Assembly: GCF_018860345.1 (NCBI RefSeq)
Contig: NZ_JAHKPJ010000021.1
Coordinates: 1-56,911, forward strand
Source: Psychrosphaera sp. F3M07
Lineage (GTDB): Bacteria > Pseudomonadota > Gammaproteobacteria > Enterobacterales > Alteromonadaceae
Direction of reading: 5' to 3'
DNA length: 56,911 nt
The notes under the pieces: generated by a model
Told to the model about the DNA's origin: nothing
Seen by the model: only the letters and a program-made list of their open reading frames with translations
The model's database searches: none
Program-made: the position numbers and the translations under genes
Part shown: piece after piece, positions 1-56,911 of the stretch
Layout: every line of letters starts with the position of its first letter
How positions within the stretch are numbered: position 1 is the first letter of the stretch

Positions 1-43
1 GCTTAAGTGTTCTTGAAACATGATACAAATTCTTTATTTTTTA

Positions 44-65
44 CTTAACTGATACGTCAGTTAAG
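44..65. repeat. Perfect inverted repeat in the spacer before the first 5S gene
   Basis: Nine-base arms (CTTAACTGA / TCAGTTAAG) around a four-base loop lie between the presumed 23S end, just outside the window, and the 5S gene. In the transcript this would be a hairpin and a possible processing site. The arms are seen directly; the role is inferred. Confidence 0.5.
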
Positions 66-100
66 AAGCTTTCCATTGTTAAATACGCAATAACGCTTTT

Positions 101-217
101 GTCTGGTGGCAATAGCGCTGTGGGACCACCTGAATCCATTTCGAACTCAGAAGTGAAACGCAGTTGCGGCGATGGTAGTGTGGCAGTCGCCATGCGAGAG
201 TAGCTCACCGCCAGACT
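101..217 (+). rRNA. rrf: 5S ribosomal RNA, copy 1
   Basis: About 116 nt with the usual bacterial 5S landmarks: the ACCACCTGAATCCAT block, CGAACTCAGAAGTGAAAC, the GATGGTAGTGTGG arm and GAGAGTAG near the 3' end. The first nine bases pair with the last nine to close helix I. It is the distal part of an rRNA operon whose 16S and 23S lie upstream of the window. Exact mature ends are uncertain by a few bases. Confidence 0.93.
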
Positions 218-226
218 CCTATTATA

Positions 227-256
227 ACGCTCTGAGTTTTTGCTCGGAGCGTTTTT
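227..256 (+). terminator. Rho-independent terminator after 5S copy 1
   Basis: A ten-base-pair stem (ACGCTCTGAG with CTCGGAGCGT, one G-U pair) is followed by five T residues. Because it sits between the two 5S genes, copy 2 may depend on read-through or antitermination. Confidence 0.8.
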
Positions 257-305
257 AGTTTTAAGTCTCTTATTTTCTCAAATTACTTAAAACTTACCAG
301 TTTAT

Positions 306-422
306 GCTTGATGGCAATAGCGCTGTGGTACCACCTGAATCCATTCCGAACTCAGAAGTGAAACACAGTTGCGACGATGGTAGTGTGGCAGTCGCCATGC
401 GAGAGTAGTTCACTGTCAAGTA
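306..422 (+). rRNA. rrf: 5S ribosomal RNA, copy 2
   Basis: A second 5S gene in the same orientation, nearly identical in the core to copy 1. It differs at about a dozen positions, mostly in helix I, where both strands change together so that pairing is kept. This argues for a functional gene rather than a decayed copy. An extra 5S gene at the end of an rRNA operon is common in Alteromonadales and Vibrionales. Confidence 0.92.
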
Positions 423-430
423 CCCATTCT

Positions 431-464
431 AAACGCCCTAAGCTAATGCTTAGGGCGTTTTTTT
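431..464 (+). terminator. Rho-independent terminator of the rRNA operon
   Basis: A twelve-base-pair stem (AAACGCCCTAAG with CTTAGGGCGTTT) runs into a T tract. It is a strong terminator directly after 5S copy 2 and probably ends the rRNA operon. Confidence 0.85.
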
Positions 465-504
465 ATGTCTGGAGTTTAATAAAAACCTCTAGTAAAACTC
501 AGGT

Positions 505-529
505 ACAAAAAAGGCCAAATTAATGGCCT
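505..529 (-). terminator. Rho-independent terminator downstream of sbcB
   Basis: Read on the minus strand, a short stem (AGGCCA/TGGCCT) is followed by six T residues, about 30 bases past the sbcB stop. It separates sbcB from the convergent rRNA operon. Confidence 0.65.
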
Positions 530-557
530 GTTTGATAAGTGCTAACGTTTAATTAAT

Positions 558-1991
558 CTAAAGCGTCTGTATGTAGTGGTATAGCGACTTCAAGATAGCA
601 GTTGCTGCTGGGTTATCTTGATTGGCTTCTGCATTATTCTCTAAGCTAAGCTGGAACTCACTAAAGGTTAAGTTTGGTTTATCGACACCATGCATTAGCT
701 TATCCGTTCTATATTGCTGCCACCAGTTTAATTCTTCCGGTAACAAGCTCGATGTAAAGTAACGTGCTTTATATAATTTCCATAATTGGATCATACGTTG
801 GTCTTTAAACTGTGGTTCCAGTTTGCCATGTTCTGAAACCGGAAATGAATGGATATAATTCATTTGTTGTTTATCTACATCGGAAATAAAACCATCATAC
901 AGGCGGTATTCTGGATTCGTTTCTTTCTCAAATTCACGTTCAAATTCAAATACACTGGCTAATTTTGCTTTTAGCTCTGGATTTTTTTGGATAATGGCTA
1001 AGTTATCTAAGCATACTTGTCTGTCTATGCCTAAACGCTCAGCGTTTTCTGGTAATAATGTTTTAGCTGGTGCTAATACCGGACATTTATTCAAGTGAAC
1101 TTGTTTTAATCCGATTCTTTCTTCGCCGTTTAAGTCTTCCGTTTTGGTATATAACTTATCAGCGATCTCTTGTGCAGTTAATGATATTAACGGTGTTGGA
1201 TCTTTTGTTAAGTCGTAAACCACCACTGCGTTTTTATTTTTATGATGAAACGCGATTGGGGCAACCCAAGATGTACAACCTTGCCAAGGCGAGAACATAC
1301 CTGTGGTATGAACCAGTGGGGTACTACGGTAAACATCGATTAACTCACCAAGTTTTTGTTTATTCCTGTGTTCAAACAAAAAATTATACAATTTTGGCTG
1401 TTTGGTTTTAATTAACTTAGCCAGTTCAATAGTGGCGATAACATCGGATAAGGCATCGTGAGCTGACCCATGATCTATGCCATTTGCTTTGGTTAACAAC
1501 TCCAATCTAAAACTAGGTTTACCTTCATCATCAGTAGGCCAATTAATTCCTTCTGGTCTTAATGCATAACAGGCTCGAACCATGTCTAGGATATCCCAAC
1601 GTGAATTACCGTTTTGCCAACTGTAGGCATATGGGTCATAAAAGTTACGATAAAGAGTGTAACGTATCATTTCATCGTCAAAGCGAACATTGTTATACCC
1701 AACACAGGTTGTATTAGCTTTACTGATCTCTTGATGAATTCGTTTAATAAACTCAGGCTCTATTAAGCCTTCTTGCAGTGTTTTTTGCGGTGTAATACCG
1801 GTGACTAATGCAGCTTCAGGATGAGGTATATAATCGTTAGGGATCTGACAATATTCTACTAAAGGTTCACCAATTATATTTAGGTCTAAGTCGGTTCTTA
1901 TCCCAGCAAATTGTGATGGTTTGTCTTTTTTAGGGCTTGTCCCCCAAGATTCGAAATCGTACCAATATAAAGTAGATGAAGGATCAGTCAT
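558..1991 (-). CDS. sbcB: Exodeoxyribonuclease I (SbcB)
   Basis: 3'-to-5' single-strand DNA exonuclease of the DEDDh family, acting in recombination, mismatch repair and removal of single-stranded tails. The 477-residue protein compares with about 475 in E. coli. It has the first DEDD motif (D12, E14 in YDFES), the CVGYNNVRFDDE block, NSRWDILDMVRACYALRPEG and SFRLELLTKANGIDHGSAHDALSDV, all closely matching E. coli ExoI, followed by the SH3-like and C-terminal regions. I chose the ATG at 1991 because family similarity begins there; an in-frame start 33 bases upstream would add 11 unusual residues. No strong Shine-Dalgarno is seen for either. Confidence 0.96.
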   Translation of the reverse strand: MTDPSSTLYWYDFESWGTSPKKDKPSQFAGIRTDLDLNIIGEPLVEYCQIPNDYIPHPEAALVTGITPQKTLQEGLIEPEFIKRIHQEISKANTTCVGYNNVRFDDEMIRYTLYRNFYDPYAYSWQNGNSRWDILDMVRACYALRPEGINWPTDDEGKPSFRLELLTKANGIDHGSAHDALSDVIATIELAKLIKTKQPKLYNFLFEHRNKQKLGELIDVYRSTPLVHTTGMFSPWQGCTSWVAPIAFHHKNKNAVVVYDLTKDPTPLISLTAQEIADKLYTKTEDLNGEERIGLKQVHLNKCPVLAPAKTLLPENAERLGIDRQVCLDNLAIIQKNPELKAKLASVFEFEREFEKETNPEYRLYDGFISDVDKQQMNYIHSFPVSEHGKLEPQFKDQRMIQLWKLYKARYFTSSLLPEELNWWQQYRTDKLMHGVDKPNLTFSEFQLSLENNAEANQDNPAATAILKSLYHYIQTL

Positions 1992-2107
1992 GATGTTTAG
2001 GTCTGCTAAATATACAAAGTACATGACTTTAAAGGGTTACAGTCGGTTATGTCAAAGTGATTCTGGAGATAGTTTAACAAAAGCCCAAATTTACAGCATT
2101 AAAGGCA

Positions 2108-2395
2108 TTAGTTAGCGGATTTACATTTATTACAGCTCGTTTCAAAAGGGTTTTTGCTTAATGATTCCGCTTCTATAGGCAACTTACATGTCTGACAATA
2201 CCCAAAACTACCGTGTTCTATTTCATCAATTATTTTTTTAACTTCATGCAATTCAATCTTGGTTTGATGAGCAACCGTGAAAAGTACATCGTCTACTGGG
2301 GATTCTGCACAAAAATCCTGCTGTATATTGGTTAGACGTGCACTGAGTTCGTCGCGTTTATACTTCATTAATTGATATATCTCTTGGTGCATCAT
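2108..2395 (-). CDS. DksA/TraR-type C4 zinc-finger protein
   Basis: 95 residues ending in a four-cysteine zinc finger (CQTC, 17 residues, CNKC) preceded by a helical coiled-coil-like region. This layout matches short DksA/TraR relatives such as YbiI and TraR, which bind in the RNA polymerase secondary channel and modulate promoter response. It is shorter than true DksA (about 150 residues), so it is not the housekeeping dksA. It lies behind sbcB on the same strand and could share a transcript, although about 115 bases separate them. The exact role is unknown. Confidence 0.8.
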   Translation of the reverse strand: MMHQEIYQLMKYKRDELSARLTNIQQDFCAESPVDDVLFTVAHQTKIELHEVKKIIDEIEHGSFGYCQTCKLPIEAESLSKNPFETSCNKCKSAN

Positions 2396-2737
2396 AGTTC
2401 AGTAATTGGGTTATTAGTGATATTGATAGCATAAACCTTCGTTATTTTTATTACTTGATCTAAGACAACTTAGTTGTAATTCAAATGTTTCAGATTAAGC
2501 GAATTCATTTTGAAGTGAAGATTTAATTAATTGAAAAAAGTTTAATAAAAACAAGGCAAAGTTAGGATTTTACTTCTAGTCTTACAGTAAGGGATATTCA
2601 TCACTTCAACATTATTCATATCATTGAATTAGAAGACTATTAAGGTATTCATCTTGTTGATATACCAGAATAGAAATAACGTTGTTTTGAGTAACCTTTA
2701 AAAATCCAAATAAAAAGAATAACTGCAGGGGAATTGG
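2396..2737. other. Divergent intergenic region without a gene
   Basis: About 340 AT-rich bases between the leftward zinc-finger gene and the rightward CBS gene. It must hold promoters for both. I see no convincing -35/-10 pair, operator palindrome or small ORF, apart from the Shine-Dalgarno AGGGGAA just before 2738. Confidence 0.5.
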
Positions 2738-3169
2738 ATGGAATCACTAAAAATCGAAGACTATATGAATCACCGACCGGTCTTTTTTAAAGGCTCAGAA
2801 AGCGTAGTAGAAGCCGTTGAACGCTTACTGCAGTCCCAAACCACAGGTGGGCCAGTAATTGACATTAATCGTAATATTATAGGGTTTATTTCCGAACAAG
2901 ATTGCATCAAAGCTATGTTGTCCTCTTCTTACCATAGCGGTGAATCTTCAAAAAATGTCGCGGACGTTATGAAAACGGACGTATTAACCAAAAAGCCATA
3001 TGAGAGTATTTTAGAGTTAGCGGATGAAATGTCTGGCACTAAACCGAAAACGTATCCTGTGGTTGATGATGATAACCGACTCATAGGTTGTATCAATCGT
3101 ACTAACGTTCTAAAAGCTTTAGATATGCACTTACATTCAATATATGAACAAGGTACTCGGTTTGTGTAA
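2738..3169 (+). CDS. Two-CBS-domain protein
   Basis: 143 residues made almost wholly of two CBS modules, roughly residues 7-65 and 76-135, as shown by the repeated phrases GPVIDINRNIIGFISEQDCI and YPVVDDDNRLIGCINRTNVL. Stand-alone CBS pairs (Bateman modules) bind adenine nucleotides and act as energy or ligand sensors, usually on a partner protein. No partner is evident nearby. The start at 2738 has a good Shine-Dalgarno (AGGGGAA), and a strong terminator follows, so the gene is probably monocistronic. Confidence 0.88.
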   Translation: MESLKIEDYMNHRPVFFKGSESVVEAVERLLQSQTTGGPVIDINRNIIGFISEQDCIKAMLSSSYHSGESSKNVADVMKTDVLTKKPYESILELADEMSGTKPKTYPVVDDDNRLIGCINRTNVLKALDMHLHSIYEQGTRFV

Positions 3170-3186
3170 ACACGTTTATATTATTG

Positions 3187-3219
3187 AAGCCTCAATCTAC
3201 TCTAGTTTGGGGCTTTTTT
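3187..3219 (+). terminator. Rho-independent terminator after the CBS gene
   Basis: The stem AAGCCTCAA with TTGGGGCTT (one G-U pair) is followed by a run of T residues, 18 bases after the CBS stop codon. Confidence 0.85.
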
Positions 3220-3276
3220 GTATGTGCGTAAAAGTGGTAGAATACAAGTAATTACACTCCAATCTTGTTACCTACT

Positions 3277-6200
3277 GTGTCTGAATTAAAAGTGCCTGAA
3301 ATTAAAACATCAAATATTAAACAAGTGTTAAAACAAGATCTTCATTTGTTATCGAGTCGTTTACGTCGAATTCAAAAAATTCAAGATCTTGATAAACAAG
3401 CTAAAGCATTAGATAAATTACAAATTGAAATAGACAAGTCTATTGCTCTTAGACAACAGAGAATAGACGGTTTACCTAAGATAGAATACCCGGAACAATT
3501 ACCGGTTAGTCAAAAGCATTTAGAGATCAAAAAAGCCATTAGTGAAAATCAAGTGGTGATCATTGCGGGTGAAACCGGTTCAGGTAAAACAACTCAAATA
3601 CCAAAAATGTGTATGGAGTTGGGCAGAGGCATTGAAGGTAAGATTGGCCATACACAACCTAGACGTTTAGCTGCCCGAAGTGTGGCAACACGTATATGTG
3701 ATGAGCTCGGTTGTGAAATGGGCACGGCTGTTGGTTACAAAGTCAGATTTTCGGATCATGTGGGTGACAATACCTATGTGAAGTTAATGACTGATGGTGT
3801 GTTGTTAGCAGAAATGCAACACGACAGATATTTAAATCAATACGATACCATCATCATAGATGAAGCCCATGAACGCAGTTTAAACATCGATTTTATTTTG
3901 GGTTATTTACGTGAGCTGTTACCCAAACGTCCAGATTTAAAAGTTATTATTACGTCTGCAACCATAGACCCACAAAGCTTTAGTAAACATTTTAATGGTG
4001 CGCCAATTATTGAAGTAACGGGCAGAACCTTTCCGGTTGAAGTGCGCTATAGACCTTTAGATGAAATGTCATCAGAATATTTAAACGACGATTCGCGTAA
4101 TAATTCAGATAATGACAGCGATCAAATGAATGCGATTTTTGCCGCGGTTGATGAATTGGGCCGCGAAAGTAGCGGTGATATTCTGTTATTTATGAATGGT
4201 GAACGTGAGATCAGAGATACCGCGGATGCACTATCCAAACGTAAAATTGGTAACACTGAAATACTGCCGTTGTATGCTCGACTATCTGCAGCGGAGCAGA
4301 ACCGCATATTTGCGCCACACCATAACAGACGAATCATATTGGCAACCAACGTGGCAGAAACCTCGTTAACCGTGCCAGGTATTAAATACGTCATAGATAC
4401 TGGTACTGCACGTATCTCTCGATACAGTTATAAATCTAAAGTACAACGTTTACCGATTGAAGCAATATCACAAGCCAGTGCCAATCAAAGAAAAGGACGT
4501 TGTGGTCGTACTGAGGCGGGTATATGCATCCGTTTATACAGTGAAGACGACTTCTTATCCCGTCCTGAGTTTACAGCGCCAGAAATATTAAGAACTAATT
4601 TAGCTTCTGTTATTTTACAGATGATGTCGCTTAATTTAGGTGACTTAGAAAACTTTCCGTTTATACAAAAGCCAGATAGTCGCTTTATAAATGACGGTAT
4701 TCGATTGTTAGAAGAACTACAGGCAATTTCGCCTAACAAAGATAAAAATGATCGTAGCCGATATAAATTAACACCATCGGGTAAGAGCTTGAGTCGGATA
4801 CCTGTCGACCCAAGGTTAGCTAAGATGATCTTCACGGCAGGTAAAACTAATTGTTTACATGAGATTATCGTCATCGTTGCAGCGTTAAGTATTCAAGATC
4901 CAAGAGAGAGACCATCCGATTTTAAACAAAAATCCGATGAACTACACAAACGATTCAAAGACAAAGATTCGGACTTTGTGGCTTACCTTAATCTTTGGGA
5001 TTATTTAATCGCTAAGAAAAAACAAGTATCTGGTAGCCAGTTTAGGAAACAATGTAAACAAGAATTCCTTAACTATATGCGAATTCGTGAGTGGCAAGAC
5101 TTGGTTTATCAAATTGAACAAAGTGTGTCTGAGTTAGGGTTTAATGTAAAAGCGGCTAAAGCGCACAGTCTAGAAGCGCAAGCCATTGCACTGAATAATG
5201 CCATCGATGAAGATAATCATGACGACGAATTAAATGACATACCTACCATAAAGCGAAATTACCAAGGCATACATCAAGCCTTGTTATCAGGCTTATTAAG
5301 TCATATTGGTCAAAAAGAAATAAAAGACGGCGATAAAAAAAGTAAAGAGAAACGTCCCGGTTTACCAGGATATGAAGGGGCAAGAAACAGTTTGTTCCAT
5401 ATATTTCCAGGGTCGCATTTATTTAAAACGTCAGCCAAATGGGTAATGGCCGCTGAGTTAGTAGAAACGTCTAAGTTGTTTGCTCGTTATGCAGCTCGCA
5501 TTCAACCTGAATGGGTTGAGCCACTAGCACAACATGTTATTAACAAAAGTTACTCTGAGCCTCATTGGAGTGCCAAACAAGGCACAGTGCAAGCGTTTGA
5601 AAAACAAACTTTATATGGTTTAGTGATTGTCCCTAAACGCCGCGTGGTATTTGGTAATATCGATCCAGTTGCAAGCCGCGAAATATTTATCCGTGATGCG
5701 TTAGTTGCTAATGACTTAGGTCAAAAGTTACCGTTTTTAACACATAACAATGATTTAATGGAAGACATTCAACGCCTTGAAAACAAAGTTAGGCGCAGAG
5801 ACTTATTAGTTGATGAAGAAGAATTAATTGCGTTTTATGACAAAAAGTTACCGGCCAATATCGTCAGCAAAGCCGATTTATTAAAATGGATAAAGAACAA
5901 CGACCAAGAGCTGCTTAAAGCCAAAAAAGAAGACTTTATGTTGTCGGATGGCACTGAGCTATCACCTATTTCGTATCCTGATTATTGGCGACAAGGCAAT
6001 TTACGTTTACCGATTGATTATGACTTTGAGCCAGGTGAAGAATTTGCCGACGGTATATCGGTACGTATCCCTTTACCGTTATTAAATCAAATAACAGATG
6101 TCGAATTTGATTGGCATATCCCTGCTTATCGTCATGAGTTGATCATGGCGTTAATTAAGTCATTACCAAAAACATTAAGGCGTAACTTTGTCCCAGCGCC

Positions 6201-7341
6201 AAACTACGCTGACGCCTTATTACAAAGATTAAAAGACAAACATGATGATCATACTCTGCCATTTATTGACGTGATCACAGAAGCGTTATTTAGAATGACA
6301 GGCGTTAAACTGAATAAAGAAGATTGGGTCTTAGACAACTTACCCAAACATTTAAAAATTAATTTTAGGGTGGTGGATGATAAAGAGAAGATCATAGGTC
6401 AAGGTTTCGACTTAGAACAAGTTAAAGCATCGTTACAGCAGCAAGTTAAAAACACCATCAAAGCCGTAGCAACAGACGATATTGAGCAAACGGACGTAAC
6501 TGATTGGGACTTTGGTGACTTACCAATAAGCTACATGAAAAAGCAGGGGAGTTATCAAATAAAAGCCTTTCCAGCTTTGGTGAAGTCAGGTAACAAAGTG
6601 AATGTAGAGTTGCTTGATCATCAAGAAGTGGCAGAAGCCAGTCACTTGTCCGGCATAGTAGAGCTGATTTTTAAAACTTTGCCATCACCAATAAAACACC
6701 TACAACAAAAACTACCAAACAAGTCTAAGTTAGTTTTATACTTTAATCCGTTTGGCCAGATAGACCAATTAATTAGTGATTGTATTAGAGCGGTTATCCA
6801 TAAAGAAGTTGAACAAACTGTGCCGCGTAGCCAAGACGCATTTAACCAATTACGCGATAAAATACGTGCAGAGTTAAACGACACGGTTTTAGACGCGGCA
6901 CTGCAAGTTGAAAAAATCCTGTTGGTTGGCCACAAAATATCTAAACAATTAAAAGGTAAGGTAAGTTTGGATATGATCCAAGCTAATGCTTACATTAAAG
7001 CACATTTAGACTCGCTGATTTATAAAGGTTTTGTTAGTGAGTGTGGAATTGACCGCTTGTCAGATATTTATCGTTATGTATTAGCGCTAGAAAAACGTCT
7101 AGAGAAAATCAAAATAGACGCGAACAAAGACAGAATGAACCAAATTGAGTTAGACAAAGTTTACGACTTATACGACAAGTTAACCGACAAACTGCCAAAA
7201 GAGCTACCCGTTCCTTCTGAGATCACCGACATATATTGGATGATAGAAGAACTACGAGTGTCTCTGTTTGCCCAAGGCATAGGCACTAAATATCCAATAT
7301 CTATTAAACGCATTAAGCAGGCGATTAATGAGTTGGGATAA
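3277..7341 (+). CDS. hrpA: ATP-dependent RNA helicase HrpA
   Basis: DEAH-box RNA helicase. In E. coli HrpA acts in mRNA processing and in rescue of stalled or collided ribosomes. About 1,354 residues, slightly longer than E. coli HrpA (1,300). Counting from an upstream TTG at 3265, Walker A GETGSGKT lies near residues 102-109 and DEAH at 199-202. SATIDP, the conserved VAETSLTVPGIKYVIDTGTAR segment, the QRKGRCGR motif VI, the HA2 and OB-fold regions, and the long HrpA-specific C-terminal DUF3418 region follow. Start is uncertain: GTG at 3277 or TTG at 3265, neither with a clear ribosome binding site. The first 30 residues are poorly conserved, so they do not decide it. Confidence 0.96.
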   Translation: MSELKVPEIKTSNIKQVLKQDLHLLSSRLRRIQKIQDLDKQAKALDKLQIEIDKSIALRQQRIDGLPKIEYPEQLPVSQKHLEIKKAISENQVVIIAGETGSGKTTQIPKMCMELGRGIEGKIGHTQPRRLAARSVATRICDELGCEMGTAVGYKVRFSDHVGDNTYVKLMTDGVLLAEMQHDRYLNQYDTIIIDEAHERSLNIDFILGYLRELLPKRPDLKVIITSATIDPQSFSKHFNGAPIIEVTGRTFPVEVRYRPLDEMSSEYLNDDSRNNSDNDSDQMNAIFAAVDELGRESSGDILLFMNGEREIRDTADALSKRKIGNTEILPLYARLSAAEQNRIFAPHHNRRIILATNVAETSLTVPGIKYVIDTGTARISRYSYKSKVQRLPIEAISQASANQRKGRCGRTEAGICIRLYSEDDFLSRPEFTAPEILRTNLASVILQMMSLNLGDLENFPFIQKPDSRFINDGIRLLEELQAISPNKDKNDRSRYKLTPSGKSLSRIPVDPRLAKMIFTAGKTNCLHEIIVIVAALSIQDPRERPSDFKQKSDELHKRFKDKDSDFVAYLNLWDYLIAKKKQVSGSQFRKQCKQEFLNYMRIREWQDLVYQIEQSVSELGFNVKAAKAHSLEAQAIALNNAIDEDNHDDELNDIPTIKRNYQGIHQALLSGLLSHIGQKEIKDGDKKSKEKRPGLPGYEGARNSLFHIFPGSHLFKTSAKWVMAAELVETSKLFARYAARIQPEWVEPLAQHVINKSYSEPHWSAKQGTVQAFEKQTLYGLVIVPKRRVVFGNIDPVASREIFIRDALVANDLGQKLPFLTHNNDLMEDIQRLENKVRRRDLLVDEEELIAFYDKKLPANIVSKADLLKWIKNNDQELLKAKKEDFMLSDGTELSPISYPDYWRQGNLRLPIDYDFEPGEEFADGISVRIPLPLLNQITDVEFDWHIPAYRHELIMALIKSLPKTLRRNFVPAPNYADALLQRLKDKHDDHTLPFIDVITEALFRMTGVKLNKEDWVLDNLPKHLKINFRVVDDKEKIIGQGFDLEQVKASLQQQVKNTIKAVATDDIEQTDVTDWDFGDLPISYMKKQGSYQIKAFPALVKSGNKVNVELLDHQEVAEASHLSGIVELIFKTLPSPIKHLQQKLPNKSKLVLYFNPFGQIDQLISDCIRAVIHKEVEQTVPRSQDAFNQLRDKIRAELNDTVLDAALQVEKILLVGHKISKQLKGKVSLDMIQANAYIKAHLDSLIYKGFVSECGIDRLSDIYRYVLALEKRLEKIKIDANKDRMNQIELDKVYDLYDKLTDKLPKELPVPSEITDIYWMIEELRVSLFAQGIGTKYPISIKRIKQAINELG

Positions 7342-7374
7342 AGTGGGATGGCTCGTTATTTTTAAGGTGTGTCT

Positions 7375-7818
7375 ATGAGTATTCGTGAATATTTAGAGAG
7401 TGATTATCAAAGTATTTTAACTATTTATGAAAGCTCTAAACTTGATGAGTTAAAATTTGAGTCTGCTGAGTTTGAGCTATTACCTTTTGAAAAAGATGTT
7501 GTACGTTCCACTCAAATATTAGAGTCAGACATCTACATTTATGGTGGTGAAGATGTTATTGGGTTCTGTGCTTATAAAGGTACAGAAATTAGAGCGTTAT
7601 TTGTTCACCCTAAAGCCAGAGGGAAGGGGGTTGGCATTAAACTACTAGAGTTTATGCTTTCTAATATTGTTGGCTCTGCAACTCTCTATGTTGCATCATC
7701 AAATTACCCAGCCATTAAGTTGTACCAAAAATATGGATTTGAAAATACGTCGCAGTTCCAGACAACATATAATGGAACACCTGTTCTTGCGAATAAAATG
7801 CAACGCTCTACAAGTTAA
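7375..7818 (+). CDS. GNAT-family N-acetyltransferase
   Basis: 147 residues. The acetyl-CoA-binding motif A is visible as VHPKARGKGVGIKLLEFML, followed by LYVASSNYPAIKLYQKYGFENT, the classic motif B with the terminal YQKYGF. Substrate unknown; single-domain GNAT proteins of this size acetylate small amines, antibiotics or protein N-termini. The ATG at 7375 is preferred over an overlapping GTG at 7369 because the Shine-Dalgarno AAGG lies 7 bases before the ATG but only 1 before the GTG. It follows hrpA by 33 bases and may be cotranscribed. Confidence 0.88.
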   Translation: MSIREYLESDYQSILTIYESSKLDELKFESAEFELLPFEKDVVRSTQILESDIYIYGGEDVIGFCAYKGTEIRALFVHPKARGKGVGIKLLEFMLSNIVGSATLYVASSNYPAIKLYQKYGFENTSQFQTTYNGTPVLANKMQRSTS

Positions 7819-7883
7819 GGCTCACAAGAGATTATTTCCGTACATAAATAAATTAGAGTGGCTTTTTTGTTTATTTGTTTTTT

Positions 7884-7904
7884 ACTCGACACTCGACACT
7901 CATA
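7884..7904. repeat. Heptamer tandem repeat (ACTCGAC type)
   Basis: Two exact ACTCGAC units and a third degenerate unit lie in tandem in the intergenic space between the acetyltransferase and the toxin gene. The same seven-base period, with the core ACTCG, recurs at 8654-8688 and near 56565. Confidence 0.6.
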
Positions 7905-7959
7905 ACTACAGCCGTTTCACTGCTATTCAATTGACCCGTTGATTTTATGTATGGCTACT

Positions 7960-8247
7960 CTAGTTTGTGCGTTTTATTGCGGTTTTATAAACTTTACCTC
8001 TGTCGCGCTTTCCGACTGAAATAACAGTGACGGTAATGATACTGTCATTTACTTCATAAACTAAGCGGTAGCCCGCTTGCCTCAATTTTATTTTATATAG
8101 GTCATTGGCGCCAGATAACTTGGCACTTTGGATATGAGGGTTTTCTATAACTTCAGCTAGTTTCTTTTTAAATTGTATTTGTACAGTAGAGCCAAGCTTT
8201 TTCCATTCCTTTAGAGCTGTCTTTTTAAATTCTAACTGATAACTCAT
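7960..8247 (-). CDS. relE: RelE-family toxin of a type II toxin-antitoxin pair
   Basis: 95 residues with the RelE fold signature: N-terminal LEFKKTALKEWKKL, the middle SGANDLYKIKLRQAGYRLVYEV and the basic C-terminal VISVGKRDRGKVY. RelE toxins cleave mRNA in the ribosomal A site; arginine and lysine residues of the LRQAGYRLVYEV strand and the C-terminal KRDRGKVY are the usual catalytic region and are present, so the toxin looks intact. It lies 18 bases downstream of the antitoxin gene, in the usual antitoxin-first order. Chromosomal copies may stabilise a region or respond to stress; nothing mobile is visible beside this pair. Confidence 0.93.
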   Translation of the reverse strand: MSYQLEFKKTALKEWKKLGSTVQIQFKKKLAEVIENPHIQSAKLSGANDLYKIKLRQAGYRLVYEVNDSIITVTVISVGKRDRGKVYKTAIKRTN

Positions 8248-8265
8248 GATTTATAACTTGCCGAT

Positions 8266-8514
8266 TTATAAGTCATTTAACTCAACCTTAATGCTTTCTT
8301 CATTTTTTCTAGATTCAGCAATACTCAATAGCTCAAGATCTTCCATGTGATCCATCATAAATTCATAAGTCTCTGCTGGTATGCAATAAAAGGCTGGTTC
8401 ATTTCTATTTAAAACAGCAATGGCATCGCCGTCTGCACTCATCGCTACTTTCATAGGATTCGCTTTCAATTCACTTATGCTAACCGCCGCTTCCGTTAAT
8501 ATTCTAGTCGTCAT
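8266..8514 (-). CDS. Phd/YefM-type antitoxin
   Basis: 82 residues. The N-terminal part (VSISELKANPMKVAMSADGDAIAVLNRNEPAFYCIPAETYEFMM) is a Phd/YefM/StbD DNA-binding and dimerisation domain; the acidic C-terminal tail (RKNEESIKVELNDL) would wrap and neutralise the RelE toxin. Members of this family repress their own operon, more strongly in complex with toxin. The combination with RelE, rather than with Doc or YoeB, resembles StbD-StbE pairs. The ATG at 8514 lies at the edge of a candidate operator. Confidence 0.9.
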   Translation of the reverse strand: MTTRILTEAAVSISELKANPMKVAMSADGDAIAVLNRNEPAFYCIPAETYEFMMDHMEDLELLSIAESRKNEESIKVELNDL

Positions 8515-8536
8515 ACTTTACTCAGTACTTTAAAGT
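8514..8536. promoter_or_regulatory. Candidate operator of the toxin-antitoxin operon
   Basis: On the plus strand TACTTTA occurs twice, 12 bases apart (8514-8520 and 8526-8532). The second copy forms the perfect ten-base palindrome ACTTTAAAGT (8527-8536) immediately upstream of the antitoxin start. Autoregulation of such operons is known; binding at this site is inferred. Confidence 0.45.
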
Positions 8537-8653
8537 GGTCTTTAATTAGGTCTGATTGTAGTCCTCGAAACATCACAAGGCAATTAAATGGACAAAAATA
8601 GTTCGCTTTTTGGTGCTGGAAGAGTGGGGGCTATTATTTCTGGGGCAGATCAG

Positions 8654-8688
8654 ACTCGCAACTCGCAACTCGTCTCTCGTGACTCGAA
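8654..8688. repeat. Five tandem heptamers (ACTCGNN)
   Basis: Successive units are ACTCGCA, ACTCGCA, ACTCGTC, TCTCGTG and ACTCGAA. The array is intergenic, between the antitoxin gene and the DUF2892 gene. No function can be assigned. It resembles the short tandem heptamers known from other bacteria only in its period. Confidence 0.75.
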
Positions 8689-8794
8689 GCTTTGCTGATA
8701 CATCGTATTTATATTAACCGTCCATTAAATCTTTAAATCTTTAGCAATCATCAATTAAAAATCCCTAATTCAATATAACTAGAAACTATATTAA

Positions 8795-8870
8795 TTTAGA
8801 AAAATCTAATATAAGTTATTTATAAATTAGGAATATCTAATGTATAGTGGCTGTATTAGAGAATTCTAAT
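8795..8870. promoter_or_regulatory. Three spaced copies of the palindrome ATTAGA-N4-TCTAAT
   Basis: Copies at 8795-8810 (TTTAGA/TCTAAT), 8826-8841 (ATTAGG/TCTAAT) and 8855-8870 (ATTAGA/TCTAAT) all have a four-base centre; their centres are 31 and 29 bases apart, close to three helical turns. The array lies 50-125 bases upstream of the DUF2892 start, so it is probably an operator for a dimeric repressor that can bind cooperatively. DUF2892 genes are often controlled by ArsR-type sulfide sensors (BigR/YgaV/SqrR); that assignment here is inference. Confidence 0.75.
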
Positions 8871-8919
8871 GTATGCAAGAGCATATAGTTTATTAATTTT
8901 GAATGTTGGAGTGATCGTT

Positions 8920-9135
8920 ATGTCTTTAGAAAAAGCGTTAAATGCATTTGCTGGATTTATGGTGTTATTGTCGGTTGTGTTAACCGTAAACGTACATGAA
9001 AACTTTATGTGGTTTACTGTGTTTATTGGTGCCAATTTATTTCAGCAAAGTTTCACTGGCTTTTGTCCAGCGTCAATTATTATGAAAAAAGTGTTAGGGT
9101 TTAAAACCGAGCGTGAGCTTGCTTTAGAAAAATAA
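8920..9135 (+). CDS. Small DUF2892 (YgaP-like) inner-membrane protein
   Basis: 71 residues with two hydrophobic segments, about residues 8-26 and 29-45, then the conserved FTGFCPASIIMKKVLGFK. This pattern is the DUF2892 membrane module found alone or fused to rhodanese domains (E. coli YgaP), in sulfide and persulfide metabolism. I chose the ATG at 8920, preceded by GGAG, rather than an upstream in-frame ATG at 8869, because the upstream one falls inside the third operator palindrome and the family begins at MSLEKALNAFAGF. No rhodanese, dioxygenase or ArsR regulator is adjacent. Confidence 0.85.
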   Translation: MSLEKALNAFAGFMVLLSVVLTVNVHENFMWFTVFIGANLFQQSFTGFCPASIIMKKVLGFKTERELALEK

Positions 9136-9146
9136 TCGTAATAAGG

Positions 9147-9179
9147 CTACAGCGTATTTGAACGGCCAATACGCTGTAG
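9147..9179 (+). terminator. Hairpin between convergent genes
   Basis: A perfect twelve-base-pair stem (CTACAGCGTATT with AATACGCTGTAG) and nine-base loop lies 11 bases after the DUF2892 stop and just beyond the convergent lipoprotein gene. The T tract is short (TTTG), so termination is likely but not certain. Confidence 0.6.
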
Positions 9180-9200
9180 TTTGTATCAAATTAAATAATA

Positions 9201-10373
9201 CTAATGGCTTTCAAATGCGGCTAGTTTTGCTTGATATAAATTAACCTCGTTCACTTTAATCGGGGCGTTGAGCGCGGCATTTAGCTTTTGTTTAACCAGT
9301 TGCGGATTATTTCCCTGTTTAAATATTGCTTTTGCTTGTGCCAAGAACACTTCATCTAGATAAGGTGCTAGTGCTTCTGCTTTTTCAAAATAACTGAGTG
9401 CCTCGTTATATTTTCCTTTTTTATAAAGCTCATCACCCAGTTCTAACCATTGATACGGATTATCGTCTGTAATATTTTTAATATCATTGCTTATTAATGT
9501 CGCTTTCTCTTTATCACCTTTAGCGAGTAAAAAGCTTTTATAATTGCTCATTAAATTTAATGAGGTGATCCCTTTTTGATAACTTTTATCTAATAAATTA
9601 ATCGCATTATCAAGGCCTTGAAGTCGTCTAAGTACAAGGGCATGTGTATTGATGTTTTCGGCCGAACTCGGAAATAAGAACATGGCGTTAGATGAATATT
9701 CATTTGCTAATTCAAAGTCTTTATTTGCATAAGCATCAGCCGCAAGATTGGCATAATACTTAGAGGCAAATTCATCATGAGCAATTTTTCTGCCGGGTAA
9801 GTCTACTTGGTTTTTGTAGTAGTCAATTATTATATGAGTGCGTCCAAAGTAAATAGTATCTTCGTCTATGGGTTCATCTTTTGCGTAAACCTTGGTTCTA
9901 ATATGTTGCGAAACAACCACATTTTCCCCTTGTTTATAATAAACCGGTGCCGTATTGATAACTTGATAACTAATATCTAAACCTGCAAGTTTTGCCAGTG
10001 ACGTAGTAACGAGCGCTAGTGACATACAATTGCCTGTTTTTTCAGTTAACGCTTGGTTCGATGATAAAGTTGTATTTTGGTAACTGAAGTTATCAACAAA
10101 GCGACTTAGGTATGTATAAAGTCTTTGGTGAGGGGCAATGCCCTCGTTATAAGTTGAATTATAAAAGGTTAAAAAGTGCTGTTCTTGTTCCGGACTTAGT
10201 TTTACCGCTTGTTCAAAGCTGAGTTTGTTAAATGGGGTTATATTCCAATCCGCTGTTTGTAGAGAAATTGGCTTTTCTATTTTAACGGGGGTTGTTTCAG
10301 TATTTGCACAAGAGCAAAGGCAAGCAGCAAATAATAAGAACATCGACGTTCTTAATAAAGTAGGTACGTTCAT
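9201..10373 (-). CDS. Lipoprotein with transglutaminase-like and TPR regions
   Basis: 390 residues. The N-terminus is a lipoprotein signal with the lipobox LCSC (lipidated C22). Residues about 80-200 contain GNCMSLALVTTSLAKLAGLD with C116, a later His in SQHIRTKV and an Asp in HIIIDYY, resembling the Cys-His-Asp arrangement of transglutaminase-like peptidase folds. From about residue 205 to the end there are tetratricopeptide-type helices, for example YQWLELGDELYKKGKYNEALSYFEKAEALAP. A surface- or periplasm-facing protein is likely; substrate and partners are unknown. It probably forms its own transcription unit. Confidence 0.75.
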   Translation of the reverse strand: MNVPTLLRTSMFLLFAACLCSCANTETTPVKIEKPISLQTADWNITPFNKLSFEQAVKLSPEQEQHFLTFYNSTYNEGIAPHQRLYTYLSRFVDNFSYQNTTLSSNQALTEKTGNCMSLALVTTSLAKLAGLDISYQVINTAPVYYKQGENVVVSQHIRTKVYAKDEPIDEDTIYFGRTHIIIDYYKNQVDLPGRKIAHDEFASKYYANLAADAYANKDFELANEYSSNAMFLFPSSAENINTHALVLRRLQGLDNAINLLDKSYQKGITSLNLMSNYKSFLLAKGDKEKATLISNDIKNITDDNPYQWLELGDELYKKGKYNEALSYFEKAEALAPYLDEVFLAQAKAIFKQGNNPQLVKQKLNAALNAPIKVNEVNLYQAKLAAFESH

Positions 10374-10524
10374 ACAGGTCCCATGTTATGAGTTCAAATT
10401 AAAATTAGGCACCAAAGCCTAAAATATTTTTTCGTTTAGCATAAACAGGTATTCAGTTAGTTGCATTGATTTTATTAGTTTTTTTTCATTACGGGGAATA
10501 ACTAAAGGCAGAGGTTAAAGTGGG

Positions 10525-11406
10525 TTACTTGTTTAAAATGTTGACTTCCTTTGTGTCGACAAAAAAGCCAGCTTGTATGTATGCTTTTTTTATTCTGCCT
10601 TGTTGGCGTAGTATTGCCATGCCTTTTTCAAGCGCTTTTATCGAGCTTTCACCTAAAGGGTGGTGTTTACTCACAACAAAATGCCTTGAACCATTCAGCA
10701 TGATGGCAATGTTAGGCACAGGAACAAGATGCACTTTATATATTTTATAGTCCTGTTTGGTATCTTGATGGAATGGCATTAACATAAAATCAACCCAGCC
10801 TTGGCTAACTAATCTAGCCATACTAATCCACTGGTCTTCTTGAATTAATTCGGCGAGATTAAGACTGGTCATGGTCTCCCAATCGGTACGCCATTTTGGG
10901 GTAGAGACGCCGGTTAATTTATGAAAGTCAGTTAATCTCTGTGTCGCTAAGGTTTTAACATTATTGGGGCTGGTATAAACACCGGCAACGTATTCGCCTT
11001 GTCTAATAACCGGACTAGAAATATATACATCTTGCTCAATAGCTTTAGCATCGGTTAGCCAATAACTGTCTAAACTAATAAGCAACTCACCGCTTTGTAA
11101 CATTTTGGTATTTCGAAAGTTGACGTTACCTGAAGAGATATCGAAATTGTGTTTAAAGCCTCCTAAGTGCAAGCTTTGCAGTGCAATAATGATATCGGCC
11201 ACATCACGTCTTGCGTTTTTGCCACTGTAGTCTTCAATATTTATGACATTTCTATCGTTTAAAAACTCTATATAGTCATTAAAAACGTCATTACGAATAT
11301 AGATTGGAACCTGTGCAGCGTACACCTTACTAAACAAGGTAAAGAGTATGACTGCACAGATGTAATTTAACAATCTGCTTGGACGCATTTGGTTGTTTGG
11401 GGTCAT
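10525..11406 (-). CDS. Periplasmic solute-binding-like protein
   Basis: 293 residues with a Sec signal peptide (hydrophobic LLNYICAVILFTLFSKVYA, cleavage after the Ala). The rest looks like a family-3 extracellular solute-binding fold (PBPb): DIIIALQSLHLGGF near the start, then LISLDSYWLTD, ISSPVIRQGEYVAGVYTS and a C-terminal LEKGMAILRQQGRIKKAYIQAGFF. Such single proteins without ABC partners are common in Alteromonadales and may be sensory or orphan. It lies 65 bases after hisA, in the position where hisF would be expected, on the same strand. Confidence 0.65.
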   Translation of the reverse strand: MTPNNQMRPSRLLNYICAVILFTLFSKVYAAQVPIYIRNDVFNDYIEFLNDRNVINIEDYSGKNARRDVADIIIALQSLHLGGFKHNFDISSGNVNFRNTKMLQSGELLISLDSYWLTDAKAIEQDVYISSPVIRQGEYVAGVYTSPNNVKTLATQRLTDFHKLTGVSTPKWRTDWETMTSLNLAELIQEDQWISMARLVSQGWVDFMLMPFHQDTKQDYKIYKVHLVPVPNIAIMLNGSRHFVVSKHHPLGESSIKALEKGMAILRQQGRIKKAYIQAGFFVDTKEVNILNK

Positions 11407-11471
11407 ATGGAAAAGTACACCGAATACCGAACTAGTTTAAGATTAGTCATAATTCAGTGCTTTCGCCAAAG

Positions 11472-12245
11472 CTAAACGCTTTTGGCTACTTCCCATGTGT
11501 TAAGTGCTTCAGATACGGTAAATTTACCTTCTAACAATGAGCGACCTAATATGACACCACTAGGTGTTGCGTTATCTGTTCCTGAGCCGATTAACGATGG
11601 TTTAAGCTGTGTTATGTCATTCAAGCAACTTATGCCTCCAGAGGCTTGCCAGCTGATGGTAGGGAACTGTGCCGCGAGTTCTTTATAAAGCTGTTGATTT
11701 GGACCTTGTAACGTACCGTCTTTGTCTATGTCGGTACACAATACATGTCTTAAACCTACTGTTAAAAAGTCGTTTACTAAAGGCTCAAGTTCAACGCCCG
11801 AATCTTTTTGCCAACCGTGCGTGGCTATGCACTTTTTACCGTCTTGATTGATGTTAATATCCAGCGCTAACACTATGGCTTCTGAACCGTATGTTTCAAT
11901 CCAACTTTTAACCAGTTCAGGTTCTTGTACCGAAAGTGAACCAATAACCACACGGCTGACACCAGAGGCTAATAACTGTTTAACATCGTCTTCTGTTCTT
12001 ACACCGCCACCGGCTTGGAACTTCATACGTTTGCTGTCGGCCATTGCTTTGATTAACGTAAGTTGACGTTTGCTTGTGTCTTTTGCACCGGTTAAATCAA
12101 CGATGTGTAACCACTGTGCGCCTTCGTCTGCGTATTGGTTTACCAGTGTTACAGGATCGACACTGTATTCCGTTTTTTGGGCATAATCACCTTGGTAAAG
12201 GCGAACGACTGAGCCGTCAATTAAGTCTATTGCAGGTATGATCAT
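11472..12245 (-). CDS. hisA: Phosphoribosylformimino-5-aminoimidazole carboxamide ribotide isomerase (HisA)
   Basis: Catalyses the Amadori isomerisation of ProFAR to PRFAR, step four of histidine synthesis. 257 residues, a complete (beta-alpha)8 barrel. Catalytic Asp is seen in the N-terminal [20 protein letters not shown], and the second in [15 protein letters not shown]; the phosphate-binding [13 protein letters not shown] and WQASGGIS are present. It is the last gene of the local his operon, 3 bases after hisH. Usually hisF and hisI/hisIE follow, but here they do not. Confidence 0.97.
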
Positions 12246-12248
12246 GAA

Positions 12249-12899
12249 TTACATCCCTATGAAATTTTGTAATAAGGTAGAGCCTGCTTCACCACTACGT
12301 TCAGGATGAAACTGTACACCGTAAAAGTTTTTGTTATGTATAGCAGCAGAGAAGGGCTGACCGTACTCACAACTTGCTAATGTATAGTCAGACATAGGTG
12401 CACAAAAGCTATGGACAAAGTAAAAATAACTACCATCTTCAATCCCCGCAAATAATGGGTTGTCTTGTTCTACTTTAATTTGATTCCAACCCATGTGTGG
12501 CAAGACTAATTCACCAGCATCCATACGAGTTATTTCCGTTGGAATAAGGTTTAAACAATCCACATTTTTTATTTCATTACTAGTAATATGACTACCAGGA
12601 ACTTCATGTGAGAATTTAGTCATTAACTGCATACCCAAACAAATACCCAAAACTGGATTGGTGATTTGCTGGATAGTATCAACTAATAACTTTTGATTAA
12701 TGTTGTTCATGGCCGAAGAGGCAGAGCCAACGCCGGGCAAAAATACTTTATCAGCACTGAGTATTACACTTGGATCATCAGAGACAATGACCTTAACACC
12801 AAGACGTTCAACGGCAAATTTAACCGAAGATATATTGGCACAGCCCGTGTCTATGATGACGATTTTCTGGTTTTTAATCTCAGTCGTACTCAAGGGCAT
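12249..12899 (-). CDS. hisH: Imidazole glycerol phosphate synthase glutaminase subunit (HisH)
   Basis: Glutamine amidotransferase that feeds ammonia to HisF to make IGP and AICAR. 216 residues. The class I triad is visible: the nucleophile in VLGICLGMQLM, and His and Glu in YGVQFHPERSG; KVFLPGVGSASSAM holds the oxyanion region. About ten extra residues precede the usual start (KIVIIDTGCANISSVK). It begins right after hisB with no gap. Its obligate partner HisF is not encoded in this window and must lie elsewhere. Confidence 0.97.
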   Translation of the reverse strand: MPLSTTEIKNQKIVIIDTGCANISSVKFAVERLGVKVIVSDDPSVILSADKVFLPGVGSASSAMNNINQKLLVDTIQQITNPVLGICLGMQLMTKFSHEVPGSHITSNEIKNVDCLNLIPTEITRMDAGELVLPHMGWNQIKVEQDNPLFAGIEDGSYFYFVHSFCAPMSDYTLASCEYGQPFSAAIHNKNFYGVQFHPERSGEAGSTLLQNFIGM

Positions 12900-13973
12900 T
12901 TATAACGCTCCTTTGGTTGAAGGTAATACATCACCTTCTACTTTAATGGCTTGACGTAAAACTCGTCCAAATACTTTAAACAAACTCTCTACTTGGTGAT
13001 GTGCATTACCTTTAGACGTGCTTAAGTGCAGAGTAATAGCCATAGTTTGAGTTAACGAATAGAAAAAGTGTTCAACCATTTGAGTCGACATTTCACCTAC
13101 ACGTTCTTGGGTGAATTCCGCATTAAATACTAAGAATGGACGACCTGAAATATCTAATGTTGATTCTGCTTTGCATTCATCCATAGGAAGCGCAAAACCA
13201 AAACGGCCGATACCACGTTTGTCACCAAGGGCTTGTTTTAACGCTTCACCTAAGGCAAGAGCGGTATCTTCAACTGAGTGATGATCGTCAATGTGTAAGT
13301 CGCCGTTGGTGGTTAAGTTTAGGTAGAAACCGCCGTGTGTGGCGATTTGATCTAACATGTGATCAAAAAAGCCCATGCCAGTGTTAATAACCGGTTTTTG
13401 TGTAGAATCTAAATCTACAAATACATTAATGTCAGTTTCAGAGGTGGTACGTACCACTTTGGCGGTACGGCCTTTTTTGCCAAAGCTTTGTTCTATCTTC
13501 AACCAGTTGTTGTCAATTGGGTCGTATTTAATACCAACAATACCCATATTTTCAGCAAGTTGAATGTCTGTTTCACGGTCGCCAATAACAAATGAGTCGG
13601 TAAAATCAATTAAGCCTTTTTGCAGGTACTCTTTTACTAAACCTAAGTTTGGTTTACGGCAACTGCAGTTTTCGTGATCAAAGTGAGGACAAATCAGTAC
13701 GTCATCAAAAGTGACACCTTGGGTTTCAAACACTTCCATCATTTTGTTATGTGGGGCATCAAAGTCCGCTTGTGGGAATGCATCTGTACCAAGACCATCT
13801 TGGTTAGAGACCATTACTAATTTATAACCTTTGGCTTGTAAGCGAGTAAGAACTGGGATCACCATAGGTTCAAAAACGAGTTTTTCTAAGGTATCCAATT
13901 GCTTATCAATTTTAGGCTCTTCTACTAAGGTGCCGTCACGATCGATAAATAAGATTTTTTGTTTTGTTGTCAT
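12900..13973 (-). CDS. hisB: Bifunctional histidinol-phosphatase / imidazoleglycerol-phosphate dehydratase (HisB)
   Basis: Two enzymes in one chain of 357 residues, the form typical of Gammaproteobacteria. Residues 1 to about 165 are a HAD-type phosphatase with [12 protein letters not shown] (nucleophile and acid), [10 protein letters not shown], a zinc-binding [14 protein letters not shown] and IGDRETD. From about 168 the dehydratase domain follows, with metal-binding [12 protein letters not shown] and [10 protein letters not shown]. The start overlaps the end of hisC by four bases (ATGA), indicating translational coupling. Confidence 0.97.
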
Positions 13974-15067
13974 AATGTTTGTTCAACCTTTGAAAATATT
14001 GAAATGACCTGTTCCATTTGTTGTGGGTTACCAATAGATACTCGTACGGTATTGCCCAACATTAATTGTTTGGATTGATCTCTTAATAATACGTTTTGTT
14101 GCTGGAATGTCTGCATAACTGAACTTGCCGTTAAAGGCTGTTTTAGTTTTAACAATACAAAGTTAGTTTGTGATGGATATACATGTTCAACAAAAGACCA
14201 AGTGGCCGCAAGTTTGATGAAGTCATCACGTAATTGGTTTAATTCAACAACTTTGTTTTGCATCCAGTTAATACCGTCTGCTGACAATGTTTGTGTGGCT
14301 ATTTGCGCGACAGGCGCAGGAATAGGGTAAGGCGCAATCACCTTTTTTAATGCTTGAATGATATTGTCATTGGTTAAGGTAAACCCACAACGTAATCCAG
14401 CTAAACCAAAGGCTTTAGACAAAGTACGTAATACCACAACGTTATTGAATTGGTTAATCAGTGACACGCTGGTGGCGTCTGCACAAAACTCAATATAGGC
14501 TTCATCTAGTACCACAATACAGTCATCAGATACGGACTCGATAATATTAATGATATCCGCTTTATTGACCAAATCACCCGTTGGGTTATTAGGACTACAA
14601 ATAAAGATTAAATTCGCTTTTTGTTTATTAGCTAAGATACCTTTAACATCTAGTTGCATACCGTCTAACAGTGGGATATCTATAACGCCGCATCCGTGTG
14701 TTTTAGCACTGATGGCGTACATACCGTAAGTTGGCGGACATATAATAATGTTGTCGTTTGAGCTACAAAAGGTACGAATTAATAACTCAATACCTTCATC
14801 AGCGCCACGTGTGGCTAAGACTTGTTGAGCAGACACACCTGCATAACTCGCATAACCATTTATTAATGGCTCTGGCTGAAAGTCCGGGTAACGATTATAC
14901 ATTGATGGATCAATAGAAACGTTAGGCACATATGGATTTTCATTGGCATTTAACCAAGTGGTTTCCACTTCACTGCTACTGGCCATTGAAAATAGACGGC
15001 GAGCAGATTCATAAGGGACTAACGCTTTCAGTTCCGTTCTGATCAATTTATTTACTAAATCAGTCAT
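13970..15067 (-). CDS. hisC: Histidinol-phosphate aminotransferase (HisC)
   Basis: PLP enzyme converting imidazole-acetol phosphate plus glutamate to histidinol phosphate. 365 residues. Fold type I features are seen: NENPYVP at the N-terminus, [45 protein letters not shown], and the PLP-lysine motif [17 protein letters not shown]. It overlaps hisD by eight bases upstream and hisB by four downstream, so it sits firmly inside the operon. Confidence 0.97.
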
Positions 15068-16400
15068 TGTTGTTCTCTTTAAGTGAAGCTTGTTCTGTTT
15101 CTAATTGATCTAACCTGACCTTCACCGCAAGTTTGTGAGCATCTAAACCTTCGGCACTGGCTAAGGTCATAATGGCTGGGCCAATATTTAACATGCCTTG
15201 TTTTGATACTTCTTGCACCGTGAACTTACGACTGAAGTCAGCAAGATTAAGTGAACTTAGTACTTTTGAATACCCATACGTTGGTAATACGTGATTAGTA
15301 CCACTGGCATAATCACCCGCGCTTTCAGGTGTATATGCACCAAGAAATATAGATGCTGCATTATCTAATTCAGGTAATAACGCTCTAGGTTGCTCTGTCT
15401 GCACAATTAAATGTTCAGGCGCATATAAATTACTGACCAAAACAGACTCAGCTAAATTGTCAGTTAAGATCAATTGGCTGTGGGCTAAGGCTTTTCTGGC
15501 AATGTCAGCACGTGGCAACAATGTTAACTGTTGCTCTAATTGCACTTGTACTTGTTCAATAACATCTTGGTTATCACATACCAAAATCACTTGTGAGTCA
15601 GGACCATGTTCAGCCTGAGACAATAAATCAGCAGCAATAAAACTAGGATTAGCAAACTCATCTGCAATAACTAAGACTTCAGATGGACCCGCTGGCATGT
15701 CAATAACCGCACCATAAGGGTCTTGATTGACTTGCTGTTTTGCTTCGGTAACAAAACTGTTGCCAGGTCCAAATATCTTATCGACTGCACTTATAGATTC
15801 TGTGCCGTAGGCAAGAGCTGCAATCGCTTGCGCACCACCCACTCGATAAATCTCAGTGATGCCACACAATTTAGCGGCGTATAATATCTCTGCCGTAATA
15901 CCACCAAAGTTATTTTCAGACGTGTCTGGTGGCGTACATAATACAACTCGTTTACAACCAGCAATTTGAGCGGGGACACCTAACATCAATACAGTAGAAG
16001 GCAGTGGCGCACTGCCGCCAGGTATATATAAACCTACTGATGTTATAGGTTTAGTGATTAACTGACATAACACACCGCTGCTCGTTTCTACTTCGATGTC
16101 TTTGCTAACTTGTGCTTGGTGAAACTTCAAAATGTTGCTGTAAGCTAATTCAATTGCTTGTTTTGTATCGTCAGTAAGTAAACTAATTGATGTTTCAAAT
16201 TGCGTTTGTGATAACGCAACTTGGTCAAGTTTAATACCATCAAACTTTTCAGTTAGAGATAACAAAGCTTCATCGCCATTGGTTTTTACTTGCTCAATAA
16301 GCGTTGATACTGCCTGCGACAAGTCTTGTTTATTACTCATCGCTGGTCTTGCTAACACTTGTTGTTTTTCTAACTCATTGAGTTGTTGCCAAACAATCAT
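15060..16400 (-). CDS. hisD: Histidinol dehydrogenase (HisD)
   Basis: Zinc- and NAD-dependent enzyme carrying out the last two oxidations from histidinol to histidine. 446 residues. Visible landmarks are GLYIPGGSAPLPSTVLMLGVPA, VDKIFGPGNSFVTEAK, DMPAGPSEVLVIAD, AEHGPDSQ (a zinc and substrate region), LYAPEHLIVQTE and ESAGDYASGTNHVLPT. It starts five bases after hisG. Slightly longer than E. coli HisD (434), mainly at the C-terminus. Confidence 0.97.
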   Translation of the reverse strand: MIVWQQLNELEKQQVLARPAMSNKQDLSQAVSTLIEQVKTNGDEALLSLTEKFDGIKLDQVALSQTQFETSISLLTDDTKQAIELAYSNILKFHQAQVSKDIEVETSSGVLCQLITKPITSVGLYIPGGSAPLPSTVLMLGVPAQIAGCKRVVLCTPPDTSENNFGGITAEILYAAKLCGITEIYRVGGAQAIAALAYGTESISAVDKIFGPGNSFVTEAKQQVNQDPYGAVIDMPAGPSEVLVIADEFANPSFIAADLLSQAEHGPDSQVILVCDNQDVIEQVQVQLEQQLTLLPRADIARKALAHSQLILTDNLAESVLVSNLYAPEHLIVQTEQPRALLPELDNAASIFLGAYTPESAGDYASGTNHVLPTYGYSKVLSSLNLADFSRKFTVQEVSKQGMLNIGPAIMTLASAEGLDAHKLAVKVRLDQLETEQASLKENNND

Positions 16401-16405
16401 GAGGT

Positions 16406-17305
16406 TTACCCCATCATTTTTTCAATTGGCATAACAAGTATTGAAGTACAACCAAGTTGTTTTAATTGTTCCATCGTTACCCAGAATAAGTTTTCTTTAC
16501 TTACAACGTGGATAGCCACTTGGTCGTCATTACCAGATAATGGAAGAACCGTTGGGTTTTCAGCACCCGGTAATAAGTCTTTCACTTGCTCTAGTTTTGC
16601 TTTTGGCGCGTGCAACATGATGTATTTAGACTCTTTCGCTTGCATAACACCATTTATTCTAGGAAGTAGGGTATCAACAAGTTCTTGTTTGTTTTCTTCT
16701 AATGCCCCATTTTTTTGAATTAATACGGCTTTTGATTGGAAGATTTCAATTGCTTCATATAAGCCGTTAGCTTCTAAAGTGGCACCAGTAGAAACTAAGT
16801 CACATATTGCATCCGCTATACCTGCTCTTGGTGCAACTTCAACAGAACCGGTTAACATAACCGGAGAGGCATTTACGTTATTTTCTTGTAAGTAACGTTT
16901 TAGAAGCTGTGGGTAGGTAGTTGCAATACGTTTGCCTTCAAATGATTCTAAACCTTTATAATTAAACTCATTTGGTACTGCGATTGATAAACGACACCCA
17001 CCATACTCTAAACGTTTTAATAATTGATATTCTGCAGGTTCATTAGCCGCTTGTCGCTCTAACATTTTTTCTTCTAACTCGTTTTCACCAATGAAACCTA
17101 AGTCAGCAATGCCGTCCATTACAAGACCTGGAATGTCATCGTCACGTACTAATAATAAATCAATAGGAAGGTTAGTTGAGTGTGCGATTAATAAACGGTC
17201 ACGAATAGAAAGTTTTACGCCAATCGCTTTTAATAATTTAAGTGACTCATCACTTAATCTACCTTTCTTTTGTACTGCAATTCTTAGTCTTGTTGAGTCT
17301 GTCAT
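16406..17305 (-). CDS. hisG: ATP phosphoribosyltransferase (HisG, long form)
   Basis: First and feedback-controlled step of histidine synthesis, joining PRPP and ATP. 299 residues, equal to the E. coli long form with the C-terminal histidine-binding domain, so no HisZ partner is needed. Conserved blocks are [31 protein letters not shown], the PRPP loop [14 protein letters not shown] and [11 protein letters not shown] chose the ATG at 17305 because similarity to E. coli HisG begins exactly there; an upstream TTG would add four residues. It is the first structural gene after the attenuator. Confidence 0.97.
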
Positions 17306-17334
17306 TTGATTGTCCAATTTTTTATATGTTTAAA

Positions 17335-17369
17335 ACGAAAAAAAACCCCGAAGATTGGCCTCCAGGGTT
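17335..17369 (-). terminator. Attenuator terminator of the histidine operon
   Basis: On the minus strand AACCCTGGAGG pairs with TCTTCGGGGTT (with G-U pairs) around a CCAA loop, followed by a run of about nine T. It lies between the leader peptide and hisG. The GGAGGC part can instead pair with GCCTCC upstream (17387-17392 on the plus strand), which would be an antiterminator. A further segment (17407-17413) can pair with that upstream strand. Alternative pairings are read by eye, not folded. Confidence 0.85.
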
Positions 17370-17431
17370 TTATTTTATTTTTGCGTGGAGGCTTCTAATT
17401 TCAAATAGCCACCAGCGAAATAAGCTGAAAA

Positions 17432-17479
17432 CTATCTCGATGGAAAATGATGATGATGCCAGTTCATGTTAGTTTTCAT
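17432..17479 (-). CDS. hisL: Histidine operon leader peptide (HisL)
   Basis: A 15-residue ORF, MKTNMNWHHHHFPSR, with four consecutive His codons, ending 62 bases before the terminator hairpin and 126 before hisG. This is the hallmark of ribosome-mediated his attenuation: when charged tRNA-His is short, ribosomes stall at the His run and change the RNA fold so that transcription continues. E. coli HisL has seven His codons. The Shine-Dalgarno is weak. Upstream, TTGCAA followed 17 bases later by TAATTT on the minus strand is a possible weak promoter. Confidence 0.88.
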   Translation of the reverse strand: MKTNMNWHHHHFPSR

Positions 17480-17682
17480 AATGTTTATATCTTTTGCTTA
17501 TTTAGAGTTATTATTCAAATTATGTCGAGAACGAAATTATTGCAACCATTTTTTTAGAACTAAACTGAAATATATTAAACCAAATAGTATATTGGTCGAT
17601 AAATGTACAATAATGCGAGTAAAAGTATATTATCTATAAGATAACAGTTTGATTTGTTTTACACAAAAGTTTGAGAAGAGAG

Positions 17683-17940
17683 ATGGTTGATATTTTATAC
17701 AATGTAATGGCAAGGCCAATACCTAACGAACCCGACAAAAAAGATGCCTATCATGTCGATAAGGCACCTAAAGATGCAGGGTTAAAACGTGTAGAAGATG
17801 ACGATCCAAGCTCAGCCAAACAAGAAAGCAAAAATCAAAAGGGCAACGAGCAACAACAAAAGGAAGAGAAAGAAGAGCCAAAAGGAAAAGGTAAATTTAA
17901 AGACAAAGATGGCGTAGAGCATCTAGACATCTTTGTCTGA
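17683..17940 (+). CDS. Small hypothetical Lys/Glu-rich protein
   Basis: 85 residues. After MVDILYNVMARPIPNEP the chain is highly charged and low in complexity, with runs such as QQQKEEKEEPKGKGKFK, and ends in VEHLDIFV. It is probably disordered, with no signal peptide or membrane segment. The ATG at 17683 is supported by GAGAAGAG at good spacing. I do not recognise a family. It lies divergently from the his operon and convergently with the DUF962 gene, nine bases apart. Confidence 0.6.
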   Translation: MVDILYNVMARPIPNEPDKKDAYHVDKAPKDAGLKRVEDDDPSSAKQESKNQKGNEQQQKEEKEEPKGKGKFKDKDGVEHLDIFV

Positions 17941-17949
17941 TAAAAATTA

Positions 17950-18285
17950 TTACAGAGAGACCCCTGCATCTTTTAATTTATTTGAGATCTGTCCTGTTAA
18001 AAAGTCTTTTAACATTACCCAATCCCCAATGAAGCTATAAAACGGGTAAGTGAAAGTTGCAGGTCTATTTTTCTCGATAAAAAAGTGTCCTACCCAAGCA
18101 AAGCCATAACCTATAACTGGTAATAGCCATAATAACTTATATTCACTCGTGGTTAGTGCAGTATACAGCACAACAAGTACAAGAAAACTACCGATGTAAT
18201 GTAGCGCTCTGCATACAGGATTACTATGTTCTCTTAAGTACATTGGATAAAATTCGTTAAACGAATTAATTTTAGTATCAGTCAT
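17950..18285 (-). CDS. DUF962 / Mpo1-like membrane protein
   Basis: 111 residues with the family pattern FNEFYPMYLREHSNPVCRALHYIGS, followed by hydrophobic segments at about 31-48 and 52-68 and the conserved GHFFIEKNRPATFTYPFYSFIGDWVM. The family includes yeast Mpo1 (YGL010w), an Fe(II)-dependent dioxygenase that alpha-oxidises 2-hydroxy fatty acids; the conserved His residues (H20, H29, H67) fit the metal site. Activity in this bacterium is inferred. It starts one base after the upstream acetyltransferase gene ends, so the two form an operon. Confidence 0.82.
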   Translation of the reverse strand: MTDTKINSFNEFYPMYLREHSNPVCRALHYIGSFLVLVVLYTALTTSEYKLLWLLPVIGYGFAWVGHFFIEKNRPATFTYPFYSFIGDWVMLKDFLTGQISNKLKDAGVSL

Positions 18286-18286
18286 A

Positions 18287-18922
18287 TTATTTATCTCTAA
18301 ACATTAATGTACCGGTAACTTCACCCACCTTGATGGTATCTAATTTTTTGTAATTATCGTCATTAAATAAAGCCTGGTTCTTTTCTTTAGTGACAAACAC
18401 AGCAACACCTTCGGTGATAGGATTTTCATCCACAATTGTATCTACCGCTTTAATTAAATAATGGCCTAAACCATGTTGCTGGTGGTCTGGGTGGATCGCG
18501 ATAAAGGTTAATAAATGATAATGCTCATGTGGAATAGCAGCCGCGACACGCTTTTCTTTTTCAATCATACTCTGGGTGCTTAAGTAACCCGCATTTAACA
18601 TCATTTTTAAACGCCAGTGCCAAAATCGTTCAGGTTCCAATCCGGTTTGCGGTTCGATTAGACAAGCTACGCCTAATAAATGTTTGCCTGAGAATAAGCC
18701 AATCATAGGTTGTTGAGTATTCCAGAATGTGGCCAGTTCTTCTCGAATTGCTCCACGTAATCGTTGATCATAATCGGGTTTACTATGTTGAAAGATATCT
18801 AAAAATACAGGGTCGTCATGATATGAGACAAATAATAGTGATGCAGCTAAATTAATATCTTCCGCGCTAAGCAGTACCGCTTTAATTCCATCAATTTCTG
18901 TCATGTTTTGAGTTACATCCAT
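18287..18922 (-). CDS. GNAT-family N-acetyltransferase
   Basis: 211 residues. Motif A is clear as LLTFIAIHPDHQQHGLGHYLIKAVDTIV, where QQHGLG is the acetyl-CoA pyrophosphate loop. The C-terminal part EGVAVFVTKEKNQALFNDDNYKKLD corresponds to motif B. The N-terminal half resembles the GNAT proteins often annotated near DUF962 genes. Substrate unknown. It is the first gene of a two-gene unit with the DUF962 gene. Confidence 0.8.
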   Translation of the reverse strand: MDVTQNMTEIDGIKAVLLSAEDINLAASLLFVSYHDDPVFLDIFQHSKPDYDQRLRGAIREELATFWNTQQPMIGLFSGKHLLGVACLIEPQTGLEPERFWHWRLKMMLNAGYLSTQSMIEKEKRVAAAIPHEHYHLLTFIAIHPDHQQHGLGHYLIKAVDTIVDENPITEGVAVFVTKEKNQALFNDDNYKKLDTIKVGEVTGTLMFRDK

Positions 18923-19143
18923 TAATAACCACCTTTTTTTTTATTGTTATTATTTTAGTAAGTTAACAAGTGCTGAGTAAATATCCAACAAATTATTTAT
19001 ATCTTATGCGTTTTTTGATCACCACAATAAATCGCAATGTTATTTGGGTGACTATTTTATGTGAGGTTTGGTGGTAAATAACGTCTTTAAACTTAAAAGG
19101 GGTTACTAATATAAGAGGTATAGAAGGTTGGTAATAGTATTTA
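18923..19143. other. Intergenic region without a gene
   Basis: About 220 AT-rich bases between the acetyltransferase start and the terminator of the MlaC-like gene. It should contain the promoter for the leftward acetyltransferase-DUF962 pair; I see no clear promoter or operator. Confidence 0.4.
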
Positions 19144-19171
19144 TAAAAAAAGCCGGCTATAACAGCCGGCA
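19144..19171 (-). terminator. Rho-independent terminator after the MlaC-like gene
   Basis: On the minus strand GCCGGCT and AGCCGGC form a seven-base-pair GC-rich stem, followed by TTTTTTT. It lies about 50 bases past the stop codon of the MlaC-like gene. Confidence 0.85.
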
Positions 19172-19221
19172 AACCAATCGTCTTTGAATCAAGTATTCAA
19201 ATAGGAGGGACGAGAAGAGGG

Positions 19222-19830
19222 TTAGTTAACTAACATATTCGTTACGTAATCAATGCCGTTAACTCGTAAAGGTTTAGATAACTCAGAGCGTTTAGCATCT
19301 ATCAAGCTAATACCTTCAACGATTAAATCATAAGCTTTCCATTCACCTGTTTTACTGTTTTTGCGTAACTTGAAGATCATATTAATAGGTTGAGCGTCGT
19401 TAGAAACTAATTCAGTTTTAATGTCGATCATACTTTTATCACCCACATCTCTATCTGCTTCGTATCTAACCGTTTGGTTATTGTATTGAGATAATGCAGA
19501 TGAATAGGTTTTGATAAGGTTCACAGTCATCGCTTCAACAAAACCTTCACGTTGTTCTTTGCTGGTCTTTTTTAACTGTGGGCCCAGAATTTTATATGAT
19601 GCAAAAGTAACATCGATGTAAGGCATCAAGGTTGATTCGATAATGGCTTGCATTGTTTTTTCATTGATTTGGGCTTTGGCTTTAGCTTCGCCAACGGATT
19701 GAAAAACTTGTTCGCCAACACTCTTAATCATTAAATAAGGAGAGCTTGAATCTATCGATACAGCATGACTTGAAGTGGACAATAAAGTCGTAGCCGTTAA
19801 GCTAAATATGAATGTTAGAGTTTTTAACAT
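19222..19830 (-). CDS. MlaC-family periplasmic phospholipid-binding protein
   Basis: 202 residues with a Sec signal (LTFIFSLTATTLLSTSSHAVS). The mature part follows the MlaC/Ttg2D pattern: LMPYIDVTFASYKILGPQLKKTSKEQREGFVEAMTVNLIKTYSSALSQY, then the tandem beta-strand region and the C-terminal WKAYDLIVEGISLIDAKRSE. MlaC shuttles phospholipid between the outer-membrane MlaA complex and the inner-membrane MlaFEDB transporter. No mlaFEDB genes flank it, so it is either a paralogue of an mlaC in the main operon or a relocated one. I leave the symbol empty for that reason. A Shine-Dalgarno AAGGAGG precedes the start. Confidence 0.85.
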   Translation of the reverse strand: MLKTLTFIFSLTATTLLSTSSHAVSIDSSSPYLMIKSVGEQVFQSVGEAKAKAQINEKTMQAIIESTLMPYIDVTFASYKILGPQLKKTSKEQREGFVEAMTVNLIKTYSSALSQYNNQTVRYEADRDVGDKSMIDIKTELVSNDAQPINMIFKLRKNSKTGEWKAYDLIVEGISLIDAKRSELSKPLRVNGIDYVTNMLVN

Positions 19831-20055
19831 GGAGCCTCCTTCGTTAATTTAATTCTGAATTTAAGTGCGTTTTGAAAGTGTGTGGAGTATAAAACCGACC
19901 GAGCGGTCTGTAAAGTGTATTATCGATTAAATCGTTAAAGAAAATAACCCATTGTGAATATGATTTATCGCTGTAACGTGTATTTTTAAAGGAAGGGCTA
20001 GGTTTATAGTTTTATTTGATGGATAATTGCATCAACAGATATTTTCCAATTGGTT

Positions 20056-20850
20056 ATGAATACGATGCAATTAATAGACTCTCATTGTCATTTAGACAGA
20101 ATAGACCTTGAAAAAGAAAAGATAAATTTTGAACAATTAATCAAAAATGCCGAGCAAGCAGACGTACAACACTTATTATGTGTTGCGATTTCAATGGATC
20201 AATTTCCTTCTATGTTTGAAAAAGCACAGGGGTATAATAACGTATCGTTTTCTTGTGGGGTTCACCCATTACATGTTGGTGAAGATAAAGAATACACACT
20301 CGGGCAATTAAAAACATTAGCAGACCAACCTAGAGTGGTGGCTATTGGTGAAACTGGTTTGGATTATTATTATTCAAAAGACAGTATTAAAGAGCAACAA
20401 GCTTCTTTTGAACACCACATAGATGTAGCGAATCAGTTAGATAAGCCGCTCATTGTTCATACTCGAGATGCCCGTAAAGACACAATAGATATTTTAAAAA
20501 GTAATCATGCAGATAAGTGCCAAGGCGTTTTACATTGTTTTACTGAAAACTGGGAAATGGCAAAAGCCGCATTAGATATTAATTTTTATATATCTATTTC
20601 TGGCATTGTGACTTTTAAAAATGCAGTAGAACTACAAGATGTAGTGAAAAAAATCCCACTGGATAGATTATTAATTGAAACTGACTCGCCTTATTTAGCG
20701 CCAGCGCCGCACCGTGGTAAACAAAATCAACCTGCCTATGTGAAACATGTAGCTGAGTTTATTGCTGGGTTAAAAGGTGTCTCTGTAGAGGAAGTGGCTG
20801 AAGTGACGACCAATAACTTTAAACAGTTATTTAAAACCGCTCAGGTTTAA
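20056..20850 (+). CDS. ycfH: TatD-family metal-dependent hydrolase (YcfH-like)
   Basis: 264 residues; E. coli YcfH has 265 and matches closely. TIM-barrel metallohydrolase with ligands in DSHCHLD, the Glu of VVAIGETGLDYYY, His in IVHTRDAR, His in GVLHCFTENWE and Asp in LIETDSPYLAPAPHRGK. TatD-family enzymes are DNases or deoxyaminoacyl hydrolases; the precise substrate of the YcfH branch is unsettled. In many genomes ycfH follows holB; here it stands alone. Start is between ATG 20056 and ATG 20065; neither has a good Shine-Dalgarno. Confidence 0.93.
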   Translation: MNTMQLIDSHCHLDRIDLEKEKINFEQLIKNAEQADVQHLLCVAISMDQFPSMFEKAQGYNNVSFSCGVHPLHVGEDKEYTLGQLKTLADQPRVVAIGETGLDYYYSKDSIKEQQASFEHHIDVANQLDKPLIVHTRDARKDTIDILKSNHADKCQGVLHCFTENWEMAKAALDINFYISISGIVTFKNAVELQDVVKKIPLDRLLIETDSPYLAPAPHRGKQNQPAYVKHVAEFIAGLKGVSVEEVAEVTTNNFKQLFKTAQV

Positions 20851-20868
20851 CTTTAATTGTTTGTATGA

Positions 20869-20900
20869 AATAGCCTACATAAATAAACAAGTAGGCTATT
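20869..20900. terminator. Hairpin between convergent genes
   Basis: A perfect ten-base-pair stem (AATAGCCTAC with GTAGGCTATT) lies between the YcfH-like gene and the convergent dehydrogenase gene. There is no real T tract on either side, so it may be a weak bidirectional terminator or an mRNA 3' end stabiliser. Confidence 0.45.
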
Positions 20901-20956
20901 CCATATAAAACCTCAATACTTTACAGGCTTATAGCTCAAACCTTAAAGCCTTCAAA

Positions 20957-21733
20957 CTATCTCGGTTGCATACGAATAGCGCCATCGAGTCTAATCGCTT
21001 CACCATTTATATAAGCATTACTTGCAATATGTACCACAAGATCACCAAACTCTTTTGGTAAGCCCATACGTTTAGGGAATTGTATGTTTGAAACTAAACT
21101 TTCTTGAACGTTATCAGGCATGCCTAACAACATTGGCGTTCCCATTATTCCAGGTGCAATCGCATTGACTCGAATCCCGGTTTTAGCGAGATCACGCGCC
21201 ATAGGTAAACTTAAAGATATAATGCCACCTTTACTGGCAGCATAGGCCGCTTGACCCATTTGACCTTCATAACCAGCAACAGATGCTGTATTGATAATAA
21301 CACCACGTTCGAGTGCTTCACCCATTACTTCATTTTTAGCCATGTAAAATGCAGCAAGACGAGCAACATTAAAGGTGCCAATCAAATTAATGTTAATGGT
21401 TTGTGCAAATTTTGATAATGGCATAGGGTCGCCATCACGGTTTAATACTTTAGCTGCGGGGGCAATACCTGCACAATTCACACAAATGTGAATAGCTTGA
21501 TAATGTGCTATTACCTTTTCAAAAGCTTGTTCAGTCGATGTTTCGTCGGTGACATCCACAATTTGATACATAGCATTGTTTTCACCTAATTCGGCAACCG
21601 CTTGTTTTGCCGCGTCTTCATTTAAGTCAAATATCGCAACTTTAATGCCTTGTGCTACTAATTGATCACAGGTTGCTCTTCCAAGACCTGATGCTCCACC
21701 GGTAACAACCGCAACTTTATTTTGTAAATCCAT
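20957..21733 (-). CDS. Short-chain dehydrogenase, type II 3-hydroxyacyl-CoA dehydrogenase-like
   Basis: 258 residues. NAD-binding TGGASGLG near residues 11-18, the NAG-like VNCAGIAP, catalytic Ser in INTASVAG and YAASK (Tyr and Lys). The ending GEAIRLDGAIRMQPR is characteristic of the HSD17B10-like group, which oxidises 3-hydroxy-2-methylbutyryl-CoA in isoleucine breakdown and also short 3-hydroxyacyl-CoAs. It follows the acyl-CoA dehydrogenase gene by 30 bases on the same strand, which fits consecutive oxidation steps of branched or short acyl-CoA. The hydratase and thiolase are not in this window. Confidence 0.9.
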   Translation of the reverse strand: MDLQNKVAVVTGGASGLGRATCDQLVAQGIKVAIFDLNEDAAKQAVAELGENNAMYQIVDVTDETSTEQAFEKVIAHYQAIHICVNCAGIAPAAKVLNRDGDPMPLSKFAQTININLIGTFNVARLAAFYMAKNEVMGEALERGVIINTASVAGYEGQMGQAAYAASKGGIISLSLPMARDLAKTGIRVNAIAPGIMGTPMLLGMPDNVQESLVSNIQFPKRMGLPKEFGDLVVHIASNAYINGEAIRLDGAIRMQPR

Positions 21734-21763
21734 AATATATCCTATGAGTATTCAATATTTTAA

Positions 21764-22921
21764 TTAGGCAATTTCTTTTAATAATTCTCTAGCGATAACA
21801 ATACGTTGTATCTCGCTGGTACCTTCATAAATTGAAGTGATTCTGACATCACGAGTTAACCGTTCTAGTGGATATTCTTTAATATACCCGTAACCACCCA
21901 ACATTTGTAATGCATCGTAACAGGCGATATTGGCTTTTTCTGATGCAAATAACTTAGCCATGGAAGCTTGTTTAGAAAATGCTTGGCCTTGTTCTTTCAG
22001 GCAAGCAGCATTCATTAACAATAATCTTGCCGCTTCTAAGTCGGTATAGCGGTCTGCTAATATCCATTGTAACCCCTGGAATTTAGATAATTCTTGGTCG
22101 AATTGTTTACGCTGTGAAATATAATCACGGGCATAATCCATCGCAGCCAAACCAATGCCTACGGCTAAAGAGCCAATTCCAATTCGACCGCCAGCTAATT
22201 CGGCAACTGCAACTCTAAAGCCATCGTTTTCTTTACCCATTAACGCGGATGCTGGAATACGACAATCTTCAAAACGTACTTCATTGGTGGCTGATGCCTT
22301 TTGTCCCATTTTATGCTCAGCAGGCCCCACGATTAATCCCGGTGTACCATTCTCCACTAAGAAACAAGAAATGCCTTTGCCTTTTTTCGCCGTTGCATCA
22401 GTCACTGCCCAGACAACAAATACACCTGCATATTCAGCACTGGTGATAAACATTTTGGAACCATTTAAGATGTATTCGTCACCGTCTTTGATTGCACTTG
22501 TTTTCATGCCAGCAGGGTCGCTTCCCGCTTCAACTTCGGTCAAACAAAAGCCAGCGGCTGGGTATTCACCTGAGCAAATTTTGGGGATGTATTTTTGTTT
22601 TTGTTCTTCATTACCAACAGCCTGTATTACTTCTGCAACCATGTTTGTTACTGATGTAGTAACCGCAGTCGAAGCACAACCTTTGGCAATTTCAGTGATG
22701 GCTAAACTAAATGCAACACTACCAGCTTCAGTGCCACCATACTCGCCATTTATACTGAGTCCCATAAAGCCTAATTCAGCCAGCTGTTTAAGGTTGTTTA
22801 ATAAGATATCTTGTCCATCACCTTGATCTAATTTGGCTGCGTTAGGCAGTAATTCATTCTGTGCAAATTGACGAGCCGTGTCTTGGATCATCTGCTGTTC
22901 TTCAGTAAGAGCCGTATTCAT
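21764..22921 (-). CDS. Acyl-CoA dehydrogenase
   Basis: 385 residues, FAD enzyme introducing the alpha-beta double bond in acyl-CoA. Family blocks are all present: AAGFCLTEVEAGSDPAGMKTSA, YILNGSKMFITSAEYAGVFVVWAVTD, the middle beta domain, QLSKF-type QELSKFQGLQWILADRYTDLEAARLL, and the C-terminal LQMLGGYGYIKEYPLERLTRDVRITSIYEGTSEIQRIVIAREL, where the Glu of YEGTSEIQ is the catalytic base. Likely substrate is short or branched (2-methylbutyryl/butyryl) given the adjacent dehydrogenase; this is inference. First gene of the two-gene unit. Confidence 0.94.
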   Translation of the reverse strand: MNTALTEEQQMIQDTARQFAQNELLPNAAKLDQGDGQDILLNNLKQLAELGFMGLSINGEYGGTEAGSVAFSLAITEIAKGCASTAVTTSVTNMVAEVIQAVGNEEQKQKYIPKICSGEYPAAGFCLTEVEAGSDPAGMKTSAIKDGDEYILNGSKMFITSAEYAGVFVVWAVTDATAKKGKGISCFLVENGTPGLIVGPAEHKMGQKASATNEVRFEDCRIPASALMGKENDGFRVAVAELAGGRIGIGSLAVGIGLAAMDYARDYISQRKQFDQELSKFQGLQWILADRYTDLEAARLLLMNAACLKEQGQAFSKQASMAKLFASEKANIACYDALQMLGGYGYIKEYPLERLTRDVRITSIYEGTSEIQRIVIARELLKEIA

Positions 22922-23170
22922 ATATTTTCCTAACGATATTAGAAAGACAAAAAAGAGGCGTAATGTGCATTAAATCACTGGTAAATAAAAGGATAGGGGA
23001 TTAAATAACGAGTTGCATTATGTATGGATATTTTTACTAATTGTAAATCGTTGTTAGTGCAAAGTACTATTGAATCGGTTGGTTTAGACCACTAATCACA
23101 ACGCATGAATGTAAAGAATATCATTTACTAATTAGAGTGTAATTGAAATTAGTGGTTGGTTTAAAATAGA
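22922..23170. other. Intergenic region without a gene
   Basis: About 250 bases upstream of the acyl-CoA dehydrogenase gene, presumably with its promoter. I see no defined operator. It merges into the tRNA-derived repeats starting near 23171. Confidence 0.4.
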
Positions 23171-23635
23171 TGGGCGCTGCTCTTGTATTAGCGGCTCGAA
23201 CTATTTCGAATAATGTTTTTTAGAATTTAGAATTTAGAATTTAGAATTTAGAAAGTATTTACTAGTTTGAAAGTGGTGGGTGCTGCTCTTGGATTAGCGG
23301 GCTCGAACCATTTCGAGTAGTGTAGTTTGAAAGTGGTGGGCGCTGCTCTTGGATTAGCGGGCTCGAACCATTTCGAGTAGTGTAGTTTGAAAGTGGTGGG
23401 CGCTGCTCTTGTGTTAGCGGTTCGAACTGTTTCGAATAATGTTTTTTAATATTTAGAAAGTATTTACTAGTTTGAAAGTGGTGGGCGCTGCTCTTGGATT
23501 AGCGGGCTCGAACCATTTCGAATAATGTTTTTTAGTATTTAGAAAGTATTCAGAAAGTATTTACTAGTTTGAAAGTGGTGGGCGCTGCTCTTGGATTAGC
23601 GGGCTCGAACCATTTAGAGTAGTGTAGTTTGAAAG
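23171..23635 (-). repeat. Tandem array of tRNA-Val 3'-tail fragments
   Basis: Six degenerate units start near 23171, 23274, 23334, 23394, 23479 and 23576, with a basic period of 60 bases (longer where extra AT-rich sequence is inserted); the next unit start, at 23636, is the first intact tRNA-Val. Each unit keeps the tRNA 3' acceptor end (TGGTGGGCG on the plus strand) and the T-arm (GCTCGAACCA), but five bases between them are replaced by about 16 bases containing CGCTGCTCTT. They have no anticodon arm and cannot be functional tRNAs. Confidence 0.85.
23222..23254. repeat. Short tandem heptamer AGAATTT
   Basis: Four exact AGAATTT units followed by AGAAAG, lying between the first and second tRNA-tail fragments. 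Degenerate pieces of the same sequence (TTTAGAAAGTATTTACTAG) recur between later fragments at about 23450 and 23540. Confidence 0.8.
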
Positions 23636-23711
23636 TGGTGGGCGGTACTGGGCTCGAACCAGTGACCCTCGCCTTGTAAGGGCGATGCTCTCCCAGCTGA
23701 GCTAACCGCCC
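23636..23711 (-). tRNA. tRNA-Val (TAC), copy 3 of the array
   Basis: 76 bases including encoded CCA. Cloverleaf arms are complete and the anticodon loop reads CTTACAA, anticodon TAC. Identical to the two other copies. It is the last gene of the leftward tRNA-Val array and abuts the tRNA-tail repeats. Confidence 0.96.
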
Positions 23712-23762
23712 ACTTTCAAGGAGATATAATTAATTGATATTAACTAATTATTGTATTTAGAT

Positions 23763-23838
23763 TGGTGGGCGGTACTGGGCTCGAACCAGTGACCCTCGCC
23801 TTGTAAGGGCGATGCTCTCCCAGCTGAGCTAACCGCCC
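23763..23838 (-). tRNA. tRNA-Val (TAC), copy 2 of the array
   Basis: Identical in sequence to its neighbours, 76 bases with encoded CCA, anticodon TAC. Separated from the next copies by about 50 bases. Confidence 0.97.
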
Positions 23839-23885
23839 AACCTAAATACTGATGAAGCTGATACAAATTATTCGGGAAAATAATT

Positions 23886-23961
23886 TGGTGGGCGGTACTG
23901 GGCTCGAACCAGTGACCCTCGCCTTGTAAGGGCGATGCTCTCCCAGCTGAGCTAACCGCCC
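23886..23961 (-). tRNA. tRNA-Val (TAC), copy 1 of the array
   Basis: Promoter-proximal copy, 76 bases with encoded CCA, anticodon TAC. E. coli also places a tRNA-Val array next to gltX, so the neighbourhood is ancient. Confidence 0.97.
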
Positions 23962-24009
23962 AACTTCATCGATACATAACAACTAACTGCGCTGCTTCTG
24001 TGGGGGCGT

Positions 24010-24037
24010 ATTATAGGGAGACCTTAATTAGAGTCAA
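24010..24037 (-). promoter_or_regulatory. Promoter of the tRNA-Val array
   Basis: On the minus strand TTGACT (24032-24037), a 16-base spacer and a perfect TATAAT (24010-24015). The following ACGCCCCC is a GC-rich discriminator, as in stable RNA promoters under stringent control. The first tRNA begins about 49 bases downstream of the -10 box. Confidence 0.85.
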
Positions 24038-24113
24038 CTATAATTTTAAACTTTTTTACCGTTCGGTTAAATCTTAGACAAAGCGTTTGATATTTATAAA
24101 ATATGTTTGAAAT

Positions 24114-24578
24114 TTAGACGAGCTTTGCCATTTTCATAATGATATTCCACTCCGACTCAGTGACAGGTTGAATAGAAAGTCGGCCTCTTTTGACTAAAAC
24201 CATCTCCTCTAATGTTTTTGTGGCTTTAATTAATGCTAAAGGAACAAACTTAATACATTCTTGCTGATATTGAATATCCAAACTGACCCAACGTGGCGAT
24301 TCAGGTTTTGATTTAGGATCGTAATATTTTGATTCAGGATTAAATTGTAATGGGTCAGGGTAAGGGCTAGATACCACTTTAGCTGTTCCTGCCACTCCAA
24401 TGTTTTTACAACTAGAGTGATAAAATAATACCTGATCGCCCACTTTTATTTCATCTCTTATTAAGTTTCGAGCCTGATAGTTTCGGATGCCATCCCAACG
24501 TACAGTGCTGTTTTTATCATTTTTTAAATCAAGCAAGCTATAATCGTCAGGCTCAGATTTGAATAACCAGTAGTTCAT
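24114..24578 (-). CDS. EVE-domain protein
   Basis: 154 residues forming a single EVE domain: [65 protein letters not shown] and a C-terminal [20 protein letters not shown] domains are PUA-like readers of modified bases (5-methylcytosine and related) in DNA or RNA; the cellular target here is not known. The ATG at 24578 has a good GAGGTG ribosome site, better than a GTG six bases upstream. It is divergent from gltX and lies between gltX and the tRNA-Val array. Confidence 0.93.
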
Positions 24579-24675
24579 ATTCACCTCATTTATAGAATTT
24601 CCTACTGTTTATAGTAGGAAGTTTTCTATAGAATACGCGCAAATTTATATCATTTCATTTTTGTTGGAACATTCT

Positions 24676-26091
24676 ATGTCTGTTGTCACTCGTTTTGCTC
24701 CTAGCCCAACTGGTTATTTACATGTTGGTGGTGCTCGTACTGCTTTATATTCTTGGTTATATGCTAAACGCAATAACGGTAAATTTATTTTACGAATAGA
24801 AGATACCGATTTGGAACGCTCAACTCCTGAAGCGGTTCAAGCTATTTTAGATGGTATGCAATGGTTAGGAATGGAAGGGGATGGCGAGATCTTTTACCAA
24901 ACTAAACGTTTTGACTTGTATAAAGAGTATGTACAAACGTTAGTTGACGAAGATAAAGCATATAAATGTTATTGCACTAAAGAACGTTTGGATGCTTTAC
25001 GTGCAGAACAAGAAAGTAATGGCCAGCGTACAGAGTATGATGGTAAATGTAGCCATGGTGCAGAAGCTCCATCAGCAGAAGCACCTTATGTAGTTCGTTT
25101 TAGAAATCCAAAAAATGGCTCAGTTAAATGGACTGATGCAATTCGTGGTGAAATGGAAATTTCAAACTCTGAAATGGATGACATGATCATTCTACGAACA
25201 GACGGTAGTCCAACCTATAATTTCTGTGTTGTTATTGATGATTGGCAAATGGGTATGAGCCATGTCGTTCGTGGTGAAGATCATTTAATTAATACTGCTA
25301 AGCAAATTAATATTTTTGAAGCGTTTGGTGCAACCGTACCAACTTATGCACATTGTTCTATGATTTTAGGCGATGATGGTAAGAAATTATCAAAACGTCA
25401 TGGCGCAGTAGGGGTGATGCAATACCGCGATGATGGTTATTTACCTCAAGCTTTAATTAATTATTTAGTTCGCTTAGGCTGGTCTCATGGCGACCAAGAA
25501 ATATTTACACAAGATGAATTGTTTAATTTATTTGATATTAAAGATATTAACAAATCTGCATCTGCATTTAATACTGAAAAATTAAATTGGATGAACCAAG
25601 AATACATGAAAAACTTGCCAGCTTCTGAAGTAGCAAGTCACCTTGTTTGGCACTTTACTAATCAAGGTGTTGATACAACTAATGGTCCTAAATTAGAGTC
25701 TATCGTTGAAATTCAAGCTGAAAGGGTTAAAACCCTAAAAGAAATGGCAGAGATCAGTACCTATTTCTACCAAGACTTTGCACAGTTGGATGAAAAAGCA
25801 GCGAAGAAACATTTACGTCCCGTAGCGAAAGATTCGTTAGTATTAGCTCAGCAGAAACTAGAAGCGATTGTTGATTGGACTGCTGATAATATACAAAGTG
25901 CAATTAACGCTACCGCAGAGGAACTTGAGGTTGGCATGGGTAAAGTTGGGATGCCACTTAGAGTTGCGGTAACGGGAGGCGGTAACTCACCATCACTTGA
26001 TGTCACTTTGGTTTTGTTAGATAAAGGTAAAGTAATTAGTCGAATTAGTGATGCATTAGCTTATATAGCGGCACGTGAAGCGGCTCAATAG
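24676..26091 (+). CDS. gltX: Glutamate--tRNA ligase (GltX)
   Basis: Charges tRNA-Glu with glutamate. 471 residues, the same as E. coli GltX. Class I motifs: HVGG (HIGH-type, in [14 protein letters not shown]) and KLSKR (KMSKS-type, in [11 protein letters not shown]). The zinc-binding insertion is visible as KCYCTKERL with KCSHG. The C-terminal anticodon-binding helices match E. coli closely ([23 protein letters not shown]). The ATG at 24676 is preferred because similarity starts there and GGAA lies upstream; a TTG at 24661 would add five residues. tRNA-Glu genes, its substrate, follow 350 bases downstream. Confidence 0.98.
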
Positions 26092-26111
26092 GAATAAGTT
26101 AAATTAATAAA

Positions 26112-26140
26112 TAAAAGCCAGCCTAAAAGCTGGCTTTTGC
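26112..26140 (+). terminator. Rho-independent terminator of gltX
   Basis: AAAAGCCAGC pairs with GCTGGCTTTT in a ten-base-pair stem ending in T residues, 20 bases after the gltX stop. It separates gltX from the tRNA operon, so the two are not simply cotranscribed. Confidence 0.85.
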
Positions 26141-26241
26141 TATTTAAAGGCATAAATTCACGTATTTAGAATCAATTTTAACCTGTTTGTAAAAAAAATA
26201 GGCAGTCAGTCCAATAAAATACATTTTTATTAAAATAAGGG

Positions 26242-26270
26242 TTGACGCATTCATAGTGAATGCATAGAAT
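26242..26270 (+). promoter_or_regulatory. Promoter of the tRNA-Ala/tRNA-Glu operon
   Basis: TTGACG (26242-26247), exactly 17 bases, then TAGAAT (26265-26270), followed by the GC-rich discriminator GCGCCCCGCG. The spacer is itself a perfect inverted repeat, GCATTCA-TAG-TGAATGC (26247-26263). Stable-RNA-type promoter, probably under growth-rate and ppGpp control. Confidence 0.88.
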
Positions 26271-26320
26271 GCGCCCCGCGTTTGAGGCAATATATTGTTT
26301 CAAATGCATATCAAAATAGC

Positions 26321-26396
26321 GGGGCTATAGCTCAGCTGGGAGAGCGCCTGCCTTGCACGCAGGAGGTCTGCGGTTCGATCCCGCATAGCTCCACCA
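26321..26396 (+). tRNA. tRNA-Ala (TGC)
   Basis: 76 bases with encoded CCA. Begins GGGGCTATAGCTCAGCTGGG; anticodon loop CTTGCAC gives anticodon TGC. First gene of the Ala-Glu-Glu-Glu-Glu operon. Confidence 0.97.
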
Positions 26397-26424
26397 ACGT
26401 TTTGATATTTAATAAGTCCATAGT

Positions 26425-26500
26425 GCTCCCATCGTCTAGAGGCCTAGGACACCGCCCTTTCACGGCGGTAACAGGGGTTCGAATCCCCTTGGGAGTACCA
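26425..26500 (+). tRNA. tRNA-Glu (TTC), copy 1
   Basis: 76 bases with encoded CCA; anticodon loop CTTTCAC, anticodon TTC. The acceptor GCTCCCA/TGGGAGT has a G-U pair at 1-72. All four copies in the array are identical. Confidence 0.97.
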
Positions 26501-26528
26501 TTTCTTATAAAAGTTTTAATTGTCCTGT

Positions 26529-26604
26529 GCTCCCATCGTCTAGAGGCCTAGGACACCGCCCTTTCACGGCGGTAACAGGGGTTCGAATCCCCTTGGGAGT
26601 ACCA
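26529..26604 (+). tRNA. tRNA-Glu (TTC), copy 2
   Basis: Identical to copy 1, separated from it by 28 bases. Confidence 0.97.
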
Positions 26605-26614
26605 CTTTTAAGTT

Positions 26615-26654
26615 CAGATGCTTTCGAACCCTCGGGTTCGCTAATATAAATCTG
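26615..26654. repeat. Spacer hairpin element CAGAT...ATCTG, copy 1
   Basis: Spacer between tRNA-Glu copies 2 and 3: CAGAT and ATCTG enclose an inner GAACCC/GGGTTC repeat. A degenerate second copy lies at 26784-26822 after tRNA-Glu copy 3, and a third at about 27094-27132 inside the decayed region. The GGGTTCG in it matches the tRNA T-loop, giving a ready point for recombination. Confidence 0.65.
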
Positions 26655-26697
26655 ATGTTAAAAGTATAATTATTAAAACTAATTTGAAGTACCTAGT

Positions 26698-26773
26698 GCT
26701 CCCATCGTCTAGAGGCCTAGGACACCGCCCTTTCACGGCGGTAACAGGGGTTCGAATCCCCTTGGGAGTACCA
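26698..26773 (+). tRNA. tRNA-Glu (TTC), copy 3
   Basis: Identical to the other tRNA-Glu copies; preceded and followed by spacers carrying the CAGAT...ATCTG element. Confidence 0.97.
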
Positions 26774-26783
26774 CTTCAAGTTT

Positions 26784-26822
26784 CAGATGCTTTCGTACCT
26801 ACGGGTTACTAATATTAATCTG
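26784..26822. repeat. Spacer hairpin element, copy 2
   Basis: CAGATGCTTTCGTACC followed by GGGTTACTAAT and ATCTG: a diverged copy of the spacer element at 26615-26654. The inner pairing is partly lost. Confidence 0.6.
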
Positions 26823-26896
26823 AGCTTGAGATTACAGCTTCAAATGGCCAAGTTCAGTTATTTGCCTTACATAAGTAGGGGAGGTGACAACAAGAC

Positions 26897-26972
26897 GCTC
26901 CCATCGTCTAGAGGCCTAGGACACCGCCCTTTCACGGCGGTAACAGGGGTTCGAATCCCCTTGGGAGTACCA
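26897..26972 (+). tRNA. tRNA-Glu (TTC), copy 4
   Basis: Last intact tRNA-Glu of the operon, identical to the others, followed by a strong terminator. Confidence 0.97.
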
Positions 26973-26981
26973 CATTAAAGA

Positions 26982-27006
26982 AACCAGCTAATAGCTGGTT
27001 TTTTTT
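26982..27006 (+). terminator. Terminator of the tRNA-Ala/tRNA-Glu operon
   Basis: AACCAGCTA and TAGCTGGTT form a nine-base-pair stem followed by T residues. A damaged copy (AAACCAGCTTATGCTGTTTT) recurs at about 27152-27178, evidence that the array tail was duplicated together with its terminator. Confidence 0.85.
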
Positions 27007-27029
27007 CGTTTAAATTTTATGATGTGTTT

Positions 27030-27083
27030 TTTCACGGCGGTAACAGGGGTTCGCTCTTACAAACTCTGGCCTTGGGTGTACCA
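27030..27083 (+). pseudogene. tRNA-Glu fragment 1, chimeric 3' half
   Basis: Keeps the anticodon TTC, the 3' anticodon stem, variable loop and first half of the T-arm (ACAGGGGTTCG), then 16 foreign bases (CTCTTACAAACTCTGG, 27054-27069) replace AATCC, then the acceptor end CCTTGGGTGTACCA. The 5' half is gone. Not a working tRNA. Confidence 0.85.
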
Positions 27084-27111
27084 CATTTAAGTTCAGATAT
27101 ATCGAACCCTA

Positions 27112-27146
27112 GGGTTCACTCTTATAATCTGGCCTTGGAAGTAACA
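27112..27146 (+). pseudogene. tRNA-Glu fragment 2, tail only
   Basis: GGGTTCACTCTTATAATCTGG followed by CCTTGGAAGTAACA. It is the same chimeric T-arm/acceptor junction as fragment 1 but fused to the spacer hairpin on its left; CCA is damaged. A degenerate terminator copy follows at about 27152-27178. Confidence 0.75.
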
Positions 27147-27214
27147 TTAAAGAAACCAGCTTATGCTGTTTTTTTTTCGTCTAGAGTTTAGGTTTAAGTT
27201 ATTAGGTGAGTAGT

Positions 27215-27268
27215 TTTCAAGGCGGTAACAGGGGTTCACTCTTTCAAACACTGGCCTTGGGAGTACCA
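27215..27268 (+). pseudogene. tRNA-Glu fragment 3, chimeric 3' half
   Basis: Retains TTTCAAGGCGGTAACAGGGG, then GTTCACTCTTTCAAACACTGG in place of the T-arm 3' strand, and a perfect acceptor tail ending TACCA. Same architecture as fragment 1 with diverged insert. Confidence 0.82.
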
Positions 27269-27299
27269 CATTTAGTTTAGCTTTTTCACCTATATGTCA

Positions 27300-27323
27300 T
27301 AAAAAAACCAGCAATTAGCTGGC
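27300..27323 (-). terminator. Rho-independent terminator of rnhA
   Basis: On the minus strand CCAGC and GCTGG enclose a five-base loop and are followed by TTTTTTT, about 20 bases past the rnhA stop. Confidence 0.75.
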
Positions 27324-27343
27324 TCTTCAATTTAACAATAAGA

Positions 27344-27805
27344 TTAACCTTTAAAACCAACGTCATCGATTAATTTACTAGATTCGGCCGCTTCTCTGGC
27401 TAAATCATCAACAAGTTCGTTTTCTGGGTGTCCTGAGTGACCTTTGACCCAATGCCATGAGATCGTATGGTCTTTTACTTGTTCATCAAGCGCTTTCCAT
27501 AAATCTACATTTTTAACGGGTTGTTTGGCGGCCGTTTTCCAGCCATTTTTTTTCCAATTAATAATCCACTTAGTAATGCCATCTTTAACGTAATTACTGT
27601 CTGTTGTGATATCTAATGTACAAGGTTGCTTTAACGCTTCTAAACCTTTAATTACAGCTAGTAACTCCATTCGATTGTTGGTGGTTTTTTTATAGCCTTG
27701 GCTGAGTTCTTTTTTACTGCCGTTATAAATTAGCAGGGCACCGTATCCGCCTGGACCTGGGTTGCCTAAACAAGAGCCATCTGTGAAAAGTTGAACTGAT
27801 TTCAT
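27344..27805 (-). CDS. rnhA: Ribonuclease HI (RnhA)
   Basis: Cleaves the RNA strand of RNA-DNA hybrids during replication and R-loop removal. 153 residues (E. coli 155). Catalytic residues are visible in [17 protein letters not shown] (D9), NRMELLAV (Glu), TDSNYV (Asp) and the C-terminal [14 protein letters not shown] (Asp); the basic handle region [21 protein letters not shown] is present. It is divergent from dnaQ with 87 bases between, the arrangement also found in E. coli. Confidence 0.97.
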
Positions 27806-27892
27806 AAGGAAGATTTTCCAAATAGATGATATTCATAAGAAATAGGGGTTATACTCCATAATGAAGTTAAAGAACAATAAAATGAAAAGAAA

Positions 27893-28600
27893 ATGGCAAA
27901 ACGACAAATAATTTTAGATACAGAAACAACAGGTATTGACCCAAGACAAGGGCACAGAATCATTGAGATCGGTTGTGTAGAAATGATAAACCGTCGTTTA
28001 ACAGGTAATAACTTTCATGTTTATATTAATCCTAGACGTGCGATAGAAGATGAAGCCATTGGTGTCCATGGTATTACCAATGAATTCCTAAAAGATAAAC
28101 CATTGTTTAAAGATGTAGCGGATGAGTTTTTTGACTATATCAAAGGCGGAGAGTTAGTGATCCATAATGCACCATTTGATATTGGGCATATGGATAACGA
28201 GTTCGGTATTTTGTGGCAAGACTGGACTGGAACTGAAGATTTTTGTCCAGTGGTCGATACATTAGTAATGGCAAGAGAAAAACATCCGGGCCAAAAAAAT
28301 AGCTTAGATGCATTATGCCGCCGATATGAAATTGACAATACTCACCGCATGTTACATGGAGCACTATTAGACTCGGAAATATTAGCTGATGTTTACCTTC
28401 AAATGACAGGTGGACAAGTGGCGATGGATTTGGCTCATCAATTATTAAACGCAAATAATGCGGATAATACCCAGACAATAGTGAAACAAAGAAATTTAAA
28501 TGTGGTTTACGCAACTGAAAGTGAAATCTTAGATCACGATGCAAGATTAACTTTAATAGAAGAAAATGGTGGAACAAGTTTGTGGCGAAACATTCAATAA
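27893..28600 (+). CDS. dnaQ: DNA polymerase III epsilon subunit (DnaQ)
   Basis: Proofreading 3'-to-5' exonuclease of the replicase. 235 residues (E. coli 243). DEDDh motifs: ILDTETTGI (D9, E11), IHNAPFDIGHMDNEF, and HGALLDSEILADVYLQMTGGQ with the catalytic His and Asp. The C-terminal tail that binds the alpha subunit is present but short. Its last 19 bases overlap the next gene, suggesting translational coupling. Confidence 0.97.
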   Translation: MAKRQIILDTETTGIDPRQGHRIIEIGCVEMINRRLTGNNFHVYINPRRAIEDEAIGVHGITNEFLKDKPLFKDVADEFFDYIKGGELVIHNAPFDIGHMDNEFGILWQDWTGTEDFCPVVDTLVMAREKHPGQKNSLDALCRRYEIDNTHRMLHGALLDSEILADVYLQMTGGQVAMDLAHQLLNANNADNTQTIVKQRNLNVVYATESEILDHDARLTLIEENGGTSLWRNIQ

Positions 28601-29994
28601 TTTATGCCTGGTTAATTTTAACGCTTATAGCGGTATTGCCTAGTTTCGCTAATAATATCGATCCAGTTAATCCAACCAAAACATTAAATGTACCAAAGCT
28701 CGAGTTCCTAAAGAACTATGAGGGCCAAAATGAAATAAAAATATTAAATAACCGCTTTCGTGTGGATTACCACGTTAAAGAGGTTATGTTACTTTTTTTT
28801 AGAAAACATGGCTCCAAACCTATTGTATTAATCCAACCTGATGGTTCAAAGATATACCCTAAAGATGCCAATGCTAAAACCATAGAATGGCACGCTGATA
28901 TCAGTTATGACTTAATCAAACTTCAAGACCCAATGCCTGGACCGTGGCAAGCGGTTGGAAGAATCTTAGCGGACAGTAAAATTCTAGTTTTATCAGACAT
29001 TGAACTTCAAGCTGACTTATTTCCTTCACTCATGTTTCAGCACGAAATCATCAAAGCCGAAGCAAGAGTCATTAATGCCAATGAAATGATAAAAGCAAAA
29101 AGTTTTAATGAAGTGATCACCCTTAAAGCAAGTTTATACCCTAGTAAGGACCCTGAAAAAGAAAACTTTGGTTCAGACATATATCAGTTTGGGGAGTTTT
29201 TAGATAATGGTAAAGGGCTCGATGAAAGGCCTCGTGATGGTGTATTTACAATAGAATATAAAATTGACACTGGTTATGGTGAGTGGATACCTAATTATCG
29301 AGTTAACGCGCAGTTATTTACGCGTGAGTTAGAACAAGAGCCTGTAATAATATTGCCTTCACCAGTGTCCTTTACTGCTATACCAGCTGAAATTAATGAG
29401 GAAAGTGGTGAAGTAGGGCGTTATCACTATGTCACCTTTAATGTCGATGATACATATGTGGACAACTTAAGTTTGTTATTTCAAGGGACTATTAAATTTC
29501 CGAACGGCGATAAACAAACATTTAGTATTGATGGGTTACAAGAACGTCGTTTAGAAATATTTAATGGTGAGTTTGGTACGTTTAAAGTTGAAATGGATGT
29601 GTTTGGGACGACAAAAGATGGCCGTGAAATATATTTAGATTTACCTGAATTTCAATTTGTGACGGTTGAACCTGAAATTGAATATATTGAATTGCCTGAA
29701 ATGACCGAGATGGATACGGTAGTAAAAAAAGTTGCACCGCCTGAGCCAGATTTTCCATTACCTTTAATTATATTAATGAATGTGTTGATTTTGGCATTTG
29801 GTTTCTTAGTGATCTGGTTATTTGTATTAAAAAGAAATATTAAAAATCCATTTGCTGGCTTAATAAAGAAAAAAGAAAAAACGCCAGTTGAGCCGGAAAC
29901 TGTCGAAAAACCAAAGACAGAGAAGCCTGAGAAAAAATCGCCAATAGTGGATGAATCTGATGATATTTTAGACTTAAGTCTGCCAGAAGATTAG
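28582..29994 (+). CDS. TIGR03503-like membrane-anchored periplasmic protein
   Basis: 470 residues. An N-terminal signal peptide (IIYAWLILTLIAVLPSFAN) leads into a long beta-rich periplasmic region (about 25-390), one transmembrane helix (LPLIILMNVLILAFGFLVIWLFVL, about 395-418) and an acidic and proline/lysine-rich cytoplasmic tail ending DDILDLSLPED. This matches, to my recollection, the uncharacterised TIGR03503 family of Shewanella/Vibrio relatives. Translation starts at GTG 28582 inside dnaQ. Function unknown. It is inserted between dnaQ and the tRNA-Asp genes that directly follow dnaQ in E. coli. Confidence 0.75.
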   Translation: MAKHSIIYAWLILTLIAVLPSFANNIDPVNPTKTLNVPKLEFLKNYEGQNEIKILNNRFRVDYHVKEVMLLFFRKHGSKPIVLIQPDGSKIYPKDANAKTIEWHADISYDLIKLQDPMPGPWQAVGRILADSKILVLSDIELQADLFPSLMFQHEIIKAEARVINANEMIKAKSFNEVITLKASLYPSKDPEKENFGSDIYQFGEFLDNGKGLDERPRDGVFTIEYKIDTGYGEWIPNYRVNAQLFTRELEQEPVIILPSPVSFTAIPAEINEESGEVGRYHYVTFNVDDTYVDNLSLLFQGTIKFPNGDKQTFSIDGLQERRLEIFNGEFGTFKVEMDVFGTTKDGREIYLDLPEFQFVTVEPEIEYIELPEMTEMDTVVKKVAPPEPDFPLPLIILMNVLILAFGFLVIWLFVLKRNIKNPFAGLIKKKEKTPVEPETVEKPKTEKPEKKSPIVDESDDILDLSLPED

Positions 29995-30030
29995 AAATTG
30001 ACCACTTGAACAGATATCTGAAAAAAAGGG

Positions 30031-30059
30031 TTGACGGTATGGACTTCAGACTTTAATAT
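30031..30059 (+). promoter_or_regulatory. Promoter of the tRNA-Asp array
   Basis: TTGACG (30031-30036), a 17-base spacer and TAATAT (30054-30059), then a GC-rich discriminator CCGCGCCG. The first tRNA-Asp begins 40 bases after the -10 box. Confidence 0.87.
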
Positions 30060-30099
30060 CCGCGCCGTTGTTTAGCAAAGCTAACGACATGTAAGTCAG

Positions 30100-30176
30100 G
30101 GAGCGGTAGTTCAGTTGGTTAGAATACCGGCCTGTCACGCCGGGGGTCGCGAGTTCGAGTCTCGTCCGTTCCGCCA
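30100..30176 (+). tRNA. tRNA-Asp (GTC), copy 1
   Basis: 77 bases with encoded CCA; anticodon loop CTGTCAC, anticodon GTC. Complete cloverleaf. Confidence 0.97.
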
Positions 30177-30233
30177 CTTATATTGTCATTTGTTAAAAAA
30201 CACTAAGTTGTGATTAGTAAGAAACATTAAACT

Positions 30234-30310
30234 GGAGCGGTAGTTCAGTTGGTTAGAATACCGGCCTGTCACGCCGGGGGTCGCGAGTTCGAGTCTCGTC
30301 CGTTCCGCCA
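30234..30310 (+). tRNA. tRNA-Asp (GTC), copy 2
   Basis: Identical to copy 1; 57-base spacer between them. Confidence 0.97.
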
Positions 30311-30342
30311 TTTAATGTTAATGCTAAAAGTGTTCAAAAGCT

Positions 30343-30419
30343 GGAGCGGTAGTTCAGTTGGTTAGAATACCGGCCTGTCACGCCGGGGGTCGCGAGTTCG
30401 AGTCTCGTCCGTTCCGCCA
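30343..30419 (+). tRNA. tRNA-Asp (GTC), copy 3
   Basis: Identical to copies 1 and 2, 32 bases after copy 2. Confidence 0.97.
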
Positions 30420-30456
30420 CTTTTGAGACATTATTTTGATTAATACCCCTTAATCA

Positions 30457-30508
30457 CATCTTCAACGGATGTAAAACCTACCACTGCGGAGCGGTAGTTC
30501 AGTTGGTT
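30457..30508 (+). repeat. Direct repeat leading into pseudo-tRNA and tRNA-Asp
   Basis: A 52-base block (CATCTTCAACGGATG ... GGAGCGGTAGTTCAGTTGGTT) is repeated exactly 116 bases later at 30573-30624. The first copy leads into the broken tRNA at 30488, the second into the intact tRNA-Asp copy 4. Confidence 0.85.
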
Positions 30509-30574
30509 CGGCTTTTATGAAGAGCAGCGGCCTGTCAGGTCGGGTTCCGAGTTAGAGTTTCGTTTGTTCCGCCA
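30488..30574 (+). pseudogene. Expanded pseudo-tRNA-Asp 1
   Basis: 87 bases. The 5' acceptor and D-arm start are intact (GGAGCGGTAGTTCAGTTGGTT), then CGGCTTTTATGAAGAGCAG replaces the D-arm 3' part, followed by a changed anticodon arm (GGCCTGTCAGGTC), a mutated T-arm and TTCCGCCA. The anticodon GTC can still be read, but the arms no longer pair properly. Confidence 0.85.
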
Positions 30575-30603
30575 TCTTCAACGGATGTAAAACCTACCAC
30601 TGC

Positions 30604-30680
30604 GGAGCGGTAGTTCAGTTGGTTAGAATACCGGCCTGTCACGCCGGGGGTCGCGAGTTCGAGTCTCGTCCGTTCCGCCA
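30604..30680 (+). tRNA. tRNA-Asp (GTC), copy 4
   Basis: Intact, identical to copies 1-3, lying between pseudo-tRNA 1 and pseudo-tRNA 2. Confidence 0.97.
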
Positions 30681-30752
30681 TCATTTCCAAGTAATATTCC
30701 TCTAGTTTTAATTCCTAACTTTTCTTTCAAGCTATTTATATACATTCCCTTT

Positions 30753-30890
30753 TCAAAAATAAAATCCGTCATCTTTAACAAATGTGAAATCTACCAATGC
30801 GGAGCGGTAGTTCAGTTGGTTCGGCTTTTATGAAGATCATCGGCCTGTCACGCCGGGGGCGCATTCTTTGCGGCTAAGAGTGAGTCTCGT
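30753..30890 (+). repeat. 138-base duplicated block containing a pseudo-tRNA, first copy
   Basis: Nearly identical to 30984-31121, offset 231 bases; I can find only about three or four mismatches by eye. It contains upstream spacer plus most of the expanded pseudo-tRNA, so the insertion events predate the duplication. Confidence 0.85.
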
Positions 30891-30910
30891 TGTTCTTATT
30901 AAGAGTGCCA
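30801..30910 (+). pseudogene. Expanded pseudo-tRNA-Asp 2
   Basis: About 110 bases. Intact start and a perfect anticodon arm (CGGCCTGTCACGCCG), but with extra sequence after GGTTCG (GCTTTTATGAAGATCAT) and a second insert after the variable loop (GCATTCTTTGCGGCTAAGAG). The 3' end is altered to AAGAGTGCCA. Confidence 0.85.
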
Positions 30911-31031
30911 TATTTCCTAGTTATCTCCTTGTATTAAATTCACTCTCAAAGCTAACGTTTAAATCAGATCATATATTTCATTCTCAAAAATAAAATCCGT
31001 CATCTTTAACAAATGTGAAATCTACCAATGC

Positions 31032-31131
31032 GGAGCGGTAGTACAGTTGGTTCGGCTTTTATGAAGATCATCGGCCTGTCACGCGGGGGGCGCATTCTTT
31101 GCGGCTAAGAGTGAGTCTCGTCCGTTTTCCA
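31032..31131 (+). pseudogene. Expanded pseudo-tRNA-Asp 3
   Basis: About 100 bases, a duplicate of pseudo-tRNA 2 with the same two inserts and point changes (TAGTACAG, CACGCGGGGG). The T-arm end TCTCGTCCGTT remains, but the CCA end is lost (TTTTCCAC). Confidence 0.83.
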
Positions 31132-31227
31132 CTAATAACGCAGTAGCCCCAGAATCCATCAGTTCTATTACTTCTAAGATAAGGAGTATTGCGTTAATAA
31201 ATTCAGTGTTTGAAGATTTAGAGCTTG

Positions 31228-32031
31228 TTACTTGTTCTTAAATGGCATGGTTAATAAACCAAGAAGTGAGGCGTTTTGTTTGGCTTGGGGGTATTCAATT
31301 AGGCCAATATCAAGTTTATCATCAGTTTTATTAGCCTGGTTCTTATAACTACCAAATAGCTTATCCCACCAAATAACACTAAAACCATAATTTGAATTGG
31401 TTTCAGTTACAACTTGGCTATGGTGTATTCGGTGTAACACTTGAGTCATTAGAACTAGTCTTAATGGCTTTTCAATGGCGTCAGGTAAGCGTATGTTGGC
31501 GTGGTTGAATAATGCCAAGCCGTTTAACGCAATTTCAAATATAAGCACGGCAATGGCTGGAACGCCTAATGTGGTGACTGCAACAAACTTGACCGATATG
31601 CTAATAACAATTTCAATTGGATGAAAACGTAGACCTGTACTGGTATCGACATGTGCATCAGCGTGATGGACTTTATGTAAACGCCACAGCATAGGTACTT
31701 TATGAAATAACCTGTGTTGCCAATAAATTAAGATATCTAATAGTAAAAGGCACAATACAACGATTAGCCAATAGGGAATGTTGTTCGTCAACAGTGGTTG
31801 ATTAAACAAGCCGATGCCATGTTCTGCATTGTACAAAGCTACCGCAGTTAAACCGATTGGAACCACGAGTCTTGCTAATAAAGACGAGGTAAATACTAAG
31901 CCAAAGTTAGCTAACCAGCGTTTAGTATTTTCAATGGGGGATTGGCGTGCAGGTATCCGCCATTCCAGTAACATCATTATTACTAAAATGCTGAAAAAGA
32001 AACCAAGTCGCCACCATACTTCGTTAGTCAT
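31228..32031 (-). CDS. Sterol desaturase / fatty acid hydroxylase superfamily membrane protein
   Basis: 267 residues with about five hydrophobic segments and the di-iron histidine boxes: HRLFH, HKVHHAD and the later HRIHHSQ, with a further His near LFNHANI. Enzymes of this superfamily hydroxylate or desaturate lipid chains or sterols at the membrane. The residue pattern (LLDILIYWQHRLFHKVPMLWRLHKVHHAD) is the common bacterial form of unknown substrate. It overlaps the phosphatidyltransferase gene by eight bases and ends the seven-gene cluster. Confidence 0.9.
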   Translation of the reverse strand: MTNEVWWRLGFFFSILVIMMLLEWRIPARQSPIENTKRWLANFGLVFTSSLLARLVVPIGLTAVALYNAEHGIGLFNQPLLTNNIPYWLIVVLCLLLLDILIYWQHRLFHKVPMLWRLHKVHHADAHVDTSTGLRFHPIEIVISISVKFVAVTTLGVPAIAVLIFEIALNGLALFNHANIRLPDAIEKPLRLVLMTQVLHRIHHSQVVTETNSNYGFSVIWWDKLFGSYKNQANKTDDKLDIGLIEYPQAKQNASLLGLLTMPFKNK

Positions 32032-32716
32032 TTTCTACCTTAGCTGTAGGATTTGCTGTTTTGTTATTTCCTTCAGTGTCGCTATTTACCGTTAAATCTA
32101 ATTCTTGTTGTTTAAGCGTATGATAACCACCATGTATTCGAGTGAAAATAGTAATCGCACAGGCGATAGCAAAGACACTGGCTAACAAAACAAAATGCTG
32201 TGGCCAAATACAAAAAGCAATGAATAAAGCAATGGTTTCAGTGCCTTCAGTGAGTCCATTTAAATAATAAAAACTTTTGTACTTAAATTGCGGCTTTTCT
32301 AATTTATATTTTTCTGCGGCGATGGCAAAGGCCAAAAAGCTCGAGCCTGTGCCAATAAATGTAGCGAGTAATATAGCTCCCGCTATAGCATTTTGCTCAG
32401 GGTTGGCCAAAATAAAGCCAAGGGGAATAGCGGCGTAAAATAAAAAATCTAACGTAATATCTAAATAACCACCGGCACTAGAGCTTTGGTTTGCGTAGCG
32501 GGCAAGTGCGCCATCCAATCCATCAAAAACGCGATTAAGTACAATCGCAGTTAATGCACCGTACCATAATTCAAATGCTAATAACGGCACTGCTAACATG
32601 CCAATAATAAAACCAACTAAGGTGAGTTGATCCGCAGTAACGCCACGCTTGTGTAATAAGCTAACAGCAGGTAATAATATGGGTTTGATAACAGGCGTAA
32701 TAAATTTATCTAACAT
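32024..32716 (-). CDS. ynjF: CDP-alcohol phosphatidyltransferase, YnjF-like
   Basis: 230 residues, multi-pass inner-membrane enzyme. The family motif DG-x2-AR-x8-G-x3-D-x3-D is complete at D68 G69 ... A72 R73 ... G82 ... D86 ... D90. It moves a phosphatidyl group from CDP-diacylglycerol to an alcohol; the acceptor is unknown. E. coli has ynjF at the end of the ynjABCDEF cluster, and here it follows ynjD by ten bases, so the association is conserved while ynjE (sulfurtransferase) is missing. The C-terminal 25 residues are a polar tail. Confidence 0.88.
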   Translation of the reverse strand: MLDKFITPVIKPILLPAVSLLHKRGVTADQLTLVGFIIGMLAVPLLAFELWYGALTAIVLNRVFDGLDGALARYANQSSSAGGYLDITLDFLFYAAIPLGFILANPEQNAIAGAILLATFIGTGSSFLAFAIAAEKYKLEKPQFKYKSFYYLNGLTEGTETIALFIAFCIWPQHFVLLASVFAIACAITIFTRIHGGYHTLKQQELDLTVNSDTEGNNKTANPTAKVEND

Positions 32717-32726
32717 GTGACTTCTC

Positions 32727-33383
32727 TTAAGAATTGCCTTTTAAGTGATCTTGCGATTGCAGTGTTATGATTTTACCTTGAGCGGCTTCTGCGTCGTTAA
32801 TATCATGTGTCACCATAATGGCAGGCAGCTTATATTCACGGATCAGGTCAAACACCAATTTTCGTGTATCCACACGTAGTTGAGTATCCAGTTTGCTAAA
32901 CGGTTCGTCCAATAGAATGGCTTTGGGGTCGCTTAATAACATTCGTAATAATGCGACTCTCGCTTGTTGTCCACCCGATAAATTATCAGGATGGCGTTCA
33001 CCCAAGCCCGCTAACCCAACTTGTTCAAGTGCCTGTTCTATTTTTTGCTTACGTTGTTTTTTTTCACCTTTAGGCATTGCAAAAGCAATGTTACCTGCAA
33101 CGGTTAAGTGTGAAAATAACAAAGCGTCTTGATATAACACGCCAATATGGCGTAGATGAGCCGGTAAATTATTAATGTTTTGGCCGTTCAAGCAGACTTC
33201 GCCTTTGGCACTAAAGTCATTACCAAGTGTGCCTGTTAACCAATTTAATAAACTGGATTTACCACTGCCTGATGGGCCCATAATCGTTAATATATCACCA
33301 CCATTCACTTGCTCATTTAACTTGAGTAATAGTTGGCCTTGTTGATACAAGGTTAAGTTTTTGATGTGTAAAGATGATTGCAT
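32727..33383 (-). CDS. ynjD: ABC transporter ATP-binding protein, YnjD-like
   Basis: 218 residues (E. coli YnjD 217). Walker A GPSGSGKSS, Q-loop YQDALLFSHLTV, signature LSGGQQARVALLR, Walker B AILLDEPFSKLD and switch His in VTHDINDAEAA. Energises import through the YnjC permease. It lies 55 bases after the permease gene on the same strand. Confidence 0.92.
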   Translation of the reverse strand: MQSSLHIKNLTLYQQGQLLLKLNEQVNGGDILTIMGPSGSGKSSLLNWLTGTLGNDFSAKGEVCLNGQNINNLPAHLRHIGVLYQDALLFSHLTVAGNIAFAMPKGEKKQRKQKIEQALEQVGLAGLGERHPDNLSGGQQARVALLRMLLSDPKAILLDEPFSKLDTQLRVDTRKLVFDLIREYKLPAIMVTHDINDAEAAQGKIITLQSQDHLKGNS

Positions 33384-33438
33384 TAAAGACCTTTCTAACT
33401 GTACTGAATAAACATAGAAATTTTAAATTTGGACATAA

Positions 33439-35154
33439 CTAAATACGCGCTTTTTTGAAAAAGTATTTAGGTAATAACCAAGCGATAATAAAGCCAATCA
33501 GTGGCAATGCCATTTGAATGATTGCATAAACCGCACTCGTTCGTCTGCTTGCGCCATTGGCCAGTGTAACCGCTTCCGTTGTGATAGTACTAATACGTCC
33601 ACCGCCTGCCAGCAATGTTGGCAAATACTGACCAAAACTAATGGCCAAACCTAATGCGGCGGCAATTAATATGGGCGCAAATAACTGTGGTAGTTTTACT
33701 TTAAAGAAGACCTTAATTGGTGGTGCACCAAGACTAGCTGCAACCTGTGCGAAACGAGGATCTAATTGTCTGTAACTGCTGGTTAGTGATAAAAATACAT
33801 AGGGAAGAACAAATAATAAATGCGTGAAGGCCACGTTAATAAAGGCAGATTGGTTATTTACTAATTGTTGGAACCACACTAAGCCAAATAGAAAAGCAAT
33901 GCTAGGTACTAATAGCGGTAAGTAAATGACTAAGCTAATAAAGCCAGATAGATTTTTACCACTAAGTTGTTCCGCTTCAAGACATAACAAGGTTAAAACA
34001 ATAGCCAACACAGTTGTCATTAAACCAATAACGGCAGAGTTAATTAAAGGTTCCTCCATTTGCATCAGTGCGCTTTGAAAGTGAGACAATATAAACTGCT
34101 CGGGAACAATCGCGGGGAAGCGCCAAAAGCCAGCAACGGACCACATAACTAAGCCAATTAATGCCAATAAAATAAAACCAATTAATAACGTTGTGACAAC
34201 AGCTGTTATTTTGTGCCAAATAACATCGCCGTATTCGCGTTTACCGTTGGTGAGTAAATCGGAAAATAGGTACTTAATTGTTTTTTCTGCGCCAATCCAT
34301 ATTGCGAGTAAACCGCCGGTAACCAAAAGTTGCAATAAGGCGCCGGCTGACGCCTTGATGCGTAAGTTTAAGTCAACGTCACTAAACCAGTGCATAATTG
34401 CAACGGCAAGGGTAGGTGGTGTGTTTGGTCCGAGTATTAAAGGCATTTCAACACTGGCACTAGCGTATGCCAGTACAGCTAATACAGGGAGTCTTAACAG
34501 CGGATACAAACTTGGCAATACAACCTTAAAAAAGGCCGTCATTGGACAATAACCAAAATTAAGAGCCACCTTATGTTGTTGGCGTAATTTCTTACCAAGC
34601 TCAGGTTGTGCTAACACGGTTAATGCCATTAATAATAAAAATGGAAGTTCTTTTAGCGTTAAACCTAAAATAATACTGATGCCGTAAGAGTCATGAGGAA
34701 ATATACCATTCGGTGCTAACTCCCAGCCAGTAAACCAAGGTGAAATAAATCTTGAAACCATGCCCGAAGGGGTTATCAAAAAGCCAACAGCAATCGCCGC
34801 AGCCGCATGAGGAATTACTAAAATAGGGCTAAGTAATCGTTGAATGCGCTGTAACCAAGGGCTATTAAAAAAAGCAGCCAACATCATTAAAGTAATAACA
34901 AACGCAAGTAAAGTGCTGACAAGTCCGGTAGCTATACTCAGTGTTATCATCTTACCAATCCCAGCGGTTTGCCAAAGATCAGAGAATCCTGTGAAGGACA
35001 AATTATAATGATTCAGCGCAGGTGCCCAGCCAAATGCAGGGAGTAACACACCAATTAAGCCACCGAATACCGGTAAAATTAAAATAGCTAATAAAAAGCG
35101 CGGACTGAATTTTACTATTTGAGTAAATAGATCGGGTTTTGCATCCTGAGTCAT
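33439..35154 (-). CDS. ynjC: ABC transporter permease with two fused permease domains, YnjC-like
   Basis: 571 residues with about twelve membrane helices in two halves, each with an EAA-type loop (first half near LNFGYCPMTAFFKVVLPSLYPLLRLP; second near AASLGAPPIKVFFKVKLPQLFAPI). A tandem-fused permease is also the layout of E. coli YnjC (511). Forms the membrane channel of the YnjBCD importer, whose substrate is not established. Start overlaps the ynjB stop by four bases (ATGA-type coupling). Confidence 0.9.
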   Translation of the reverse strand: MTQDAKPDLFTQIVKFSPRFLLAILILPVFGGLIGVLLPAFGWAPALNHYNLSFTGFSDLWQTAGIGKMITLSIATGLVSTLLAFVITLMMLAAFFNSPWLQRIQRLLSPILVIPHAAAAIAVGFLITPSGMVSRFISPWFTGWELAPNGIFPHDSYGISIILGLTLKELPFLLLMALTVLAQPELGKKLRQQHKVALNFGYCPMTAFFKVVLPSLYPLLRLPVLAVLAYASASVEMPLILGPNTPPTLAVAIMHWFSDVDLNLRIKASAGALLQLLVTGGLLAIWIGAEKTIKYLFSDLLTNGKREYGDVIWHKITAVVTTLLIGFILLALIGLVMWSVAGFWRFPAIVPEQFILSHFQSALMQMEEPLINSAVIGLMTTVLAIVLTLLCLEAEQLSGKNLSGFISLVIYLPLLVPSIAFLFGLVWFQQLVNNQSAFINVAFTHLLFVLPYVFLSLTSSYRQLDPRFAQVAASLGAPPIKVFFKVKLPQLFAPILIAAALGLAISFGQYLPTLLAGGGRISTITTEAVTLANGASRRTSAVYAIIQMALPLIGFIIAWLLPKYFFKKARI

Positions 35155-36494
35155 GGATTAACGCCATATCGAGTTTGCCAACCAGTCATAATTACTTCAA
35201 CCCAACTTGGATGAGGTTCACTTAACGTGCGCTTAATACTATTAAAAGGTAATGCGCTAGGGGGTGCGGTTTTGGTTTTAAACAAAGCTTGTTGCTCAGG
35301 TGACAATGTGGTTGAAATCAATACGGTTTTATCGCCCCATACACTCGTTTTTTGCTTATGAGCTTGGGCTTCAGGGCTTAGTAAAAAGTTAGCCACTATT
35401 TGCGCCGCTTGAGGTTGGCTTGCATTATATGGAATTGCCACAAAATGAGTGTTACTTAAACTGCCGTCATCCATGGCATAACTACGAATACTGCTTGGTA
35501 AGTCAAATCGTTTAACTGCCGCAGGCACTTCTGGTGCTGAAAACGTAAAAGCAATGCTTAACTCGGTATCGTCCACTAAACGGCGCATTTGAGCACCGCT
35601 TTGCATAAAGTGTTGGCCACTGCGCCATAATGTTGGATGCAATTGATTTAAAAAGTCCCAAAGCGGCGATAATACTTGTTGGCTATTTTGCTCGTTAGCC
35701 ACTTGGCTTAATTGCGCTTTTATTGTTTCATCGCTATTTTCATGCAATACCACTAACGCGTATTTTAAAAAACTCATGCCTAGAAAATCAGGTGGTTTGG
35801 GATAACTAAAGCGCCCAGGGTGATGAGCACTCCAGTTAAGTAGTTGGTGTAAGGTTCTTGGTAATTGGTTATTCACAGAACCATCAATTGCAAGACTGTC
35901 ATAATAAAAGGTAAGTGAGGCTTGTCCCCACGGCGCTTCCATACCTTGAGTTGGGATCCCAAAGTCAAAGGTAACAGCTGGGTTGTTAGTTGGATCTGTA
36001 TAGTTAAAGTTGGGTAATTTATGTGCCCAATGTTTCAACAGCAATGAATGTTCGCTCATGGTGGCAAAGTTAGCGCCGTTTATCCATATCAGATCAACAC
36101 TGCCATTGTGGTTATTTCCCGCTGATTTTTCAGCTAAAACACGGCTAACGGCTTCGCTGGTATCGCTTAGTTTGACGTGATGTAAATTGATGTTGAATTT
36201 AGAGTTAACTTTCTTAGCAGCCCATTGTATATAGGCATTTATTTGAGCGTCACCTCCCCAAGCATAAAAATAGACGTCTTGGTTTTGTTTATTAATGTTT
36301 GCCGTTGGCTTTAAACCTAGTTCTGTCTGCGCAACCCCGCCTTGTAAAAGTTGGTTATAGACGGGGCTCGCAAACGTGTAATTTGAAATTAAGCTGCAGT
36401 AAAAAACAAACGTGAATATGCCTATCGACAACCAAAAATCATCCAAGCGATAACGAAGTCGAGACGTTCTATTGCAATCTTTATTGACTGACAT
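35151..36494 (-). CDS. ynjB: ABC transporter periplasmic substrate-binding protein, YnjB-like
   Basis: 447 residues. A long signal region (hydrophobic FWLSIGIFTFVFYCSLISNYTFASP) precedes the binding fold: VYFYAWGGDAQINAYIQWAAKKV, SVDLIWINGANFATMSE, GIPTQGMEAPWGQASLTFYYD, LSIAFTFSAPEVPAAV and the C-terminal NFLLSPEAQAHKQKTSVWGDKTVL. The overall pattern is the YnjB branch of family-1 solute-binding proteins. Longer than E. coli YnjB (388), mostly at the N-terminus. 91 bases separate it from the upstream reductase gene. Confidence 0.88.
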   Translation of the reverse strand: MSVNKDCNRTSRLRYRLDDFWLSIGIFTFVFYCSLISNYTFASPVYNQLLQGGVAQTELGLKPTANINKQNQDVYFYAWGGDAQINAYIQWAAKKVNSKFNINLHHVKLSDTSEAVSRVLAEKSAGNNHNGSVDLIWINGANFATMSEHSLLLKHWAHKLPNFNYTDPTNNPAVTFDFGIPTQGMEAPWGQASLTFYYDSLAIDGSVNNQLPRTLHQLLNWSAHHPGRFSYPKPPDFLGMSFLKYALVVLHENSDETIKAQLSQVANEQNSQQVLSPLWDFLNQLHPTLWRSGQHFMQSGAQMRRLVDDTELSIAFTFSAPEVPAAVKRFDLPSSIRSYAMDDGSLSNTHFVAIPYNASQPQAAQIVANFLLSPEAQAHKQKTSVWGDKTVLISTTLSPEQQALFKTKTAPPSALPFNSIKRTLSEPHPSWVEVIMTGWQTRYGVNP

Positions 36495-36585
36495 TTAAGT
36501 CCCAGTTGTAGTCAAATAATCTAATCTTCATTTCATCACTTTTACATTACCGTTGGCAACGCTTGCAAATAAAACCGCAAGCAAA

Positions 36586-38739
36586 TTAACCTCTGCGCCA
36601 TGAATGATACTTTTCAAGTAAATTTAATACGGTTTCTGGTGCATGATTTCGTTTCCATTCACCAGCTGCGTATTTATTGCCTTCAGCCCAAGTTGGGTAG
36701 CTGTGAATCGTACCTAATATTTTATTAAGCCCTAAACCATGTTTCATTGCTAAAACAAATTCAGCGATTAAATCTCCTGCGTGTTCAGACACAACCGTTA
36801 CGCCAAGGATCTTATCTTTGCCTTTAGGTGTAATAACCTTAATAAACCCTTTGGTTGCAGTGTCGGTAATGGCTCGGTCTAACTCTTTAAACTCAAAACG
36901 AGTGATCTCATAGTCAATGCCTTTGTCTTTGGCTTCTTGTTCATTTATTCCAACGCGAGCTACTTCTGGATCGATAAACGTCGTCCAAGGAATAACACGG
37001 TAATCCACTTTAAACTTTTTAAGATTACCAAATAATCCATTGACTGCGGCATACCAACCTTGATGAGCAGCCACATGTGTAAATTGATATGGGCCTACAA
37101 TATCACCAGCGGCAAAAATATTAGGGTATAAGGTTTCTAAATATTCATTGGTCACTATGGTACGGTTAGTTTCAATGCCTAATTCTTCAAGACCATAACC
37201 AGTAAGACGAGCGCTACGACCAACGGCACATAGGAGTTCGTCATATTCAATTTCAATTTCTTTATCGTTATGTTTTACCACTATGTATTTTTTATCATCA
37301 CGAGCTACGCAACGTAAGGCTTGGTGGGACGTTAAAATGTTAACCCCACTTTCTATTAATGCACCGTGAGCAAACTGAGATACTTCAAGATCTTCTTTGA
37401 TCATGATGCGTTCAGCCATTTCAATTTGGGTCACACTTGAACCTAATCGGGCAAAGCTCTGTGCTAATTCACTGCCTATAGGTCCGCCGCCCAATACGAC
37501 TAGCTTTTTAGGCGCTTCATCTAACTCAGCAAATTTGTTCCACAAGGTATCGCTCGTTACATATCCGGTTTCTTCAATACCTGGAAGCGGAGGCACAAAT
37601 GGACGAGCACCCGTAGCAATTACAATTGACCGAGCTGTTAAGGTTTGAGTTGTTCCGTCATTCAGTTTGATTTCAACCGTCCATGGGTCAATCAACTTAC
37701 CGTAACCTTTTAAGACTTCTACACCTAGGTTTGTGTAACGCTCAACACTGTCATGCGGTGCTATGTCGGCAACCACTTGATGTACTCTAGCCATTACTTT
37801 TTTGAACGAAAACTGTGGCGTTGTATTTTCAAGTCCATAATTTTCACCATGGCGAATTTGCTCGGCAATTTTGGCACTTTTTATGATTGCTTTACTTGGT
37901 ACACAACCATAGTTTAAACAGTCGCCGCCCATTTCACCCGCTTCAATTAGGGTTACTTTTGCTTTAACCGCCGCCGCGATATAGCTTGTAACTAGGCCAC
38001 CGGCACCTGCGCCAATGACAATCATATTACGGTCGAATTTTTTAGGTTTAGTATGGTTTTTATAAACGCGACGTTTTTTAAATACATTCAAAATAGCTTT
38101 GGCGATAAGTGGAAATACACCTAACAAGACAAAAGATAATATTAAGTTAAACGACAAAATACCTGACAAACTATCTATTTGAGCCAGTTGAGTACCAGCG
38201 TTAACAAATACAAATGTGCCCGCTAACATGCCCATTTGGCTTACCCAATAAAACGTCCACGACTTAATAGCGGTAACACCCATTAATAAATTAATTAAGA
38301 AAAATGGGAATACAGGCACTAAACGTAAAGTGAATAAATAAAATCCACCTTCTTTTTTTACACCGGCATCAATCGCACTTAAACGTTCTGGGAAACGTTG
38401 TTTAATGTAATCACGCAATAAATAACGTGAAACTAAAAATGCACAAGTAGCCCCAATAGTAGAGGCAAAGGAAGCGATTAATAAACCTTCAGATAATCCA
38501 AATAATGCTCCTGCCGCTAATGTTAGAATAGTCGCGCCGGGCAAAGAAAGGGCGGTAACTAAAACATAAAATAAAACAAAACCACCAATGATTAACAGCG
38601 GGGACTCCGCTCGTAATTGACTGAATTGATCCAATGAGCCTTTTAAGCCCTCAAGAGTAAGGAGTTGGTTTAAATCAAAATGGAAAAACAAACCGACGAT
38701 TGTTGCTGCTACTAACAACAAAATTATTTTCTTAATCAT
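36586..38739 (-). CDS. VTT-domain / pyridine nucleotide-disulfide oxidoreductase fusion
   Basis: 717 residues in two parts. Residues 1 to about 230 are a TVP38/TMEM64 (VTT, DedA-like) membrane domain: several helices with ALSLPGATILTLAAGALFG and FPFFLINLLMGVTAIKSWTFYWVSQMGMLAGTFVFVNAGTQ. From about 238 a complete flavin disulfide reductase follows: FAD motif IGAGAGGL, redox pair GGDCLNYGCVPSK, NAD(P) motif VLGGGPIGSELAQ, AAGDIVGPYQFTHVA and a C-terminal dimerisation domain ending in HSYPTWAE. It resembles mercuric-reductase or lipoamide-dehydrogenase types but lacks a second Cys pair at the C-terminus, so mercury reduction is unlikely. Substrate unknown. Confidence 0.88.
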   Translation of the reverse strand: MIKKIILLLVAATIVGLFFHFDLNQLLTLEGLKGSLDQFSQLRAESPLLIIGGFVLFYVLVTALSLPGATILTLAAGALFGLSEGLLIASFASTIGATCAFLVSRYLLRDYIKQRFPERLSAIDAGVKKEGGFYLFTLRLVPVFPFFLINLLMGVTAIKSWTFYWVSQMGMLAGTFVFVNAGTQLAQIDSLSGILSFNLILSFVLLGVFPLIAKAILNVFKKRRVYKNHTKPKKFDRNMIVIGAGAGGLVTSYIAAAVKAKVTLIEAGEMGGDCLNYGCVPSKAIIKSAKIAEQIRHGENYGLENTTPQFSFKKVMARVHQVVADIAPHDSVERYTNLGVEVLKGYGKLIDPWTVEIKLNDGTTQTLTARSIVIATGARPFVPPLPGIEETGYVTSDTLWNKFAELDEAPKKLVVLGGGPIGSELAQSFARLGSSVTQIEMAERIMIKEDLEVSQFAHGALIESGVNILTSHQALRCVARDDKKYIVVKHNDKEIEIEYDELLCAVGRSARLTGYGLEELGIETNRTIVTNEYLETLYPNIFAAGDIVGPYQFTHVAAHQGWYAAVNGLFGNLKKFKVDYRVIPWTTFIDPEVARVGINEQEAKDKGIDYEITRFEFKELDRAITDTATKGFIKVITPKGKDKILGVTVVSEHAGDLIAEFVLAMKHGLGLNKILGTIHSYPTWAEGNKYAAGEWKRNHAPETVLNLLEKYHSWRRG

Positions 38740-38763
38740 TTATTATCTCTTTAATGCTTCACT

Positions 38764-41118
38764 TTAAAAAAGGTGGGTAAGCGTTAGCTTGGCGTTTATT
38801 GGCAATTCAGGGAAAACTAAGGTTGCTCCAAAATAGCCACCTTCAAATACCGGACGCCAGTTTTCTTGATCTGTGATGTTATTCACATCCAAACGTAATT
38901 TAGTGTTAGGGGTAAATGAATAACTGGTATTTACGCTTAACGTGTATTGATCTCTTATATGCACTGTCGCTAAAAAGTCCAACGGATAACTCTTGGTATA
39001 CAGACCTGCAAAACCCACTTGCCATTTCGTATTAACCGAATAATTTCCGTTAAAGCTAAACGACTGTGGCGGCATGCCTTGTAAAGTTCGATTTGATGCA
39101 GGGAAAACCGTATAACTCGGAGCGCCAACTCCAGTTCCATTAACAATGTCAGGACGTGAATTATCAAATGCATCAATAACTTGAGCCGAATCTTGTGCGC
39201 TGGCTGAGTCGTCATATCTTGCATGGATATAACTGTATCCTGCACTTATCCAATATGGATAAGCGTCGTAAAATACTTGTGCCTCAAACCCATTAGTATC
39301 AATACCCGAATTACTGCCATCACGATTACGTAAACTACGTCTTTGATTAAAAATTGTGGCATCAGCATACCAATTATTGTCAGCCGGACCGTACTTTAAA
39401 CCTAACTCAAGCAACTTGTTACCTGTGGCAAAATTCTGTTCACTTATAATATTGTCACTGTTAAGCGCGTTTCCGCCAGCCATACTGTTTGATGTTGCGT
39501 CGTTGTAACTTAGTACTCGGTAAATAGTAAAGTCGTCACTGATTTTGTAATTAGCACTGATTTGAAACGAATGCAGTACTTCTTTGATGTCATCACTTGC
39601 GGCGACTTGTCCTATTGGAGCTATTGGATCTTGGGCAAACACATCATAAAAATCAGCACGGTAGCCAATATTGATGTGCAATTTATCTGACCAATATGAA
39701 TCATGTTGAATGGCGAGACCCGTTTGCCATGACGTCGAGTCCGTTGTGTCTGACATGTTGAAGTCACCCGTACCGTTACCGTCAATATCATACTGACCAC
39801 CCGGTGAGACAAATACTCCTGGGCGCAGCTCTACTAATCTGGCTTTTTGTGCCTCAGTTAACGGAATACGACGGTTTTGAATCGGTGCGGTTAAGTCGAT
39901 TGGTAAATCCGCTTCAGTAGTAAATTGGCTATAACCTAATACTTTGTTATAACGCACATCAAAAGCCAAAATAGTTTGTTCTTTTGGGGTCCATTGTAAC
40001 GCTAACTCGGTTCTGTTTTGAGCAGTGTCCGCGCCGTCAATAATTTCAACAAAGCTGTTTTGAGCAATTTCTTCACGCTCTAAGTGCTGATAATATGAGA
40101 TGTTTTTTACCGACAAAAAATCAGACAGCTCACGTTTATATATGCTGTGAATTAAATAGGTACTGGCGTCGTTTAGATTATCTGGGTCGGTAAGCACATT
40201 GCTGCGATGTATATGCACCAGCCCAGTTGGTGACACAATTGAACCCGCGGCGGGAACCGTACTGCCATTTGTTTGCACACCTTGTCCGGTAATGTATAAC
40301 CCATGATCAATTAATGCTTGAGTGGGGCGGTTAATACCGGCGTTATCGGTAAATTCAACTTGGTAAAATTCAAAGTTAATGTCCCAACTGCTTTTGTCGT
40401 CGGGTAATATTTGTAATGCGGCAAAAAAACTATCACTTTGTGTATGTGAAAAATCATAAAAACTATCATTATCCACATGTTCCGCACTTACTCTTAGACC
40501 AATTTTGTCTTTTACAATAGGGGTAGTGTAATCCACTAAAACACGATATTGCTCCCAACGAGCAGCAGATACACTTAGTTTGCCTTTGGTTTCATAAATG
40601 GATGCTTTTTTAGAGTGTAAATTAACAAAACCTCCATTACGTTGGCTGGAACCAAATAAAACTGGAGGTGCGCCTTTGATAACATCAATTTGCTCTACCG
40701 AGTTAAACGACAATGGCACACCAAATCCATTATTGCCCGCTTGACGGCGAGTGCCATCTTGAAATAGCTCACCAAGTTGTCCACGTATCGTGGGTAAGCT
40801 AGGTGCGCCAAAACCACTAGCTGAGTATGTATTAGGACTTACCGCTAGCACATCTTGTAAGTTGGTAATATTAAGCTGCTCAATTAATTCGCTAGAAATA
40901 GGAGTCACAGAACGTGCGATATCTTGTAACGCCAAACCATCACCAAACGGACCATCAACGGCGGCGTCTTTAACAGAAAGACCTTGAGTTTTGGTGGCTT
41001 GCCCAACAACCTTGATGACTTCTATCCCGTCTTCTTTTGGTGACACTTGTGCAGACACGTTAACAAATAGGATAGTTAACAAGGAGGTTAAAGGTATAAC
41101 CAAGTAATTTTGTTTCAA
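38764..41118 (-). CDS. TonB-dependent outer-membrane receptor
   Basis: 784 residues. A signal peptide ends near VNVSAQVS; a TonB-box-like stretch (GIEVIKVVGQ) precedes the plug domain with LQDVLAVSPNTYSASGFGAPSLPTIRGQ and VEQIDVIKGAPPVLFGSSQRNGGFVNLHSKK. The rest is a 22-strand-type barrel ending in a C-terminal Phe (LTLTHLF). The plug resembles siderophore-type receptors. The start codon is TTG at 41118, with GAGAG at fair spacing; no better start is nearby. It is the first gene of a minus-strand run that continues through the reductase and YnjBCD, so its cargo is probably handed to that importer. Confidence 0.9.
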   Translation of the reverse strand: MKQNYLVIPLTSLLTILFVNVSAQVSPKEDGIEVIKVVGQATKTQGLSVKDAAVDGPFGDGLALQDIARSVTPISSELIEQLNITNLQDVLAVSPNTYSASGFGAPSLPTIRGQLGELFQDGTRRQAGNNGFGVPLSFNSVEQIDVIKGAPPVLFGSSQRNGGFVNLHSKKASIYETKGKLSVSAARWEQYRVLVDYTTPIVKDKIGLRVSAEHVDNDSFYDFSHTQSDSFFAALQILPDDKSSWDINFEFYQVEFTDNAGINRPTQALIDHGLYITGQGVQTNGSTVPAAGSIVSPTGLVHIHRSNVLTDPDNLNDASTYLIHSIYKRELSDFLSVKNISYYQHLEREEIAQNSFVEIIDGADTAQNRTELALQWTPKEQTILAFDVRYNKVLGYSQFTTEADLPIDLTAPIQNRRIPLTEAQKARLVELRPGVFVSPGGQYDIDGNGTGDFNMSDTTDSTSWQTGLAIQHDSYWSDKLHINIGYRADFYDVFAQDPIAPIGQVAASDDIKEVLHSFQISANYKISDDFTIYRVLSYNDATSNSMAGGNALNSDNIISEQNFATGNKLLELGLKYGPADNNWYADATIFNQRRSLRNRDGSNSGIDTNGFEAQVFYDAYPYWISAGYSYIHARYDDSASAQDSAQVIDAFDNSRPDIVNGTGVGAPSYTVFPASNRTLQGMPPQSFSFNGNYSVNTKWQVGFAGLYTKSYPLDFLATVHIRDQYTLSVNTSYSFTPNTKLRLDVNNITDQENWRPVFEGGYFGATLVFPELPINAKLTLTHLF

Positions 41119-41361
41119 TCGAATTCTCTCAACAGCTCAATATATTGATGGCGATAAGACCGTAGTGATTTGAAATAACTTTCAATTCATCATTAAAAAC
41201 ACTTAGGCTGCGTTTTACCTAGTATGACTCTATACAAAATAAAATGTATGTTTAGTCAGCTATTTGCCATTTAAATCAATTAAAAATAAATAATTTGAAA
41301 TAATAATCAGTTTTGACGGTCTTCATTGATTCTAAATTTATATATTTTTAAAGGACGTAAT
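41119..41361. promoter_or_regulatory. Divergent intergenic region of the TonB receptor and DoxX-like genes
   Basis: About 240 AT-rich bases that must hold the promoter of the seven-gene cluster. A stretch at 41296-41314 matches the Fur consensus at about 12 of 19 positions, too weak to call in such AT-rich DNA. The Shine-Dalgarno of the DoxX-like gene (AAAGGA) is clear. Confidence 0.35.
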
Positions 41362-41778
41362 ATGACAAACCCAATGACCCCTGATGTGCAAAATCGTTTG
41401 CAATGGTCTTTATTTTCCCTTCGTTTAGGTGTTTTTATTGTAATGCTGATGTGGACGTTGGATAAATTCGTTAATCCAGGACACAGCGCACGAATATTTG
41501 AACATTTTTATGGAATTAGCGGTAGCACTGACATCGTGGCCTATGTTTTAGGCGCACTTCAACTTTTATTAGTGTTGGCGTTTGTTGCGGGTATTAAAAA
41601 ACGAATTAGTTACGGTGCTATTTTTGTTATGCATGGCTTATCAACGTTATCGTCATATAACCAGTACATTGATGGATTTAACAATCTGTTATTTTTTGCT
41701 GCATGGCCTATGTGGGCTGCTTGTTTTGCGCTTTATCTATTACGTGACCAAGACGTAAAATATACAGTTAACTCGTAA
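41362..41778 (+). CDS. DoxX-like integral membrane protein
   Basis: 138 residues with four predicted membrane helices, roughly residues 16-34, 55-77, 84-100 and 106-124. The arrangement SLRLGVFIVMLMWTLDKFVNPGHSARIFEHFYG followed by VAYVLGALQLLLVLAFVAGI is typical of small DoxX-type proteins of quinone- or redox-related membrane function. Exact role unknown. The ATG at 41362 has AAAGGA at good spacing; an upstream in-frame start would add twelve unlikely residues. A strong terminator follows. Confidence 0.75.
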   Translation: MTNPMTPDVQNRLQWSLFSLRLGVFIVMLMWTLDKFVNPGHSARIFEHFYGISGSTDIVAYVLGALQLLLVLAFVAGIKKRISYGAIFVMHGLSTLSSYNQYIDGFNNLLFFAAWPMWAACFALYLLRDQDVKYTVNS

Positions 41779-41798
41779 AAACTGCGTTTAACAATTGT

Positions 41799-41834
41799 AA
41801 ACTGAACCCTAAATAACTAGGGTTCAGTTTTATC
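41799..41834 (+). terminator. Rho-independent terminator after the DoxX-like gene
   Basis: A perfect twelve-base-pair stem (AAACTGAACCCT with AGGGTTCAGTTT) ends in T residues, 20 bases past the stop. Confidence 0.85.
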
Positions 41835-42036
41835 TTTAAACTATCTAAAAATCGTAATACCAAGATTTATCATTGCCATAACTTTGAATAAATTTTATTT
41901 AGCCAATTTACTCCTATGAAACCTGCAAACTATCGACATTCTCTTGTAGCTAACGCATATAATTTTAATTATTGTATAACAACAATTTAACCTGCTGTTT
42001 TAGTCAGGAATATTATAATAAAAAGAGGATGTCGTT

Positions 42037-43419
42037 ATGCGTAAATTCGCATTAAGTTTCACAGCCATATCATTGGCTGCGCTGTTGTCTGGTTGCTCAG
42101 GCAATGAAGCTCAAGATCCACATGTCAGTATCAATAAAAATCCATATCCAAGCACTTACAAACCAATGGAACAATTAACCATATTAATCAAAGGAGCCAC
42201 AGTATTAACGGGCACCGGAGAAATGTTGTCTAATTCAGACGTATTAATGGTTGATGGTGTAATTAAAGCCGTTGGTTCTAAAATTGAAAACGGCAGCGCT
42301 ACAGTGATTGACGGGACTGGCAAATATGTCACTCCAGGTATTATTGATGTGCATTCACATTTAGGTGCATACCCAAGTCCATCAGTTGAGTCTCATCAAG
42401 ATGGCAACGAAATGACAAACCCTGTTACGGCAGAAGTATGGGTAGAGCATTCAATTTGGCCACAAGATCCTGGTTTTGAAGCTGCACGAGCTGGTGGTAT
42501 TACGACGTTACAAATCTTACCAGGCTCAGGTAACTTAATTGGTGGCCGCGGCGTGACGTTAAAAAATATTCCATCACCAACAATGCAAGGCATGAAATTC
42601 CCAGATGCACCGTATGGTTTAAAAATGGCCTGTGGTGAAAACCCTAAACGAGTTTATGGCAGCAGAAAAATAACCCCATCAACTCGTATGGGGAACATGG
42701 CGGGTTACCGAAATGCATTTGTTGATGCTACAGAATACAAACGTGAATGGGAAAAATACGAACGTGATTACGCAGCAGGTAAAAACCCGGTTGCGCCAGA
42801 ACGTAACTTAACCCTGGATACATTAAAAGGGGTTTTAGACGGTGATATAAGAATTCATAATCATTGTTATAAAGCAGAAGAAATGTCGATGATGATGGAC
42901 TTAGCCAAAGAGTTTAATTATCACGCAGGTACATTCCATCACGCAATTGAGGCGTACAAAATCGCCGATGACTTAGCTAAAAATAATGTGTGTGCCGCAA
43001 TGTGGCCAGAATGGTGGGGCTTTAAAATGGAAGCCTTTGACATGATCCAAGAGAATGCTGCCGTGGTAGATTCTTACCAAAACTCATGTGCCATCGTTCA
43101 TTCTGATTCTGACACTACCATTCAACGACTAAATCAAGAAGCGGCAAAAATCATGTATCGTGCGAACGATGCAGGCTTCAAAATTGATGAAGCAAAAGCA
43201 ATAACTTGGTTAACGTTAAATGCGGCTAAATCGTTAGGTATTGATGATAAAACAGGTTCATTAGAAGCCGGTAAACAAGGTGATGTTGTGATCTGGAATC
43301 AAAACCCATTCAGTGTTTATGCAAAAGCTGAACAAGTATTTATTGATGGTGCAAAAGTGTTTGATATCAATGACGATGCATATCAAGCTAAAAGTGATTT
43401 TTTACTAGGTCAAGACTAA
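42037..43419 (+). CDS. Amidohydrolase-family lipoprotein
   Basis: 460 residues. An N-terminal lipoprotein signal has the lipobox LLSGC. The amidohydrolase fold follows: GKYVTPGIIDVHSHLGAYPSP carries the first metal motif (HSH), IRIHNHCYKAEEM and GTFHHAIEAYK carry further His residues, and CAIVHSDSDTTIQRL the catalytic Asp. The C-terminal composite beta domain is shown by LEAGKQGDVVIWNQNPFSVYAKAEQVFIDGAKVF. This is the imidazolonepropionase-like or secreted dipeptidase-like branch; substrate unknown. Cotranscribed with the next gene, seven bases apart. Confidence 0.9.
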   Translation: MRKFALSFTAISLAALLSGCSGNEAQDPHVSINKNPYPSTYKPMEQLTILIKGATVLTGTGEMLSNSDVLMVDGVIKAVGSKIENGSATVIDGTGKYVTPGIIDVHSHLGAYPSPSVESHQDGNEMTNPVTAEVWVEHSIWPQDPGFEAARAGGITTLQILPGSGNLIGGRGVTLKNIPSPTMQGMKFPDAPYGLKMACGENPKRVYGSRKITPSTRMGNMAGYRNAFVDATEYKREWEKYERDYAAGKNPVAPERNLTLDTLKGVLDGDIRIHNHCYKAEEMSMMMDLAKEFNYHAGTFHHAIEAYKIADDLAKNNVCAAMWPEWWGFKMEAFDMIQENAAVVDSYQNSCAIVHSDSDTTIQRLNQEAAKIMYRANDAGFKIDEAKAITWLTLNAAKSLGIDDKTGSLEAGKQGDVVIWNQNPFSVYAKAEQVFIDGAKVFDINDDAYQAKSDFLLGQD

Positions 43420-43426
43420 GGAGTAT

Positions 43427-44686
43427 ATGATGAAATTATTAAAACCATCTCTAATTGCTTTATCGTTATTAACTTCTTGTTCTGTTTTGGCAGAAAAAAT
43501 AGCGATCACTAATACCACCATTTATACCGCAGGAAATAGTGGTGTATTAACCAATGCCAGCGTTGTATTTGAAGACGGCAAAATCATTGAACTTAACCCA
43601 TCATCAATCAAAGCCGATGTGGTTATAAACGCTGAAGGCAAAATTTTAACACCGGGTTTGATCTCAACCATGAATCAATTTGGTTTAGTTGAAGTAGGTG
43701 CGGTATCGGGTTCTCGTGATGGCAGCGCTAAAAAAGCGGATATCAACTTTGATCCATCATATGCATACAATGCAGAAACAACCTTAATCCCATTTGCTCG
43801 TAAAGGTGGCATCACTCGCAGTTTAATCGCGCCTAGTTCTTGGGACAGTGTGTTCCCAGGTCAAGCTTTCACTATATTAATGAACTCTGAGTTTGACAGT
43901 GTGATTGATACTAAGACGGCGGTCATTGCTAATTTTGGTGGCGCAAGCAAAGATTCAAGAGCAAGTAGCTTAATTGAATTAATTGAAAAACTTAAGGGTC
44001 AGCAGAAAAAGCTAAAAGACGCGGAACAAGCATCTGCTAAAGCAGAAGGTGATAAACCTGCTAAGGCAAAAGAACCGTCTGATGAAGAAGTGACACTTAC
44101 GGCATTATTAAACGGTGAAAAACCATTAATTGCATCAGCATCAAGATCGTCAGATTTATTACAGTTGATTAAAATTAAACAACAGTATGGCGTTAACATT
44201 GTGATTTCTGGTGGCGAAGATGCAGCCAGAGTGAAATCTGAATTAGCTAACTCTGAAATTCCAGTCATGATCAAAGTGGTCTCTAATTTACCTGGCAGTT
44301 TTGATTCGTTACACGCTTCATTAACGACAGCCGGTGAGTTAGAAAAAGCGGGCGTTAAAGTTATACTGTTTAGCAGCGACAGCCATATGGCTAAAAACTT
44401 AAGGCTAGACGCTGGTAATGCCATCTCTTATGGCATGTCTGAACAAGGTGCATTAAAAGCAATGACATCAAATGTTGCAGATGTGTTTAACATGGACGCT
44501 GGTGAAATAGCAGTTGGTAAATCCGCTGATTTGGTTTTATGGAGTGCAGATCCATTTGAGATCAGCTCTAAAGTAGAATCGCTATGGATCAATGGTGAAC
44601 AAGTTACAACTGAATCAAGACAAGATAAATTACGTGATAGGTATATCTCTAAAGAGAATAAACCTAGAGGGTATATAAAACCTTAA
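43427..44686 (+). CDS. Amidohydrolase-like exported protein lacking the metal site
   Basis: 419 residues with a Sec signal (LIALSLLTSCSVLAEK). The composite beta domain is clear at both ends (AITNTTIYTAGNSGVLTNASVVFEDGKIIEL; EIAVGKSADLVLWSADPFEISSKVESLWINGEQV), but the position of the HxH metal motif reads GLISTMNQFGLVEV, without His. The later His ligands are also not apparent; only FSSDSHMAKNLR keeps an Asp. A lysine/alanine-rich segment (about 190-225) is inserted. It is probably a pseudoenzyme partner of the preceding amidohydrolase. Confidence 0.82.
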   Translation: MMKLLKPSLIALSLLTSCSVLAEKIAITNTTIYTAGNSGVLTNASVVFEDGKIIELNPSSIKADVVINAEGKILTPGLISTMNQFGLVEVGAVSGSRDGSAKKADINFDPSYAYNAETTLIPFARKGGITRSLIAPSSWDSVFPGQAFTILMNSEFDSVIDTKTAVIANFGGASKDSRASSLIELIEKLKGQQKKLKDAEQASAKAEGDKPAKAKEPSDEEVTLTALLNGEKPLIASASRSSDLLQLIKIKQQYGVNIVISGGEDAARVKSELANSEIPVMIKVVSNLPGSFDSLHASLTTAGELEKAGVKVILFSSDSHMAKNLRLDAGNAISYGMSEQGALKAMTSNVADVFNMDAGEIAVGKSADLVLWSADPFEISSKVESLWINGEQVTTESRQDKLRDRYISKENKPRGYIKP

Positions 44687-44711
44687 ATCATGGTTAAATG
44701 ATGAAAACAAA

Positions 44712-44736
44712 AAAAGCTTCTTTATAGAAGCTTTTT
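44712..44736. terminator. Bidirectional terminator between amidohydrolase and potD genes
   Basis: AAAAAGCTTC and GAAGCTTTTTT form a stem with A and T tracts on both sides, so it can end both the rightward amidohydrolase pair and the leftward pot operon. Confidence 0.85.
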
Positions 44737-44757
44737 TATTTTCGTTATTAGATTTTA

Positions 44758-45804
44758 TTACTTACTGGTTTTTAACATTTCCCAGTACTTGTTATATATC
44801 TCAATGGCTGGGCCAACGTCCGTCTGGAATTCACCTTGTTCAACAATGCGTTTTGACGGGAATATAGTCGGGTTATTTTGCGTGGCTTGATCTAACAAGG
44901 CAATGCCGGCTTTATTTGGTGTAGCGTAACCTATGTACTCAACTGTGCGTTTAGCCACGTCTGGTCGTAACATAAAGTTAATAAACTTATGCGCATTTGA
45001 TTTATTTTCAGCACCTGTTGGAATAGCAAAACTGTCTACCCATATTGCCGCACCTTCAGTTGGGTAAATGTATTCAATTGCGCTGTCTTCTTCCTGCGCC
45101 ATGATCACTTCACCATTCCAAATCATACCTAAGTTAACGTCACCAGCTAAATACGGTTCTCTTGGAGCGTCAGAATTAAATACCAATACATTAGGCATAA
45201 GTTTAGTTAGCAACTCATAAGCTTGTTTGATCTCAGCTTCTGAGGTTGAGTTTGAAGAATGACCATTAACTCTTAATGCCATATGAAATACTTCACGTAC
45301 ATCATCGGTTAACAATAAACTGTTTTGCCATTTTTTATCCCATAAGTCTTTCCATGACTTAATGCTTTTTGGATCAACTTCATTAGTATTAATACCTATG
45401 CCAGTACTGCCCCAAACATATGGCACACTGTGTTGATTGTTAGGGTCGTAAGACTTGTTTAATAACGCAGGATCTAAATGGGTAAAGTTAGACAGTTGTG
45501 CGGTATCAATTTTGGCTAACAAACCTTCTTTCGCCATTTTTGAAATGTAATAGGTAGACGGAATAACAATGTCGTAACCTTTACCGTTTTGCAGCTTTAA
45601 TTTTGAATACATGACTTCGTTACTTTCGTAAGTATTGTATTCAACCTTAATGCCGGTTTCTTTTGTGAACTCAGCTAATACACCGTCAGGAATATATTCG
45701 GTCCAATTATAAACAACCACTTTTTCAGCGGCGACAACCGAAAAGGTTACCGCAAACAAAACCGATAAACCGGTCGCTAATTTGTTCAGTGTTTTAAATT
45801 TCAT
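44758..45804 (-). CDS. potD: Spermidine/putrescine-binding periplasmic protein (PotD)
   Basis: 348 residues, the length of E. coli PotD. Signal peptide ending VVAAEK, then VVVYNWTEYIPDGVLAEFTKETGIKVEYNTYESNEVMYSKL, typical of polyamine-binding proteins. Conserved binding aromatic and acidic residues (W and E of NWTEY, YDIVIPSTYY, WGSTGIG, IWNGEV, WVDSFAIP) are present. Binds polyamines in the periplasm and delivers them to PotBC. The gene starts on the last base of potC, so it is translationally coupled; last in potABCD. Confidence 0.95.
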   Translation of the reverse strand: MKFKTLNKLATGLSVLFAVTFSVVAAEKVVVYNWTEYIPDGVLAEFTKETGIKVEYNTYESNEVMYSKLKLQNGKGYDIVIPSTYYISKMAKEGLLAKIDTAQLSNFTHLDPALLNKSYDPNNQHSVPYVWGSTGIGINTNEVDPKSIKSWKDLWDKKWQNSLLLTDDVREVFHMALRVNGHSSNSTSEAEIKQAYELLTKLMPNVLVFNSDAPREPYLAGDVNLGMIWNGEVIMAQEEDSAIEYIYPTEGAAIWVDSFAIPTGAENKSNAHKFINFMLRPDVAKRTVEYIGYATPNKAGIALLDQATQNNPTIFPSKRIVEQGEFQTDVGPAIEIYNKYWEMLKTSK

Positions 45805-46568
45805 TATTGTTTCCTTTTAATAAGCAATGAAATTACAGCAATTGCTGATAATGATATAACAAGTAATATTGTTGCTAATGCGTTTACTTCTGGTGATACG
45901 CCTACTTTCACCATCGAAAAGACACGTATCGGTAAAATTTCAAACCCAGGTCCAGTGACAAACGAGCTAATGATCACGTCATCTAACGACAAGGTAAAAC
46001 TTAATAACCAACCGGATAACACCGCAGGTAAAATCATAGGTAAGATAATCACTCTAAATATTTTACCTTCAGACGCCCCTAAGTCTTGCGCGGCCTCCAA
46101 TATATTATTATCAAAGCCTTTTAGTTGGGCATAAACCGTGATCACCACAAAAGGCAAACAAAAAGTAATATGTGCAATTAACAAAGACCAGAAGCCAAGT
46201 TGAATGCCCAACGCGATAAATATAATTAAAAACGTAATGGCCAATACAATGTCGGGAGACATCATCAGGATAAACAACATACTGCTGGTGGTGCTTTTTA
46301 AGCGGAATTTATAGCGGTGAATCGCCAACGCCATTAACGTTCCCAATAAGGTGGCAATAAAGGCAGTTAATACCGCTATGGTTAACGAGTTAACAAAGGC
46401 ATCCATCAGTCCTGTGTTGTTCCACAGTTTTTCGTACCACTTCCAAGAAAAACCAGCCCATTTATGTCCGTATTTAGACTGGTTAAAAGAATTAGTGATC
46501 AAAACCAACATTGGCAAATATAAATACACAAACACAGATAAAATAAATAAAGGCTTAAAGATTTTCAT
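45804..46568 (-). CDS. potC: Spermidine/putrescine ABC permease (PotC)
   Basis: 254 residues with six membrane helices and the EAA loop ILEAAQDLGASEGKIFRVIILPMILPA. The N-terminal LPMLVLITNSFNQSKYGHKWAGFSWKWYEKLW is distinctive for PotC. Pairs with PotB as the transmembrane channel. Its start overlaps potB by 14 bases. Confidence 0.95.
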   Translation of the reverse strand: MKIFKPLFILSVFVYLYLPMLVLITNSFNQSKYGHKWAGFSWKWYEKLWNNTGLMDAFVNSLTIAVLTAFIATLLGTLMALAIHRYKFRLKSTTSSMLFILMMSPDIVLAITFLIIFIALGIQLGFWSLLIAHITFCLPFVVITVYAQLKGFDNNILEAAQDLGASEGKIFRVIILPMILPAVLSGWLLSFTLSLDDVIISSFVTGPGFEILPIRVFSMVKVGVSPEVNALATILLVISLSAIAVISLLIKRKQ

Positions 46569-47433
46569 CGTCCAAACCTCCTTTGTGTTGAATGTAGTTA
46601 TTGGCTTTATTATAAATAATCAATAAGCCAGCCATAAGTAAAATTAAAAACACACTAAAGGCCGAACCAAACGGCCAATCACGTACCACCAAAAATTGAT
46701 TTTTAATGACATTCCCTAACAATAAACTTTTAGCGCCACCTAAAATATCAGCCACATAAAACATGCCCATGGCAGGTAAAAATACAATTAAACAACCAGC
46801 TATTATGCCGGGAGCCGTTAAAGGCAATAAGATATAAATAAAACGATAAAACGGCGAGGCACCTAAGTCTTTACCAACTTCAATTAAACTTCTATCTAAC
46901 TTGGCAAAACTGGCAATCAGAGGTAACACCATAAAAGGCAACAAAATATAAACCAAACCAATAATGACGGCAAAGTCGGTGTAAATCAGTTGGACAGGAC
47001 TATCAATGACGCCTGTGAACATTAAGAAACTGTTCACTATGCCTTTTTTACCTAAGATCATTTTAATGGCGTAAATACGAATTAAACTATTGGTCCAAAA
47101 GGGCACCACCATTAAAAATAATAACACCACACGCATCGTTGGTGACATGTTGGCTAACAAATACGCAAAGGGATAACCAATCAGTAAACAGACTAACGTA
47201 GTAATGCCAGACATTAATAAGCTGTTCCAGAATACCCCTGCGTAAATAGGTTCAAACACCTTTAAATAGTTATCAAAGGTAATCGGCCATATCACTAAGT
47301 GTTCAGCATCAGGGGTTAATACGCTGGTCAAAATCACCATCAAATGCGGCAACAGCACAAATAACCCCAACCAAGTTAAGGTTAAAGTGATCACTAATCG
47401 GCGAAAGTTAAGGGGAGAGGAGTACCTATTCAT
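46555..47433 (-). CDS. potB: Spermidine/putrescine ABC permease (PotB)
   Basis: 292 residues, six membrane helices, EAA loop LIEVGKDLGASPFYRFIYILLPLTAPGI. WTNSLIRIYAIKMILGKKGIVNSFLMFTGVI is the PotB-type conserved loop. Overlaps potA by four bases and potC by 14, a tightly coupled operon. Confidence 0.95.
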   Translation of the reverse strand: MNRYSSPLNFRRLVITLTLTWLGLFVLLPHLMVILTSVLTPDAEHLVIWPITFDNYLKVFEPIYAGVFWNSLLMSGITTLVCLLIGYPFAYLLANMSPTMRVVLLFLMVVPFWTNSLIRIYAIKMILGKKGIVNSFLMFTGVIDSPVQLIYTDFAVIIGLVYILLPFMVLPLIASFAKLDRSLIEVGKDLGASPFYRFIYILLPLTAPGIIAGCLIVFLPAMGMFYVADILGGAKSLLLGNVIKNQFLVVRDWPFGSAFSVFLILLMAGLLIIYNKANNYIQHKGGLDDENL

Positions 47434-48536
47434 TTTTTAAGTTCATCAGCCTTAATAACGTGTTCCCAACCATGTACCCAGTTAACCCAGACTTTTTGAT
47501 TTATCTTATAGTCAAAATCAGGATCGTCTTCGTTAAAAAACTCACTCGCGACTAAGGTATGTCCATTATCAAGTTTGATCACAGAATCTAATGTTTTACC
47601 TGTGTAATTACGTTCAATAACTTGACCTAAAAAGCCAGACTCTTGTGGTGCATCTTCAATGTACATAACCCTTAAATCTTCTGGGCGTAATATGACATGC
47701 ACCATATCGTCGATATCAAATTTGTGATCAGCAAATATTTTCCACTCAATACCATGAATTTCAGCCATGTATTGAAAGTCTTCTAAACGTTCCGTAATCC
47801 TAGCTTTAAATACATTACTTTCACCAATAAAGCGGGCAACAAATAAGTTAACTGGAGATTCATAAATTTCACGAGGGGTGCCAACTTGTTGCGGTTGTCC
47901 GTTATTAATGACCAAGACACGGTCAGACATGGTTAAAGCTTCTTCTTGGTCGTGAGTAACGTAAATAAAGGTAATGTTTAATTGGCGTTGGATGCGTTTT
48001 AATTCGTTTTGCATTTTTTGACGCAATTTGTGATCAAGGGCACTTAATGACTCGTCTAATAACAAAACTTTAGGGCGATTAACGATGGCGCGGGCAATGG
48101 CCACACGTTGCTTTTGACCACCTGAAAGTTGATGTGGCAATCTTTGTTCAAACCCATGTAATTGCACAACCGCCAAGGCATCTTCGACTCGTTGTTTTAT
48201 TTCGCTTTTTTTTACTCCTGACATCTTTAAGCCAAACGCGACATTGTCAAATACTGTCATGTGAGGGAATAAAGCGTAACTTTGGAATACGGTGTTGGTG
48301 GGTCTGTGTTCAGCGGACAAATGAGCAATATCTTGCCCGTCTAACACCACTTGACCTTCATCGGGTTTTTCAAAGCCAGCAATTAAACGTAATATCGTGG
48401 TTTTACCACAACCTGACGGGCCTAAAATAGTAAAAAATTCACCATCATTAATGGTTAAATCAAATTCACGTAATACATCTTGGTTTTGATAACGTTTAGT
48501 GACATTGTCCAAAGACAAAAAAGCGGAATTAGTCAA
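47430..48536 (-). CDS. potA: Spermidine/putrescine ABC ATP-binding protein (PotA)
   Basis: 368 residues. Walker A GPSGCGKTT, Q-loop FQSYALFPHMTV, signature LSGGQKQRVAIARA, Walker B VLLLDESLSALD, switch His VTHDQEEALTM, and a C-terminal TOBE regulatory domain (IGESNVFKARI, VHVILRPEDLRVM). The Walker B Glu is kept (DES). First gene of potABCD. Confidence 0.96.
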   Translation of the reverse strand: MTNSAFLSLDNVTKRYQNQDVLREFDLTINDGEFFTILGPSGCGKTTILRLIAGFEKPDEGQVVLDGQDIAHLSAEHRPTNTVFQSYALFPHMTVFDNVAFGLKMSGVKKSEIKQRVEDALAVVQLHGFEQRLPHQLSGGQKQRVAIARAIVNRPKVLLLDESLSALDHKLRQKMQNELKRIQRQLNITFIYVTHDQEEALTMSDRVLVINNGQPQQVGTPREIYESPVNLFVARFIGESNVFKARITERLEDFQYMAEIHGIEWKIFADHKFDIDDMVHVILRPEDLRVMYIEDAPQESGFLGQVIERNYTGKTLDSVIKLDNGHTLVASEFFNEDDPDFDYKINQKVWVNWVHGWEHVIKADELKK

Positions 48537-48878
48537 TCATTCAATCTCATTGTTAGCCGAGGGCGTTAACCAATATCTAAGTGAAAAAACTCACTCGTCC
48601 TGGTTAATTTATCGACAGCCATAAACAGGCAATATTAATCGCACAATCCAGTCAGTGCAACCATTGTTAAACGCTTATGGATTAAAAAAATTCACTAATT
48701 ATGCAGATAGTTTTGTTAATGATGGTTAAGGTAATGTAGCATTCGGATATAACGTATTTATCCTCATAAAATTCAATCAACATGCGCTGGTATTAAAAGC
48801 CAAATGTTAAGTTAAAAACAAGCGTGTTATTTCGAGTTAAATTATCCATTATGAGTGAAATTAGTAATGAAGGCGGCT
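48537..48878. other. Divergent intergenic region between potA and ubiH
   Basis: About 340 bases holding the promoters of the pot operon and ubiH. I see no coding sequence, terminator or clear operator in it. Confidence 0.4.
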
Positions 48879-50183
48879 ATGAATAAAACATCACAATATG
48901 ATGTGATCATTTCAGGTGGAGGATTATCTGGACTGTTAACAGCGATTGGATTAATTAACGAAACCCCAGAATTATCCATCGCAATAATTGAGCCTGTTAA
49001 GCCAATCACTGTAAATTCAACCAATAACACGCAACAGGCTACTAAAAATTTTGACGATAGATGTTTAGCCCTATCTTATGGTTCATTACAACTGCTTAAT
49101 CATTGGCACGTTTGGCCACAATTAAAGCCTTTAGCTTGGCCAATAAAAACTATCATTACCTCAGACCGTGGTCATATTGGCAAAACCATCATGCGCGCAG
49201 CTCAATACGATTTAAACGCGATGGGATATGTGGCAGCCATGAGAAACATGGGGGCAGCGTTTACTCAAAGTTTAAATACGCTAATACAAGACAAAAATAG
49301 TAATTTAACTTGGTACACACCCAACAACATCAAACAGGTTTCTCAGCAGCCAGAGCAAATACAGTTAGTATTAGATGATCAACAAACCATAGCAGGCAAG
49401 TTACTCGTTGTGGCCGAGGGGGGAAATTCCCCAACACGTAAAACATTAAAAATAAGCACCAGTACACAGGCGTACGAGCAAAGTGCCATTATTGCCAATA
49501 TCCAAGTAAATAAAAACAATAAGATAAATGATGTATTGTCGTTAGACGAAACACATACACAAAACAAACATAATGGTGAGTCTCAACAATTAAACGGCCA
49601 TACTGCCTTTGAACGATTTACCACATCGGGGCCAATTGCATTTTTACCCATAGATAAAGATCAATACTCAGTGGTATGGAGTGTAAAGCCTGAACAGGTT
49701 GAGCAAATAATGGGCTTGCCAGACACCGACTTTTGTCAGCAGTTACAAAGCGCATTTGGCCATGCAGGTGGCGTTATTGTTAAAACATCAAAACGAGAAA
49801 GTTACCCACTTGGTTTGACTAAAGCAGAATCAATTATTAGTGACCGAGTTGTATTAGTAGGTAACAGTGCCCACACCATTCATCCAATAGCAGGACAAGG
49901 TTTTAATTTAGGCTTGCGTGATGTGGCTTATTTGGTCAAACAGATTAAACACGCCGTAGATAATAATGTTGATATTGGTGCCTTTTCTGTGTTGCAACAA
50001 TACCAAGCTGGCCGAGTGAAAGACATTAACCGCATTACCGGTTTTACCGATTTATTAGTTAAAATGTTTGCACTAGAAGGGCGTTTACCGGCATTAACAA
50101 GAACATTAGGCTTGTTAGCGTTACAAAAAGTAACCAGCTTACAGCAATGGTTTGCCCTGCATTTTATGAGCAGCAAAGTTTAA
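48879..50183 (+). CDS. ubiH: 2-octaprenyl-6-methoxyphenol hydroxylase (UbiH)
   Basis: 434 residues, FAD monooxygenase of aerobic ubiquinone synthesis (C1 hydroxylation). FAD motif ISGGGLSGLLTAIGL near the N-terminus, the UbiH-specific SDRGHIGKTIMRAAQYDLNAMGYV, then the second FAD motif VVLVGNSAHTIHPIAGQGFNLGLRDVAYL. The ATG at 48879 is chosen for the AAGG seven bases upstream; upstream in-frame starts (GTG 48855, ATG 48867) are weaker. Begins the ubiH-ubiI-gcvTHP neighbourhood also found in E. coli. The middle of the protein has a Asn/Lys-rich insertion (KNNKINDV) relative to E. coli. Confidence 0.94.
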   Translation: MNKTSQYDVIISGGGLSGLLTAIGLINETPELSIAIIEPVKPITVNSTNNTQQATKNFDDRCLALSYGSLQLLNHWHVWPQLKPLAWPIKTIITSDRGHIGKTIMRAAQYDLNAMGYVAAMRNMGAAFTQSLNTLIQDKNSNLTWYTPNNIKQVSQQPEQIQLVLDDQQTIAGKLLVVAEGGNSPTRKTLKISTSTQAYEQSAIIANIQVNKNNKINDVLSLDETHTQNKHNGESQQLNGHTAFERFTTSGPIAFLPIDKDQYSVVWSVKPEQVEQIMGLPDTDFCQQLQSAFGHAGGVIVKTSKRESYPLGLTKAESIISDRVVLVGNSAHTIHPIAGQGFNLGLRDVAYLVKQIKHAVDNNVDIGAFSVLQQYQAGRVKDINRITGFTDLLVKMFALEGRLPALTRTLGLLALQKVTSLQQWFALHFMSSKV

Positions 50184-50234
50184 CGATATGACACATAACC
50201 ATGAATTCTGGTTTTAAATAAGAGAAATAGACTT

Positions 50235-51503
50235 TTGATTTCAACAGATATAACAATTATTGGTGGTGGTTGTGTTGGTTTAACCGCCGCAATTGGGTTA
50301 GCCAACAACGGCTTTAACGTAATTGTGGTCGACGCTGCATCTGACCATACCGAATTAACCACACCTGAATTACGAGTAAGCGCGATTTCGGCTGCCAGCG
50401 AAAATATTTTTCGTGCGTTAGGCAATTGGCAACATTTAGATCAAAGCCGATTTGCGCCGTACACTAAAATGTCGGTGTGGGATAAAGACAGTTTTGGCAA
50501 AATAGAGTTTGATTCAGCGCAAATATCTGAGCCTCGTTTGGGCCATATTATTGAGAACAATAATATTAGAAATAGTTTAATTACCCTTGCTCGCTCTCAC
50601 GCCAATATTCAGTTACTGTTTGATAACAAAGTAAATAGTTTACATACCACTAACCATCAACAAAATCAGACTCAGCAGGTTTATATAACCTTGGAAGACG
50701 GCACTCCTATTATTAGTAAATTGCTGGTGGCTGCCGACGGCGCACACTCTTGGGTAAGAAAACAACTTAAAACCCCAATGGTGTTTTCTGATTATGACCA
50801 TCATGCATTAGTCGCCACTATACAAACCACAGAGCCACATCAATCGTGTGCCAGACAAGTATTTTTAAACACTGGGCCATTAGCCTTGCTGCCATTACAA
50901 ATAACTGGTCAAGATCAAGAACATAATCTTGAGCCAAACCAGTGTTCAATTGTGTGGTCTAGCTCACCAGAGCATGTGCAACAATTAAAAGACATGACAG
51001 AACAAGAGTTCAACCAGTCAATCACCGCTGCAACCGACAGTGTATTAGGCCCAATCACATTAACCAGCCAACGTGTGAGTTACCCATTAACCATGCGTTA
51101 TGCCAAACAGTGGGTTAACCAAGGTGTAATATTTATGGGCGATGCCGCGCACACCATTCACCCATTAGCGGGATTAGGCATGAACTTAGGGTTGCTAGAT
51201 GCCGCCAGTTTAGTGCAAGTTTTGGCAACACCTACGTTATTAAGTGCAGAAAAATCCGGTGAGTTAAATAAACAATTACGTAAATACCAAGGGTGGCGAA
51301 AGGCAGAAGCACAAACCTATATAGCCGCTATGGCGGCATTAAAATCTTTGTTTGAAGGTGACAATAAATTCAAAAAACTAATTCGAGGTTTTGGCTTGTT
51401 AATCACCAATAAAACCGATGTGGTTAAACATAAGATCATCCAGCAAGCTATGGGTATTACAGGTGATTTGCCAGATTTAGCCAAAGTAAAAGATACCATC
51501 TAA
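50235..51503 (+). CDS. ubiI: 2-octaprenylphenol hydroxylase (UbiI/VisC type)
   Basis: 422 residues, the second FAD monooxygenase of the pathway (C5 hydroxylation in E. coli). FAD motif IIGGGCVGLTAAIGLANNG, LRVSAISAASENIFRALGNW, the MSVWDKDSFGKIEFDSAQI block typical of UbiI, DGAHSWVRKQL and GDAAHTIHPLAGLGMNLGLLDAASL. It begins at TTG 50235, the only plausible start, 51 bases after ubiH. UbiI and UbiH-like proteins are paralogues; order and the block named above support this assignment. Confidence 0.92.
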   Translation: MISTDITIIGGGCVGLTAAIGLANNGFNVIVVDAASDHTELTTPELRVSAISAASENIFRALGNWQHLDQSRFAPYTKMSVWDKDSFGKIEFDSAQISEPRLGHIIENNNIRNSLITLARSHANIQLLFDNKVNSLHTTNHQQNQTQQVYITLEDGTPIISKLLVAADGAHSWVRKQLKTPMVFSDYDHHALVATIQTTEPHQSCARQVFLNTGPLALLPLQITGQDQEHNLEPNQCSIVWSSSPEHVQQLKDMTEQEFNQSITAATDSVLGPITLTSQRVSYPLTMRYAKQWVNQGVIFMGDAAHTIHPLAGLGMNLGLLDAASLVQVLATPTLLSAEKSGELNKQLRKYQGWRKAEAQTYIAAMAALKSLFEGDNKFKKLIRGFGLLITNKTDVVKHKIIQQAMGITGDLPDLAKVKDTI

Positions 51504-51727
51504 TACCGATTGTTAACTGTTTTTATCCTGTATTTGCCATAACGGGTTTTATCTTTAACATTAAAATTTCTAATGGTAATTGGATGGTCAAATGTGCTTG
51601 TATCCGTTATACTCCGTCGCAATTTTTAAGTGGAAGAACTTGAGTTACCACTTTGTTTTATAAATTGTGGCAACGACTTATTCTTATCACCTTGTTCGTA
51701 ACTATTTAACGCAGCAAAGGTAAAAAT
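51504..51727. other. Intergenic region upstream of gcvT
   Basis: About 220 bases. TTATAC near 51607 with TGGTCA 16 bases upstream could be a gcv promoter, of low confidence. I find none of the conserved features of a glycine riboswitch. Confidence 0.4.
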
Positions 51728-52813
51728 ATGACAAACAGAACGGTTTTATTCGACAAACACATAGAGTCAGGCGCCAAAATGGTAGATTTCCACGGTTGGG
51801 AAATGCCTATTAATTATGGTTCACAAATTGAAGAACATCATGCGGTTCGTAAAGACGCTGGTATGTTTGATGTGTCCCACATGACTATTGTTGATATTGA
51901 AGGTTCTGATGCTCAAGCATTTTTACGTAAATTAGTTGCCAACGATGTAGCAAAATTAACCGTACCAGGTAAAGCCCTTTACACAGGTATGTTAAATGAA
52001 GAAGGCGGCGTGATTGACGACCTTATCATTTATTACTTCACTCCAGAATCTTATCGTTTAGTGGTTAACTCAGCGACACGCGAAAAAGACCTAGCTTGGA
52101 TCAACAAACAAGCAGAATCATTCTCAGTAACGGTTAGTGAACGTCCAGAGTTCGCTATGATTGCCGTTCAAGGCCCAGAAGCAAAAGCAAAAGTAGCAAG
52201 CATTCTTCATGCAGAACAAACCGTTGCTGTTGAAGGCATGAAACCATTCTTTGGTGTTCAAGCGGGTGACTTGTTTATTGCAACGACCGGTTACACAGGT
52301 GAAGCAGGTTATGAAATTGTTGTTCCTGCGGTTCAAGCGGCTGACTTATGGCAAGAGTTATTAGATGCGGGCGTTAAACCTGCTGGTCTAGGCGCACGTG
52401 ACACATTACGTTTAGAAGCGGGCATGAACCTGTATGGCCTAGATATGGACGATTCAGTATCGCCATTAGCAGCAAACATGGCGTGGACCATTGCTTGGGA
52501 ACCAGAAGACAGAAACTTCATTGGTCGTGAAGCACTTGTTGCACAAAAAGCCGCTGGCACAGAAAAACTTGTTGGTTTAGTCATGGAACAAAAGGGCGTA
52601 TTACGCTCTGGTTTAAAAGTGATTACTGCTAACGGCGAAGGCGTGATTACATCGGGCACTTTCTCTCCAACGTTAGGTTACTCAATTGCTATGGCTCGTA
52701 TTCCTGCTGGCACCGCCGTTGGTGATACTGTGCAAGTTGAAATGCGTAAAAAACTAGTAGACGTAAAAGTAACCAAAGCAGGTTTTGTGCGTAACGGTAA
52801 ATCAATACTTTAG
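51728..52813 (+). CDS. gcvT: Aminomethyltransferase of the glycine cleavage system (GcvT)
   Basis: T-protein: takes the aminomethyl group from lipoyl-GcvH and, with tetrahydrofolate, yields methylene-THF and ammonia. 361 residues (E. coli 364). [48 protein letters not shown] and [18 protein letters not shown] are hallmark folate-binding regions, and the C-terminal [15 protein letters not shown] is intact. Start has AAAGG upstream. First gene of gcvTHP. Confidence 0.97.
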
Positions 52814-52834
52814 TTAATACGTATTTCTGGATTG

Positions 52835-52859
52835 GGTCGATGAATATTTATCATCGGCC
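52835..52859 (+). terminator. Hairpin downstream of gcvT
   Basis: GGTCGATGA and TCATCGGCC form a nine-base-pair stem with a seven-base loop, 22 bases after the gcvT stop. No T tract follows (CAAAACAT), so it may be an mRNA stabiliser or processing site rather than a terminator. Confidence 0.4.
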
Positions 52860-53029
52860 AAAACATAAAAGAATTATAAAACTGGGTTGATCAATCAGAC
52901 ACTTACATTTATCTTTTCTAAGCGACATAAAATGCGGTTAGAAATTGAACATTAAGTGATTGAACAATCAAAGTAATACAACATATTTGACAATAATTTA
53001 TTAAATAATAGCTCCAAAGGAACATAACT

Positions 53030-53419
53030 ATGAGCAACATTCCATCGGATTTAAAATACGCTTCTTCTCATGAGTGGGTACGTAACGAAGGTGACGGTAC
53101 TGTAACTGTGGGAATTACTGAGCATGCGCAAGGTTTATTAGGTGACATGGTATTTGTTGATTTACCAGATGTTGGTGATGAATTTGCCGCAGGTGATGAC
53201 TGTGCCGTTGCTGAATCAGTTAAAGCTGCTTCAGACATTTACGCGCCAGTAGCCGGCGAGATTGTTGCGATTAATGAAGAGTTAGAAGACTCTCCAGAAA
53301 AAGTAAACGCTGATCCATATGGCGACGGTTGGTTGTTCCGCATTAAATTAGAAGACGCTGCTGAGTTGGACGATCTTCTTGACTCTGAAAGTTATGAAAC
53401 GTCAATTGACGAAGATTAA
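53030..53419 (+). CDS. gcvH: Glycine cleavage system H protein (GcvH)
   Basis: Lipoyl carrier shuttling the aminomethyl group between GcvP, GcvT and lipoamide dehydrogenase. 129 residues, equal to E. coli. The lipoylated lysine is K65 in [44 protein letters not shown] and the C-terminal [17 protein letters not shown] are fully conserved. AAAGGA precedes the start. 216 bases after gcvT, with a hairpin in between. Confidence 0.98.
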
Positions 53420-53434
53420 TTTCTAAGAGCATAA

Positions 53435-53466
53435 AAACCTCGCATTGATAACCAATGCGGGGTTTG
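53435..53466 (+). terminator. Hairpin/terminator between gcvH and gcvP
   Basis: AAACCTCGCATTG and CAATGCGGGGTTT pair in an about 13-base-pair stem followed by GTTCGTTTT. It looks like an intrinsic terminator of moderate strength and could lower gcvP relative to gcvTH. Confidence 0.7.
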
Positions 53467-53575
53467 TTCGTTTTAAAGGACTAAACACTGTTTCAATTTC
53501 AAAACACGCATAAGTTATTTGCATGTTTACTGTTTAAAACCGCTATAAATTAGCAATTTTAGGAAGTCTAGTAAC

Positions 53576-56491
53576 ATGACCGAAAAAACAAGCTTACAAC
53601 AACTAGAGCAACACGATATCTTCATTCGCCGCCATATTGGTCCAAGCGAAGCAGAGCAGTTAGAAATGTGTAAGACCCTAGGTGTAAGTTCTGTTGCAGA
53701 ACTGATTGGCCAAACGGTACCGGGTTCAATTCGCTTACCAGCAGAAATGAATTTAAACGATGCCAAAACAGAAGAGCAAACGTTAGCGTATTTAAAAACC
53801 GTTGCAGGTGAAAACAAAATCGCTAAATCTTACATAGGTTTAGGTTATCACCCAGTATCAGTTCCTAACGTTATTTTACGTAATGTATTAGAAAATCCAG
53901 GCTGGTACACCGCTTATACGCCGTACCAACCAGAAATTGCTCAAGGTCGTTTAGAAGCCTTATTAAACTTCCAACAATTAACTATCGACTTAACCGGTTT
54001 AGACTTAGCCAGTGCATCGTTATTAGACGAAGCTACTGCAGCGGCAGAAGCGATGGGTCTTGCCCGTCGTGTTTCTAAAGCAAAAAAAGCCAACAGCTTC
54101 TTTATTGCCAACGACGTATTGCCACAAACTATCGACGTGGTGAAAACTCGTGCTGAAATGTTTGGTTTTGACATCATTGTTGATGCGCCAGAAAAAGCAG
54201 CAGAATACGAAATATTTGGTGCCTTGTTCCAATACACAGGCGCTGAAGGTCAAATAAACGACATCAAACCGTTAATTGAAGCGGTACAAGCTATTAAAGG
54301 CGTTGCCATTGTTGCTGCTGACATTATGAGCTTATTAATGTTAGAAGGTCCGGGTCACTTAGGCGCAGACGCTGTTTTAGGTTCAGCGCAACGTTTTGGT
54401 GTACCAATGGGATACGGCGGTCCACACGCAGCATTCTTTGCAACCAGTGACAAACATAAACGTTCATTACCGGGTCGTATCATAGGCGTATCTAAAGACC
54501 GTCGTGGTAACCCTGCATTACGTATGGCAATGCAAACACGTGAACAACATATCCGTCGTGAAAAAGCCAACTCAAACATTTGTACTGCGCAAGTATTATT
54601 AGCCAATATGGCGTCGTTCTACGCGGTTTATCACGGTCCACAAGGACTAAAAGTTATCGCAAATCGTATCAATCGTTTTGCTGATATCTTCGCTGCCGGT
54701 CTTAAAGCTAAAGGCGTTGCATTAGTTAACAACTCTTGGTTTGACACAATTACCTTTACTGCGGATAACAAAGACGAAATTTTAGCGCGCGCTAAAGCAA
54801 AATTAGTTAACTTCCGTACTGATTTAGACGGCAAGTTATCAGCCACCATGAATGAAACCGTAACACGCGAATGTGTTTTAGAGTTATTCGACGTGGTACT
54901 AGGCGAAGGCCATGGTTTAGACGTTGCCGCATTAGACGCTCAAGTAGTTGCAGGCGAAAGCTCTATACCTGCGACTTACGCACGTAAAACAGACGTACTT
55001 ACTCATAAAGTATTTAACTCGTACCACAGCGAAACAGAAATGTTACGTTATATACGTCGTCTTGAAGGCAAAGACTTATCATTGAATCATTCAATGATCT
55101 CTTTGGGTTCTTGTACCATGAAGTTAAATGCAACGGCTGAAATGATCCCAGTAACATGGCCTGAATTTGGTAACTTGCACCCATTCTGTCCTGCTGACCA
55201 AGCGCAAGGTTACAGCAAGATGATTGGTGAATTATCTGATCAATTAATTGAGATCACAGGTTACGACAATATCTCTATGCAACCAAACTCGGGTGCTCAA
55301 GGTGAATACGCAGGTCTAATCGCAATTCGTAAATACCACGAAAGCCGCGGCGACCATCACCGTAACATCTGTTTAATTCCAAGTTCTGCACACGGTACTA
55401 ACCCAGCGTCTGCACAAATGGCCAGCATGAAAGTTGTGGTAACGGCTTGTGATGAAAACGGTAACGTAGACATTGCTGACTTACGCGCTAAAGCAGAAGA
55501 ACACAGCGAGAACTTATCGTGCATCATGATCACATATCCTTCTACTCACGGTATCTACGAAGAAACCATTAAAGAAGCGTGTGACATTATCCATGAACAC
55601 GGCGGCCAAGTTTATATGGACGGCGCTAACATGAACGCACAGGTTGGCTTAACGTCACCGGGTTCAATTGGTTCTGACGTATCACACTTAAACTTACACA
55701 AAACCTTCTGTATTCCACATGGTGGTGGCGGCCCAGGTATGGGACCAATTGGTGTTAAGTCGCATTTAGCGCCTTTCTTACCAAACCATGCGGTAACTAA
55801 AGTTGAATTCATTGGTGATAACGCCATTGAAAATGTAGGCATAAACAACGGCGCAGTATCAGCAGCACCTTATGGTTCAGCAGGTATCTTACCTATCTCT
55901 TGGGCATACATTGCCATGATGGGTAAAATTGGTTTACGCCAAGCAACAGAAGTGGCAATTTTAAATGCCAACTACGTAGCAGAGCGTTTAAGTGCACATT
56001 ACCCAATCTTATATCGTGGCCGTAACGACCGTGTTGCCCACGAATGTATTGTTGATTTACGACCACTTAAAGACGCATCAGGCATTTCAGAAATGGATAT
56101 TGCTAAGCGTTTGAACGACTACGGTTTCCATGCACCAACCATGTCATTCCCTGTGGCGGGCACATTAATGATTGAACCTACTGAGTCAGAAGCAAAAGTA
56201 GAGTTAGACAGATTCATTGATGCACTAGTGGCTATACGTGGTGAAATTACTAAAGTTGAAAACGGCCAATGGACGTTAGACAACAACCCATTAGTATTTG
56301 CACCACATACAGCGGAAGACGTACTAGACCCAACGTGGGACAGAGCGTATGCACGTGATTACGCAGCATTCCCATGTGAGTCTGTTAAGCAAAATAAATT
56401 CTGGCCAACGGTAACTCGTATCGACGATGTATACGGCGACCGTAACTTGATTTGTTCTTGTCCGAGCATTGATACGTATAAGGAAGACTAG
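53576..56491 (+). CDS. gcvP: Glycine dehydrogenase (decarboxylating), P protein (GcvP)
   Basis: PLP enzyme that decarboxylates glycine and loads the aminomethyl group on GcvH. 971 residues, a fused two-half P protein (E. coli 957). The N-terminal half has [30 protein letters not shown] and YGGPHAAFF; the C-terminal half has [50 protein letters not shown] and the PLP lysine K709 in [21 protein letters not shown]. The stop codon lies inside the stem of a following hairpin. Confidence 0.98.
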
Positions 56492-56504
56492 TTCCTAGTC
56501 TTTT
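56484..56504 (+). terminator. Terminator hairpin overlapping the gcvP stop codon
   Basis: AAGACTA and TAGTCTT form a seven-base-pair stem followed by TTT; the last gcvP codons and the TAG stop are in the left arm. Likely a weak terminator, backed up by the stronger one at 56528. Confidence 0.6.
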
Positions 56505-56527
56505 TAAGATATTGAAGTGTTGAAGAG

Positions 56528-56551
56528 AAGGTGACTTAGGTCACCTTTTTT
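56528..56551 (+). terminator. Rho-independent terminator of gcvP
   Basis: AAGGTGAC and GTCACCTT enclose a four-base loop and lead into TTTTTT. Clear intrinsic terminator. Confidence 0.88.
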
Positions 56552-56564
56552 GTTGGTTTTTTTC

Positions 56565-56589
56565 CTCGTAGCTAGTTACTCGTAGCTTT
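56565..56589. repeat. Heptamer-period repeat (CTCGTAG type)
   Basis: CCTCGTA, GCTAGTT, ACTCGTA, GCT: the ACTCG core recurs with a seven-base register, as in the arrays at 7884 and 8654. Confidence 0.5.
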
Positions 56590-56686
56590 TGTTGTTTCGC
56601 CCCTCGGCGCAGGTTGTATATTTGTTGGGAGTTTTAACTGATTCATCTTGCTTAGTTGAACTATAGGTTTCCCCACTCGGCGACCA

Positions 56687-56714
56687 TACCTTTTTTCAAC
56701 AGCCAAAAAAGGTA
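56687..56714. repeat. Ten-base inverted repeat TACCTTTTTT / AAAAAAGGTA
   Basis: Perfect ten-base arms around an eight-base loop (CAACAGCC), with flanking GGCGACCA and GGCGAAAAAGGCCGC. It could be a bidirectional terminator or part of a dispersed repeat; the surroundings hold no gene on either side within the window other than gcvP. Confidence 0.5.
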
Positions 56715-56911
56715 GGCGAAAAAGGCCGCTTCCAAACAAAATCCAATACTTATTAAATAGTTATTTTTGTTTACAAAAGCGGACTGAAAAGTCATCCCTG
56801 ACAAACAGTCCTTTCTCAGCATCCATGCTTCGAATTTTATAAAAATAATATTTAACGAAGCGATTTTGTGATGGAGAGGTAAAGCAGAGCAAAAAGCAAA
56901 AGCAAAAAGCA

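What the first reader, a model, noticed from the sequence alone, without database searches (positions are those of the whole stretch)
23171..31131. Shared insert sequences in decayed tRNAs of three different arrays
Broken tRNA-Val, tRNA-Glu and tRNA-Asp copies all carry extra bases directly after a GGTTCG/GGTTCA (T-loop in Val and Glu, D-loop-like in Asp), and the inserts resemble one another across arrays. AAGAGCAGCG occurs exactly in the Val fragments (minus strand; plus-strand CGCTGCTCTT at 23175, 23341, 23401, 23486, 23583) and in pseudo-Asp 1 (30520-30529). TAAGAGTGA occurs in pseudo-Asp 2 and 3 (30875, 31106) and, reverse complemented, in Glu fragment 2 (27116-27124). The Glu inserts (CTCTTACAAACTCTGG and variants) also look like the boxA-containing leader or spacer sequences of rRNA operons. 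One mechanism, such as template switching with rrn spacers or a small mobile element targeting GGTTCG, could explain all three. The matches are short and found after the fact, so chance is not excluded.
Basis: partly seen in the sequence, partly recalled or inferred. Interest (0 to 1): 0.72.

Follow-up and report, generated by a model that had tools for sequence, protein, structure and literature searches.

The report
Loop-expanded broken tRNAs ending tRNA arrays
Behind several tRNA gene arrays this bacterium carries rows of broken tRNA copies whose loops were enlarged by one recurring short sequence, a cousin of known tRNA-operon repeats whose cause and purpose are still open.

Summary
The window is from a Psychrosphaera species. 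Degenerate copies inside or after its Val, Glu and Asp arrays carry inserts, and so do copies after its fMet and Asn arrays. The inserts share CTCTT or its complement AAGAG: 12 of 12 insert classes, where the best 5-mer in shuffles reached at most 5 (some classes picked after seeing the likeness). The 10-mer AAGAGCAGCG alone is weak evidence. Two sister species carry homologous copies at all three arrays; in three none was found there. Loop-expanded copies also accompany fMet or Val arrays in other genera of the family, not always with this core.

A genome-wide mobile element is not supported, and no rRNA-operon donor was found. The core resembles boxA (GYTCTTTAANA) imperfectly; the window's scored copies match 7 to 9 of 11. 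Closest known kind: the E. coli tyrT/RtT repeats, tandem units each ending in a tRNA 3' end; the Rfam RtT model does not match here.

I favour local tandem duplication of tRNA 3' units plus short-homology template switching between degenerate copies (0.45). A selected boxA-like role is the most novel reading not excluded (about 0.2). New variant of a known kind.

The parts
23165..23635 (-). six tandem degenerate tRNA-Val 3' pieces downstream of the Val array, insert between T-loop and acceptor 3' strand (GCTAATCCAAGAGCAG and variants)
   Evidence: homologues in P. saromensis L029 and uncultured Psychrosphaera L085
23636..23961 (-). three intact tRNA-Val(TAC) genes
26321..26972 (+). tRNA-Ala(TGC) and four intact tRNA-Glu(TTC) genes; the two longer Glu-Glu spacers (26605-26697, 26774-26896) hold hairpins with GGGTTCGCTAAT or GGGTTACTAAT
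26978..27010 (+). intrinsic-terminator-like hairpin and T run after the last Glu gene; a decayed copy recurs near 27150-27180
   Evidence: read; the scan lists this hairpin on the other strand only, and terminator-like sites in the region are no more frequent than in shuffles
27030..27090 (+). degenerate Glu copy 1, T-loop insert CTCTTACAAACTCTGG
   Evidence: pattern exact at 27039-27058
27094..27146 (+). degenerate Glu piece 2: looks like a copy of the array's spacer hairpin carrying CTCTTATAATCTGG before a Glu 3' end
   Evidence: read; compare spacers in L029 and L030
27209..27272 (+). degenerate Glu copy 3, T-loop insert CTCTTTCAAACACTGG
30100..30419 (+). three intact tRNA-Asp(GTC) genes
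30488..30574 (+). degenerate Asp copy 1, D-loop insert CGGCTTTTATGAAGAGCAG
   Evidence: same insert in L078, close variant in L079
30604..30680 (+). fourth intact tRNA-Asp
30801..30910 (+). degenerate Asp copy 2, inserts in D-loop (..AAGATCAT) and T-arm (ATTCTTTGCGGCTAAGAGT)
31032..31132 (+). degenerate Asp copy 3, same two inserts

Best explanation
These are dead or non-coding tandem units at the 3' ends of tRNA arrays, of the same general kind as the E. coli tyrT/RtT repeats. A piece of tRNA with its trailer (in some arrays including the terminator) is duplicated downstream. One degenerate copy acquired a short semi-palindromic loop insert, roughly GCTCTT-nnnn-AAGAGC. Parts of that insert then reached other arrays by recombination or template switching at short homologies, typically GGTT(C) in T- and D-loops. 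Local tandem duplication and drift did the rest. Shown: the units, their homology to the neighbouring tRNAs, their tandem growth, their sharing among sister species, and the shared core. Inferred: the form of the first insert, the transfer step and its direction, the original source, and lack of function.
For: Copies lie inside or downstream of arrays: 0 of 42 tRNA units in G000 and G003 gave a hit in up to 700 nt upstream, and 1 of 50 further arrays did within 900 nt. Copy number differs among sisters: about eight fMet copies in G001, four in P. saromensis, two or three in G000. Val, Glu and Asp copies are shared by G000, G001 and G003; none was found at these arrays in G004, G005 and G007. 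Insert relatedness. In the Asp D-loop the GGTTCG border replaces native GGTTAG in G000, G001 and one G002 copy, as if the tract came in with its own CG; G003 keeps GGTTAG. Copied terminators follow most displayed fMet units in G094, G139, G093, G112 and G075. Several inserts are near-palindromes; summed stems 93 against 79 in shuffles, p 0.001 (25 inserts, not independent).
Against: No donor was identified. The core also occurs in anticodon loops (Asn; Val in G011, G022, G025; fMet in G139), where the GGTT border is missing, so simple T-loop homology cannot explain all cases. Some loop-expanded or partial copies lack it: the Phe units, a G020 Glu copy, the G049 Val, Ala and Glu copies, all six G021 Val copies, the two downstream G011 copies and the two internal G025 copies. 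Recurrence of one core in three arms and several genera leans towards selection or an insertion mechanism. Only 2 of 25 inserts have a stem better than shuffles at 0.05 (fMet G000 and one G025 copy).
Confidence: 0.45

Rival explanations
1. The expanded loops are boxA-like sites: in RNA that reads past the array, CUCUU(U) in a loop binds NusB-S10 and changes Rho termination, processing or Nus factor supply.
For: CTCTT lies on the sense strand in 17 of 25 inserts. Best match to GYTCTTTAANA is 11/11 in 1 (the best of the G075 copies) and 10/11 in 3 of 24 typed copies (consensus from passages of PMC5725501). After arrays with a repeated tRNA, boxA with at most 1 mismatch is 8 sense to 2 antisense; 0 to 4 at other tRNA units (G000, G003 and part of G001).
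Against: Upstream of the same arrays near-boxA is also mostly sense (4 to 1, and 5 to 2 at the others), so the strand bias is not special to the units. Psychrosphaera Val and G000/G001/G003 Asp D-loop copies show the core, where they have it, on the antisense strand. Three window copies scored match 9, 7 and 7 of 11. No common fold. In Glu and fMet arrays of several genomes the units lie after a terminator. Most fMet examples beyond the genus were found by searching for the insert. Plain CTCTT is more frequent on the antisense strand downstream (47 to 23).
Confidence: 0.2
2. A tiny mobile hairpin inserts into loops of tRNA-like DNA.
For: Both halves (CTCTT....AAGATC or AAGAGC) recur in different arms and tRNAs.
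Against: No dispersal outside arrays: 9 hits to 6 control hits. Hairpins of the form CTYTT..AAGAKC exceed their control in all 8 genus genomes, including G004, G005 and G007, where no copies were found at the Val, Glu and Asp arrays.
Confidence: 0.07
3. The copies are left-over attachment sites of integrative elements that target tRNA genes.
For: 3' tRNA pieces downstream of a tRNA are typical of displaced attR sites (recalled).
Against: Copies keep 5' parts too (Asp), repeat in short tandem, and have no element between them in the window. The phage matches listed cover the intact tRNA in each query (20 of 342 records listed, the rest not seen).
Confidence: 0.06
4. A processed small RNA function as proposed for RtT or tRNA-trailer sponges, unrelated to boxA.
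For: Same layout as E. coli rttR; RtT RNAs are reported as released from tRNA operons (PMC4986893 passages).
Against: No RtT match in window 22900-31300, in 8 other Psychrosphaera loci, or in 3 Phe loci and 4 fMet loci of other genera, at E up to 0.5 or 1; weak folds.
Confidence: 0.2

Closest known systems
E. coli tyrT/tyrV operon repeats and RttR (Rfam RtT, RF00391)
   Same: Tandem units downstream of repeated tRNA genes; in MG1655 each unit ends in the last bases of tRNA-Tyr with the stretch before them enlarged.
   Different: RtT units are long, strongly folded and have no CTCTT. Psychrosphaera copies are shorter, weakly folded, affect several tRNA types and share one insert; no RF00391 match.
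boxA element of rRNA operons (NusB-S10 site)
   Same: Core (G)CTCTTT(A); the best 4 of 24 copies match 10 or 11 of 11 consensus positions.
   Different: In rrn operons boxA lies before the RNA that it serves (leader and ITS); here the likeness lies in broken tRNA loops at array ends, and is imperfect or absent in many copies.
tRNA pseudogenes and pseudo-tRNA (for example tRNAOther of Bacillus cereus, PMC3399842, start of abstract seen)
   Same: tRNA-like sequence not expected to work in translation.
   Different: Tandem, array-linked, with a shared loop insert in several tRNA types.
tRNA 3' external transcribed spacer sponges (recalled, nothing read)
   Same: RNA from tRNA operon trailers.
   Different: No target or transcript known here.

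Membership tests
RtT RNA / tyrT-type repeats | tandem units downstream of tRNA genes, each ending in the tRNA 3' end | tested here: met
   for Val, Glu, Asp, Asn, fMet and Phe units; some distal copies have lost the end, and Asp units are partly inside the array
RtT RNA / tyrT-type repeats | match to covariance model RF00391 | tested here: not met
   no match in window 22900-31300, 8 Psychrosphaera loci or 3 Psychrosphaera Phe loci; positive control E. coli L236 four matches of 133-138 bits; one sub-threshold match, 40.1 bits (cut-off 45), in genome G049 of another family
RtT RNA / tyrT-type repeats | stable RNA released from the transcript | not testable with these tools
   needs RNA data
boxA | match to GYTCTTTAANA on the transcribed strand | tested here: inconclusive
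   11/11 in 1, 10/11 in 3 of 24 copies; the three window copies scored have 9, 7 and 7
boxA | binds NusB-S10 | not testable with these tools
   -
mobile element | copies dispersed outside its source locus | tested here: not met
   9 hits against 6 control hits in 8 genomes; one search shows no excess specific to genomes with the units
integrative-element attachment remnants | integrase or element beside the displaced tRNA end | tested here: inconclusive
   no element lies between the tandem copies; the 20 phage rows listed match intact tRNAs only; integrase genes nearby were not searched for

The most novel reading that the evidence does not exclude
A class of non-coding elements in this family of marine bacteria: degenerate tRNAs at the ends of tRNA arrays, remodelled so that an arm presents a boxA-like CUCUUU loop, often alternating with terminators. 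They would recruit NusB-S10 (Nus factors) to readthrough transcripts of tRNA operons and so tie tRNA output to the supply of rRNA antitermination factors.
Probability: 0.18. Interest if true: 0.78.

Novelty: new variant of a known kind. Interest (0 to 1): 0.47.

Why it matters
It shows that the ends of bacterial tRNA arrays can be nurseries of tandem, fast-evolving tRNA-derived units in several genera, well beyond the tyrT case of E. coli. It also raises a testable question: why do copies of different tRNAs, in different arms and genera, end up with nearly the same loop core? If that core works as boxA, it would be a new link between tRNA operons and the Nus machinery. If not, it is a natural record of template switching between non-allelic tRNA genes.

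Tried and rejected
rrn leader or spacer as donor: 16 insert-to-rrn alignments, one with p 0.047 (fMet insert to ITS, uncorrected), the rest above 0.05. Mobile element: rejected. Hairpin as the general form: summed effect only; Glu, Asn, G094 and G075 inserts have no stem above chance. Rfam families: nothing at or above a curated cut-off in the array-end units themselves; several weak sub-threshold matches, mostly over intact tRNAs. Phage origin: only intact tRNAs among the 20 rows listed. Origin of the Glu insert from the array's own spacer hairpin looks right by eye when GGTTCG and the CTGGCC flank are included, but the insert alone aligns no better than shuffles (p 0.11 to 0.90). Origin from the native Val anticodon loop (CTTACAA) was noticed; Val tRNA was one target (p 0.10 to 1.0) and it was not adopted.

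Literature: searches listed no paper that I recognised as describing such units, apart from RtT; for most listed papers only titles and abstract starts were seen. One search failed on a character and was not repeated. Papers: PMC5725501 and PMC4986893, passages only; PMC3399842, start of abstract only. Bosl and Kersten 1991 was seen only as a citation. 3' ETS sponges and attR anatomy are recalled.

Full report
Setting. The window is positions 1-56911 of contig 26 of a 3.87 Mb genome. The window holds Val x3 (minus strand), Ala plus Glu x4, and Asp x4.

Observation. All coordinates in the finding are right. Of 10 exact AAGAGCAGCG sites in the genome, 6 are in these arrays. Of the other 4, the sequence around 2 was read by eye and showed nothing tRNA-like; the other 2 were not read.

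Extent in this genome. The same kind of unit follows the fMet array (GTCGTAGGTTC|GCTCTTTACAAAAGACG|CTGCTACCGCAACCA) and the Asn array (GGACTGT|ACTCTTTAACTTGC|.., at a contig end). None was seen after the Lys, Gly/Cys/Leu, Pro/Arg/His/Leu or Met/Leu/Gln arrays. Behind the Phe array the tRNA 3' end recurs, but without the CTCTT insert.

Sister species. G003 has Glu, Val, Asp, Asn and fMet units; G001 has Glu, Val, Asp and fMet units, and its Asn contig ends at the array; G002 and G006 have Asp units; none was found at the Val, Glu or Asp arrays of G004, G005 and G007 (their other arrays were not examined one by one). The Asp D-loop insert is identical in G000 and G001, differs by two bases in G003 and more in G002.

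Systematic look. Searching up to 700 nt upstream, the array itself, and up to 900 nt downstream of 42 tRNA units in G000 and G003 for pieces of their own tRNAs gave 0 upstream hits. The Val and fMet pieces fell below this BLAST cut-off and were seen by eye. Two apparent upstream hits in G001 (L078, L128) come from tRNA genes at contig ends that the gene finder missed or misplaced. The same test on 13 family or order loci found copies in G020, G022 and G040. On 50 more arrays it gave hits in 1 upstream, 4 internal and 7 downstream regions; one of the 7 is an ordinary Glu gene cut by a contig end (G025), and G139 (one internal, one downstream) was included because its units were already known. 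Among the rest, G022 Val (AACTCTTTC, TGCTCTTTC), one upstream G011 Val copy (ACTCTTTAC) and three downstream G025 Val copies (TTCTCTTAG, CTCTCTTAG) carry the core in the anticodon loop; G040 Glu has it on the other strand. The G020 Glu copy, the G049 Val, Ala and Glu copies, six G021 Val copies, two downstream G011 copies and two internal G025 copies do not have it in their loops. In Val anticodon loops part of the core (CTTAC) is native, which weakens those cases.

fMet units beyond the genus. A query with G001 fMet units matched 5 of 147 family genomes, two of them outside the genus: G094 and G139. A pattern search matched 9 of 394 order genomes: six have array-end units (G000, G034, G075, G093, G094, G112) and three (G225, G394, G415) look like chance hits away from any tRNA. 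In G139 one copy has the core in both the anticodon loop (GGGCTGCTCTTTATAACCCC) and the T-loop. Most displayed units in G075, G093, G094, G112 and G139 are followed by a terminator copy. These examples were found through the motif and do not count as independent support for it. A Glu-specific pattern is limited to G000, G001 and G003 among 147 genomes.

Chance. In 12 insert classes (by tRNA, arm and clade) CTCTT or AAGAG occurs in 12; the most frequent 5-mer of shuffled sets had mean 2.8 and maximum 5 in 2000 shuffles. Of 25 inserts in a wider list, 17 have CTCTT, 6 AAGAG, 23 either; the two without are one G021 and one G025 insert. For this genome alone p is 0.0003-0.001. Several classes were chosen after seeing the likeness, and copies without an insert (Phe, G020, G049) were not entered, so these values flatter the result.

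What the core is. The rrn boxA of P. saromensis reads TTGCTCTTTAACAA in the ITS and ATGTTCTTTAACAA in the leader; the published gamma-proteobacterial consensus is GYTCTTTAANA (PMC5725501, passages). The 24 copies scored match 7 to 11 of 11 positions; the window's Glu copy 1, Asp D and Val copies match 9, 7 and 7. In up to 600 nt downstream of arrays with a repeated tRNA, near-boxA is 8 sense and 2 antisense; at other tRNA units 0 and 4; upstream it is 4 and 1, and 5 and 2. So a sense bias is not special to the units. The plain 5-mer is more frequent on the antisense strand downstream (47 to 23), mainly Val and Asp copies. The inserts also lean to short palindromes in sum, but only fMet G000 and one G025 copy pass 0.05 alone. 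RNAfold shows no shared structure.

Where it came from. No tested donor (array spacers, rrn leader and ITS, fMet spacer, Val, Asp and Glu tRNAs) stands out. The motif is not dispersed in eight genus genomes, and CTYTT..AAGAKC hairpins are as frequent in species without units at these arrays.

Closest known thing. In E. coli MG1655 the tyrT-tyrV-rttR locus shows repeats whose tRNA-Tyr 3' ends lie 178 bases apart, and Rfam finds four RtT matches there. The window and the Psychrosphaera loci tested give none; genome G049 of another family gives a sub-threshold one. So the layout is RtT-like, membership is not met.

Verdict. The shared inserts are real and belong to a wider set of loop-expanded, tandem, tRNA-derived units at array ends. 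Duplication is shown. Transfer between arrays by short-homology template switching is the best single account for the window (0.45), chiefly because the Asp D-loop shows the foreign CG of GGTTCG (not in G003, which keeps GGTTAG). Recurrence of the core in other arms keeps selection, including a boxA-like role, in play.

Noticed in passing
window 102-216 and 307-421 (+): Two 5S rRNA genes in tandem at the contig start.
   Followed up: no
window 26321-26396 (+): The tRNA-Ala heading the Glu array reads anticodon TGC here but GGC in G001-G005 and G007, as if replaced by the rrn-type Ala gene.
   Followed up: no
L086, L110, L130 downstream of Phe arrays: tRNA-Phe 3' end recurs after a long hairpin-rich spacer, RtT-like in layout, without CTCTT in the tRNA piece.
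   Followed up: partly
L255 7610-7736 (-): RtT (RF00391) match at 40.1 bits, just under the curated cut-off of 45, between Ala and Glu genes in genome G049.
   Followed up: no
G003:C6:3552499-3555144 (-): 16S rRNA gene in several overlapping, out-of-order pieces in the P. saromensis assembly; possibly an assembly fault.
   Followed up: no
window 56723-56883 (-): TwoAYGGAY RNA match at 44.1 bits, cut-off 43.
   Followed up: no
L209 about 990-1080: A further odd in-array fMet copy in G094 with changed D and anticodon arms and a foreign T-arm end.
   Followed up: no
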